Shown here in pieces: positions 1 to 64,000 of a stretch of DNA of 64,000 nt. The notes under the pieces are model-generated. The model did no database searches, was not told the DNA's origin, and saw nothing but the letters and a program-made list of their open reading frames with translations. This stretch comes from Cloeon dipterum (taxonomy: Eukaryota; Arthropoda; Insecta; Ephemeroptera; Baetidae): contig NC_088787.1 of the NCBI RefSeq assembly GCF_949628265.1, positions 18,156,501 through 18,220,500 of the forward strand. The letters run 5' to 3'. How positions within the stretch are numbered: position 1 is the stretch's first letter; each line of letters starts with the position of its first letter. Both the position numbers and the translations under genes were made by a program.

Positions 1-1
1 C

Positions 2-1657
2 AAGGGCCTGGCTGACAGCCACATGGTGGCAGAGCAGAGAATACAGCAGCCGCAAATGTACGCCGATTACCCCCCTCTTCAGGAAAGGTGTGTATTTTTC
101 TTTTGTTGGATAATGTACGTCACGGTAGTTAAATCATGAAAGCATTTAACATTTATGTTCTAATGCTTATGTTAGTTCAATAAAAATGTTAAATATGTTA
201 ATTTTTAATGAAAATTTGATATATTTGTGACTAACCAGCTATCTTGTTACCTTCAACTTCCAGAAGTTTGATGAAACTGCAAAACTCGGCTTACAGGAAA
301 GAGTACTATGGCCGACGGCAGGATGAAGATCCTCCGAGACCCAACTTGCAGAGTATGAGGCAACTCCCGACTGAGCCTGATAGGCAGAAGCAAAGTCCTG
401 CTCCGTACATGTCAAGAGCGCCCCCGGCACCCAAACAGTCCAACGAGCAGCAACTGACTGCCGCCAGTCTGATCCACGCTATCATCACCCATCAGATAAA
501 CCAATCGTCGGACGTCGAGGCTGCAGTCCCTAGACCTAGTGACAAACTCTTCCAGGTAAACTCTCTAAATGCGCAGCGAGCATTGAAATGCAGAATTCCC
601 TTTTCCAGGGTTTCCAACGAGAATTGCCTGCGAAAAGCCACGCCAACGACAGCTCTGAAATGGAATCAGGGCGCCTGAGCAAGCCGTCTGACGACTCAAC
701 CGATGGGAAATCCTCAGACGGCCAGAAGACCCTCGGAGAACACATTGACAGAATAATCAATAAAGACTTTCAGACAAAGCGACCTGATGAGTCCAGACCT
801 GGAAAGCGGTGTGAAGAACCGCTAGAGGTGACAATTTCGCTTTTTTATTTTTTTGTTCATGAGCCTTATTAGGTGACATAGAGGCTATAATTTGCTTATT
901 TGCTTGTTTCAAAGCTCTGCAATTTATTTTTAATTGTGCGTTAATTACCAACATAATTAATTTAATAACTATAATTGCGACACATGACAACATTGACTCA
1001 CTTTCTGTTTTTGCGCTCTCCTTACTATAATTGCTATCGCTCATAGATTATAACAATCTTGCCTGTTTTATCGTGAGTAGTAAAACAATGTATTAATCTA
1101 GAATGCCTACTGCCTATACAGTGTTGCAATTGGACTCAACATTTAAACATAGCTCTATAATAATGTGAAGCCTAGCATGCTGGGTTTATTAATATATCAA
1201 TTTGAGCTAGAACACACCAAAAACGGAAGAAAGTTAAAATTATAAATTCCAAATTGCTTAATTACATGTAAATTGATGCTGATTTTTCAATGTATTTCAG
1301 GTTGACACAATGAAAAACTGCACTTCTTACGAACAGATTTCGCCACCCCCACCGTCCCGGCCGGATGTGGTCTCCAATTATCCTGACGACAAGCCGCACC
1401 TGTTGGACTATGTGAAGAGCCGGATCGTGCAGGCGATGCGGATTTCGGAGGACGAGGCGGACGCATCGGAGAGCAAGGCTAAGGAAGCGGCGATTGGCTC
1501 GCAGGAGCAACAGCGTCCTGAGGACGAGCGGCAGGCGGCGCCCACCGAATTAGCGTACCCTTCATACCCGCCCCCGCTGGAGGCGGCCGTGGCCCCTCAA
1601 GCGCCCCCGAAGCCCCCTGAGACTCAGTACGAGCCTCTGTCCGAGCCCGAGGATTAA
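2..1657 (+). CDS. Smr: Nuclear receptor corepressor (NCoR/SMRTER), C-terminal end, partial
   Basis: Scaffold that links unliganded nuclear receptors to histone deacetylase complexes in the nucleus. Only the last 317 residues are here; the 5' part lies left of the window. Exons 2-87, 264-555, 609-827 and 1301-1657 join in frame. Diagnostic blocks match vertebrate NCoR in order: AASLIHAIITHQI (human AASFIDVIITRQI), the CoRNR box LGEHIDRIINKDF (human LADHICQIITQDF, pattern LxxHIxxxI), YEQISPPP (human YEPISPPQ), and the extreme C-terminus QYEPLSEPED (human QYETLSDSDD). A last helix-like segment, HLLDYVKSRIVQAM, precedes an acidic, Pro-rich tail and may stand in for the second receptor-interaction box, but it does not fit the CoRNR pattern cleanly. 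Orthology is very secure; exon borders rest on splice consensus and matching phase. Confidence 0.93.
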
Positions 1658-1749
1658 TTTTGAGGTGGCGGAGAACAATTTGTATTTTCTCTCTCTATCT
1701 CTCACTCACACATACTTGAAACCTCTCTCTTCTCTCTATGATTAGATTT

Positions 1750-1755
1750 AATAAA
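1750..1755 (+). terminator. Poly(A) signal of the corepressor gene
   Basis: AATAAA 93 nt after the stop codon. A second AATAAA at 1947-1952 could give a longer 3' UTR. Confidence 0.6.
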
Positions 1756-1959
1756 CTGTATGAATGGAGGACGATGACTACTTTTTTGTAATGATTATGT
1801 TGTTCGTATTCTTGTTACTTGATGGAAAATATGTAGCTGTTGGTGCGTGTTCACATGAATCTAGTTTGCGAGAGACGGTGTGCAGTTTTTTCTCATGTTT
1901 ATTGGTAAATTCATCGCTTGCGTGAATGTTGTATGAACGAAAGCAAAATAAAATTAAGA

Positions 1960-4290
1960 AGCAAAAGGGAATTTCGTTGTTTCAATCTTAGGAATTGGTT
2001 GAATTGGAATAAACCTTGAGAGTCTAGCAAATATAACCATTTCGACCATGCCGCTAGACTTTGTCATTATTGTAGAGAGTCCTGTGGACTTTTTTGCTAA
2101 CAGGAAAATTAGCCAAATCCACTATGTGGCAACCTTGATTCTGACCACAGTCACATGCTCATGATGACGTCAGCTTCACTTTGAGCCCCATGATGTTAAA
2201 AAAAAGGAATCCGTCAAATTTTACTGTGGGCAAGAAAATCCGGTGGACTTTTTAACAATATGACAAAACAGTCTAGATTGGCCAATTCGCCATGGCATGA
2301 ACGATTTTCAAAATTAATTTTTGACAGCTGGACTTCAGCTGAACTTTAGTCTCCGTTTCTGATGAGCTACACGTAACAAGCTTTGTAATTAGTATGTAGC
2401 CCTTAATAAATTCCTAAGAATTAAATGATTAATTGATCATGCAGTGAATTTTGAAAGGTTTAAAGGATAATCACATTTTATTTTTATTAAATAAAGAAAA
2501 AGTAAATATATAGCTCTTGCGAAATAAATTGCTTGAGCCTGAAACTTTTGTTTATAATTTATAAATCCCATTTGTACTTACGATTAAATATTTTGCTACT
2601 TCTATGCACAAAATCCACGAGCACCCATGTCTGTGAAAAGCTATAAAATAACAAAAGCTAAATTCTTATTGCCGCTCATGACTAAATGTTTTTGTAATTA
2701 ATTTTAAATCCCCATTCCAAGAAGGGAATAGAGAAGGTGTTTCCGTTACCGATCATGAGCTTCATTTGAAGATTGGCCGAAGTTTGTCGCATAATATCCC
2801 TGAATAAAAATTTTAATATGTTCTATAGATTTTTTTAACCCTCGTTGGGACATCTCTCAATTTAATTTCAATTTTTACCCCAGAGCAAGGAAATAGCAAT
2901 TAAAAATCTGATACCGTGCACCTAAAATTTTTATTGAAAAGGAGATGTAAATTGTTGATCCTCAATTTCGCATTGTCAGTTGCCCAGATATAAAATTAAA
3001 TTACATTTTTGGCCATTTCATCCACAATCTGTGCGATAGAAAATAAAGATTACATAATTTGAATCACTGCTCATGATAGCTTTGCTAATTCATTTTAACA
3101 CCACCTCATTCTAAAAAGGGAAGAGGATATTAAAATACAATGCAAGGTGTGGTCTGGCGCGCGTGATGTAAGCGACAAGCCGAGGGAAAATTCTGACGAA
3201 ACTTCACACAAAAGAGAGTGAACGCTAATAAATACACTCGGGATAAGATGCCCGCGCGCGAAATATGCTGCGTGTGTTGTGTGTACAGCACCTAGTGGCA
3301 CTGACACAATGAGAGAATAACCAAAGCAGGCCAAACGCAAATTTGCTCGGCCTGAGGCGTCGACAGTTGTTATTCAGCAGATTCTCCAGACGATTGAGCG
3401 TGAAACGCGAATAACTGGAATGACCGACGAGAAGTAGTAGTTGTTGTTCTGCTCATGCCATCATATAATATACGCTGCGCTGGTTATTATTATTTTATGC
3501 ATGCTCCGCTGCGCCGGCAGGTATTGCACTAACTGCGAGCGTAGCGCACGCCTAAGTCGACAAACAAAAGGATGCACAACGCGAGAAGGCGATAAACGTG
3601 AAGTTGGAGAGTGTATGAGTCAGAGATTTTTGTTTGTTGGAACCGGGTTTCTTCTATTCATATCCCAACGGACCGACAGCAGGCTTCAATTTTGTTAGGT
3701 GTTGGGCGAGCTTTACTGCACTCCAAGAAATTAAATTGAGAAAATGATTTTTAAGGTCGCTGAAAAATTTGTTACAAAAGGATAAAAATTCTTTCAAATA
3801 ACTTGTTTATTTAGAAAAATATTTTAACGTTTTTGCTCTTAGTATTTTTAAGTACGTTGAACTTTTATGAAATTTCTGCTCCACTAATTTAACATTTTCA
3901 TCAAACTTTGAACCCTCTAAAGTTCAAAGAAATTTTTAGACCTAATTTTTGCCAATGTACAATTAGGATAGGATATAATAACTTTTTTGATTGGTGTATT
4001 TTTCAAATGTTGCGAAATGCAGCGAAACAAAAAAATAGGAAAAGGAAGTTATCTTGAGAATGTCGGTGATGGCACCGTGATGACCAAACTGCAGATAAAA
4101 ACAACTTTCTCGCTTTCCTCTGAAGCACCAACTGGCTTTCTGCCGGTGTCAAGGACCAGCTAGCGTTGTCCCGTAAAATCGCGTCACGTTCGCTAATCGA
4201 GTCTAATCGAATCGCGTTGACCTGAAGTGACCTGCCGAAGGTGGAAGCAGGTTGCCCAGCGAGCGAGCAGCACCGAAATCTGGAGAGGGG
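1960..4290. other. Intergenic DNA between Smr and Svop
   Basis: AT-rich with no ORF of convincing composition. Two diverged related blocks, around 2,670-2,745 and 3,065-3,130, share a CTCATGA...AATTnATTTTAA...CATTC...AAGGGAA order, suggesting an old local duplication. No other feature is supported. Confidence 0.4.
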
Positions 4291-4379
4291 CGAGTGAGCA
4301 GCCAGCCGAGCGTCGGACTGCGAGCGAGCGAGAAAGACATCAGCGCGAGCGAGAAGAACGCGCATAGCGGTACTCGCGG

Positions 4380-4410
<31 letters not shown>

Positions 4411-4547
4411 CACTGCCTTTAGCCGCGCGGCCTCCGCAGTTGAATTCTCAGTTTCCAGCGATTCGTGCTTCTCTCTCGTGACGAACACTATGGACCGGCC
4501 AGCACGATAGTTTTGCTTTCGTCCATTGAATGTTACAATTTTTTTCG
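4250..4547 (+). other. Probable 5' UTR exon of Svop
   Basis: GC-richer segment with repeated GCGAGCGAGC units and an (AC)n tract, ending in a strong donor (TTTCG then GTGAGT). It is followed after 1.1 kb of AT-rich DNA by the acceptor at 5655 just before the Svop start codon. A six-codon upstream ORF (ATG at 4490) lies within it. The 5' boundary is not determined; the assignment to Svop is inferred from donor, acceptor and position. Confidence 0.45.
4380..4406. repeat. (CA)n microsatellite
   Basis: Uninterrupted alternating C and A for 27 bases, inside the putative 5' UTR exon of Svop. Confidence 0.95.
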
Positions 4548-5679
4548 GTGAGTAAAAATTAATTTTTCCTTCGATTTAGCCCGTGAGGAGAAACTGCGGC
4601 CTTCATTGGGTCTTTGGGTCATTACGCTGTCGAGCTGTGAATACGAAATTAGTGCCGCGCAGGCAACTCTCTGTCACAATATCAATTAAGGGAGGCATTG
4701 GAAAACAATTTAGAAAGCTCCAGTTTGCTTGTTCTCCGGGCTGTGAAAATTGTTAACAGAGGTTTTAATCACTACGGGGAATGATGTGATACTCGAACAC
4801 TTTATGCGGTCAGTTTAAATTACTGTATCGAGTCTGTAGCCAGTCAGTTCAAATTTTGCAAGGCGTTTCATAACATCTAATCTTCTCAAGTTAAAATATT
4901 TCTATTATTGGACGTTTCGAGCTCATTGCATGTCAGAGCCCCTTTCGTAAATACGCAGGAATGCATAGAGCGTGGCCAATATTTGCGCTCATTTTCGCAC
5001 TTCTCCCTCGTTACTTTTTACAGTTAAATAGCACAAGTGGACCATAAAAGAGCAACCGCTTTGAAGCACAAAAATTGCGGACGCAAGTGCATTTTGTTCG
5101 TGTATTCTCTCTGGTGCGATAACTGGGCCAAAAATATATATGTGCAGCAAAAAGTCCCTGGTTATTGCACTAATTAATTTGGCTGCGCTTTCACTTTCCC
5201 TAATTATTTTATAGCGTGTTATTAAGAAAACATTCACCATAACCCAATAGTTTGTCATCATATATACACAAAAATAATAAAAATTTCACTGAATAAAACT
5301 TCAAAAGTTTTTTGATAAAACAAGGTTTTAGATTTCCTATCGTTAAAATTTATTTTAAAAACTATTTTAGCTTTGATAATTAGGATTCGCAAATCTATCT
5401 AGTCGAGATTACAATAAGAAACCTCGCATTTTGAGTTTATATGAACTGAATAAAATTTATTCTGACTAAATGCTTCACGTTATTGAAGTATATATTTTAA
5501 TGTACTATCTGTGCTCTTCTTTGATTGGAAACAATCACCAGAAGCCCACCAAAAGTTTCGCATATCACGAAATTAATTTTGGCATATCACTAAATAAATT
5601 GAAATGATCTGTTTTACGGCACAAAATTTGGCATGTTGTACTGTTATCATTTTAGATGTGAGTCTCGTAATCAACCAAA

Positions 5680-8600
5680 ATGATCTCGACTGTAACGAGA
5701 AACTTCAAAGGCAGCAAAGCCGCCGACTATGAGGATTTGGATGCCAACTACAATAGCAGAAATCCTCAAGACATCATCGAGATGCAGTCTCCTGTGCCCG
5801 TCGTGCCAGATGGTATTTCCTTCACGTATCCTCTTAAAGTAACAACCGTTGCAATTTTTAAATGAGCCAGTTTCGCTATTAATATGCAAGATAAAAGAGT
5901 TTCCCGTTATAAATTTTATTTTTTGTGTCTTATATAAACTCTATTGCACTGTGAGGAAAAGGCGCGACCAAACTTTGTTGATTGGGTGGAGAACACTATA
6001 GCATTTAAATCATATTCCAGAGTCGTACACGGTGGGTGCGGCGGTCAACGCGTTTGGCTTCGGTAAGTTCCAGGTCAAGCTGTCGCTGTTCACGGGTCTG
6101 TGCTGGATGGCCGACAGCATGGAGATGACCATCCTCAGCATCCTGTCGCCGGCCCTGCACTGCGACTGGAAAATCACGCAATACCAGCAGGCGCTCACAA
6201 CCACGGTACGTAAGCTGGCGCTCGAGAATAAATATGCAACACCCTCGACACCAATGTCCCGCGGGTTGCATAACGATCCATTCATTCGCTCTCCCGATAT
6301 AGAACAGTGGCAGGTTAAGTAACCGAAATAAATACAATAGCAGTTGTTATGAATGGGCAGTCTAACGCGCTTTCATTGAAAATTGTTTCCTTAGTGGAAT
6401 TGTTATATAAATTTCATGAACTTCCCCATTAAATCCATCTCTAATAATACATTTATTTTCTTCTTTGATCTGATATTTGAAAATAAAAATTCTAAAGACA
6501 CAAGATCAGAATGTATACTGTGGACCATTCCGAAAAAGAAATTTTCAGTCTGATACAGTAGCAAATATTTTTGGTTCCCCGCAGGTGGTCTTTTTAGGGA
6601 TGATGATAAGCTCGACCTTTTGGGGCGTGCTGAGTGACAAGTACGGACGAAAGCAGGCGTTGACTCTGTGCTCCGTGCTGCTGTTTTACTTCGCTCTCAT
6701 GAGCTCCTTCGCGCCTTCTTTTGGCTGGATTCTGTTCCTTAGGGGTCTCGTCGGGTTCGCCATCGGTTGCGTCCCTCAATCGTAAGTTGCCATAAATATA
6801 TACGAGCATCGATAAAAAATATTTGTAATTTAATTCTTATTCCAGAGTCACTCTCTATGCTGAATTTCTACCCACCAAGCAGAGGGCGAAATGCGTTGTT
6901 CTATTAGACGTGAGTAATTTTTTCAAATTCAAGCCTTTAAGTGACTGAGATTTTCAGTGTTTCTGGGCGCTCGGCGCCTGCTTCGAAGTGCTGCTGGCGC
7001 TGTTTGTGATGCCCACTCTGGGCTGGAAGTGGCTGTTGGGCCTCTCGACGATTCCGCTGTTTGCATTCGCCTGTGCTTGCCCTGTAAGTCGATCCTTTTC
7101 CTCATGACTCCGGGTTTTCCGTGACGCGATCAATCAAATGTCTTGTTCTGGTCTCGTTGAAAGTTTAACGCGGTTCCCCAGAGATGGGAAATGTGTGCTA
7201 ATCAATTATTATCTTTTGACAAGACACACTGAAGAATTAATTAGCTACTGAGCAAGAAGTACATTAAGTTGAATTAAAAATCCCTGATTAATTTAACCGC
7301 AAACACTGCAATTATTGTAATGATTATTTAAGCTAATTTACTATTTAAAATTATCTATTTATTTTTACCCTTTTCAGGCATGAATGGAAATTGATATTGG
7401 CTTGCGTTGCTCTTTTTGAATTTGAGGTCTAATTAACATTTCATGTGATTGTGTTTTAAGCCATACGTACAAATTTCCAGAAAAATTTACCCCTGGGAAA
7501 TCTTTTCTTGCATCTCATTAGATAATAAGATTTTGTTAAAATATTCATGCAGTGGCTGCCCGAGAGTGCTCGGTACCACGTGGCCAGCGGACAGACAGAG
7601 CAAGCGGAGGCCACCCTGCAGAAGATCGCGCGTGACAACGGCAAACCTATGCTGGTCGGCCGCCTGGTGCTGGAGGATGGCCAGATGTCCATCAGAGGAA
7701 GGGTCAGAGATCTGCTGAGCACGGAGTATAGGAAAACGTCACTCTTGCTCTGGACAATATGGTGTGTAGTTTGAAATTGTTATTCGTTTTTAAAATGATA
7801 CTTATCTTTGGCCTCAAATTCCAAGAAATCAGTTCACATACGTGAATATTTTTCCTCGGGATTATTTAAACCTATTTAAAAGCCTCTAAATATTTCATAA
7901 TGATCAGGATCGCGACGGCATTTTGCTACTACGGCGTCGTGCTGATGACGACTGAGCTGTTCGAAAACAAAGCACCGTGTCCTGGTCCCGGGCCGTGCGT
8001 CTCTGAGTGCAAGCGACTCTCGTCCTCGGACTACATGGACCTGCTGTGGACCACGCTGGCCGAGTTCCCCGGAATTTTCGCCACCATTTTTGTGATAGAG
8101 CGTTTTGGGCGGAAGAAGACGATTGCAGCCCAGTTTCTAGTGTACACCGTCTCCATGGCCATTCTTCATCTCAGCATGGACAAGTAAAAATGATTTTTTC
8201 TAATTTGTGATAATTATATTAATAAATTTCAGCCGAGCATACTTGACCGGCATGCTCTTCATCTCGCGTGGAATCGTGGCTGGAATCTTCCAAGCTGCCT
8301 ATGTTTATACCCCTGAGGTTTGTTGTTTTTATTATTTTAAGCGATAAATTATGAGACAAAAAATATAATTTAAATTTTATATTTTCCCTGAAGACAAAAG
8401 GCTGAAATGCACTGAATAAATGATTTCAACAAGATTTCAGAATATTAAGAGAAACACTCCCCAAAATAAGTAGCAATCATTAAATCTTGAAAAATCTTTA
8501 GTTAACTGAAAAATAATGTTAAAATTGCTAGAGTTGAACTATTAAAATTTTCATTTCAGGTTTACCCAACTCCGCTTCGGGCCGTGGGGGTGGGCACCTG

Positions 8601-8793
8601 CAGCGCGATGGCCCGCTTGGGGGCCATGGTGACCCCGTACGTGGCACAGGTGCTGCTGAAGACGTCCACCACTTGGGCTGTGTCCATTTACGCGGCGACA
8701 GCAGTGGTCGCGGCAATGGCCGCCCTCTGCCTCCCGTACGAAACCAAGGGCGCCGAAATGAAAGAGACAATGGTCAGAAACCAGCACAAGTGA
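5680..8793 (+). CDS. Svop: Synaptic vesicle 2-related protein SVOP (MFS transporter)
   Basis: A 12-helix major facilitator carrier of the SV2/SVOP branch, found on synaptic vesicle membranes in animals; its substrate is not settled. Nine coding exons (5680-5812, 6021-6205, 6585-6781, 6846-6909, 6958-7083, 7553-7761, 7908-8183, 8233-8317, 8560-8793) give 502 residues, close to vertebrate SVOP. Visible hallmarks: [20 protein letters not shown] leading into the first membrane helix, the MFS motif [10 protein letters not shown] (about 120-129), WLPESARY after helix 6, [15 protein letters not shown] and FGRKKT in the C half, [12 protein letters not shown] and LPYETKG at the end. The start follows CAAA and sits 24 nt after an acceptor. 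Everything looks intact, including acidic residues in helix 1 (ADSMEM). Confidence 0.93.
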
Positions 8794-8929
8794 ATCGCCA
8801 GAGTGACTTGATTTCAGTGATACATTTATTTAAACACGCATCCTTACTGACTAAATATTCATGCAGCCAAAAAGCCAGTGCACATCAACTGTATAGAATT
8901 GTGAATTTTATCTTTAAAGGTTTAGCAAC

Positions 8930-8935
8930 AATAAA
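8930..8935 (+). terminator. Poly(A) signal of Svop
   Basis: AATAAA 137 nt after the stop codon, followed by AT-rich sequence. Confidence 0.55.
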
Positions 8936-9288
8936 GCAATTATAATCATTAGCTATTAAATAAAATCTTTGCCTTATCTAATGCTTAAAAAATAACAATA
9001 ATTGCTCGCAGTATAATAAATTTTTAACTTAGAAACACAATGGAAAATTTTACGGACAGAAAAAACAGTGCGAGGGAAAAGAGGAAGTGGTTCCCGGCTG
9101 TACTCTCGCTCGCCGATAATATTTTCCGCCAGAGTCACATGTGGCACGAGTGCAAATGACACAAAACTGCTAGTTAATTCGTTTTGATGCTGCAGCTCTC
9201 GATATGCCGTCAGATTTTGGGTCCCAGAGTGCTTATTATAGTGTGTGTTACCGTTCAAACGATATTTAATTTAGTTTATCCAGGAAAA

Positions 9289-11826
9289 ATGAAGCAGTGT
9301 GTGATTTTGACCGTGGCTTGGCTCCTCATGTTTCTCCTTTTGCTCTACGTTACGGGACCGCTTTTGAAGGTGCAGATTGAGAAGAACGAAAAATTGGAGC
9401 AAAACCTGCGCGTCATCTCTAAGCGATTGTCCCACGCATTCCGACAGTTGGAAAAACTCAGAAGACATTACGAAGAGTTAAAAAAGATGATTAAGTATAT
9501 ACTTTAGATCAATGCTCTGTCTTTTTGAAATTAGCTTAAACGTACGCAGAGTCGGCTTTTCGTATCAAAATAAAACCATCAGGACTTTGTTGGAGAGAGA
9601 GAAGGCAATGAACGAAGGGTCGGCCATAAAGGCTTGCAACCCTGGTAAATTTATAAATTCTTTGCCTTTTGAAAATTTAACCAAGGATAATCCAGTGCCC
9701 CCGAGGATTGAGTACGAGCAGACGAGACGAATGATCCATTCTGCAGTGCGGGACATGTGGTCGTATTTGGAAACCAGGTTTAAATCAATATTGGATACCC
9801 ATGAGAGCGAGAACAAGTCTTTCCCCGAGGAGGTGAAAAGTCTGCTTGTGGGATCAGCGGGACGGATTCAGTAAAACCACGATTAGAAGCAAACTCTATT
9901 CACACAAAAAAATTCAACAGGTTTATTTTGAAGTACCTGGACAAACTGCCAAGCGTGGACGGTCACGCGAGTTGGCGCCAGTCTGAAGCCAGATATTTGA
10001 GCACGATCATCCAAAATAGAATCAAACTGCTGCAAAATCCACCGAATTGTGCGGCGGCGAAATATCTGATGTGCCAATTCAGTTCGGTAATTTTGCGACA
10101 GATTTGAGAAAGTTCCGAATTAAATTTCACGCAAGGATTGCAACCGTCTCGCTTGCCGGCTGGAAAGGGTGACTGCGTGCCTAGCTGAGGCGTACCGAAT
10201 GCTCAGAACGCTCGTCATCGACGACAACGCGTGGAACACGAATTTCCTGCCGCTCAGTCAAGTGTGCAGTGATATTCAAAATAAGGAAGAATATGTTGGC
10301 GTCCCTTGGCCTGGTATGGACTATATTTCATTTCTAAAAAATATGAGGTATACAATATGGCTATATTAGACAAGGATTAGTTAATGGTTTTATACTGTAT
10401 ATTAGTGTTATATCGAAAAATTGGCATTTTTTATTTTAATAAACTGATTCAGTCCATTATCTTTTGATTTAAATAAATTTTACAGAGAAATTTTAAATTA
10501 ATAGGAATGACAACAATATGAAATTTATGATTTAACATATTATTTACAGCTTTTTCAACAAAAACCGAGTTTAAAAATGTTCCATAGTTAACATAATGTT
10601 AAAATAAAATTTTTGTAAATAAGAGATTTATCCTAAATTCGATATTTAACTGAATTTTAAAATTTTTGAGAACTTTCCACAAATTTAAACTTATGAAAAA
10701 GTCACACGCTCAGGGTCTCCCCACGACATGAGGATCGACCTGAGCCAGGATGAAAACGTGTTCAGCTGGAAAGTTGTTCCATACGATTTTTCCCAGCATT
10801 TGAACAGACTCAGAGGTGATCCCCTTCTCTGGTGGAGAGGACAACTTTACTCGTACTTGATGCGGCCTCTGCCAACCATGAACAATCTTTACCACCGCGT
10901 CAAAGAAAGGATCAAATTTTATCGAAATCCGATAATTGGGTAAATTAGAGCGTCTGTTGAAACTTAACGTGCTAAACGCATGAAAATAGAATTTGCGTGG
11001 ACGATGAAGGCCTGTTGGACGACCTGATCAGCGTCGTTGAGCACCGATACTCGCAGTTGGAAATGAAGGATATTTCGCTGCAGAGGCGAATTTTCATTTC
11101 AAGCAATAACTGGGACATACCACAAAAGATTAAAAAGATGTAGACATTCCATTAATGTTGTAATGTTGAGAAAAATCCAATGAAAATCATCTAGATATCC
11201 GCACATCGACACCATGTATGTTTCCGAGGAATTAATGATAGAGGTTGGAGCTGAAGAATTTGCAGAAGATCGGTTTGAGTTTCAGAAGGATATACTTGAT
11301 GTCCACTTCTTGCAAAACACCGAGTTCATAATATCTGCAAGCCAAAGTAACAAGGTGTGAAAGAATTAAATGTGACGAGACGATAAGCAAAAAATATAAT
11401 TTCAGCTTTGTCACATTGCTCTGGCACTGAAAATGAACCACACAGACGCTCAAATGGTGTCTCTAGGGAACATCAGCGCCTCCGACCACAAAAGATATTT
11501 GGACTATATGTGCATCATTAAACATGTAGCTCAAAATGAAGAGGAAATAGACCTCAACCTAGGAGATTCAGTGATAAACGTGGAAAAATTGCCAAACGGC
11601 TACTCAAAGGTAGGATTTGAATGAAAATTGAAGTCAGCGATTGATTAATTTAAAAAAATAGGGCGTCAATAAGGTCAGCCGACGGGCAGGATTGTTTCCC
11701 TCATACAAAGTTGCTGGCCTCACTAGATACAAAAAATTTTACGACTTTAAAGGGACTGTTTCAACAACCAAGATAACCACTAAAGCAGAGCAAACAACAG
11801 AGGAGGTGTATGAATATGAGGACTAA
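9289..11826 (+). CDS. FUT8-like protein (GT23 fold plus SH3) with substituted donor-binding motif
   Basis: Full-length relative of alpha-1,6-fucosyltransferase FUT8, the Golgi enzyme that adds core fucose to N-glycans. Nine exons (9289-9494, 9550-9870, 9921-10086, 10136-10313, 10714-10939, 10990-11139, 11195-11354, 11406-11609, 11662-11826) give 591 residues; human FUT8 has 575. Order: two-residue tail and one type II membrane helix (3-25), coiled coil (30-70), long helical stem, GT-B core with LLQNP and CNRLACR, GDPLLWW...YLMRP, ILDVHFL, then an SH3-like end NGYSKGVN...GLFPSYKV. Where FUT8 has GVHVRRTDK this protein has GICVDDEGL (about 366-374), so both donor-site arginines are Asp. ATDDP is SSNNW, and the segment holding the FUT8 catalytic Glu is about eight residues shorter. 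No alternative frame restores the motif. The donor at 10314 was chosen because 10348 does not stay in frame. An upstream in-frame ATG at 9184 is possible. It is probably inactive as a fucosyltransferase (inference). Confidence 0.85.
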
Positions 11827-11878
11827 ATAATTACTAAATCAAACAACATTAATTGTAGCGAAATACGCGAAATAGTGG

Positions 11879-11915
11879 TTTATTTTTAAGAATCATTAAA
11901 TACGCGGAATTTATT
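11879..11915. terminator. Interleaved poly(A) signals of the FUT8-like gene (+) and Emg1 (-)
   Basis: Minus-strand AATAAA at 11884-11879 and at 11915-11910 suit Emg1. A plus-strand ATTAAA at 11895-11900 suits the FUT8-like gene. The two 3' ends therefore probably overlap. Confidence 0.45.
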
Positions 11916-12055
11916 GGCTTTAAAGCAAAGATCTCCATCAACTTGTATTTAAATGTTGTGGTACAGAATTTCCAGTCTAATCCGCGTATAACACATTCAA
12001 ATTTAAACTCGGCGAGTCCATCACTCAACGTTAGCGTCCACTAAACACTTGTCGG

Positions 12056-13096
12056 TTAAATCACTCCCCAGCCCTCTTCAAAAGCCGAACACAACTTGGA
12101 GCAAGTTAATGCAGCCGATAAGGGGTAGTTACTGATTGAAATGTCCTCCTCAGTGTAACTCGTTGTTACCTGAAGCAAATTTCAGGCCGATTGAGCATAT
12201 AAAAGATATATTTAAAGCGGTCCTACCTTTCCATTGGCCATTGCTCCCACGACGATGGCGATAGGTTCTTCTGAAGGAACAAACTCCCGAGGGCTCTGAA
12301 CCTTCTCTGCGGAGAATGACATCAGAAGCTTTCGACAGCCTACTGGCAAGTGACTTTCTACAGGGTTCTTGATCACTTTAATAAGCTTAGGACCATTATT
12401 GGCTCGCACACTAAATCGGTGAAGAAGCTGAACTGAAATTTGAAAATAGAATCATGAATTATCATAATACTTTATCTTCGTTAAGTACATACCCATTAGT
12501 CCTGCAAACCTTTTGTAGGTCCTTGGAATTCGAGTCTGAGGGTTCAATTCAATCAAAACATTCCTCTCAGTGTGGATGTAGACCTAAAATATCAGACATA
12601 AAATCAGAAATGAAAATTATGCGGCTGCAGAAATAAAGGCTGAAGTCACTGACCTGGAGTAATCCAGCACGGTTCAATGGGCTGTCGAAAAGCATGAGTA
12701 AACACTGGTGCGTGATGTCTGGCCTGCAAGAGCCGCTCTCCCGATTCATCTTCTTCAATACGTGGGCATGGTCGTCGCTGTTCATCAGCTCGAAAACACT
12801 TCCCACCTGCGACAAAACAATGCTCGTCAATCATGAATCATAGAAAAAATTATTTCAGCTTTACAAACCTTGACAGACTCAAGCTGGGCTCTTTCAAGGA
12901 TGACAATAAGACGTTTGTCCTGGTTGGTGATGTGCTTGGCCAGCCCCAGGTGTTTCGCAGGCAAATCTGTTTCATATGCGTCCTCATCCTTCGCCTTGCG
13001 TTTCTTGCCCAATTTGTTTAGGCTCAACTGCTTCGGCGGCAAACCCACCCCGTTCTGGCCACCAGAACTATTCTTAGGCTTACGCATCTTGCCCAT
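12056..13096 (-). CDS. Emg1: Ribosome biogenesis pseudouridine N1-methyltransferase NEP1/EMG1
   Basis: SPOUT-class enzyme that methylates the hypermodified pseudouridine of 18S rRNA during small-subunit assembly in the nucleolus. Five exons on the minus strand (13096-12869, 12806-12654, 12583-12493, 12432-12227, 12169-12056) give 263 residues; human EMG1 has 244. The Lys-rich N-terminal tail (GKKRKAK) is followed by [86 protein letters not shown] (the cofactor loop of the knot) and a C-terminal [14 protein letters not shown]; all match the family closely. It looks intact. It converges on the FUT8-like gene (stop codons 229 bp apart) and diverges from Acads. Confidence 0.94.
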
Positions 13097-13536
13097 ATTG
13101 AAGATACACAAACAAAATGATCCTGATGAGTGAAAAATGCTCTGCAGAACAACGAAACACGGACCCACGTGTGGTTCAGGCGAGGCGGTGTTTGTGTCAG
13201 TGTTTTGATTTTGATCGTGGCCTTCAAGTCGAGTGGGGATAACTGCGTAGTAGGCAAAGGAGTTTCAAGTGGAACTCAAATTCCTTTTCTTTGTTTGTGG
13301 CATTCATAGCAAGTACCATAGATCCTCAATGTACACGAAAACACGCCTCCCGTGATTTGTAAATACTGAAAGAAAAGACTGATTCCCATTAACCTTTGAC
13401 CATTCAAATCTCATTTTATCTAATTATCAAAGAATAGAGAGCTTCATTTGTGATTTTTTGCTGTAGAAATTTTATTCTCTAGCCAGCAAATTTTTTAGGC
13501 TCTCCGAATCTGATTTATCCGCTAGGTAAAACAATC
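13097..13536. promoter_or_regulatory. Divergent promoter region between Emg1 and Acads
   Basis: Only 440 bp separate the two head-to-head start codons, so both housekeeping promoters must lie here or overlap the first exons. I see no clear TATA box on either strand. Confidence 0.6.
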
Positions 13537-15154
13537 ATGTCACTAATTGCTATCAGAAATTTGTGTCTGCGACAGAGTTCAGGTGACACTGCACATTGTA
13601 GACTGCTGTCAAGTTAATATTAATAAATAATTTTATTTAGCATGTTTCTCTCCATCGAGGAAAATGTCTTCTGCTCTCACTTCGTTACCATCGACGCATC
13701 AGATGTTGCAGAAAACCTGCAGGGACTTTGCAGAAGGCGAACTGAAGCCGATAGCTGCCAAACTGGACCGAGAACACCTGTTTCCGAAAGAACAGGTTTT
13801 ACATTTCGACTTCGAAATAAATACTTTGTTAATCAAACTATTGGTTTAACTAGGTCGACAAGATGGGGAAGTTGGGTCTGATGGCGATCGATGTGCCTGA
13901 GGAGCTGGGCGGCTCTGGCCTCGACTATTTGGCCTACTCAGTGGCAATGGAGGAAATTTCGCGGTAAATCACTTTTTGGTTTACTCAGCGACAGTTAGAA
14001 CATGTTTGCTTAGAGGGTGTGCCTCTGCTGGGGTCATAATGAGCGTCAACAACTCTCTGTACTTGGGACCAATAAACAAATTCGGAAATGCCAAGCAAAA
14101 GGAGCAGTTTGTCACGCCTTTCACTGATGGCAGCAGAGTTGGTTGCTTCGCGCTCAGTGAGCCAGGTGAATTTAAATTATAAAATTATTTTCGTATTTTG
14201 GAGATAACACCATTGAATTTTGAAGGCAACGGAAGTGATGCTGGGGCTGCCTCCACGACTGCCAAAGACAAGGGCGGACAGTGGGTGCTGAATGGAACAA
14301 AGTCTTGGATTACAAACGGATACGAGTCTGAGGCGACTGTGGTATTCGCCACCACAGACAAGGCCAAGAAACACAAGGGAATCAGTGCTTTCTTGGTTCC
14401 GAAGCCAATTGAAGGTGAAAATATACTGTTACGTAACAAATTTATTTACAAATATTGGTGCTAGGCCTTGCTCTTGGCAAAAAGGAAGACAAATTGGGCA
14501 TCAGGGCCTCTTCGACCTGCAATCTGGTCTTCGAAGACTGCCAGATTCCTAAGGAGAACATTTTGGGAGAGCCTGGAATGGGATTCAAGATTGCCATGAT
14601 GACTTTAGGTAGGATAAAAATATGCCAACGACTTCCTCCTTCTTATCTTCGTAACCTTCCATTCCAGATGCTGGAAGGATCGGCATTGCTTCCCAGGCCC
14701 TTGGCATCGCTCAGGCTTCTCTCGACTGCGCAGTTGATTACGCCTCCAAGAGAATCGCTTTTGGTGCTCCCATTACAAAACTTCAGAGCATTCAGGTAGG
14801 ATATTTAGTTCCTCGTTGATATTTAAATCCAAAGTTGAATATTTGCAGAACAAATTGGCTGAAATGGCTCTGCGAATTGAGTCGGCCAGACTCCTGACCT
14901 GGCGAGCGGCAGCCCTAAAGGACGAGGGCAAGAACTACACCAAGGCGGCCGCCATGGCCAAATTGGCGGCGTCTGAGGCTGCGACTTATGCGTCCCACCA
15001 GTGCATCCAAGTTTTGGGCGGCATGGGTTACGTGTCTGACATGCCTGCTGAGAGACACTACAGGGACGCCAGGATTACTGAAATCTATGAGGGCACCTCT
15101 GAGATACAGAGACTTGTCATTGCTGGCAATCTGCTCAAGGAGTATGGATTGTAA
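13537..15154 (+). CDS. Acads: Short-chain acyl-CoA dehydrogenase, mitochondrial
   Basis: FAD enzyme of the mitochondrial matrix that carries out the first step of beta-oxidation on C4-C6 acyl-CoAs and passes electrons to ETF. Eight exons (13537-13582, 13641-13795, 13854-13963, 14014-14165, 14226-14414, 14465-14608, 14668-14795, 14849-15154) give 409 residues; human ACADS has 412. The start in the small first exon yields an Arg-containing leader ([15 protein letters not shown]) with no acidic residue, as expected for matrix import; starting at 13664 would lose it. Visible: [19 protein letters not shown], the FAD-binding loop [54 protein letters not shown] and [14 protein letters not shown], which carries the catalytic Glu. 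The gene is intact, with very short introns. Confidence 0.94.
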
Positions 15155-15173
15155 TTCTGTAAATGTCTAATGA

Positions 15174-15179
15174 AATAAA
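15174..15179 (+). terminator. Poly(A) signal of Acads
   Basis: AATAAA 19 nt after the stop codon, so the 3' UTR is very short. Confidence 0.65.
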
Positions 15180-15199
15180 TTTTTTGTGCTTTGTTTGAT

Positions 15200-17780
15200 T
15201 TTCCAACCTGATTTTTCATTTAATTGCATAAGCAGAACAACACCTGATGGTTAATTGAGAAAATAAAGCCGTCAAATTAAGCTTTACAAATATAATAAAC
15301 AAAACAAAATACACGCAGGCAATTTTTATGAAATTCAAATTAACGAATGGATCAGCTATTCGTGAATTTGATCAGGATACATAGTTATTAGTGAAATTTT
15401 GAGAGAAAAGAATTCAACTGTCAATCAGCAAGCACAAGAGTCAGACGTTATTAACAATTGCTAATTCAGAATTCTCTGCAGCTAATACAAGCGACATGAA
15501 TTTTGTTTTGGATGTAATATATAATATACTGCAGATGAGCCTGTGGAGCCAAAATAACCGCTGTATAGTACGAGAACATATAATTTATTTTTTCCTCTGA
15601 AAATTTCAAAAAATAACTCCGTTCTTAGTAAATTCGCGCAGATTGTGAGCTATTCGATGATTTTAAATTTCCCTTAAAAACATATCTTAAGTGATTGCAA
15701 ATATGTATATGATACACCAGTTTCAACATAGAATTACGAAAGCAGGCTTGAGGAACACAGTGTTTAATTTGAAACTTCCATCCCCACGACAAAAAACACG
15801 TGCCAAACTCGTAAATTCTTCTTGTAGGGACAGTAGGCCAGTAATGTTTTTATTCAAGATTCAAGCATGATAGTTGGTGACTGTTTAAAAATATCTACGC
15901 ACTTAATATGTGTGGTTGCAAAGACAAACCCTATGCAGCTAATAAAATAGATCGCACAATAATGACAGATTTAACCCCCACCTGCAGAGACGCAGCTCAG
16001 TCGTTGGCACAAGAAAGCAACTTGTGTTATTAACTTCCTAGCTGTAAGAGGAAATCATTGGAACACAGATCAAAAAGGACTGTTTTAATTTTGTCTCTTG
16101 TCTAAATATAATATATATGACAAGTGAAAATGTGTTTGATGTGCACTTGTGTTGTTTTCTTATAGAATTTTTACACTTCTCTAAATCGATTTGATTCTTT
16201 TCCTCGAAACCGTTAAGAATGATGCTTAAATGATGAGTAAAATCTAATTTAATTAAAATTGAGGTAAAATAATTTTATAAGGAAAATAATGGGAATGAAC
16301 TAGGTTAAATGAAAATATTTGGAAATGAGGGGTATTTATAGATAACAACCAAAATGAAATTTTCATTGAAACTTTAATAATAAAAAGGCATGTTTCCATA
16401 TATTATAAAATATAATAAACATATTTAAGGATGCGCTTTGTTTTAAAATTATATATTCTGATCTAAAAATTGCTCATCAGTGCAACATAATTATGCCATA
16501 AATAACAGTATTCAAATTTGTTTTTATTATTGGGGAGTGTGACTAGAATAAAAAAATAATATTTTATATCTGTACTGATCCTCTCCAATAAAAAACTTTC
16601 CAGAGCACGCGAATAGCACCCTTGCTGTGTATGATTATCATGCTCAGCGCCGCAACTACAATAATGCGCGGTGATGAAACAGGAAATGCGCATGTAGGCC
16701 ATAAAAGTGCAAGAATAAAACTAACTGGATTTTAAAAATGTCACCGCCCTGGCAAATATTTAAAAATTCAAACACAAAATTCACGCTTCTGAAAGCCACT
16801 GAAGGAATTTGAAAGACGCTGCAAGCGTTGTATGGAGATGATTCAGTCAAAAATGTTGCTCCCTTTAGAAAACCTTTTAATTTAATCTTAAAAAGTTTCA
16901 CAGCAAGTTTTCCTTTGTCAAATGCATGTACACTATTTACTGAACAGCATATTTTTAATTTTGGCATCTAAAAACTGTTTAAAATTTAAATTTACAATAC
17001 AAATCAGAAATGAAATATTGATTTAATCATTCCACATCATACCTACTTTACTTATGAAGCGCACAATGTTGAAAAGTTGATTCAATGGTCACATTCTTTC
17101 CATAAATATAATTAAAAAACATAAATTTACATGTTACAGTTATCTTGAAAAGCACTAAACCACTCCGTCTCGCCTATAGAACTTTCTTCACTGACCAGTG
17201 ATTTTTAACTTTCTGGGTCTCTTACTTGAAATCAATGTATTTATGAATTGTAAGCTCGCGTATTTTGGGGAACATTATTATTTACAAAGAGTGGTAGAAC
17301 TATTCCAGTATTATATGGCACGCGAAATTTTGGGGGGCTCACTATATTCGTCGCCAAAGAGTGTCACGACATCCAGTGATTCAAAACATTAGTGTTTATA
17401 TCTGTTAATTTATCGAAGCTTATTTTTTTTCCTTTTGAGCTGAATGAAACAATGCCAAGCATACATATAGTTTATACATTTTTTTAATGTCAAATGCAGA
17501 ATTCATTCAGTTGTTCTTGTTAGATGCAATTTCAAACAAACAGTCTTGTTATGCCATTGATGGATGTGTGTTCACTCATTGTCAATTGAACAATGTAATC
17601 ACTAGCCGCTCGGTTTTGTACAAATGAGAATAGATCTAAACAACTATGGAATTATATAGAGACTGAAAAATTTGTACTGCGCATCAGTTGTACCGAATTT
17701 TCGAGATTTTTCGATAGGTGTTAATTAATGTAATATCTATCTTATTTTAAAAGCAATGTGTTGCTCTTGGTATTCCAGTA
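15200..17780. other. AT-rich intergenic DNA
   Basis: Strongly AT-rich; only short ORFs of low-complexity composition. I see no gene, RNA or structured repeat. Confidence 0.5.
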
Positions 17781-17782
17781 TA

Positions 17783-18135
17783 TTTTGGTTATGAGTTAAC
17801 CAAAACCAGCCCGTTCGCTCGCATTGTTAAGGCATTCTCAGGAGTGTCAAAGCAATGGGAGGTATGCTCAACGGGCTGGGACTCGCTAGTTGCTGGTTTG
17901 GACCTTTCCATCATGCGTGATTTGGCTTCACGGGACGAATGTCTAGCGTTTCAATGCAGTTCTCGGCGCGGAGGCAAGTGGCCCTTGAGTGGGCTGGGTC
18001 CCTGTGCGGCCTGGTGCGCCCATGTTATCCGTTCGCGGTGTTACTGGGACCCTGGTTTCAGCATTCGTGCTAGTGCAGTGCGCGTCCTTACCGGTCCGAG
18101 AGAACAGGGATAAAAAGAGCAAAAAAAAAGAAGTG
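17783..18135 (+). other. GC-rich foldback island with A-rich 3' end
   Basis: A compact GC-rich block in AT-rich surroundings. It opens with a perfect 9-bp stem (17783-17791 with 17797-17805, loop of 5). A 10-bp stem CCAGCCCGTT at 17806-17815 pairs with AACGGGCTGG at 17870-17879. A further GGGTCCC/GGGACCC pair lies at 17996-18002 and 18046-18052. The block ends in an A-rich run (about 18111-18131). A 7-bp AGTGTCA occurs both near 17845 and just after the A-run. It could be a small retroposon, a structured noncoding RNA or a regulatory element; an 89-codon ORF inside has no recognisable product. Confidence 0.4.
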
Positions 18136-18752
18136 TCATTAAAACCTTTCGTACGTTAAGAAATTGGGAAACTATGTTAACATAATAATATTATCAAAGC
18201 ATTCTATAGCTCTGCTTTTAACAAAGATTTTAAATTTAAAACAATTTTTAATTTATAAAGTTGAATTTCCTAAAATTATTTGCAAATCTTTCCTTGATTT
18301 AAATGCATGAAATGTGCAGATTAGAGCAAAGTAAAAGGCACAATTACGGCAAAAAGTTTTGTTGCTTCTGGTAATATTTAAAAAATTGCACACTTTTTAT
18401 CTATTATAAAAGTTACCGGTATAAATAAAGAGAAAAACTGTTATCTGCAAACTTGCACCCAGATAATTTCAATTATATTATACATAGCAATACCCTGCAG
18501 AGTTAACTTCAATTTTCATGACGCCCAGAGTTTTAATCAAAAAATGCAAATCGCAGCCTCTATTAATCTATTATGGATGGCGAAGTGACTTTTGTTGTTG
18601 CTCGAATTCGGTCAGCTATCCTCATTCGGGGATGAGGCTCATCCGCCCCCGCGTGACTGTGCGCGCCGGGGGCAGCCGTGCACTCGTCGGGCGTTCGACA
18701 CACTGCGGCGGGTTGCGCAGTGCAGGAGCGACAGCACGCGTCGGGCTCGCGG

Positions 18753-18759
18753 TATTTAA
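18753..18759 (+). promoter_or_regulatory. Candidate TATA box of NPF
   Basis: TATTTAA in an otherwise GC-rich proximal region, 45 nt before the NPF start codon. It would imply a 5' UTR of only about 15 nt, so a more distal start is also possible. Confidence 0.35.
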
Positions 18760-18797
18760 GGCAGCGGTAGCCGGCCCGCAGCCACAAGTGCGCACTG

Positions 18798-21700
18798 ATG
18801 TCTCCGCGTGGCCAACTCGCCCTGTGCGTGCCGTTGGCGGTGCTGTGGCTGGTGCTGGCGCAGGCTGGACACTCGGCCCGCGCCCAGCAGGACCCCATGC
18901 AGACGTCCACCATGGGCGGCGCCTCGAGGTACTTACGCGATCTCGACAAATACTACACTCAAGTCGCCAGGCCCAGGTAGCACTTGGGATATATTCTCTT
19001 ATGTTTTTTTTTTGTTCTTTCTGGTTGCATTTCATTAATTGCGCCTAAAATTGTTTTTTCTTAGCCCAAAAATATTATGCTCGCATTAAATAATCTATTT
19101 TTTCTTTTATACATTTTTTAAATGAAAGGGTTCTAATCTGCGTAGAATTGACTAAGGACAGCATGCATAAATGTGATTTGAAATTCCTTCCGAGTTTCGC
19201 TCATTGCCAGTCATCCTCAGTCCATTCCTCACAGACAAGTAGAGCCAATATTTAATTTCTAGTTTGATATGTTTTACTTAAGAAACAAAATCTATTGTTT
19301 TTCCTAAATAATGTAGATAAATGTATCAGCTCCATGCACTTTTAAGTGAAAAGAAAATTTTAACATACTTTCCTCAATAAATCAAATCCAAAAATCATAC
19401 AATAAAATATTTTATTTATAAATATATTTTAAAATGACTACTCTCGTAGGCAAAAAATCAGGAATGGATAAAAATGAATTTATTGGAGTATACCTACACT
19501 TAAATCTATTTGTAAATTAAATCAACTCATATGGTTTTAATTCCTTTTTTATTTGCGTTTAAATCGTTTATCATTTTTAAACTAGACGTATTTTCATCGA
19601 CACCAATTTTTATCTATTGGACCTGAACATAATCAATTAAAACACTATTTATTTGCTTTATGATAGTTCTGTAATTTTTATTTAGTTTTGAAAATCGGTG
19701 TTTATTTAAGCCTCTTTGCTTAACTACAAAATTCAGCATCAAATATTGCGTCTATCCAGTTACAAAGAGCGACTAGTCGAGTTTATGCTAGAATTGTTCG
19801 AAGAATCCTAGTAGTGAAGGAATCTTACACTTCATAGTTCAAATGGATCTGATTTCTCAAACGATTAGTTTCGATGGCACGAAAATCGAATAGGTGTCTA
19901 ATTTCAAACCGTATTGTTAAAAGAAAGTTTTGCACTGTAGACTGGTGGAATGTGCTGTGAAATGCGATATTAAATCATAACTCTTCCTTTTTTGACAGAA
20001 CTTCCCACGCGTTTACTGAATAATGCATAAGCCCCGGCGGAGGATAGAGCAAATGGCTTGGCACGTTGGTTTCTTTTGTCTAACGAGTTTAATTTTTACC
20101 ACGTCGCACGTCATTCCTCATGATAAGTGTGCAGCATGACTCAATTAGCGTGGAGTGGTGCTTCGCGCGTCACGTTATACTTTCCGACGAAAGGCTTTTC
20201 AATCTACTGCGCCTTGGTGTGGACCTCAGGCAGCGTAGGCCAGCTAAACGCTTCACTCGGGTTCATAAATTATGCAGCCGGCTGAACAGACAATCCCCGC
20301 GGGTTGCATACTCCGGTAGCTAACGAAAAATAATAAAACGCGCGGTGTTCGTGTGTTATTCTTCTCCAACTTCGGCATCTACTTTTAAATTAAAATAAAC
20401 AGAGAGAAAGAAACTTGGTTCTGGGTGCAGATCCTAAACCTACTCAAATTGAGCTTTTGGCATTCAGCTCGCATTTTCCGGCACTCGCACAATAATGAGC
20501 ATAGGCCGCCGCGAGCGACAAGTTGTCTAATGTGACAGCGCAAGATGTGTGGCCGCTAATTTATTCTCATTTGCCGAAGAGCGCACCCTTCACCTCTCCG
20601 ATAATTGGCTATTTGCGCAAAAAAGCGGTTGTCATCAATCAATATGGCCGCGCTGCATGGTCCGCTGCGTTCGGCGAGTGTGTATGTGCGGGTCTAGTGG
20701 TGACAAAAGCGTTCGCAGCCCCTGGTTGGAATCCATCAAGCGCAAATACAAGCGCTGGGTGATCAGCCAACCGCTCAGTAACAAGCACAAGTTGGACTCT
20801 TGCGGGACAGGTAAACGTGGATTTAACTTCCAGGAAAATGTTCGACATTTTTTTAAACAAAAGATTGCGAAATAAATAAGAAAAAAATGACACTAACTTG
20901 TTTTTTGTGAGATAAAAATAAATGGGACGTTGCCCTGCTGGAACATAAAACTAAATTCACAAAATCCTAAAATATTTGACAAGAGGCAATAATTTGAAAA
21001 TTGCTATGGGGAAAAACAGAAAGTACGTTACGATCCACTTTTCATGTCAATATCATTCGTCGATGGTATTAACAAAAAGCAAATGTTTCCCACGGTTCAA
21101 TGTTTTGCTCCATGCAGTTATCACGGAAATGTAATTTATCATTATTTGTTTGTTTAGCAACAGGGAGATCGACGAAGTGAATGATAAACAGGATCATTAA
21201 ATAACTCTTCAGTGGGCAGGCTTTAATTTCTTTGGTAACGAGTTGATCAATTCACTTCTGAAAACAAGACGTGCATCTTGTGAGCTTCAATTCAAAAAAA
21301 TATATAAACTAGAAGGCCTTTTTAAGTTTTTCCCAGCTTCAAAATTAAAATCCTTTTCATTGTTATGCAGGACATTTGCTTTGGCACGGTGACAATTAAC
21401 ATAACCTGCAAAAAGTGACGTTTGATCTGAAAAAGCGGCGGTCAAACAGACCGAGGGAAGAGCTGTGTTAGATAAACATGCCAAGCGTTTGTGCTTTTAT
21501 CTCGAACTGAAATTCACCAACGCAAAAGCAGTCAGGCAGTTTTTCCTTGTCCCCGAATTCTATGACAGACAAGATAATTTTTTTTCGTTTTGGCGTTTTC
21601 AAGATGCGCAATTATGTCCCCAAACAGAGCGATTAAAATTCACTGACGTCATCGGGGTTGGGTGCGGTGGCGGCGACCGGCTGGCCACAAATTCGAACAA

Positions 21701-24164
21701 ATTACTCGGCATAGAGCAGAGTGAGGTGGCTCGACTTAATGAGGTACGTGTCGTCCGCATTTTTATGCAATCTGAATACAAACGAAGCGGACCACAAGCT
21801 CTTCTTGCACATTTACTCCTCCTCCCCTCTCAGAGAGGGTAACTGAACGAGGGGTGGTGCTGGAATGGGGCCACGCGATCAGCCCGTCACGTCCACATTT
21901 ACCATTGTCCCGTGCCCCAGGAGTATACGCATCCGCACCAGTCGGGTGTCAATATATATTTATTGAGAAATTAACAGTACCGCGCCATACGTGTAACGTG
22001 ATGGATTGTGTTACATCAGGCAAGGGGAATTGACGCAGTGAATGTGATTATCAACCAGGAAATTAGAGACTTGTGGTCAACAGTGCACATTTGAAAATTC
22101 ACAGACCAGAGAGGATTGAAACTGGATGCCAATTAACATGTTTTTGCTTGTTAAGTCCATTGCTTCTGAAGTGGATCTAATTTCAAAATATCGTGATAGC
22201 AACTGGTAAAATCTTTTGATAGTACAAAAATACATTTAACGTAATAAGTCAAGAATGTGATGCAAAATTTCTGGCCAAAAAACTAAAAATAAAAACAGTC
22301 GAAAAATTAACAAAATACAAAGAGTGTTTTTATGTTTTGTTGAAAGCATCCTAACAAATTTTTATTCATGAACGGAACAATGGAAAGCGTTGAATTCATC
22401 AACTTCATTAATTTATCAATCATTGTCCTCCAGTCTGTTATATTTTAATGCCTATAAAACTGGTGCTTTGAGAGCTGAGAGCAAGCAGTGGAAATGTCAA
22501 AGAATTGTGCTGTTAAATTTTCAACCAGACAATGGAAAGATATACAAATTAGAGACGCTAAACGTGACGACGCAAAAAAACACCAAAAGACTAATTTAAA
22601 GTACAAATTGAGCAAGAATCTCAAGCATTCGGGACTTCAAATTTCACCATCAGAAGCACGAATTTTTCATTGAATGTATGCATAATTGAGTGTTACATAT
22701 ATCCAACTTAAATCCTAATGTTAATTTTTTTTAAACATTTCTTTATATCATCAAAGCTATTGCAGTCGCACTTAAATGTTATATTTTCTTCCGTTGACTA
22801 CAGATACTTCTAAGAGGATATTGAGTTTTTCATTGACTTCCTCCTGCAAACGTTGGCATTTCTCTTCGTCAGATCATTTAGAACGGAAACTCTTAACGCT
22901 GCAAACAAGGTTGCTATTATTGTGAAAATCAAAACCCTTTTCTCGCTATAAGTGCCGTCTGAGGAAATGCAACTAACTGCAGGAAGGAAGCTAACAAAGA
23001 GAAAAGAAACGCTCATTGCGCAACCAGCTTTTCTTTGGGAAGTTCAAACTGCTGTGTTTGCTTGTTTGGCGTAGAGAATGTCATTGAAAAGCCGCCGAGC
23101 AAACATGATTATGCATATTTTCGTTCGCCTTTTTGCGATGACGTAATGGTGCAATTTCGAATGTGCGGCGCATTTGGTGCAAGCTTTCTTTGATTACAAA
23201 GCCACGAGCTAATTTGATTTCGAATCCACTAATTTCTTGTCAGTGGTAATGGGCCAATTAGAACGAAAATTGCTTTTCACGCTGCTGCTGAAGGAAATTC
23301 CTTTATGGGTGTCTTTTTGTTCACAGTACGCGGAGCGACCCGCTGACCTATGAGGACGACGACGTTGAATACATCAAGGCATCGCAGGCGCTGCGAATGA
23401 TGAAGTTAAACGAATTGAACAGATTCTACAAGGCACGATCTAGGCCACGGTGAGCGAAATACTAATACTAAAAATACTTTCATCTTTAAGCTAAATTGCT
23501 TGCGAAATTAAGCCTTCCATGGTCTTGTAATGCCATTTTCGTCTGTACAATCAATGAATGGACAATTTTTTTGTAATTTTTTTATTAGGCAGATTTGGCT
23601 GCTAATTTTTTTCATATAAATTCTATTAATAATTTGAACCTGACGAATACTTAAAAAATATTAAAATATGTCATAGCTGGTTCGGAGAATTGTCTGCATT
23701 GTATAACTGTCAAAGCAAATGTGCTACATTTTTTTTATAAAATTGCTAGTTCAATATTCCTAAATAAAGTAGGTATTTTTTTTTAATAAAATCAACTAGT
23801 TTTTCACTAAAATTGTAAGTATGCAAATTAAGTTTATTAGACCCATTTCGACTTTGCTCTCCAGAGCAAGGCTTTGTCAAGTTGTTTGCCAGAAATGGTG
23901 CCCTTTCTCACTGCTCTTTACTCCGATAATATTTATTTATATATAAAGTGAGAATGAACATTTAAAATGAAACTTAATTTCAACATGATAATTTTTCGCA
24001 GATTCGGAAAACGGACGGAATTTCACTTTAATTCACAGGAGCGTGATGTAAGTAACATTCAGCCAAAAACACACCGCTAATATTTATTGATACTCGACGA
24101 TTTGTTTCAGATAGCTGGTGTTCGGAGAAATGGAGGTGTGAGTGTGGCATACGAAAATAGATGA
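18798..24164 (+). CDS. NPF: Neuropeptide F precursor (long NPF)
   Basis: Secreted prohormone of the invertebrate NPY-like family; its amidated peptide acts on NPF receptors in feeding and arousal circuits. Exons 18798-18976, 24002-24047 and 24111-24164 give a 92-residue precursor; adding the cassette 23327-23449 gives 133. Residues 1-29 form a signal peptide (hydrophobic core LCVPLAVLWLVLAQA, likely cut near SARA/QQDP). The mature peptide runs from about QQDPMQTS to RYLRDLDKYYTQVARPRF; Gly is the amide donor and KR the cleavage site, followed by a C-terminal peptide TEFHFNSQERD. The Arg codon before Phe is split by the 5-kb intron, the usual NPF gene structure. No defect is seen. Confidence 0.93.
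18977..23326 (+). other. Large first intron of NPF
   Basis: 4.35 kb, mostly AT-rich, with a GC-richer patch at about 20,110-20,820 and another near 21,600-21,900. No further peptide-coding exon with an RPRF or RPRY-type ending was found. ORFs inside are short and lack family features; the GC-richer patches could be enhancers (inference). Confidence 0.45.
23327..23449 (+). other. NPF: NPF cassette exon (41 codons, phase 2-2)
   Basis: Bounded by a good acceptor (TTCACAG) and donor (CG then GTGAGC). Both ends are phase 2, so skipping or inclusion keeps the frame and either route recreates an Arg before FGKR. Inclusion replaces QVARPRF with QVARP, an acidic linker (DPLTYEDDDVEY), a second helix (ALRMMKLNELNRFYKA) and SRPRF. 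Long-insert NPF forms of this kind are known in several insects and decapods. Confidence 0.85.
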
Positions 24165-24284
24165 CTCTCGTCTTAGATTGTAGTTTGCAAAAACACACAA
24201 TAACTTCTTATCGTTTAAATTATTTCTTAAATTAACCACGTCACCCACCTGTTTGAACCTCATTTTGCTTCAACTTTCAATCAC

Positions 24285-24290
24285 AATAAA
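24285..24290 (+). terminator. Poly(A) signal of NPF
   Basis: AATAAA 120 nt after the stop codon. Confidence 0.6.
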
Positions 24291-24299
24291 GTCAACTTG

Positions 24300-27053
24300 T
24301 CTGTTAAGCCTCGGCATATTATTTCTTGAAAGACACAATATTAAAAAAAAATCTTCGCCGATTCCGCGAAACGGAGCAAATCTGGCGGCTTTGCCGGCTG
24401 GTATTAAGGAAATTGAGCGGTGGCAGCTCATCATCTTGCTACTTGAGCATGTGACCAACAGGTATAAAACGGGTCCATTTACGTGAAAGCCAATAAACCT
24501 TCAGTCCTGTCCACTAGATAGCCATCCAGCCGGCTGGCTCACTCACTCGATCGCTTGTGTACACACGCCTATACGCCGTAGAGAAAATTGAAAGGAAAAT
24601 GGCCTCAAAGGCGGGCGAGCGGCTTTCTGCAGCCGTAATTCAATATCTCTGTCGCTGTGTGTACAATGTACAACACACGCGCGCACGAACGTCACATTTT
24701 TTAATAACATTGCTTCCGCGATGACTTTTCCTGTCTGCATCTCGGTTTCAAACGTCTTTCAAAGGCCTTTGCTAGTTTGTTTGTTTACAAATAGGCTTCA
24801 TTTTTGCAGGTGAAAAGTGCGAGCCACCGAATATGTGAAAAGGGAATTAATTTTTTATATCCTTTGGTATCCTTTCGTCAAAAGGAGGTAAAAATATTTT
24901 CTTATTGTTAGTACTACCATGTTTTAACGAAGCCTCCACTCTTTCGAAGAAGATATCCTGATTCTAAGAATCGCAAACATTTTAATGATGCAAGTACTGC
25001 GGGATTTGATGGCTGTAGCGAGTGAGTTGATTTTACAGCATCATTTTTTCATTATTTTAAGGAGCTTATTATTTTAATTTTGTCGCAACTCAAAGTAAAA
25101 AGGAGGTTACTCTGTTTCTTACAAAAACTTTATTACAAAAGAAGCAAACCCAAGTTGTTGCACGAGTGAGGTTGGCTCTGTGTGCAATTTTCCACTATGT
25201 TTTCAAGATGAAAGCTAAACTAGCTTTTCGACCAATTTATTAACAGAAAAAATTTAACACACAGCTAAACAAGGAAAGTTTCTCAAAATCAGCCAGACCA
25301 TTCTAATTATATTGAAAAAAGCTTATCGTTTCTGTGTTCTTCCCTCTTCCCTTCATGTTTGCGTATTTTCCTAGTTGCGTTCAATTTCTTTGTAAAGAAA
25401 AACATGGCAAACAGAATTAACCCATTCTTAAGTGTCTTGGAAAACTTCCGCTTACAACAAACAATGCATGTACAATATATATGAACGTTAATTATATAGT
25501 GTGTATATCGCGTGCCGTGTAATTTGTATTAACAAAATCCAATTTAATGCAAGCCGTGCTAATACCGGCTTGTCCGTGAATATCGTTGCATCATAGCGGC
25601 CCAGAGCTGACTAGAAAAACCTTGCTTAGACAGGAGAACTTGTCGGGGTGACGGGTTGTGTGTATGTGTATGCATTATTGCCGCCTTCACCTCCCTTGAG
25701 CACCGTCAATGGCATCAAATTTACGTAAGCGAGTGCGCAGCAGCGCCGACCGGCGGGCTAATGTGTGCGAGCAGTGGTCAACACTACACTTTTTGCAGGC
25801 TAACGTATTTAGCTTAATTAGATTATTGGAGGGTAAGTGGAGCGTAGGCCGTCGCCACAGCCGCCGCCGCCACTTCGGTTTGAGCATAACGCGAGTGACG
25901 GGTGACAACCCTCAGCGTCCGGGGTGCGGCTTTCTCCGAATGGACTCGCCTTCCTTCCCTAAAGTCCTGATCAGAGGTAACGCAACAGGTCAACTGTCCT
26001 CTCATCACTTCGCCCACATTTAGCTCGCCCTCGTGCTCGTTCGTTTGTAAGAGATTCTAAAAATAGATTGCCGGCAGGTTTGGCACTATTTTCGCCAACT
26101 TTTTAAAGTTCGATGTTAGATTTTTGAATATTTTGTTTTCTCGTAAGAATCGCAAACTTTTATTTAGAATAGTTCAAACATCTGCAAAAGTTTTTTGATA
26201 TGGGATCAGTTTATTTTTGTGTAAAATTGTTTATTGGTAAATTTTTTATTTGTGAGAAAAGTAGTCATTGATGGATACAACAAATTTTTAAGAACGCAAT
26301 TAATAGAGCTTGTAGATCTTCAATTCGCTGGTAATGCTTTAAATTGCAAAAGAGGTGTTTTTGTTGTTGTTCTGGATGTGAGGATGTATATGGGGCATAG
26401 TTGCTCTGCTGATGCACAGTAAAATTACTTTGAATCTAAATTAAAATTGCTTAAAAATATTTTTTCCCATAAAAATTTTTTGTTTTTCTTCATTTAAAAA
26501 ATTCATTTCAGCAGATAATCTTTAATCGAATCTAAACAATCATATCTCTTACAATTTTTTCATTTAATAGCATGCTTAAATGTAACAGTGTAAAAAATTC
26601 AACTTATTTTAATTATTAATTCCAGGTGCTGAAAAAATGTTTCCGCCTTTTGTTAGAGGCAAACTTAAAGTGAACAGCACATGTATTGCACTCTCTGATT
26701 CACCACTCTCTGAATGAACTGATAAAAGTGGGCACTAATTTGGTAGGGGGCAGTTACTCAAAAAATTGATCCTCATTAGTTTGTCATCTCTACTGAAAAA
26801 AAAAGGAAAGTAATAAAAAAATGAAAAAAAATATATTTTTTTAAAAGCACGTTGCCAATTATTCAAATAAATAATTCAATTTTGCCAAAAGATAATTTAT
26901 TTTCTATTTAAGTACATCACTACATTATGCATGCCAACTTAAATAAAATTTATTGCTAAGCTAAAATTTGAGAGTGAGATACATTTAAATTTTCTTGCAT
27001 ATGACTGTGTCAGAGGATCATCAGACACCTTAGCCTGTGGCTATTGTTTTGTC
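24300..27053. other. Intergenic DNA with a GC-richer block
   Basis: Mostly AT-rich with no supported gene. About 25,560-26,040 is GC-richer, with a CCGCCGCCGCC run and candidate donors at 25831 (GTAAGT) and 25977 (GTAACG). It could hold a promoter and 5' UTR exon of the CH-domain gene downstream, but none of the acceptors tried before 27,097 gives a coding join. Confidence 0.4.
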
Positions 27054-27096
27054 TATATAATAGTGTAGTTTGCGATCACCCTTGCACGGCCCATCT

Positions 27097-30000
27097 ATGC
27101 GAGATCGCATATCCTCCCCAAAGAGTGATTTGGTCAGCAGGAATTTTGCAGCAGGACCGATGGGGCCTCTGAAGAGGGCCGAGTCTCTCAAAAGGAGGGA
27201 CTCATCTCTAAAAAGGGCCGACTCGTCCTTGCGGAGGGGAGACTCGCTGGCTGCAGGCGCCAGCGTCGCTTTCGAGAGCAGCACGCTTTTCTGGCTGTTG
27301 TTCAACCAGATCGGATCGGTCATCTGCGATTCTATTTACCAACTGCGACCCTCCAATCTGTGCTCCATAATCGGATCAACCGTTCGAGGAGCTCTATACT
27401 CGATTTCTTCAAGTAATTCGCCTTCTCTCTATTTCGAATATAAAATAAATAAACAAAGTCGATCGAGCGAGTTGAAACTGATCCCTTTTTTTCATCGAAA
27501 CAGTCTTCAACCCGAGACAACGACAGGTGCACAAGTGGGTTCGCTCTGAGGTGCCCTTCAAAGAGATTCCGAGCATCACGTCCGTGTGGGCCGACGGGAG
27601 CATCCTCTGCGTCCTCGTGGAGAACGCAATCGCACCAAACCCAGACTCGACCTATCATTTGGATAAGTACCAACATTTCGGGCATGTGACTCTACCGAAC
27701 ATCCGATTAGGTCAACAGTTGGCTCGTCAGTACCTTCACGTCGATCCAGTAAGGAATATTTTTGTAAAGGCTTGGTTATTATTTTTGGGTAACTTTTATT
27801 ATTATTCCAATCCTTAGGAAATCACAAAATTTAATAAAATTAAACGGAAAAAACGTGCTTTTAACTGAATAATAGCAAAGAGTTATTTATTGGTATTTTA
27901 TCATTTAAGAAGTTATTTTAGTTAATTTTTAAGCTGATTTTTCTGCTATATAACGCTTGAGACAGATATTTTCAACAGCATTTTTGGCCGATTTCTTCAC
28001 TTTCTTGGAAAACATTATTGCACAAAATGAATTTGAAAGATGCCTATCAAAAATCGAGAGATAACTAGAAATTCAGAACAGCTAGTTTATTAAAAACAAA
28101 AGGGGCTCTTGGCTCTTACTAAATAAATCTGCGAGTGGGTCTGTGTGTTTCATAGTATTAAATATCACCCGACACAGTAGATATTTAACCTCAGAACTAA
28201 GAAGCTTCCATTTTTTATATTATCATCAGGACATTTTTCAACGTACTAAATCGAAACATTTACCTTCACAAGTTTGATTTTCGTTTTAATTGTACAAAAT
28301 TACAGGAGTTCACAAACAACGAGTTGCAAAAAGAAGCTGATGCGGAGATAATCCATAGACTTGTGAAATATTTGCAAAATGTTAAAAAGGCCTCCAAATT
28401 GGCTAAAAATAGGAAACCCTTCGAATTTTACGGTAAAACTTTCTTTAAATTTTAACAAATACTAATTCGGTCAAAAGTCCTTGTGGTTTTGAGCATAACT
28501 TAAATAATATGTAATTTTGACACATTTTAACATTGATTCTAGGTAAAGCACTTAAATTTCTAGAAGATAATTGCATTGTATGAAAAGGAGTTTTTTTAGA
28601 ACAACCATTTTTGGAAACAAGTTTTTTAGGTATATAAAGATGACTCGTATGAAAATATTTAGACTAATCTATCATTAAATTATTTTCCCTGAGGTCAAGG
28701 CATCATAGTTCAAAACATTTCCTTAGTTTAATTTTTTAATAGGTGTTAAGAACAATATTTTTACTCCGAAACTTAAAATTTAATTCGAATTATTGATTTG
28801 CAGTTTTTTGTTTAAGAAAGAGATTTGCCTTTCAGAACGAAGACCCTCATATAAGGGCAAAACAGATGACGCAGAAAAAGAAGGAGCGTCAAAAGCCGTC
28901 GTCGCCGCACGCAAGCGGAAGATTGTGCATCGGAGGCGGCACTCAAAGAGCTCGGATAAAACAAGCCTCAACTACAGTGTGGTCAGCTCGACGGTGGTCC
29001 CCGAGAGCACGTCAGACGGAGACAGTGATGCTGTCAAGCTGCAAAACTTGCTGCAAGACGACCTCTTCAGCAAGTGCAAAGAGATCCAGTCCGTGTGCGA
29101 GATGCTGCTGGAACGCAGCAGCAAACGCAAATCGCTGCAGATTTTCAACAAGGCAACGCAAATTTTGTCGCGAAGGAACAGCGAAGACAAGCTTAAACTC
29201 ACGGAGGAGGTGGACGAGCAGGCCGAAGCTAAGTGCGAGAAAAACGATGGTCCGCAGGGAGAACAAAAGCTGCAGCGTCGTCCAAGCGAGCAGAAGATCG
29301 TCGTCTCCAGTTTTAACGTGGAAAAAATTACAAGGAAGAAGAGTGTGGATTCCGGGAAGGGCCGAAATTCGAGGAGAAACAGTGCCCAGCAGCAGGAGCA
29401 GATCTCGGTGGCCAGGAAAAGGCCACCCAAGGTCAAAGCGAAACCAAAGTTGGACTCTCTCAAATCGAACTTCAGTCGGGTCGAGAATTTTGAACGGGAG
29501 AGACGACACTCGGTAGAGAATGTGGTCCAACAAATTGAAAGTCTCGCAGCTGAAGTTGCGAATGTAAGCGTCCCTGATGGTGAGAGAAAACACATTGTCA
29601 CAAAGCGTATATATACCAAAATAATTTGTTCATGCGCCGTTTTAGATTCCACCAATGACGTAGAGGGCTTTGCAAGACGATTGTCCCAAAGTTTGAATGT
29701 TTTGGACAAGAATCTGAAGAAATCAACAAACGACAATAATCACAAAGAGATTAAAAATTTCTCCAAAAATGGAAGCATTGAGCGTAAAGGTATGAAATTT
29801 TATTGAATCTTTTAACAAGTCAAGTCATTTCAAAAATGAGACTTATTTTTTTTTAATAAAATATATTTTCCCTAATTATAAATATTAAAATTAAGAAAAA
29901 AATGTTAAATATTCAATCCCAATTTAAAATTTGACTACAACTCTAACTACAATTAATTTATTTTACGTGTCACTGTGATTTTTTATTAGAATTCAATAGC

Positions 30001-31386
30001 GGCGTCTTCAAGGCGCGACGCGACGCATTCCTGTCGGTCGAATCTAAATCCGCGCCATGCACCAAAGAAAAGGTGCCCGCGGGGGAAAAACGGAAAAAGT
30101 CTTTGGGTGCGGGCGTCGAGGAAAGCAAGCGACGCTACGAGTCAGCCAAAAACTTTTTCCAGCACATGGAGCAGCAGAGTTGCTCCTTCGAGCGCAAGAG
30201 CAGCGAATTAAAGGAAGTGCTGAGACGCTGCTCTGAGTCAAGGGCATTGAACCCTGAGCATGTCGACTACGAGCAGTTCAGGAGCTGCAGGTCGACAAGG
30301 TCTCCGCCAGGCCGACTGCACGTGGCTAACGTGTTTTGCCAAGAAGAAACCACTCAACAGGTAAAATCATGCCTCGTAATTGGTTCACTTTATTTCATCG
30401 GAGAGTATTATTTATTGTCCCTTTCTTATGAGGTTTGCGGATGAGAGAAAGAATATTATGATTTTATGAGGCTTCCCTGGCTGCGGGAAAATTCCCTTTT
30501 ATGCATGCAACAAAACAAATTAGGATGTATTGCTCAAAGACTGTAGCATATAATATAATGTCATACATAATGAACAGCTGGGAAGTTTTGAAATTTGGAT
30601 TTTTATTGAAAGATTAGATCATATATCATTATTTGCAAATTTAACGATTCATATATAGGTTTCTGAAAATTTCCGCTTCAAAAATTGCTGATTCAAACTA
30701 TAATTATTTTTTACTGCGCATTAAAAGAATTCTAATTGCTTGAAGGAAGTTGCAAATGGGTATAAAGCAAAGGTTATTATTTACAAATTTGGAAATAACA
30801 GCAGCGATTTTTTGTGGAAGGTCACAATAAAATAACAGGATGGTTTCGTTGGGGGTTGGTAGCCCAAAGTAAATGATTATTTCACTGCTCTTTTGGTTAT
30901 TCAATTTTGAACTAATTAATTAGCCATATGATGAGATATTATTAGATCGCTATTTTATTTTGTGAGGTAACAATTTACGTAGCGTTTATTTTTTTAACTG
31001 GATGAATTTCTTCTATTCATCTAGAATTAGAATTAAAAATATAAATTATCGAGTAGAAGCATCGAAATAAAAAAATCCAACATGTGGATGATCAAGGCGG
31101 TCCTGTTGAAGCAAAATAAACTCCCTTTGAAGTATAAAAAAATAACGACTGCTTGCAGGCGGCGAAAACGATCGACGTGCCTGAGATGTCGGCTGTGGTG
31201 GCGTCCCTGAACTCGGCCTACAACGAGAACGAAGTACGTCCGCGCTCCCCGTATGAGATGGTGCACGAGGGGAGCGCAGAGGACGACTTGGAGCCGGCCG
31301 ACCCAGACCGCCAGACGCTGGACGGCAGTCGAAGACGAGTGTCCTATTCGCAGCTGAACGAGCAAGGCGACGCCGGCATTTTTTGA
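27097..31386 (+). CDS. Unrecognised protein with one calponin-homology-like domain
   Basis: Exons 27097-27412, 27504-27748, 28306-28432, 28836-29579, 29646-29789, 29990-30360 and 31159-31386 give 724 residues. The N-terminus carries four tandem basic-serine units (LKRAES, LKRRDS, LKRADS, LRRGDS) that look like PKA or 14-3-3 sites, then a hydrophobic stretch (about 65-105). Residues 106-230 resemble a CH domain, nearest in pattern to filamin CH2: PRQRQVHKWVRSEVP, VWADGSILCVLVENAIAP, NIRLGQQLARQYL, IIHRLVKYLQN. The rest is long, basic, Ser/Lys-rich and mostly disordered, with a helical patch RRYESAKNFFQHMEQQ near the end. A TATATAA at 27054 lies 43 nt before the ATG. An actin or microtubule link is inferred from the CH-like domain only; the exact family was not recognised. 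Confidence 0.75.
29580..29645 (+). other. 66-nt in-frame intron (possible retained intron)
   Basis: Donor GATG/GTGAGAG and acceptor CGTTTTAG. Its length is a multiple of three and it contains no stop, so retention would add 22 residues to the CH-domain protein, including a Cys-Ser-Cys patch. Confidence 0.55.
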
Positions 31387-31474
31387 CAGCCCCCTTATCA
31401 CTGCGCTCGCACGCATACGTGGGTTATTACTTGTAGTTTATTAATAACAGTGTGATACTCGTGAGACTTGTTTT

Positions 31475-31480
31475 AATAAA
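31475..31480 (+). terminator. Poly(A) signal of the CH-domain gene
   Basis: AATAAA 88 nt after the stop codon. Confidence 0.6.
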
Positions 31481-31489
31481 TCACAATTT

Positions 31490-32650
31490 ATGCACGCTAC
31501 TAGTTAATTAACTGCTACGTTGGCAAACTGGAAAGTTTTGATTTTTGATTTTAACGATTTTAACATTTTCCTTTGTCCGAAATAAAAACGGCAAAACGGA
31601 ATTTAAAAACCTGTTTGAATGCAAAGGCTTTGATTTGAAACTTACAAAATACCTCGATCAAAATAGGCACTGGAACTAAATTTTCTATTAGAAGATATTT
31701 TTATTTCCCTGATGAAATTTTAATTTTAGTTTTCGTCTTAAAAAACGTCAATTTATTCATCTCTTTATTAGTTTTGATTGAGAAATACACTTTTACCGTA
31801 TTTCAATTTCTATTTTTTTAATATCTCTATCGTATTATTTATTTTTTCCATGTTCTGCATCAAAATGTAAAAATACTAACCAATAAATGAAAATTGATTA
31901 TTTATAAAAAAAAAATGCAATCACAGATGATAGTGGCAAATTTTGGTTGAGTTGACTGGCAGTAAATTGAAATAAAAATATTACTAATTTTTGCTGTGCA
32001 AGTTTTTTGCTTTGCAGAGCCGAAAAATATTATTGATATACATCAAGAAGTTGATATATTTGGTTTGAACAATTTACAACACTTAACTCTAGAATGCTAT
32101 TCGTTCGTGATGTTATTAGGACTCGGAGTTTTCGAGAGTTGCTCGTTATCAGCGGATTGCTTATCTCAATGGAGATTAACCATTTAAAAAAAACAGTATC
32201 TTGAATAAAAAAATGATACGTTCCGACTAAAATCTCAATTTTACCGACTTTATCAAGAATTACTTTGACATTTTACCAGTTTTCCATGGTATAAATTTCT
32301 ATTTGCATCGACGATATCTATCCAACGGCGTGTGAGCCATATAACGATAAAACCTCTTGTTCTAAAATAAAAATTTCAATAGGGAGACAGCGATCATCAT
32401 ACAAAACTCGTGAAAACTTTGCATTTTATTCTATAAAATTTCAGTGGCTGAAACTTATAATAATGATTTTTATGAGATTAAATTCTTCTTTGAAACATTT
32501 CTTTTGCTTACGAAGTTAATAAAATATGAATACATAATTATTGGAATTTATATTAGAAGAAATCGCGTAATATATAATTTTTTTACAGTGCAGATTAATC
32601 TGGTTATTTACATTTTTACTCATGCCATGCATGTTAGGCACTAAACTTAC
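31490..32650. other. AT-rich intergenic DNA
   Basis: No ORF of convincing composition and no structured repeat seen. Confidence 0.5.
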
Positions 32651-32659
32651 TAAATAGTT

Positions 32660-33173
32660 TCCTGCCCGGCCGAGTGAGAATCTGGCGACACGGATCTCTC
32701 ATCTCAGCGTGTCAAGTACACGGTGTGTTATTATTTTGATCTGTCAACGACGCTTATTTTCGCACGTCAAACGCTGGAAATAGAAGTGCACTTTGGTTGG
32801 TGTCGTGCGTCCGTGGGGCGCGGGTGCAGGCGGCCAATTAGCACGCCGTGGCCGCTGCAGCCGCGCGCGCGGCGCGGGCGACGAGAGGCGGAAGTTTTTG
32901 TTTTGGCCGCTGCACTATTTACGCACATTCATAATAACTTGTGTGTGTATATGTGTGTTGGAAGGAGCTGCCTGGCGTTCTTGTTGTCGCCCGTTCTCGC
33001 CTGTTTGTACGAGCAGATGTGTGGAGATTAAACAGGCGCGTCGTCTCTTCTCTCTCTCTCTCGCTCCCGCAGCGGGCAAGCAGGCTCTTCTTTTAACCCG
33101 TTCGACCAGCGGCAGCAGCACGGGCTTCATAATTCCGTCGGCGGCACTCAAATTCCGCAGGCCGAGCTGCACA
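32660..33173 (+). promoter_or_regulatory. Upstream promoter and 5' UTR of the transmembrane-exon gene
   Basis: GC- and CpG-rich block, unlike its flanks, including a GCGCGCGCGGCGCGG run near 32,865 and GGCCAATTAG. A (TC)n tract at about 33,048-33,062 followed by CGCTCCCGCAG at 33,062-33,072 reads as an acceptor, so the UTR may be spliced; the same tract is a potential GAGA-factor site. Confidence 0.45.
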
Positions 33174-36100
33174 ATGCCCGGCAACCCTATCGTGGAGGCG
33201 AAGCGCAAAAAGCGCAGCCACAGCGTAGCCAGCCAGTGTTCAATCGGCATCCAGGGTCAGCACCTGCCAGGCAGCCGCAGGCAGAGCAAGTACACCCTGC
33301 AAGAGCAACACAGCAGGCAAGATGACACGTGAGTATCGATCTTTGCACACTTCAAAATTGTTTATTTTTTTTATCACAACACTTAACATTTCGATTTCCG
33401 GGCAAAATTATGATGTGTAAAAATAGCCAGGAGCCAGCAGGGTTCGTAAAACCCGTATTTTCCCGGAAAACCCCGCTGCGGAAAACCCCAACCCACTTTT
33501 TTTTGCGGGGTTTTCTCAATTCTGTGCATTTGTTTGGCAAATCACAAAATGGATTTTTGTAACATGACCAAAATAAGAATTAAATTCGAATTTATTCAAA
33601 AAAAATTTGGTTTATTAAAATTAATACAATTTTCACTTTTTCATTTTGTTTGTTAAATTCGAAAAAATGAGGAGAAAATAAAATTGAAAGGCTTCGGCCG
33701 GTTTTGCATAAAATAACCAATGGTGCATTGCAAACTAGGTGAACCCTGGAATTAAAAGCTAGCCAGTGCTTTGCGTTGAAATATTTAAGCAGATTAATCC
33801 AAAAATAATTTATTTTGGCATTTTTCCATCGAATAAGTAATTGAATAAATTCCAGAAAAAGTAAAAATTATTAAACCACACACAAAAAATGTGTGAAAAA
33901 ATACAAATATATCAGACCAATTTCGGATTGTACAGCGCCGGTGGAATTTTGCGCCACGCACTTTCCATTTTTGAGAAAAATTGACAATTCAAATTCATTT
34001 TTACCAGTTTTCCCCTACCTCTCTATAATAATTAGTTCTTGTGAATCAATCAAAATTATCTTCCCCTTCTGAACCCGAATTCTCCTCTTCAGGCCCCATG
34101 AAAATTGATTTGACTTGCACTTTGCAATGAAATATATTCACCGCAAATCACGAGCATACGATAATTTTTGATGCAAAATTACAGTTAAAGTAGTTTTTTA
34201 GCCAATACAAATATCTAAAATTTTACTATCGTAATGTAATATGCTTTATTTACCATATGCCATTTAGAAATCGAAATAAATCCGTTCTATACACTGTTTA
34301 CTCAATTTGAAGGATATTTCGAAACACGGGAAACACCAAGACATCACATAAAAATAAAAAATAAACCGTACAAGCCTCTATTTGTTATCGACGAATAGAA
34401 ATAAATTAGAATTCGATCGCACTTATTTTTTTACTTTTATTTTTGCTTGGTCAACATAGTATAGCACATTAAAGAAAGGGAAAAAATACGTGCTCATAAA
34501 ATGTAAAAACAATTAATTACAAGGGAAATCTCTCACCACACTGAGCCACAAACATTTCATTGAACACTGAAACTTGCCACAGTAGCTTTTGCCACAGATG
34601 GAACGGAGTATTTCATCGCTAATTTTTCAATTTTGAAATCCCAGCTTATATGCTATTTACGCTATTTAAAAATATTCTCGTAATTTAAAAGAACCTTTGG
34701 CTGGTTGTTAATGTCAGAATTTGCATTGCATGCTTGATAGACTGCTGTTTTTCAGACTCCATATTTTCTTTTGAATTTTATAGCTGGTATTCGAACATCT
34801 AAAAACTAATAGATCAGAGAGAATTTTCTTTTGAATCAGTGCTCTGTGTATCCAGAAGAGGAATATTTGTAAACCATTCTATATGTAAGTTGAATCCAGA
34901 ACAAACAATCGGAGAGACACTAATGCTAACGCACAGCGACAAAATCACTTTTTTAAGTTAATTCAAGCTTATTTTTTCAAACAATGACAATGCAAAGCAA
35001 ATGGTTGATCTCTATTCAAACAATATATAGAAAAAACGAAAATAGCAAGCGAGTGGAACAATCGTCCTCCGCAAACAACGCACCGATCTGTTTATTTTGT
35101 CGGAAAGATTGATTGCACCATTTCCGCGGAAAGTTGCGCGCTGCTTAGATCAAAATCGGATCTGATACATTGACAAAAACTGGCATCTGGCGCTTGTTTT
35201 TTGCAGTGACGTCGACTACAAGCAGCGGCGGATGGTGCTCGTGATTAGCCTGTTCGCTGCCGGGCTTTTCGTGGCCGCCGTGCTTCTGATCGTCGTCACC
35301 CTCCTCCTGACCCCGTCCATAGATGAGCGCAGTGAGTACGAAGGAAATTCCAGCGCAATTTCGCGAGCGAACGGCCGGCACTCATTTTATACATATATAT
35401 ATATTTCGGAAGAGAAATTTAGTGCTGCAAACTAGCCGAGGTATTCCAGCTGCCGCAGCGTTCCGGCCTGACAGCGCCGAGGAGCAATAAACAAAATTAA
35501 CAAGCATTCCATCCACAAGAGATGAAATAGTTTGATTTGTTCGCAAGGTTTTGTCCGTCGCTGGATTAATAAAGGAAGCGGAGATCCACAATCGCATAAA
35601 TTGACTTCTCCAAATTGCCCTTTTGACTCGGTGAGTTTTCCAACAAGGAATATTTCGACTGAAACAAAGAGTGAAAAGGAGGGAAAAGTCAGAAAAAATG
35701 AATGTTTTCTCCTTCTAAAAAGAGCTTATTTTAAAATTTAATGAGACATGGTGAATTTTCACCTGATCTAAACATATTAAGCTGCAAAAATTAGTTTAAC
35801 GCGTGAAAGCCTTTCAAGTTACGAGAGAACTTTTCTTTACATTGAAAAACAAATTGCGTTTTTTTTTGTCATTCTATTAATTTTTGAGTGGCTGAATGCG
35901 AAAGCCTTATTCCCAAAATAAGCGATGAAAACAACCTTACTTTGCCTCAACCCGCAGTAGGGAATATGCGCAGAAAATTTTTTTAACTCGGTGCTAAACC
36001 TTTTTTTATTTGTAGCCATTAAAAGCTTTTATTGATTTTTTTATTGCAGGATCAAAGTTTCATTTTGCCAGTTATTTTTTAATTTTTGTTCCTACCAGAA

Positions 36101-39100
36101 TTCCTTAAAAAACTCGAAAAATGACTCGGAGAACACTGACTTCTTTACGACCTTTCTTGAAATGTTTGAAGAAATGCGAGGGCGGCCAAATTGGCTGGCC
36201 GTTGAGCAGCGTGCTCGCCAGCTGTTCACGTGAGAGCTGCCACTCTCGAGATTCGCCGTCTCGCGTGCGAGCAGAGCAAGGACAGGAAGCTGTGCAATTA
36301 AGACCACTTTTTATAGATCGCTCGCGAGACCTTTCCCGCTGAAAGTTGTTTGTTTTGCCAAGCATACGTACTCTTAGCCCGTGGTGACTTGATACTTTTG
36401 CACGAGAAATATTGCCCTGCTACACACACTTTTATAATCGACGAACGTTCGGTTTGCGTAAGATACGTGCGAGGCTAAACGTGACCTGTTTAAATTCTGC
36501 TCGCCCATTAATAGGCTGCCTTGGCAAGACAGGCTTGCCTAGAATAGGCCCGTTAATTTCGTTTGAGTGTCGGTGAATTTATTTTTGATTCCCTTTGGAG
36601 CCTCTTTTTGAAATCCAAGCGTAGTCTTGACAAAAGCGCTCTTGCCGGTTTTGCGTGTTACGTCGAGACACGTGAATTTAAATAGCAATTTGCAGTGCCG
36701 CCGCGAGAAGAGCTCACTCGAGAGAAGAAAACAGCAAGTCATGCACGAAATTGATCATTAGATGGCCAACAGCAACAGCTTCAGTCGGGAATATAATGGA
36801 GCGTTGTTAATTATGGTTTGTTTAGCGACTCTTTATACGCTAGTCGAACTTTTCTTGAGCTATTTCCTTTGAAGAGGGAAAAAGGCGAACGCAAAGAAGG
36901 AAAAGCGTTTCCTAATACAAACAAAAGAATCCACTTCAGACTTAAAAGAGGCTGCTGGCTTTTCGAATGATCTGAAATAGGGCTTCATATACTTGTTTAT
37001 TCCTGCTTAGTCAGTGCATAAATACTGATCAGGACAATAAAAAAGGAAACAATGCTGGCAATAAAATTAAAAAAAAAATCCCAAATACGAGGGCAACCTC
37101 TCGCCGCACTGAGTAACGAACGTACCGACGACTTTTAAACTTTGAAAGCTGTTTTCCCTCCAAATGATTTAATTAATTTATTAAATATATTTCAAAATAA
37201 TTTAATAAATTATAAGTTTATTAGGTTTATTTATTTATAGATTTTTAAATGAAAGGTTGAAATTAGTGCGTACTTTTTATAATTGCTCGAGCAAATATAT
37301 GTATTTGTTATTTTCCAGGTGGGATCATTGTATTATAGCCTTAATTTAAAGCATATACTTATTTTGTTTATAACATCGTATGTACTTGATTGACTATTGT
37401 ATATAGAGCCAACATTTAAATATATAATAGCTCAATATATTTCTGTAAAATCTCACACAACCCGGGTAATCCAACCTTGACTTTGATAATTATGACTATT
37501 CCATTAATATGTTTTTCATAAAATATAAATTAAATTTTTGCTAATCAAGAGCTAGCGAAACGCACGAGTCTCATGATTTCGCAAGTAGCGCACGTCTATG
37601 CAATTAATTAGTAAGTAGGATTTAATCTGTGGCAAATCTTAAATGCGCTCAAATGAATTTGGCAGCTTAACTGGGACGCTAACAAGGTGCAATAAATCCA
37701 CAATGTACGCTTTGAACACCTGCCCAGCTCTAGTTATATTTTCGGGAAGCGTTTGTCACGTGCATGAACACAAAGGTCTTTTTCAAGCCAGAATGTTTAA
37801 GTGGAATGAATTGCGTCGAGTCTTGCTGACTTTACTAAGAAAGAGTTACGATGGTTTTTAGGGAGCACAAAACACTGGAATGATTTGACAGTTAAAATTA
37901 AAACCAACAGGAAATAAAATTTTTGAATTATTAAATTTTATGTTAAAATTCGAACTTTCAGACATGAAGAAGTTTATTGTTACCTTATAACTTGGTTCAG
38001 TTTTAAATTTCGGATCTGATAAAATAAAGGTTTTTTTAACCTTAAATCACTTTGACTTCCTTTTTAAGTAAAGGGCAAAAATTTCCTGAATTCTGCAGCT
38101 TTAGTGATCTGATATTCCTCTCTAACAACGAAGATTCGACCCAGCGAGCCGGCGTTTTTAGGATCAAGCTGCAGTGGCAAATTGGCCTCGTCACGAGTGA
38201 TGCTTGTGCAGCGGCGGCAGCAGCAGCCACCAGACACCGAATTTGAAATTCAAATCGGTGAAAGTGAGACGCAACAGCGCGTCGTATCGCGGGTTGCGGC
38301 GTTGGGGCGCAGGAAGTTCGCGGTGGCGACGCGTGGCGGCGCCCAGGCAGCGGGAAAGCGGTCGGAAAAGGCAGCACTTGGTGCAGGCTGCGAGGGAGCG
38401 GAGAGGGTAAACAGCAGCAGCGTTTCTATAGCTACTGGCACAGATCTGCTGAGACAATTGCAATCTGTGCGGCACCGCATTGATCGAAGCTGCGAGCCGA
38501 GCAGCCCTCCGACCCACCGACCGACTGACAACAACCAAGCAACAGATATGCCCCGCCGAGATGGGACCCCGCGGGCCTGACCGGGCCCGCGAACCGGCCG
38601 TCCCACGGAGAATTCACCGCCGAGAGATGCGACGGCCCGTCCGCTGGCAAGTTCATCTTGGCTGTCGCAAGGGGTAGCGGCATGTGCGCTTCCCAGAGGT
38701 GAGACACAGACACCCCGGCCGCCCCGGAGACCCGCCGCCGAGGGCCGCCGGCCCTCGACGCCGTGCCCGCGCCCGCCGCGCGGGGTCCTGGCGCCGGGGT
38801 CCCGGGCGCGGATGCTGCGACGCGTACGCACTACCCTCTCGCGTCGCCCTGCACCCCTTTTAATTAGCAATGCAGCAGACCGCAATTACACACTGGGGGA
38901 ATTAATTTGATGCAGTTTGCGCCTGTTCTCTCTGTGTCTACATTATTTACTTTAATTTTCTCGCACCGCGCCTTCTCTAATTGGATTTGCTTCGACACCT
39001 CCGATCTTTCCTCTCCGGTCTCTGGGGGTGCGATGTTCTCGCCCCTATTTTTCCCGTCGAATCGCCTGCTCCTTCCGCCAAAACAACAACAAACGGCTCT

Positions 39101-42100
39101 CTTTTCCGCTTTTTTTCCTTCGCTTCCTTTTCAAGTGGCGTCGAGGTGCAGGATTCACATTTCTCTCTCGCGCTTTGAGTGCAGACTTGTTGCACTTTTG
39201 TGATTTTCCATCGCGCGGCTGCCGCCTTGATGGGCGAATTATGCTCTCGAGTGAAAGCGCGCTGCATTCTTTGTTTTCTCTGGCTGGCAAAAGCGACCGG
39301 CCACCTCGTCCGTCCTGTCCTCCCAAGCGAGACCTGATTGATTTTCGAGATAAACTATTTAATGCCAACACACGGTAGCCACTCAGCCCCTGCAGCTTGT
39401 TGGTTATGCAATCCGCCTCATATGTTTACTACGAGTGTTGCATACTTCAGAAAGTTGCAGGCGCTGACCATTAAAAGATGAAACAACACTTCTTTTATAC
39501 TCTTGCTTTGTTTTTCTTCGTGAATAGCACCGCTCAGTATTCTAATGCAATAAATCAGGCGCCACCTCTGGGGTTTGCAACTGGCACGATGGCGTAAACG
39601 TGTTTCACGTATTGAAAGCCAGCGTGAATTAACGTTTTTGTACCATCAATGTGCGAGGGTCTTTTCAATGGGGCGCTAATGAGGTCAGTGGTTGTGAAGG
39701 CGTTAAAAATGTTTGGCCTCGCTTTTTATTGCCAGTGATTTCAATATTTCAGAAAGAAGGGCGCAGAAAAATCTGCTTTTTAATACTGCTAAATTAATAA
39801 ATACGATTCTTTTAATGAGATCATTAAAATGGAAAGAGAAAACATAATTAAATGGTAATATTTTGCGTATTAATTAGTGAATTTTTCAAGTAGTAATTAA
39901 TATTTTATGTTAAAATAGCGAAAAATCCATGTTGTCATATATTAAATTTAATTAATGTAAAATGCACCTAATTAAATATTTAAAATTGTTGGTAGATGCC
40001 AATGAAGCAGTAAAACTAATTTGTCTGTTGAAATTAACAGCAGCTCCCTCGGTGTACATTTTTCAATAATGTCCAGCTCAACTAGTTTCGGCTGTTGTTT
40101 GCATTCCTAATACATGGGGTAGACTAAAACTTGGGTTACATTTAGTGGTTGCTGGTATATTTCCATACAAAATAGGTTGTTCAATTATCAATTTCTGCAA
40201 ATTAACTGTATCCCCAGAAAATCATATTCAAACTAAATTCTTTGAAAATAATCAGTCATTTTTTTAAATCTATTTCGAAAATCAATCAGCTCCAAATCCT
40301 CAACTTCCAAGTCAGTGGTGTGAAAGTTCCAGCCAGAAACTCTAAAACTACGAGGTGGCATTTGCAGGTGAGGGGGAAGCAGCGGAAGGATGCCCCTCAG
40401 CAGCACTTGCTGTTTGTGAAGGGTATGAGATGACTCTGCAGGCTGCGTCTACTTCGCAAGAGACCTGCAGGTCGCTCGGCGCCAAGAGTTTCGCTGACAA
40501 GGCTGTTTCGACAGAGGACCTAAGGATGGTTTCGCCACCGTCACCCCCGCTCCCACCGCCCCCGCAGCCTCCGCTGGTCACCTCCGTGGTAGCCAACGAG
40601 CTGCTCCGCCTCGAGACGGCCATTAACGCCATGATGGCCGCCACCGAAGGTGACTTAGAGGACTTCCAGCCCCGCAGGGCACGCAGCCATTCGCATCACT
40701 GCTTCTTTCGTGAAGCCGCCGCCGTCCACCCGAGAAGGTGACTTTTTACCTCTTCTAAATGTGATTGGATTCCTTCCATGATGGCATGAAAACGAAAATT
40801 ACGTCAGTTTTTCCTCTCCTATATATATTTCCCCAAAAAAATGTTTTACGTCATGAAAATACGTTCGCAATGCTTCAAATCTGTCTATACTACTGCAAGA
40901 ATATTCTAAATATATTCGTTTAGGATAAGGGTAAAAATGGTGCAAAATAAAAAAAAATGCATGGTGAATTCTAAATTTAACTATTTTTTCAGCATATCAC
41001 CTTCTATGTAATTTATCATTGTTTTTTAACAGTGTCCTTTTATTTAATAATGATCTACTAACATCAGCTGCAAACAAAAATTGAAAAAGCTCTCTAGTAT
41101 ACTTGTGTTACTTAAGACACTGTCAAGATTTTTCATTCGTCTAAATGTGACTTAATTTAATTAAAGATATGTTTCTGGTTTTAAGAACAGCTGTATTTTT
41201 AGGTAAAAAAATTATCGCCTTCTTTGAGTCAAACAATGCAATGCTAAAGGTTTAAAGTATCTTAAATCTACCTCTGCCACTGAAGCCAGTTTCGTAGAAT
41301 ACAAATCAATTTTTCGATCAATCATTACGTGCACACAGCAGCTATTAAACTCTGCCCGTATATCATCAGCAAATCGTAGATGTCTGAGACAAAAATTACA
41401 GCCCACGAAACGTGCTCCCAAGAAAAGCAATTTGTCATTTAAACTCTCCGGTCACGTCAGATGCCGACGATCGATCGGTTCAGTTCTGGGTTATCATTCT
41501 TTTGCTTTTAAAGAGAGTTTCCAGCCCATAAAATTTGAATGCCAGAGCTAAACACGTGACCTCGTCAGATTTTCATGCACGGAGAGAGACGCGCCGCTGA
41601 CGTCTTCCTCCTTGATGGCACCGCTGTCACCGTGCAGCCCCTTACCTGCTGTTTTGAAACCCGCAAAGGGAGACTTTTTGAATAGACCACCGTACGCCGC
41701 GTGTAAGGCAGGCTCATTTCCCTACGAGGTCGCGACAGTTAATGGCTGTCTTTAGTCCAAGAAGCTCCCGTCATCCGCCCCTTTTGTTCTGGAAGCCTGT
41801 GCAATATTAAAAGCTAGCTCAAGTGGAAACTGGGGACTTTTGTTTCCCTGGACTATCCCCAGTTTTTGTTCTACTTTCATCTTTACCAGTTGCAAAAGTG
41901 AAGCATATCTTGAGAGCGCCAAAGACGAAGGCTGTTCTATTTTCCAATTTTACTAGCAAGAATAATTGTTTTCTGGGCAACAAGCAACTTAAACTCTCCA
42001 GTGGAATGAAAATGTTTTTTTAACTTTGTACCGCGAAAGATAAAAAACTATCCTCCGGTTTGCGAAAAAAGATTAAAAAATTACTTGCGTTCAAGTTAGG

Positions 42101-45100
42101 ATTTAACGTTTTGATTATAAGCGAACTTATCTAATTTTCATAACCATTGGAAAATGCAATAAAATGTCGTTAAATTCGAAAAAATACAAATAATATCCCT
42201 TTTCAGAAAATGTAAACGTTTTTTTGCTCTGCAGTTATGTCCATAACAAACCCTTATGGAAAGTATTTCGATTTTTGCATTTGTTACAAATGATTGATCT
42301 CGTAAAAATATATAAAACACAAAATTTTACCTCGATATCAAGCAAAAATTGTATTTTTAAGACCAAATTTGAAATATTATCCTTTCTTGGGTAAAGAACG
42401 CTCCCTAACCGAATCTGTTCACGTTCAACAATGAAAGTAAGATCAACAATTTTTAATTTGATGGCGGCAGTGAGCTAGGATTCTCCAATAAAATCAAATT
42501 CTTTAGGGATTTACCGTTGGAATTGTTCTGCAACCGGATTTTGAATCCATTTTACTATCATGATAATTTTTTGCGGTTTCTATTTGACAAGATTAATGGT
42601 CAACAGTTTATTTTTTACTTTCTGGAATGGTTCTTGTCCCTATTTTTTCGAATTTGACAGCCAAAATCGTGCGTAGCTAATTTATGACTCTACAAGTCAA
42701 CTAGTTGAACCAAATTATCTTAGATACTGACTAGTAAACATTGGGAAATTTTAATTTAAATACTAAAACCCTCCTGTACAGAGTCTTGGTTAATTCGTTT
42801 GCCAAAAATATCCCTTTTTCTCACATGCTTCGGTATCGACTAATAATTGTTCATTTATGTTTTTAAAACAAATTGTGAGAGCAAGCATCTATAAAATATC
42901 ACTATATGAAAAGTTAAGAAATTTTGCAAAAAAATATGCTCGTAAATTGAACAAAAATGTTTTTGATCTATTTTGAAATTAATATTTCTTCATTTTTTCT
43001 AGAGCCCCGTTAAATTGATAATTTTCAAATTGAATCCTTTCGACCAACTGGTCCCATCACGAACCCAATGAGGCCGCATCATTTGTTAAAACGCAGAACC
43101 ATATATTTTTCTTATTAGCTCTGGCTAAACTGATTCAATCAAATCAAATACTTTTTCAAAACGTCAAATCCCAATCATAAATTTCGATTAAACCAATTTT
43201 TAAAAGGACTTGGTGCCCTGGACGCGAAAACCTCCAGTGTACTTAAATTAACTTTTATTTTTGAGTAAATGAGATGGGTTTAATTTCCTTTAAATTTTAA
43301 TGTTTTCAAAGGTCGAGGTTTGATAAAATTTAAAAATCATAAAATATTTTCGAAATCAAAATTTCAAAACGCATATTGCAATGGAGAATCGAGGACAAAG
43401 ATTTTGGCAAACGACCACGGTCCCCACCCTGCTCGTTTTATGGAAGATGAAACGCATTTTGGAAGGAATCCAATTCGAAAAGTTGAATCAGTCGCAACGA
43501 GAGAGAGAGAGAGATAGAGAGACTTATTTGCTCAAATTCGTGTGTGTGCACGCTTGAATTGCAGGTGTCGGCGGTCGGCGAGCGCGATGATCATCCTGCA
43601 GCCCAAGTACGGGGCCCACGCGCCGCACCCCGGCTGCTGCCTGAGCCCGTGCTCGGTGGAGGTGGCCGAGATGGGCACCGCCGGGCCGTCGAGTTCACGC
43701 GGCAGCAGCCGCAAGACGCGCAAAAAGCGGCGGAAAGTGCTGGTCGAGCAGGTGGAGCTCGAGCGGCCCCGCAAGCGCGCCCCCGTCGACCCGGACGAGC
43801 TGTCCAAACGGGCGCGCTGGACAATCGTGGCCACCGCCTGCATGTTGTTTTTCATGTGTTTTTTGCTTGTTGGCATTACCCTGCGAATGACTCCAATCAT
43901 TGACGAGATGGGTGAGTGTCCCGCCACCGCAGCTGTGCGCACAGTGTTCCCAAGTGTTTGTGCATTCGTTCAAAAGTGCTGAGACTTCCCGATCGAAATA
44001 ACCTTCCGCTCCATTTGCATTTTCGCCGTTTATTCCCGTCGGTCACGAGATTGCTGCTGCTTCTGCTGTTTTTTAATCTGAAATTTTCCACAAATTCAAA
44101 ACGCTACAATTTTGCAGAAAATATGAGATTTTGAAATACCTCACAGTTTTTAAGACAAATTGAGTGATGTGCAATTTTTTAACTTTTTGTTTTTCAACCG
44201 AGGAGCATTTGGAAAATTACGTTCGAAAAAGTAATAACTTTAGTGCCAAAAATAAATATTTCCAGTGTTTGTGCATTTTTTCAAAAGTTCTGATACTTCC
44301 CGATCGAAACAAACTTCCGCGCTTCATTTGCATTTTCGCCGTTTATTCCCGTCGGTCACGAGATTGCTGCTGCTGCTGTTTTTTTCGCTTCCCGCGATGA
44401 CTGTGTGTGTGGATGCGATAAAGCGGCCAGCTGTGTTATCGTTTATCGGGACTTGGAATGCGATCGGATTTTTTTCTGCCGCAGCGCCAAGATTTGCTGG
44501 CAGTGGACGCAATCACTGGAACAAATCGATCGCGGTGCTTGCTGACAGGACGAAATCTACACGTATGCTATCCGATGATTTCTCGAGCGGAGGCTAAGTA
44601 GCGTTCACTTACTCGTAAAGGCCAATATTTGCCAACCTATCTATCTTTCCTTCCGTTGCAGGAGAAAATCCTCTCAGCAAGCTCACATAAGAAAATAAAA
44701 TTAACCAGGATTATTTTTAAAAGATAGACATGCATGAAAGAATAATTTTCCTTTATCTCTGTTGAATGTAGCTCACACATGCTGCAGAGCAGATATTCAC
44801 TTTCAACGCAAATTTATGAACCCGGTGACCTAGAAACTAGGTTTTATGATAATTTGATAAAGAGGATAAGCTGCCGCTCGATTGAGCACGTCGAATCACT
44901 CTGCTGCTCAACGAGCCGTTTTGCAGATTTCCATGGTAAAATCTTATAATCTTCAGTTCAGACGGCGTCTTGAATAAAACTTCCTCCCGTCACCCATTAG
45001 ACTATTTACTCGGCAATAAAAGTTGACGTCAGTCTTTTCCCTGCTGAAAACGTGCTTCCTTTTAAACGAACGACTCGTCGACCGTAAAAAAGACTCGGCC

Positions 45101-47804
45101 GCGGCGTAAAAATTTATATCAGTCGGATATTTAGCTGCTGCACGGTTGATTCATTCATTTTTCGCCCGCCTTCTTTCCATCTGCTCACTCGGAGGCCGCG
45201 TCGCAATTGATGGCCGTTTTTCATTTCCCGAGCCGCGTTATGTGCACTCGCTGCTGGCTGTAAGAGCGAAGGAGCCGAGCGAGTGTTTGCCGTTGTGCTT
45301 GTGGCGAGAATTACACTTTTCTGCATCTCGTCGTGGCTGCGATGTGTGTGCGAGCGAGCGGCCGTCCGCCCGCCGAGCAGCGAGCACTCAAAACAGAAGG
45401 CTCAGATTGAGGCATGGTGCCCGTTTTTGTGTCAGCAAGGGAAATTCAAGCATGAATGCGCGCGAGAAGACTGCTCAAACCACCGACGTATTATTATGCC
45501 AAGGCTGGATTGTTCGTTCGGTGGCGGAAAAACAATGGCGTGATTGTAATATGCAAGAGTCGTTGGATTCGCCGTTATTGAAAACAGCTCGCTCGAGAGA
45601 ATCGGAAAAGCAGCTCAGCCAAGTTATTTTTTCTCTATTGCCCGTTATCGATTTTTCCGTCCATTGGAGTCGTAGGCCTGCGTGTTTTGATTTATTTAGC
45701 ACAAGAATTAAAATAAATATATTAACAAATTCTGCAGTTATGTATTTAAACACAATAGATAAAATAAATTTTTTATATTTTATTTCTTAAAAATCATACA
45801 ACAAATTTTCAAAGGTTATATTTGGCAAGGAAATAAAGAAACAGAACTAGCAGTATAGCATTAAAATTCAAAAATTATTATAATAATGTGGTTATAACCA
45901 CTCTCCGTAATATTCAAAGCACTGATCACTCAAGTAAATGCATTTTAATCCATTTTCTAAAAAAAAAAAAATAAGCTTTTAGTCCCCGAATAAAAAATTT
46001 TGTACAAAATTCTATCGCAAGGATTTGGCGTATTTTGACGCTGCGATTCATCAAGTCAAAGAAGTACTTTGATGTAAAATATTGCGATCGCATGATTCTG
46101 AATGATAAATTCCCTGATCTCGTGCGCAGAGTTAATTAATTAAACAAATTCAAAGCAGCCGGTGTGAAATGAGTGCATAGCGACAAATTCCACCTAGTTG
46201 GCAGCTTTTACGAGTGTTCACATTCATCGATCTGGCGCGTAAAAACCGAGCGTGTGTATATAACACCGCACGGTGCGAATGCGAATGCGAAGCAAAATAT
46301 ACAGTGACACTCGTGAAATTTTGACGCCCGCCAATATCACAAACTTGTGCCAGATAGAAATAACTCGTTGAATTCGTGTTTCTGGGATTAAAAAACGTAT
46401 TTAGCAGATAAATTTCCAGCACTTCTAGGCTGGTGATAAACTAACAAAAAACACCGCAACAACGCAAATATTGCGATATAAGCGCAAAATTTATTGCTCC
46501 TGAATGAGTTAGCAAGCGAGACAAAACCTGCACATGTGGTGATATTTTTCCTTCCGGAAACAGTCGGACTGTTCAGCCAAAAAGCTGTCGTCGGGAATTT
46601 ATTGTCAAAACGTGCTCCGCAGCTGATGAGTTTGCAGGGAAATTTATTTCCACCAGACGAACGATTCGAGCGTCCTTCTCAAAACGAAGTCGTAAAATAG
46701 AAATAAGTCTTTATTTTTAGTCCGTTTTGCGTGTGAAAAACGCCGGTCTGAGCGAGGCGCTAAATTTGACGCTGGATCGCGATTTAATCAAAGCTCCGTC
46801 TTAAGTCGAGAGCATCATCCGTCTCTCGATATCAAACAGAAAGCAGATGCTGCTTGTCAGGCCTAATTTGCTGGCACGTGTTTCAGTTCGCAAAGAGAAC
46901 GAGCAGCTGATGAACTCGCTGAATCGGGACGTGATTGCCCCCGACGAGGTGCCGGCGGCGGCGGTGGCCAACGACGTTGGGAACACGACGCTCACCGCTG
47001 GCCCCGAGTCGTCGTCGAGCCCGGCCCCGCTGGACCAACGAGACTCGATGAACATCTCGCACCCCTCCAGAGGTGAGATAAAACTGTCCCAAGTCCAAAT
47101 TTAATTTTTGAAATGGATATGCGTTGTTGCTATTTTCGCTCCTCTCGAACATATCAAATACAAGATGAAGATTCAAAATTTCTCTGAAAGCTCCAAATTC
47201 ATTTTTTTTAAAAGTTTAAATTTGATTTGGTATTAGCAGGGGGTTTAGGACGCTTTTAAGATTTTTTATTCACTTGAATTTTTTGAAAAATCAAATTATT
47301 CACATTTTCCTCGAAATAGAGTCCTTAAATAATGAGAAGAACATTTCAAGGACGAGGAAAACTATTCGATAATGTGAAGGTTTCATCTCTTCACTGTCAT
47401 TGGATCAAAAATAAATTTGAACGAGGAAAATGTCCGTAGGATGATTGATACAATTAATAAAACTAACCTTACATCATTCGCTGAAAAATTTATTTGAAAT
47501 CAGTAAAATTCCCAAAAAATATAATTAATTAAAAAAAATAAGAGACTTTTTACTCTCACAGATTTTTGTAACAATCTGCTTTAAAAAAAACTGCAGCAAA
47601 CCCTTTTAAAAAGAGAGAAAAAAATAAACAAATCGCTTGCAACCTAATATATGCCCTTTGAACTACTAAAATACCTAAAATATAGCAAAAAATGTGTTCT
47701 CAAAAGTTTTCTCATAAGCACACAAAGAATAACTTGAACTCCCAGTATCACTTATCATAACTGGATTAATATTTTTAATATTTTTTCTCCTTTTAGGTGA
47801 CTGA
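33174..47804 (+). CDS. Unrecognised single-pass membrane protein with alternative transmembrane exons and C-terminal RGD
   Basis: I do not recognise a family. The basic N-terminal exon (33174-33328, MPGNPIVEAKRKKRSHS) ends in phase 2. It can join exon X (35207-35331) or exon Y (43565-43911); both start in phase 2 and end in phase 1, both encode a membrane helix followed by TL..TP.IDE, and both fit the shared exon 46887-47072. The last exon (from 47797) adds only Gly-Asp and the stop. The X form has 157 residues; N-exon plus Y also closes in frame. Arg/Lys before the helix and none within it imply cytoplasmic N-terminus and outside C-terminus (type II). The shared ectodomain has two N-glycosylation sequons (NTT, NIS) and ends HPSRGD. 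A second promoter probably feeds exon 40368-40737 into Y. The gene could instead be two overlapping genes sharing 3' exons. Confidence 0.7.
33466..33515. repeat. Inverted repeat, GAAAACCCCGC arms
   Basis: Perfect 11-bp arms at 33466-33476 and 33505-33515, with a near-copy GGAAAACCCC at 33480-33489 between them and a further AAAACCCG at 33448-33455. It lies in the first intron of the membrane-protein gene and may be the end of a decayed mobile element. Confidence 0.6.
33560..35206 (+). other. Intron before transmembrane exon X
   Basis: AT-rich. A diverged repeat copy lies at about 34,470-34,560 (partner near 37,040-37,125). No coding sequence supported. Confidence 0.4.
35207..35331 (+). other. 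Transmembrane exon X (phase 2 to 1)
   Basis: Encodes DVDYKQRR, then a roughly 24-residue hydrophobic helix (VLVISLFAAGLFVAAVLL and on), then TPSIDER. Acceptor TTTTTTGCAG, donor GCA/GTGAGTACG. The tail motif TL..TP.IDE and both phases match exon Y, so the two appear to be duplicated alternatives. Confidence 0.75.
35332..40367 (+). other. Region between exon X and exon 40368
   Basis: About 5 kb. It contains GC-richer patches at 36,160-36,340 and 38,200-38,830 and a diverged repeat copy at 37,040-37,125; otherwise AT-rich. ORFs are short or confined to the GC-rich block. Confidence 0.4.
38180..38698 (+). promoter_or_regulatory. Candidate second promoter and noncoding first exon
   Basis: CpG-rich block extending to about 38,830, in an AT-rich intron, ending in a strong donor (CCCAGAG/GTGAGAC at 38699). 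It lies 1.7 kb before exon 40368. No upstream ATG in the block feeds exon 40368 in frame, so the exon would be 5' UTR and translation would begin at 40430. This is inference from composition and splice signals. Confidence 0.4.
40368..40737 (+). other. Pro-rich cytoplasmic exon (phase 1 to 2)
   Basis: Acceptor CATTTGCAG and donor AGAAG/GTGACT. It encodes, from the in-frame ATG at 40430, MTLQAASTSQETCRSLGAKS, then an SPPSPPLPPPPQPP tract and HSHHC, and joins exon Y in frame (VHPRR-CRRSAS). From this ATG through Y and the shared exons the protein would be 282 residues. Entry phase 1 also matches the exit of exon X, so an X-40368-Y form with two membrane helices is formally possible. Confidence 0.6.
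40738..43564 (+). other. Intron before exon Y
   Basis: AT-rich with a GC-richer patch at 41,430-41,760. A (GA)n run at about 43,499-43,522 lies 42 nt before exon Y, close to the expected branch-point region. No coding sequence supported. Confidence 0.4.
43565..43911 (+). other. Transmembrane exon Y (phase 2 to 1)
   Basis: Encodes CRRSASAMIILQPKYG, a Cys cluster CCLSPC (possible palmitoylation), a very basic RKTRKKRRK run, DPDELSKRARW, a membrane helix (TIVATACMLFFMCFLLVGI) and TLRMTPIIDEM. Donor ATGG/GTGAGTG. GC-rich compared with exon X. Its internal ATG at 43588 could also serve as a start. Confidence 0.72.
43912..46886 (+). other. Intron between exon Y and the shared ectodomain exon
   Basis: Starts with a tandem duplication (listed separately). 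A GC-richer patch at 45,050-45,480 contains (GAGC)n-like sequence and a 214-codon ORF of non-protein-like composition. Otherwise AT-rich. Confidence 0.4.
43952..44387. repeat. Tandem duplication, two ~123-bp copies 311 bp apart
   Basis: Copies at 43,952-44,074 and 44,263-44,387 share AGTGTTTGTGCATT, then TTCCCGATCGAAA, then a long nearly identical block from CATTTGCATTTTCGCC through CGGTCACGAGATTGCTGCTGC. They begin 41 bp after exon Y. Similarity drops sharply outside these limits. Confidence 0.85.
46887..47072 (+). other. Shared ectodomain exon (phase 1 to 1)
   Basis: Acceptor CGTGTTTCAG and donor CAGAG/GTGAGA. It encodes a charged start (RKENEQLMNSLN), an Ala/Pro/Ser-rich stalk with sequons NTT and NIS, and HPSRG. 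The final exon at 47797 completes it with Asp and a stop. Confidence 0.75.
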
Positions 47805-49661
47805 CGAGATTTGCGCAGCCCTTTTTTAAGAAGTGATGATAATAAGTGCGTTTTCAAACGAATTGCGCTGCAATTGTGTCTCAAAGGTTGTCGCCATGCC
47901 TCTGTATTCGCCCTTGTCCATTACTAGCATTTTAAAATTTTTTACAATTGAACTCGCGGTTGGGCCGTCGTTGCGTAAAAGGCATCACTTTAGCAGAAAT
48001 TCCACTCGCGCAAAAAACTTTGCTTCCGCGGCACGGCGGAAATTTGTTGTGAGAAAAAGTGTAAATCAAAAGAAAATTGTTGAAAGAGTAGAAGCTCTGA
48101 TTCACTGACTAAACAGCGTTTAAGAGAGGATTGGGTAGCTTTTAATTTTTTTGGGACTAGCTATATAGCACGCGCTTTTCGGAATAATGTTTAATGTGTC
48201 ATGTATAAGTGTGTCAATTCCTGTCACAAGTTGTGCTGTTAATAATACATAAAACTAGTGTCGTGTATAACAATCTACATGAATTTGATCATAAAAACGC
48301 TGTAGATTCCGCTTTTCACTTTTTGCGATTAAAGACTGATGTATAACCAAGAAACATTAATTGTGCATTTATCACTTAAAAACGAGACGTTGTTGCAACA
48401 AAAGCACAGCAGTTGAGCGTGTAAAAAAAATCGAATCGAAACTACTTGCGCATAATGTAGAACGAGTGTGATTAAAAATTTAAACGTACACGAGAATCAA
48501 AACGCTAAAAATGCTGGCCATCGAACGGCCGAGCGACTTAAACTCTTCCACTGAAACTACTGTCGTTAAATGTATAAGAAAAGTCTCCACGCAGAGTTAA
48601 AACTGTTTGTTCTCGTTTGCCTCATCGAGTCTTCAGCTTATTTTGCAGCAGATACAGACATTATACATCATTACAAGTATATTTTTGCAATTTATACAGC
48701 AGACAGCATAGTTCGTATTCGTAAACAGCTTAATAGAATTCTATGTTCGTTTGAGAATCCGCTGCTGAAACAAACAAAGAAAAAAGTGCTGCTGAGCACG
48801 GGGTTAATAATGCTAAAATCGAAAGAGCCTTTTTACTAATTGTAAGAGGATTTAAACGAAAGTGGTGCCGTTTACGCCATCGACGTTGTTCTGACGCCCC
48901 CGAACAGAGAAATTCACTTGTACACATACTCGATAATAAGGAGTTTTAAAGGAAAAAGTTTACACACGTATATATTGTGCTGAAGAATCAGATTTTGGCA
49001 GATTTAGCTGCGCCTACACGACAGAGCGATAAGTGCTGTGCTATCATCTAATTGATTAATTTGCCTCAAAGTTTCGCTGCTCTGTCGGACCACACGAACC
49101 TGCAAAAAACCGGCGCAGAGAGCAAACTTTACAACTATAAGTACAATTTTTCGCATGCGTATCTCTTACTTATTGTTCTAAAACTTCTAATCAAGAGGGT
49201 CCGCATCCTTCATTGGTTCTCCCTCGATTATAAAGGCCTATAGAATGAGAGAGTTGGTTAACGACGACACACACACAAGTTATTATCGATCGCATCTTCT
49301 GATGATGCGTTTCTTTTTTAAACAAACGTACCGTAGCCTTTTCTCCTAATAATGTAATTAATTACATAAATTAAAAAGTATGTTTCTCATTGTCAGTCAG
49401 TGCAGCTCAAAGTTATATGAATTGTATAAACAATCGAGTTATAAATTTGAATTGTCTCTGTAGCCTTTGTCTACTTTTAAGAGAGCAAGAGAACACACGT
49501 AACACACTCTGTCGGATTATGCATTACGAAAATATGCAAGCAATAATTTTGGAATCGGGCAGGGCAAAATGCTTTTAATCGTTCGCGAGAAAGGAAAAAC
49601 AACTGAAATGCATTTCTCTAGGAGATATTAATACAAAATTGTTTGGTTATCGACGAATAAA
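47805..49661 (+). other. Probable long 3' UTR of the membrane-protein gene
   Basis: AT-rich sequence downstream of the TGA; the first clear AATAAA on this strand is at 49656-49661, with more near 49,750 and 49,850. The 3' end is not proven. ORFs within it are short and low in complexity. Confidence 0.4.
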
Positions 49662-50409
49662 TTGAGTTTATATAAAAGCTATTTTGGTGGCGTTTTATTT
49701 CTTTCAACAACTCACATTTCAAATAATATGATGCATAAATACGAAATAAATATCTTGTTTTGCACTGCGAGCACCAAGTGTATAATTCCGAATTTACTAC
49801 AAAGATATATCTGATAAAATTATTTGCAAATATTAACTTTGGTGTAACAAATAAATAAAATAAATTAATGTTGGTGTTTATTTTAGTGCGGTAGATCAAC
49901 TTCGAAGTGGCATTAGATTGAACCGATTTAACAACAAAGAAATAGGGAAATAAGCTCGATGAGCTGCAAAATATCATTTTCAACAAAATTTTCAATGATA
50001 GTTAAATAATATAATTTAATAAAAATTTAATCCTAAAGAGAAATAATCGGAAATAATGAGGCCTGTCTCCAAAAGTTAAAAGCCCGCGCATGCACTTGGC
50101 TGATTGTGAAGCGAAAATCGCTTCGCGCCTCTTGAATTGGAATGAACCTCCTTGGACAAGCGAAGAGTCCCCGCTCCACGCTCCTATTGTCCTCTTGCAT
50201 AGCGTTAGCCAGGCTGATCAGGCAAGATCTGTAAACACAAACACAATTCGCCGGCAGTGTTCGCCAAACTTGTGACTTTCCTGTTGAATTTTAGGACGTT
50301 GTTATCCCCCTTGTTTCTTCTTGCAATAATAATTAGAGCGGCGACGGTATGTGATCAATGTTAATTTATATATTGCGCAGTAAAATCGACAGCGAAAATT
50401 TATCTAGGC

Positions 50410-53371
50410 ATGTCGGATAACAGCAAGTTGAACTGCGCTGTTGGTGTAGACCTCAGGAAACTGATTGATGAATCAAAGGTGCTTGTTGTTGGAGCCGGAG
50501 GAATTGGTTGTGAGCTCCTGAAAAATCTTGTGTTGGCTGGATTTAACAAGATTGACCTGGTTAGTTGAAGTTTTATTTTTACTCTCTTCACTGTGCTTGT
50601 AAATACATATCCATTTATGTAAGCGATTGTTTTTCAAACTTACCGCTTATAGTGTATGCATACATTACTTTTAAAATGTTTAATTTGCAGATTGATCTGG
50701 ACACTATTGATGTCAGCAACTTAAACAGACAATTCCTCTTTCAACGATGCCATGTTGGAAAGTCGAAAGCGCTGTCAGCAAAGGAAAGTGCTTTGCGCTT
50801 CAATCCAAGAGCCACAATTAATGCCCATCATGATAGCATCACAGAGTAAGCATTATCTGCGATTTATTTACAATAAGCAAGTCTAAATTTGCTATTTTCA
50901 TTCGCAGAAGTAGGTACGGAGTCAACTACTTTAAAGAGTTCAATCTTGTGCTGAACGCCCTCGACAACCGAGCGGCCCGTTCACATGTCAATCGCATGTG
51001 TCTGGCTGCTGGAATCCCTCTAGTTGAGAGTGGAACTGCTGGCTACAATGGGCAAGTAGAGGTTTGTCACTCCCCAAAATTAACTTGGGAATGTGACTGA
51101 CGGGAATTATATAATTCTATTCAGGTTATCATGAAAGGCAAGACTGAGTGCTACGAATGTCAGCCAAAACAAGCAACAAAGACCTTTCCTGGTTGTACAA
51201 TCAGAAACACACCTTCTGAGCCTATCCACTGCATTGTTTGGGCTAAGCATCTTTTCAAGTACTTTACTTAAAACTATTAAATAATTGCGAATGAAACTTA
51301 ATTTAATTATTTACAACAGCCAATTTTTCGGGGTTGAAGACCCTGATGAAGACGTCTCTCCAGACACAGCAGATCCTGAAGCAGTTGGTTAGAGTCATCA
51401 TTATTTTTTCCTGTAATTTTCACTAATAGGGGAATTTTCAGGGGACGCTGGGAGCACTGCCCTGGACGCTGCATCTCAAGAGAATGGCAACATAGAGCGC
51501 GTGTCAACTAGGCAGTGGGCCAAGACAAATAGTTACAACGCTGAAAAGCTGTTCCAAAAGCTTTTCAAGGATGACATCCAGTATTTGCTCAGCATGTCCA
51601 AACTTTGGGAGAAAAGGAAGGCGCCTGTGCCTCTTAACTGGGGCGAACTGCCAAATGAAGGCATTTATTCATCAAATTATTTGAGAAACAAATCAGACTA
51701 AATTTCGTAATTAGTCGCTGGTAGCAGCAAGGAAGACTCGAGCCGCACCCTGAAGGACCAGATTGTCTGGAGCATCGCACAGTGCGGCCAAGTCTTCGAG
51801 GAGAGTGTCCAGGCGTTGAGGAAGAGGGTAGAAACCACGCAAGAAGACTTGGTCTGGGACAAAGATGACGAGGAGTGTCTGAACTTTGTTGTTGCCTGCG
51901 CTAACATCAGATCGCACATATTTGGAATTTCTTGCCACAGCAAATTTGATATCAAAGGTAAAGAACAGCTGGAATTTAAATTAACTCCTTTATTATTCCT
52001 ATTATTTTCTGATTAGGGAAGATAAAATGAAAACAAAGAGCTATACTTTTGGCCTGCATATTATCTTGCATTGACTTTAAGTCAGGTAATAATTAAATAT
52101 ATTCTAAAAAATGCTTCATAATTTATTTATTGTAAATTTGTCAATTTATTGTAAGAGGACTGAAGCTTCCAAAAATGTGTCATGGGAAATCAGGGTTGTC
52201 AAGAAAGCAAGGCCAAAAACGCACATTTAGTTTTGTAATTTCTTGGAAATATTTTTTCATTTGATTTTGTTATTTCTTTTCTCAACAGCTGGAAAGAGAT
52301 GAAATTAGCTAAAATCTGCTTAGATTGCAGAAAAGGATTGTTTACTAATAAAAACCATTTTGCTGTCAAAATATTTTTTCATTATTTTTTAAATCAAATA
52401 TTGAGTATTTTTGCGCATGAAAACAGTTTAAACCGGAGATGAAATATAAAAAATGGGGTTTGAAAGAAAATGCAAACCTTGAGGGAATATTTTATTATTA
52501 TTACATAACCATCTTGTTTTTCTAAAAAAAATTAATTAAAACTCCTATGTTTCAGCCATGGCTGGCAATATCATTCCCGCTATTGCCACCACAAACGCTG
52601 TCATCGCTGGCATGATAGTGCTGCGAGCCTTCCAGGTTCTGCAGCAGCAGTTCGACAAATGCAAAACTGTCTACCTTCAGAGCACCGTGAATCCAAGAGG
52701 GCTCAATATTGTACCAGAGGCTGACCTGATACCTCCCAACAAATCATGCTACGTTTGCTCTGAAAAACCACAAGTTCACTTGTACATCAACACGGAGACA
52801 AGCAAAATCTGCAACCTGGAGGAGATCCTGAAAACCAGCCTACACATGGTCGCGCCAGATGTCATGCACGAGAGCAACGTGGTAATTTCAAGCGAGGAAG
52901 GAGAGCTAGACAATGGGCAGATGACCCTCAAAGAGGTGGGAATCGTGGATGGGGCTCTGCTCAAATGCGACGACTACCTGCAGAACTATGAGCTCAGTTT
53001 GATCATTTACCATTGGTAAGGTTTATTATTTGGAAAATTATTTCAATTAAATGATTTTTCCCAAACAGGGAACCCAAAAAAGATGAGCCAGCTTTCAAAA
53101 TAGTTGCCAATCCTGATGAACTGAAGCCCAAGGAAGAGGATGAAAAAGGTAATTTACTAGTTTACGGGGTGTCCTCCTTGTGGATTGTAACTGTGCTCAT
53201 CTAGATGGAGTGAAAGAATCTGATGATGAGGGCATTGTTGAAGTGGAGGTTGATCAACAAGAAGTGGCCAAGGAGACTCCTCCACGAAAGAGGAAACTCT
53301 CTGATGTTGCTGGCGAGAGCAGCAAGAAACTGCGTTGCAGTGAACCACAGGACGACATCATCGTTTTGTAG
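50410..53371 (+). CDS. Uba2: SUMO-activating enzyme subunit 2 (UBA2/SAE2)
   Basis: Catalytic half of the SUMO E1: adenylates SUMO with SAE1, forms a thioester, and passes SUMO to Ubc9; nuclear. Ten exons (50410-50559, 50691-50845, 50908-51061, 51125-51258, 51320-51387, 51442-51660, 51715-51957, 52556-53015, 53069-53148, 53205-53371) give 609 residues; human has 640. Visible: nucleotide loop [48 protein letters not shown], zinc Cys pair CYEC, catalytic Cys in [26 protein letters not shown], second Cys pair CYVC, a ubiquitin-like fold ([20 protein letters not shown]) and a basic tail RKRKLSD ending DDIIVL. The intron at 51661 begins with GC, not GT. Intact. Confidence 0.94.
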
Positions 53372-53540
53372 GTTAACCCACACCTTCTATTCTTCCATCC
53401 TGCATTTTAACTATTGGGCACCAATGGTTATGTATTCAATTCGTAAATTAAACATGTATATTTTCACTAAAGCCATCTGTCTTCGCGAAAAAAATAAGTT
53501 GTTTATCTGAAAATATTAATTACCCAAAGCAGGATTGAGA

Positions 53541-53546
53541 AATAAA
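53541..53546 (+). terminator. Poly(A) signal of Uba2
   Basis: AATAAA 170 nt after the stop codon and only about 150 bp from the stop of the opposing sals-like gene. Confidence 0.5.
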
Positions 53547-53690
53547 AGAGCCAGGCAATTAATTATTTCAAGAGACGTCTATATACAAACAAGAGTGCGT
53601 AAATAATAAGCATTTAAAATAATTGAAAGTCTGTGAAAATTCACACCTCATATGTTGCTCCCGGTTAGCTCACAAAACGCCTATTTTACA

Positions 53691-56251
53691 TTATCCGAGC
53701 TCGGCCACAATGGTGTTCAGCTCGGCTTGAACGGCCATTGTCTTGCCCTGCTGCTTTTCCATGCTGTCCTTGAGTTTATCTACGGTCGCCTTGAGTAGGT
53801 AGTTGCCCTTTTTGATCATCGCCAGTCTGTTCTCGTGCATTTTGTTCTTTTTTGACAACGCCTCGACGCGGAATGGAATCGGATCGGACATGTCTTCCGG
53901 CTCGCTCTCGGCCTCGCTCTCAGTCTCGGTCTCCGATTCCGACTCGCTGCTCTCCTCTTCATCCTCCTCCTCTTCTTCCTCCTCCTCCTCTTTAGTCATC
54001 TTGCTCACCTCCCGCTGCAGAGCAGAGAACCTCTTCTGCTCCATCCTCAACGCCTTCTGCAGGTTGTTCACTTGGAACCTGAGGGCCCGTTTCTCCTCCA
54101 ACGCGTTGATCTGCTTCTCCTTCAAAGACCGCATCTTAGACTGCTGCATCCGCAGCTCCCGCATCTCCTGCGTCTGCTTGGCTGTGTCCTCGTCTTCTTC
54201 CTCCTCCTCCTCCTCCGTCTCGGTTTCCTCTTCCTCCTCAGTTTCCTCCTCCTCCTCTTCCTCTTCAGGACTCTCCTCCTTTTCAGCCTCTTTTCTCGAT
54301 CCAGTCCTCTGCAGGTCGATGGTCTGCGTGCCCGAATGCACCGTCTCGGGCACCGTTCCTCCCGTCTTCTTCTCCAGCACCAGGCACCGGTGCTGCGCGT
54401 CCTCCAGCTGGGCTTGCGTCATGCCCAGCTGCAGTTGGCTCTGCTGCGCCAGCGATTCCTGCTTGGCCGCATCGGCTTTGGCGGCCTCCAACTCGCGCTG
54501 CAGCTGCGCCACCACTGGGTTTTCCCCAGCCGACGAGGGAGCCTGCACCATTCCGGCCATTTGTTTTTTCAGCTTGGCCAGCTCCTCCATTAGGCGTGCG
54601 TTTTCCGCTCTCAGTCTCTCTTTCTCGGCAATTTCGGTTTGCAGCATTTGCTTGGTCGACTGCAGGTCATCACGAACTTTGTCGATGTCATCCAACTCGT
54701 CTTCTGAGCTGACAGGCTCGACTTTTTTAAACTGCTGCTCCTCTATGGTCAGTTGCCTTCGGAATTTGCGCAGACCTGCCAAGAAAAAATGTTAAAATTT
54801 GGTCTCTTTGGCAGTGTAATTTGACAAAATACCTTGCAAATTTGGCCTGCTCCTGTCGTTACAGTCCACGTTTTTCAACCTGATACCTCTCTGAATTTGA
54901 TTCAACAGCATCACGTGTATATTACTGTGGCTACGTTCAGACTCATAAATGAACTGCAACGGGGGAAAAGCGTGAATTGATTGAAAACTAATAAACGGCA
55001 AGAATAGCTCACCTTTCCCTTGGCCTTCACTTTGGGGATCAGCGGTTGGCTACGATCGTTAGTTTCTACGTGATTTAGTCTGACGCCACTCTCAACCTCT
55101 TTCATCATGTCGATCCAGTCTGGTCTTCGACGAGGTCGACTACGCAGCGATTCTAGTTTAACTTTTTTGACCTCATTCAGTGGTTTTTGACTTTGTCCTG
55201 AAATCCAATTTATTAATGCTAAATAAATGATAATTTTTAACTCCGACCTGGCATGGCTGGTGGTGGGGGTGGTGCTGGAGGCATTGAGGGTGGTGGCGGA
55301 GGCGGCGGCATTGGCGACGATTTAGGAGGTGCCTGTTTCTCTGGTTCTTTTTTCTGCACTTTTGGCTTCTCTTGCTCTTTTGGAGGCTTCGGTGCTTCAG
55401 GAGGCTTTCCCGTTTCTTTAGGGGGTGGTGGCACTATTGCTTGGGGTTTTTCTGCTTCCTTGAGCTTTTCTTCCCTCTTAATAGCTATAACAGTTTCTTT
55501 TTGCGGAGCAGATTTTGTTTGCTGCTTTTCTGGGGAACTTTTGGCTGGGGTAGAAGCGCTTTCTTTAGAATTTCCATTTTCCTGAAACAGGGAATATTTT
55601 TAATTGGGTTGTACTGATACATTTTATCTAGAGAAAAATAGCCATTTATTATCTTTTAATTTATGTATATTCATTTATTGCATTTACCTGAACTGTTGTC
55701 TGACGTTTAATCGGAGATGGTTTCTGCTGCACAGGTTTAGCTTCATTAAGTTCACTTTTCCGCACACTCTCCTTATTTTCTGCTGACTTTTTCTCACTAG
55801 CCGCCTTGGAATTTTTTTCTTCGTTGACCGCATTCTTTCTCTGAACATCCCCATTGTCCTCGCTCTGCTTAGGCTTTGTGACCTTTCGACTAGACACTTG
55901 AATCGGCGTGGACTGTTCTTTCTTCGGCGTGGTCAAGCTGGGATCCTTCGGTGGTGCTGGCAAAGAAGGGGGCTTCGCGAGCAACGAGTTGATATTATTG
56001 TTGCTGGGCATAGTAGGGATGATCTCGATTTTGCTTTGTTTTCGAGGCTGCTGCGGTGACGGCTCCGGTTTCGCATCGACTACCGGTTCAGCGTCATCTT
56101 TGTTTATAGTCTGTTGCCGCCTCCAGGGTGGAACCTGGCTGTTCACTTGTGGGATGCTGTCCTGCCGCACCCATGGCGGTCGGAACGGACCATTCTGGTT
56201 GATAGCATTGCTATTTGCCTTAAATACTGGCATCTGCAAATTAAAGGCCAT
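53691..56251 (-). CDS. sals: Sarcomere length short-like actin-binding protein (Pro-rich, two WH2 motifs, coiled coil)
   Basis: In Drosophila, SALS is a WH2 protein that lengthens thin filaments from their pointed ends. Exons on the minus strand (56251-55688, 55581-55248, 55197-55013, 54953-54833, 54775-53691) give 762 residues. Order: PPWVR and PPWRRQ repeats near the N-terminus, a Lys/Pro-rich region, a formin-binding type PMPPPPPPPSMPPAPPPPP tract (about 285-300), two WH2-like units DMMKEVESGVRLNHVETNDR and LLNQIQRGIRLKNVDCNDR (about 325-400), then a long coiled coil broken by two glutamate runs. The start is uncertain: ATG at 56251 precedes a TTTAATTTGCAG acceptor-like site, so translation could begin at ATG 56233 or continue from an upstream exon. 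The name rests on architecture, not alignment. Confidence 0.75.
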
Positions 56252-56279
56252 TTTAAAAATTTTACGAATAATTGTTTAA

Positions 56280-59200
56280 ATAGAAAACAGTAATATTTTC
56301 TTGCGTGAAAATTAAATAATGAAAGTTTTCAGGAAAGGAACATAATGCGTGAACTTGCTTTTATTTTGCAACACACGAGAATAATTGCAATTTTTATTGA
56401 TGCGTTATGAAAACAATTTTTTGCAAAGCAGATATTGATGTAAATATGAAGTGTATTTTTTCTTCATAAATTTTTCACCTTTTCTCAATTCACCAAAAGC
56501 TTCTTGGTGCAAGATAATTCAGTTCATTTGCCAACTGTGTCACAACATTTTAAATGTAATTTGGGCCTTTCATTTCTCTTTCGCTAATTTATGTTGTGCT
56601 ATATATCCGGCGGTCGACAAACTGACGTAGGAAGCGTAATAGGTTTTAGCATTATTTCTCCATCAATACTATGGAGCAAACCTCGAGTGAAAATTTGTTC
56701 TCAATGACCTCCCTCCAATTCCTGTCCCTGATTAGTGTCCAGAATACCTTCCACTCAAAACACTGAGAATTATTAAGATTTGCTCTCGAGAAGAGGATTT
56801 TAAGGATGCCTTGGCTTGTTTATTAATAAACGACCGTGGTAGTCGCTCGTGACGTACCACTCTCCGCATATTTATAATTTTCAACTTGGCCGGGTGCCAG
56901 CTAGTGGGCTGGATCTCCAGAATATTCCGTCGCAACCCTTTTGGAAAATTTTCAAATGGTCTTTAATTAACGCAAGGAAAAACTTAAGCACCACTTCACT
57001 GGCAACAGGCATCTTTAATCCCAGGAGATCGTCAAAATGTGCACCTGGGGGTGCGTCACCCGAAATGTACTCGCATGAGTCACCTACATGTGTCAAATGG
57101 TGACGGTTGTCAACGGTGGAGCTAGATTGCTATGCTAATTACCTTGTGCAAAATAATAAGTCCTCTTTCCTCTCAGCTGACTGCAATCTACTGCTGGAAC
57201 ACTCGAAGCACTATTTGTCCCTACGAGTGGATCGCAAGCGCGTTCATCGTGATCCAAGAATGAGAGGCAACGACGTAATCTGCAGCAGGTTCCCCCTCGA
57301 CTGAACGTCGTCCACGTCTAGCTAGCAACATAAACAGATGAACAGCGGCTGGCTATTTCTAGACACCTCTTGACGCAATTACAACTGACTCAGCAGCTTT
57401 CCCAACATTCATCTGAATTTGATTTTTTCAACGCGAGAAGTATGGCCGGACGAAATTAGCACGCTAATTATAACCTTTGGCTTATCACGACGCGCAAATC
57501 CAAGTTCAGGCCGAGCCTGCCAGAGCGGAGGTAGACGCGCATTCCTCCGGATGACGCACCCCTTTTTCTACACCCGGAGGAATTCCAATTCGCGGTGTGA
57601 CGCGTTTTGCAATGCTTCCGAGTTGTATTAAGGTGGCGGTGGCAATCGACGCCTCAAAATTTTGGTCGATTCCCATTTTGCACAGTCAAAGCGGTCGGGT
57701 TCGCAGAACTGCAAATGGGACACCCGTGTTTTATTGTCTTCTGTCCTACTTCTCGCCCCTTTGTCTTAATCGCCGCCTACTTGGACGGTTAATGAGTTTT
57801 TGATTATCTCTTCTGACCTGGGTCTACTCAAACGAAAATGGGCTCCATCTCAAAAGGTCGTTTTCACAACTTTGATTTCTCACTTTTTTCCTTTTTTTGC
57901 CAAATTCTAGTAGAATTATTGTTCCTTGGAACGAGAAGTGATATGTCAACAACATAAACAACAGAACAGCCCCCCTATAAATGTAACTACTTACAATTAG
58001 CCATTGAACTCGTAACTCATTGGGTTTTATTTGTTCACCAAATTTAACAACAATTGTAAGTCATTTTGAGCTTTAGATTCCCACGAATTTTGAACACGCT
58101 TTAGTTCGCTGCTGGGCCTTTCATTTTTCAGCAGCGGGGGCCAGATGTGTGATAAAATTAGTTCTCACTGCGCAGATCCAAGATGGCGTCTGAATGTGGG
58201 AAGCAAAAAGCTCTCTTTGGATTCCCGTACGAATGTCAAGAGTTTGTTTTTACGATCCAAAAGACACAATTAGTACAAGTAATGCAAATTATGTCACAAT
58301 ATTGACGAAAACTTGGTTCTTTCCGCGAATTTTCACGTGACCGTTTTTCGCGCCATACTCCACCGGACGCCATAACTGCGCGTCGCACGAATCTGGACCC
58401 CACTGTTTTTCAGTAAAATATTGATATCTTGAATTAATTAATGATGCAGCAAAGTTGGTGGTAAGCATTAGCTTTATTGCGTCTATCACATACACATCAT
58501 ATGGTGCAATTAAATCTCGAATTATTATGCAACTGTCAATAGTGTTTAGAATTCAGCTTACAAACAACAACAATTTTGAGCTCTCAATTAATAACATCAA
58601 CAAGCCGCGATGAGGTGGAAAAGGTCGAACAGCAGAAGGCGGTGTGAACAACCCGACCGCTTGTTGTCGGCAGCCGTCTCTCCCTCGTAATTGATTAATT
58701 AATCTATCGAGCGCCTTCCGAGCTCTTTCTCAAGAGCTGTCAACGGCGCGGAATAACTTGCGGCTAACTTGGTCGCGAGCCGAGTTACAAATAGTTATAA
58801 GACACGTATTCTCACACCTGCACTTTGGGTGCGCTGCGAATGCTCTCGAGAAAGAGAGGTCATTATTCTGCACTACACTTTTATTACTCACCGAGCGCAC
58901 CGTTTATATTTGTATTAGGCTAAAAAGTTCAGCGGCTGCGGCCTGGGCTTAACTTATTCTGGACCTGTTCGTTGGGCAATACCCTGTAAAATTCATTTTG
59001 TGCGAGAATTCACACAGCGCGTGAAAAGATTTACAGCTTCAATGTTGCGATGATGGGAAGTTCGCCTCGTTTCTCTTTCGACAGCCCGTCACTTTTTCAA
59101 ATGAGCCAGATCATTGTTGGCTCGGCGAGACGAATCCAACTCACTCTGATTATTTTTTGCTGTTTACGTGCACTTAAATGTTGGGGACTATTTTTAATTC

Positions 59201-59590
59201 TCGCGATGCACAATCTACGTAGCTGAGCACTTTTTGCTACTAAGAGGCAGCGCTCGGGATTGCCTATACTAACTAAGAAGTGAAACGCTTTGTTTTAAAA
59301 TTGAACTTGAAATAGGTGCCAAAACAATTAATATCTCTCTCACAGTGGCCTTCTAACTGGTGCTAGTTTCTTTTATCTCGGCATTTTTGAAATGCCTGCC
59401 TTGCAGTGAGTGCTTTCTGAGAATTGCAAGACTCATCCGTTTCCAAACGACAACTCGATTGCTCGGAAAAATACCATTACGTGCGCGACTATCTTTAAAT
59501 AATACTAGATAAAAACTGACCAATAATATTTTGGTCCGTTGAACCTGCTATTCATTTCGTTGTTACGTCATTAATTCAATTTGCGCGCGA
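56280..59590. other. Noncoding stretch between the sals-like gene and the next minus-strand gene
   Basis: Should hold the sals-like promoter and 5' UTR (a minus-strand donor ACAAG/GTAATT at 57,142 is a candidate UTR exon end) and the 3' UTR of the gene to the right. No coding ORF is supported. Confidence 0.4.
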
Positions 59591-59593
59591 CTT

Positions 59594-61887
59594 TTACTTA
59601 ATCCTACTTCTAGGCACCCTCTTTAAATCGTCGTCGTTGTTGCTGGGATAGTTGTACGGCGCTTCTGTGTGGTGGTTTGGCGTATTCTCCACCTGCCTCG
59701 CCGTGTATTCCTGTTAAACTCAGTCAGCGTGAGATGTTAGCGAGGAATGTTAATCAAAACACACTTACTCTTGTTTCATTCTGAGCTGCGCTCCTTTGCT
59801 CGTAGGTCGGCGCACTCCTTTCCTCCGGTTGCCGGAAGGAACTCACTTTGCTTTTCGCGTTCCACTGCAACTTTGTCCCCACAACCTGGAAACATCATAT
59901 ATTTAAACTTTGCTTAATTTTTCATATAAATGGGAATCAGAACCTTTTTAACCCCACCAGTCGGTTGGTAGTGATCGTTGAAGGTGGATACTCGCGGAGT
60001 GATGTTTCTATAGTCCGTTGTCCTAGCAACATTTTCAGTTCGGGGTTGCCGGAAAGAACTTCGTGAACTCGTGGAGCGAACCATAGAACCTACAAATCAA
60101 GTATTAAAATATTCATTATTTTAATAAATAAAAAATTATACCGTGTCTATCCTCGCCAGCGGATTCGTAATTCTCTATCGAACTGGCAAAGTCTTTCCCA
60201 TCGCCTCCTGATATTTATGATTTAATAAGCAAACGTGCTTTTTGTTAATTTAATAAACTTTACTTGGAGTCATCGCTTTTCTCTGCGCAATGCCATCTGT
60301 GCTCTTCGCCCTTCTCACTCTAGCCTTGTCTTGGTCTCTGGGCGTAGATATTACGCTTCCAAATGCCATGGATGGGCGAGTGCTTCTCTGATCCCTCCGC
60401 AAATACCTTTTTAAAATATAATCAATACGAGATATATAAAATAATAGCCTCTGCTTGAAATCCGCAGTGCCACCGCAAATATTTAATGGGAGATTGACGG
60501 ATAAGGATTCATGCTCTGCTTTCGTGCTCTATAATACCAATAAAAGCCCAGCCATAAAGTTTATGATAATAAAGTCAGTACCTGGGTGTTTCGCTCTCGA
60601 TCTCTGCAAACTTGACCCTGAACTCGTCCCCTCGAGGCGTCATTGCTTTTCTGACGGGCGTCACACCCGTTGGCGGTATGTACCGTCCTGTTTTGGGACA
60701 GTAAGTTCCCTTTGGTTTCCGGGGAGTTGGGGTAGCCGCGTCCTGAGGCGGCGGCGGATGCGGCTGAGGTTGCGCTCTTGGATCAGGTGGGTCCGGAACG
60801 AACCTGCCTGTTTTTGGACACCACGTGCCAGGGGTCTTAGATGAAACTCGCGAAACGGGCCTCTCTTGTTGAAAAGTTAGATCTGTTGGACGCAACTTCT
60901 GTGGCGCCTGTGGAGTGGCTTCTCTGGACATTTGCTGTCCAGTTACAGGGGGATTTGTTGGTCTCTCGAATTGACGCTGTTGAAGATCCTGTAAATTATT
61001 GTTAAATCAGGAGAAATTTTATAAAATTAGATAAATTTTCTCACTTTGAAGTCAGGTACTTGAGGTCTGGTGAGCGTTTCGTCCACATCCTTTGTAGTAT
61101 CAACTGGTATCTTATTGTTAGCGACTGGCGTGGATGGAACCGAAGGAAGCTTCCCTGTGACCGTAATGGTGACCTCTTTGGCCACCGGTTTTCCGCTTGG
61201 CATGACAGGTGTGGCCTCGGCCATCGGCTGCATTTGTCGAACTGATGAGGTCCTCATCATTCCTGCAGTGGCCCTCTCTGGCTTTTCTTGTCCCGGTTGA
61301 GCCGCGACTTGAGGCTGAGCTGCTGAAGGCTGGTACTGGTTTGGTGGCGGCGCTTGGTACTGGGGGGTTTGTGGTTGGTACTGGTTCGATGGGGTTGTTT
61401 GATAGTTTGAGGATTGGTACTGGGTCGAGGGTTGATACTGGGTTGCTGGAGGTTGATTTTGGTTCAGCGGAGTTGCGGCAGGTTGGTGTTGGGCTGTCGT
61501 GACTGGTTGGTATTGAGTTGACAAAGGAGGGTCTTTGGAGGAAGGGACCTGGTATTGTGCAGATACAGGAGCTTTATAATCATTGGTTGAAGGGTATTTA
61601 TATTCATTTGTAGGTGGTGCTCTATAATCTGGTGTAGCAGTTTTGAAATCATTTGTCGAAGGAGTTTTGTAATCGTTGGATGGCTGGTACTGTGCTGAGG
61701 ATGGAGGCTGATGCTGCGATTGGGTTTGGTACTGATTAGAAGATCGTTGTTGCGAGGAAAGTGTCGAGGCGGTGAAAGCGTTTGATTCAGGAGCTTGTTG
61801 TGATATTCTGTTCCTCATCGAGTCGGGTTTGATTGAGGACATGTCACTGCCGGTGAATCCACTCATCGGTTGGTTAGAGTCCGACAT
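59594..61887 (-). CDS. Unrecognised disordered Gln/Pro/Tyr-rich protein with twin CPKTGR motifs
   Basis: Seven coding exons on the minus strand (61887-61045, 60988-60582, 60406-60264, 60207-60142, 60089-59944, 59885-59769, 59710-59594) give 612 residues. Residues 50-190 are a low-complexity array of YQ-P units (NQYQPQ, TQYQPS, AQYQPS, NDYKTP/NDYKAP) typical of disordered, Tyr-spaced proteins. Mid-protein lie two near-identical units, GTWCPKTGRFVPD and GTYCPKTGRYIPP, about 35 residues apart, with VRKAMTP and QRKAMTP after them, then SSFRQPRTE and SSFRQPEE repeats. No enzyme or membrane segment. The acceptor at 61905 shows an upstream noncoding exon. Position beside a sals-like muscle gene hints at a cytoskeletal role, but this is weak inference. 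Confidence 0.75.
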
Positions 61888-61905
61888 GTTGAAGTAATTT
61901 TGAGT

Positions 61906-63764
61906 CTAAAAAAGAGATCAATATGGCAAACAGGATTTAAATTATTTTGTATGCGGACAAATTAAAATGCGCATTTAAAAAAAATAACGAGCTTCTATTT
62001 GTCGCTGCACAAGCGATCCTTTAATTTAACAATTGCCAAAGGCACCGTGGCTTAATAAAATAAACAAACAGATGTTCATTGAATGAGAGCACTTAATCAC
62101 CACTCTCCACCTAATTAAAGCAACAAAGCGACGTGGCGTAATTAAGTTAGCTAATTGCACGCAGTTATATTAATCAAGCGGGAAACTCGACACTGAGCGT
62201 TGAAATTAACTCGACTTTATTCGCGCTAACTTGAGTGGGAAAGATCGGTGGCGCGAGCAAATATGTTGTGAGCGCTTGGCACGTAATGCGGTTCCGCATA
62301 GCACGGAATGCTCACCGGCTGCATAACTACGAAATTGAAATCAATTTAGTCGGATATGCACGTAAACGTGGTAAAGTTTTCCGTTCTTTCGAGAGCAGGC
62401 TTTTCATGTGCAATGAGTGCTTCGTTTACAAACTGTAAAAAGTAAATATTGTACGCTAATATTTTCAGTGGAAACAAAAGGGGCAAAAATCGATCTGGAA
62501 AGAATTCTTCCCTAACCATTTAACGTTCATACGTTTTATTCAATTCGTGAGACTGGGAGAAATAATCATCAGAAATAAAAAGTTCGCTAACTTCCCCGGT
62601 GTGTGGGAATGCTGACAACAAACGAGTGGCTGCAGAACGTTCCGGTTATGCAGCACGCGTAGCGTTCGTGTCGTGACGGTTGCGGCACCGCTCGCTTCAA
62701 GTTGATAAATCTCTTTCGCTAATGCGCGAAAATTTAATTTCTCCCTGTGCAATTTGCAACACGACTCTGTCGAGCTTCCTTTAAATTAATTATCGGTGCA
62801 CTTTGTTCCACGGTGGATGTAAAAAATTTGAATAAAACTCGAGAAAAGTGTGCGTGTTTCCAGTTCGATTAGAGACGGACTGACTTGACGTTACGCGGAT
62901 GTCACGCGGGCCAGGCCTGATAAATTATGGGAAAATGCCCTGTTTATTTGTCGCACGAGATTTCTTCCGGTGCCTGCCCGTGCCGTTGAAACAAAAAATA
63001 CACGCGGATATATTTATGCCAAACTGAGACTCACTCGCATAATCTGAATTCCTGGGAATCAATATGCAATGTGCACGTACGTGACCTGCCATTGACACAT
63101 TGTCATGGAAACTCTGCTTTTCCGTTTGACTTTTATTTTTATTTCTGCCATAATAAAAAGTTACTGCCGTTATATTTTAGTTGATCTACTTTTTACAGTC
63201 GTGGGGGATCCGAGTGTCTTTTTATTTGTCGATAATAGTGTCCCGTGAGTCTTATTGCATTACAAATTCTGTATTTTAAATTTAACTTAGTGCAATTTAA
63301 GTTTTTATATGAAATTCAATAATTACAAACATACTAGTTATCAATGACGAAGGTAATGTCAATGTAAAAATTTTAAATTCAACTTTGTCTCTTGTCGCCA
63401 ACGAAAAAGGAGTGAACATCGATCTCACTGATATATTTTCGTCATCCGCTTTACGCATTTTGTGTCTATTAAAATACTTCATTCATAAATTTTCGTGCAT
63501 AGGGAAAAGAAGGAAAAATGAATAATAAAAAATTCTTTAAAATTATTCAAAAATTTATTTTAACGAGAAAAATTTGAACCTTGAGAAAAGAAAATCATTT
63601 AAGTACAAAGCTAATAAACTATAATTAGTGGTTGAATTTTTTAAATGAACACTACTCCGCAGGAAAAAGTTGCTGCGATTTTAGGGGGTGCGTCGGCAAG
63701 GGCGGTCGTTTTACACGAGGCAGCAGGGCAATAAAAGGAACGTGAGAAAAAGCGGGCGACTCAC
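61906..63764 (-). other. 5' UTR intron of the CPKTGR gene
   Basis: Runs from the minus-strand donor CCCAG/GTGAGTCG (63,764) to the acceptor TTTTTTTAG (61,906). AT-rich; no coding sequence seen. Confidence 0.5.
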
Positions 63765-63811
63765 CTGGGCACGGAGAACGAAGTTGGCCGTGCACGGCGG
63801 CCTGAGCGACT
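63765..63811 (-). other. Short noncoding first exon of the CPKTGR gene
   Basis: From the predicted start site to a strong donor (GCCCAG/GTGAGT). It would give a 47-nt leader before splicing to 61,905 and then ATG at 61,887. Predicted from donor, acceptor and core promoter spacing. Confidence 0.5.
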
Positions 63812-63846
63812 GATTGCGCGCCCATTCGTGTATTGCCTATATATAA
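63808..63846 (-). promoter_or_regulatory. TATA plus initiator core promoter
   Basis: On the minus strand TATATATA (63,845-63,838) is followed by the arthropod initiator TCAGTC with its A at 63,811, a spacing of about 30-34 nt, as in canonical TATA promoters. The strong donor downstream supports transcription to the left. Confidence 0.6.
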
Positions 63847-64000
63847 TGGGATGTTGAGAGCAAAAGAGGGCAATAATAATATCAAAACATATATTCCATA
63901 ACAGAGAGCACGAGAGGCAGCGCCTGGTACACAGATAATCCGTCCGCCACCGCCGCCGTTTCGCTTTCCAGTCGGATTAATATTCGACGGCCTCGACCAA
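63847..64000. other. Right window edge
   Basis: Upstream flank of the CPKTGR promoter. It contains a GC-rich CCGCCACCGCCGCCG stretch; no gene supported. Confidence 0.4.

What the first reader, a model, noticed from the sequence alone, without database searches (positions are those of the whole stretch)
9289..11826. Full-length FUT8 relative in which the donor-binding Arg-Arg is Asp-Asp: a probable pseudo-fucosyltransferase
Flanking blocks align almost without gaps to FUT8 (GDPLLWW...RP...NPIIG before, ILDVHFL and NGYSKGVN...GLFPSYKV after), so the position of the HxRRxDK motif is clear. It reads CVDDEGL. In FUT8 this Arg pair is required for GDP-fucose use (established for R365/R366 of the human enzyme). 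ATDDP is also changed and the loop with the catalytic Glu is shortened, while the membrane anchor, coiled-coil stem, GT-B core and SH3 domain remain and the gene is intact over nine exons. That pattern suggests selection for a non-catalytic or altered Golgi role, for example a dimerisation partner or a lectin-like binder.
Basis: partly seen in the sequence, partly recalled or inferred. Interest (0 to 1): 0.85.

Follow-up and report, generated by a model that had tools for sequence, protein, structure and literature searches.

The report
Fucosyltransferase copy with dismantled active site
This animal carries, besides a normal copy of the sugar-adding enzyme FUT8, an old second copy that keeps the frame, membrane anchor and most shape-holding cysteines but has lost nearly every residue known to touch the two substrates, so it is most likely a non-enzymatic relative, perhaps a partner of the real enzyme.

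Summary
Window 9289-11826 encodes an intact 574-aa FUT8 relative (Pfam FUT8_N_cat E 4.8e-55). I read ten exons, or nine if the 51-nt intron 2 is retained. The genome also holds a canonical FUT8 with HIRRTDK on another contig, with ten exons and the same nine intron phases. No third copy was found.

'Arg-Arg is Asp-Asp' depends on the alignment: in 9 of 10, Arg-Arg-Thr is gapped rather than replaced. In all ten the pair is absent and the loop nine residues shorter. The loss is wider than reported: 3 of 18 donor and 0 of 13 acceptor residues kept, against 104 of 263 other human=canonical positions and 7 of 8 cysteines. Third codon positions are near saturation while second positions are 56% identical, so the protein was long under selection; an old pseudogene is excluded.

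Best reading: a FUT8-derived pseudoenzyme kept as a Golgi protein, perhaps a heteromeric regulator of canonical FUT8; that step is inferred on weak evidence. A lectin for the usual N-glycan is disfavoured. Orthologues, expression and structure were not tested.

The parts
9289..9494 (+). Exon 1: short cytoplasmic end, hydrophobic membrane anchor, stem helix
   Evidence: following intron phase 2 as in canonical FUT8
9550..9644 (+). Exon 2: stem
   Evidence: following intron 9645-9695 phase 1 as in canonical, 5 alignment columns apart in a poorly aligned stretch
9696..9870 (+). Exon 3: coiled-coil region
   Evidence: following intron at the same column and phase as canonical
9921..10086 (+). Exon 4: coiled coil and start of the Cys-rich region (166 nt, as canonical exon 4)
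10136..10313 (+). Exon 5: Cys-rich region and N-terminal lobe; glycine-rich stretch and Tyr250 region lost, four cysteines kept
10714..10939 (+). Exon 6: includes GDPLLWW, ends NPIIG
10990..11139 (+). Exon 7: ICVDDEGL in place of motif I, loop nine residues shorter, SSNNW in place of ATDDP
11195..11354 (+). Exon 8: ILDVHFL with Asp453 kept; Ser469 not kept in 9 of 10 alignments
11406..11609 (+). Exon 9: end of catalytic fold and first part of SH3 domain; acceptor exosite residues lost
11662..11826 (+). Exon 10: rest of SH3 domain (GLFPSYKV), C-terminal tail, stop
10940..10989 (+). Intron 6 (50 nt), directly before exon 7; stops in all three frames, no room for a missed motif I
11895..11900 (+). 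ATTAAA, possible polyadenylation signal after the stop
   Evidence: pattern only

Best explanation
The gene is an old DNA-level duplicate of FUT8 that kept its introns and became a pseudoenzyme. Shown: intact spliced frame (model), homology over the length of FUT8, canonical FUT8 elsewhere in the genome, constraint on the protein, loss of nearly all donor- and acceptor-site residues with 7 of 8 fold cysteines kept. Inferred from sequence: a type II Golgi membrane protein that cannot core-fucosylate (my odds about 0.88). Inferred with more doubt: it acts by protein contacts, most likely joining canonical FUT8 through stem helix and coiled coil and so changing that enzyme's stability, place or activity, in the manner of MGAT4D (GnT1IP-L) on MGAT1 or COSMC on C1GALT1 (about 0.4).
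For: Same nine intron phases as canonical FUT8, eight of nine introns in the same alignment column. Codon positions 1/2/3 identical in 44.5/56.0/28.4% of 546 aligned codons against 25.6/27.3/25.6% at random; 7 of 37 shared fourfold sites equal; position 2 above position 3 in all six segments. Neutral substitution leaves 48 of 2000 simulated copies open at 0.05 changes per site, 1 of 2000 at 0.1, 0 of 2000 at each of five higher values. Kept: donor 3 of 18, acceptor 0 of 13, union 3 of 29 against 104 of 263 elsewhere, Fisher p 0.0018; cysteines 7 of 8; over ten alignments p 0.0018 to 0.021. Of eight residues listed as implicated in FUT8 activity (PMC4204859 passage; shifted by me to human numbers) two are kept. 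Stem helix 1, needed for human FUT8 multimers (PMC9709245 passages), holds one of three stretches tied for best conserved, 13 of 23. Schistosome alpha6-FucTs, strongly diverged too, all keep the Arg pair (PMC3655985 section 14).
Against: No expression, orthologue, structure or protein data. Stem-helix excess is weak (p 0.044, chosen after the fact) and vanishes when only human=canonical positions are counted (6 of 11 against 101 of 277); coiled coil and SH3 are kept about as well (20 of 42 each). Helix conservation could serve Golgi placement or homomers. Asp453 is kept, and Asp368 in 9 of 10 alignments. Cys465 is lost. The SH3 hit is under Pfam's cut-off (24.1 against 30 bits).
Confidence: 0.4

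Rival explanations
1. A retained pseudoenzyme with a role unrelated to canonical FUT8, such as a Golgi or shed scaffold for other proteins.
For: Fold, anchor and SH3 part kept, C-terminal tail unlike the canonical one; no direct evidence ties it to FUT8.
Against: Stem helix resembles that of canonical FUT8, weak evidence.
Confidence: 0.26
2. A glycosyltransferase with a rebuilt active site: another donor or acceptor, with the acidic loop doing something new.
For: Constraint over the whole protein, catalytic lobes included; Asp453 kept; new acidic pair in the loop.
Against: Basic residues like Arg365 and Lys369 stabilise the diphosphate in metal-free GT-B enzymes (PMC7033129 Results); both are gone, as are the glycine-rich stretch, Tyr250 and motif II.
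Confidence: 0.12
3. A gene that lost its function very recently and has not yet decayed, or is no longer expressed.
For: Fast divergence, loss of the enzyme's defining residues; no expression data.
Against: Frame and nine introns intact, 7 of 8 cysteines kept; neutral copies at 0.05 changes per site stay open in 48 of 2000 cases even without indels, so only a very recent death fits.
Confidence: 0.12
4. A glycan-binding (lectin-like) protein that binds N-glycans without transferring fucose.
For: SH3 part and fold kept; a different glycan is not excluded; some human contacts are by backbone and need no side-chain identity.
Against: 0 of 13 published N-glycan contact positions identical (1 of 13 in one of ten alignments), with His535, Asp494, Asp495 and Tyr498 all changed.
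Confidence: 0.08
5. Gene-model or assembly error: a missed exon supplies HxRRxDK.
For: No RNA-seq was available.
Against: No HxRRxD in any frame of the 64 kb; intron 6 has stops in all frames; exon 7 keeps the canonical boundaries and phases; changed active-site residues lie in exons 4 to 9.
Confidence: 0.02

Closest known systems
FUT8, alpha-1,6-fucosyltransferase (GT23), human enzyme and the canonical copy in this genome
   Same: Length, anchor, stem, coiled coil, Cys-rich region, catalytic region and SH3 end align throughout; intron positions shared with the canonical copy
   Different: Motif I, motif II, donor and acceptor residues lost; 162 of 546 positions identical to the canonical copy, which itself matches human at 292 of 525
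MGAT4D / GnT1IP-L
   Same: Way of working proposed: a glycosyltransferase homologue whose only activity identified is to inhibit another glycosyltransferase, with heteromers in the Golgi (PMC4572887 passages)
   Different: Homologous to family GT54, other target; likeness of kind, not of sequence
COSMC / C1GALT1C1
   Same: A glycosyltransferase homologue that is the chaperone of an active transferase (PMC4572887 discussion passage)
   Different: Essential for its client's activity; no such dependence shown here
Schistosoma mansoni alpha6-FucT family (FucTH to FucTM)
   Same: Multiplied, strongly diverged FUT8 relatives in an invertebrate (PMC3655985)
   Different: All keep the two motif I arginines, according to that paper
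[quoted passage not shown]
   Same: Two fut8 genes in one genome (PMC4204859 section 6)
   Different: Counted there among highly conserved sequences; no motif loss described in the parts read

Membership tests
FUT8 family (GT23) by descent | Homology to FUT8 N-terminal and catalytic domains | tested here: met
   PF19745 E 4.8e-55, 187.7 bits over cut-off 27.6, residues 9-462
FUT8 family (GT23) by descent | Intron positions and phases of a FUT8 gene | tested here: met
   9 of 9 phases, 8 of 9 exact columns
FUT8 family (GT23) by descent | Eight cysteines of the four disulfides | tested here: inconclusive
   7 of 8 kept, Cys465 lost; the Sf9 enzyme, which is active, lacks Cys472 of the same pair (PMC4204859 passage)
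FUT8 family (GT23) by descent | C-terminal SH3 domain | tested here: inconclusive
   SH3_9 E 3.2e-5 but 24.1 bits under the cut-off of 30; the alignment to human FUT8 runs through it
FUT8 family (GT23) by descent | N-terminal type II membrane anchor | tested here: inconclusive
   Hydrophobic stretch at residues 5-26 read from the sequence, aligned with the canonical one; no topology program was run
Active alpha-1,6-fucosyltransferase | Motif I HxRRxDK with Arg365/Arg366 | tested here: not met
   Pair absent in all ten alignments
Active alpha-1,6-fucosyltransferase | Catalytic base Glu373 and Lys369 | tested here: not met
   Glu373 gapped in all ten alignments; Lys369 is Asp in nine and gapped in one
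Active alpha-1,6-fucosyltransferase | N-glycan contact residues of human FUT8 | tested here: not met
   0 of 13 identical, 1 of 13 in one alignment
Active alpha-1,6-fucosyltransferase | Core fucosylation in an assay | not testable with these tools
   needs recombinant protein
Regulatory pseudo-glycosyltransferase (works like MGAT4D or COSMC) | Binding to, and effect on, an active enzyme | not testable with these tools
   only indirect: stem helix and presence of canonical FUT8

The most novel reading that the evidence does not exclude
A dedicated regulatory pseudo-FUT8: from the core-fucosylation enzyme an animal evolved a non-catalytic subunit that pairs with canonical FUT8 and sets how much core fucose is made. 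As far as my paper searches show no such case is described for this family.
Probability: 0.35. Interest if true: 0.75.

Novelty: new variant of a known kind. Interest (0 to 1): 0.5.

Why it matters
[quoted passage not shown] An old, constrained copy without either substrate site breaks that picture and is a natural experiment on what the stem, coiled coil and SH3 domain of FUT8 do apart from catalysis. If it regulates FUT8, it would add to the few glycosyltransferase homologues known to control an active enzyme (few: recalled; two examples in PMC4572887).

Tried and rejected
Missed exon: rejected. Retrocopy: rejected, nine introns kept. Duplicated block with shared neighbours: 225 translated frames from about 9 kb on each side of the canonical gene gave no hit at 1e-3 in about 9 kb on each side of the window gene. 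Third copy: none found (the tool scores best candidates only). Outside the two FUT8 loci the only hits (three at E 0.08 to 1.7, one at E 0.012) match the SH3 part.

Gained N-glycosylation: four sequons in the paralogue, none in the canonical copy or in the 529 human residues used, but shuffles of the paralogue give 3.2 on average (P of four or more 0.40), so not counted as evidence. Date of the duplication: 40 residues shared with canonical only and 26 with human only, in 487 columns, p 0.11, not decisive.

Species: not identified. Paper searches by assembly and chromosome size and on mayfly genomes gave nothing usable. A COX1 search found one sub-cut-off fragment. An arthropod is inferred: canonical exons 4, 5, 7 and 8 (1-55-0, 0-62-1, 1-58-2, 1-50-0) have sizes published for arthropods (exons 7 and 8 also chordates), while exon 6 (2-89-2) does not match the published 2-78-2.

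Not done: structure prediction (the tool asks for proteins that the DNA gives letter for letter, and this one is spliced); dN/dS between species (no related animal genomes held); scans of the viral, prokaryote-genome, phage and plasmid collections (unsuited to an animal gene).

Full report
What is there. Window 9289-11826 on the + strand encodes a 574-residue protein through ten exons; the nine introns are GT-AG, eight of 49-55 nt and one of 400 nt. Pfam finds FUT8_N_cat over residues 9-462 at E 4.8e-55 (187.7 bits, cut-off 27.6) and SH3_9 at E 3.2e-5, under its cut-off (24.1 against 30 bits). The eight best solved relatives are alpha-(1,6)-fucosyltransferase chains (best E 1.1e-46).

The canonical copy. 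The genome (190,111,064 bases, 10 contigs) holds one more FUT8 gene, on contig C4 from 14,973,103. My spliced model has 594 residues with the intact motif HIRRTDKVGTE and scores 687.2 bits with FUT8_N_cat. Ten exons, phases 2,1,2,0,1,2,2,0,0, are the same in both genes; eight of nine introns fall in the same alignment column and one lies five columns off in a poorly aligned stretch. So the window gene is a DNA-level duplicate that kept its introns. Searches with the Pfam family and both proteins found no third copy, though a very divergent one could be missed.

Divergence and constraint. Identities: human-canonical 292 of 525, canonical-paralogue 162 of 546, human-paralogue 133 of 487. The two genes agree at 44.5, 56.0 and 28.4% of first, second and third codon positions, against 25.6, 27.3 and 25.6% expected from composition; 7 of 37 shared fourfold-degenerate sites are equal. 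Second exceeds third in each of six segments and overall (306 against 155 of 546, p 2e-20). Silent sites are near saturation while the protein is constrained. In a substitution-only simulation from the canonical sequence 48 of 2000 copies stay open at 0.05 changes per site, 1 of 2000 at 0.1 and none at the five higher values. An old pseudogene is excluded; a very recent death is not.

The active site. Donor and acceptor residues come from the human FUT8-GDP-G0 structure paper (PMC7033129, Results read); Asp368 and Arg441 from PMC12930516 (passages); Asp409 from PMC4204859 (passage; Sf9 numbers shifted by 22); Arg366 from the finding, and Asp410 from recall. Of 20 donor positions 18 are identical in human and canonical, and the paralogue keeps 3 (Cys222, Asp368, Asp453). 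Of 13 acceptor positions it keeps none, although Asp295 reads Glu and some contacts are by backbone. Two positions are in both lists; together 3 of 29 are kept against 104 of 263 other human=canonical positions (Fisher p 0.0018), and 7 of 8 cysteines. Over ten alignments, not independent of each other, donor is 3 or 4 of 18, acceptor 0 or 1 of 13, cysteines 6 or 7 of 8 and p 0.0018 to 0.021, the weakest being the most gap-averse.

Arg-Arg to Asp-Asp. In 9 of 10 alignments R365-R366-T367 is gapped and DD lies opposite D368-K369; with a gap-opening cost of 20 DD lies opposite RR. HMMER also gaps there. If only one gap is allowed, DD opposite RR scores 42 against 38 for deletion of the pair; with two gaps the deletion reading scores 58 before gap costs. 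The safe statement is that the pair and Glu373 are gone and the loop is nine residues shorter. The window has no HxRRxD in any frame, and intron 6 has stops in all frames.

How it may work. Human FUT8 multimers need stem helix 1, and the part up to the stem suffices to form them (PMC9709245 passages). In the paralogue the helix holds one of three stretches tied for best kept (13 of 23; the others are the end of the SH3 part and the GDP-WW stretch). Over canonical residues 35-69, 15 of 32 aligned positions are identical against 147 of 514 elsewhere (p 0.044, chosen after the fact). Counted only at human=canonical positions there is no clear excess: 6 of 11 in the helix, 6 of 15 in the stem, 101 of 277 from residue 106 on. 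So a heteromer with canonical FUT8 is a proposal with weak support. Precedents for such a way of working are MGAT4D, which inhibits MGAT1 and forms heteromers with it, and COSMC (PMC4572887 passages). The lectin reading loses ground because the N-glycan contacts are changed; a new-specificity enzyme because the basic residues for the diphosphate are gone.

Comparison with print. PMC4204859 (sections 6 and 7 read, other passages; [quoted passage not shown] PMC3655985 (section 14 part 1 and passages) reports six diverged alpha6-FucTs in Schistosoma mansoni, all with the two arginines. Multiplication in the family is thus known; loss of the pair is not in what I read. Searches for an inactive FUT8 paralogue listed one paper and three, of which PMC8042171 and PMC7157712 were seen in the listing only; on pseudo-glycosyltransferases listed one. 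The library lacks most subscription papers, so this does not prove absence.

Limits. Species unknown, no expression data, no orthologues, no structure model. Beyond the loss of the enzyme's known residues, function is inference. The odds of the whole explanation were set to 0.4, since it cannot exceed its weakest step.

Noticed in passing
window 8506-8793 (+): Open frame of a Major Facilitator Superfamily transporter ending about 500 nt upstream of the FUT8 paralogue (MFS_1 E 3.2e-5, under its cut-off).
   Followed up: no
window 12212-12448 (-): Exon of an EMG1/NEP1 methyltransferase gene on the opposite strand, tail to tail with the FUT8 paralogue (E 2.9e-15).
   Followed up: no
window 52540-53016 (+): Exon with a ubiquitin/SUMO-activating enzyme ubiquitin-like domain (UAE_UbL E 6.5e-18) and a weak ThiF end, likely a UBA2-type gene (the gene name is recalled).
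   Followed up: no
window 53691-54791 (-): Open frame of 366 aa with Glu-rich runs and a coiled-coil look, no Pfam match up to E 0.01; the 54001-56000 block has AT skew -0.329.
   Followed up: no
window 61027-61905 (-): Gln/Pro-rich open frame of 292 aa with repeated YQ-P units, no Pfam match up to E 0.01.
   Followed up: no
L019 (G000:C2:8963136-8963273): Short COX1-like piece with two stops, under the family cut-off, possibly a nuclear copy of mitochondrial DNA.
   Followed up: no
window 11469-11477 (+), protein residue N474: An N-glycosylation sequon (NIS) lies at the position of acceptor residue Asp495; four sequons in all, no more than chance.
   Followed up: partly
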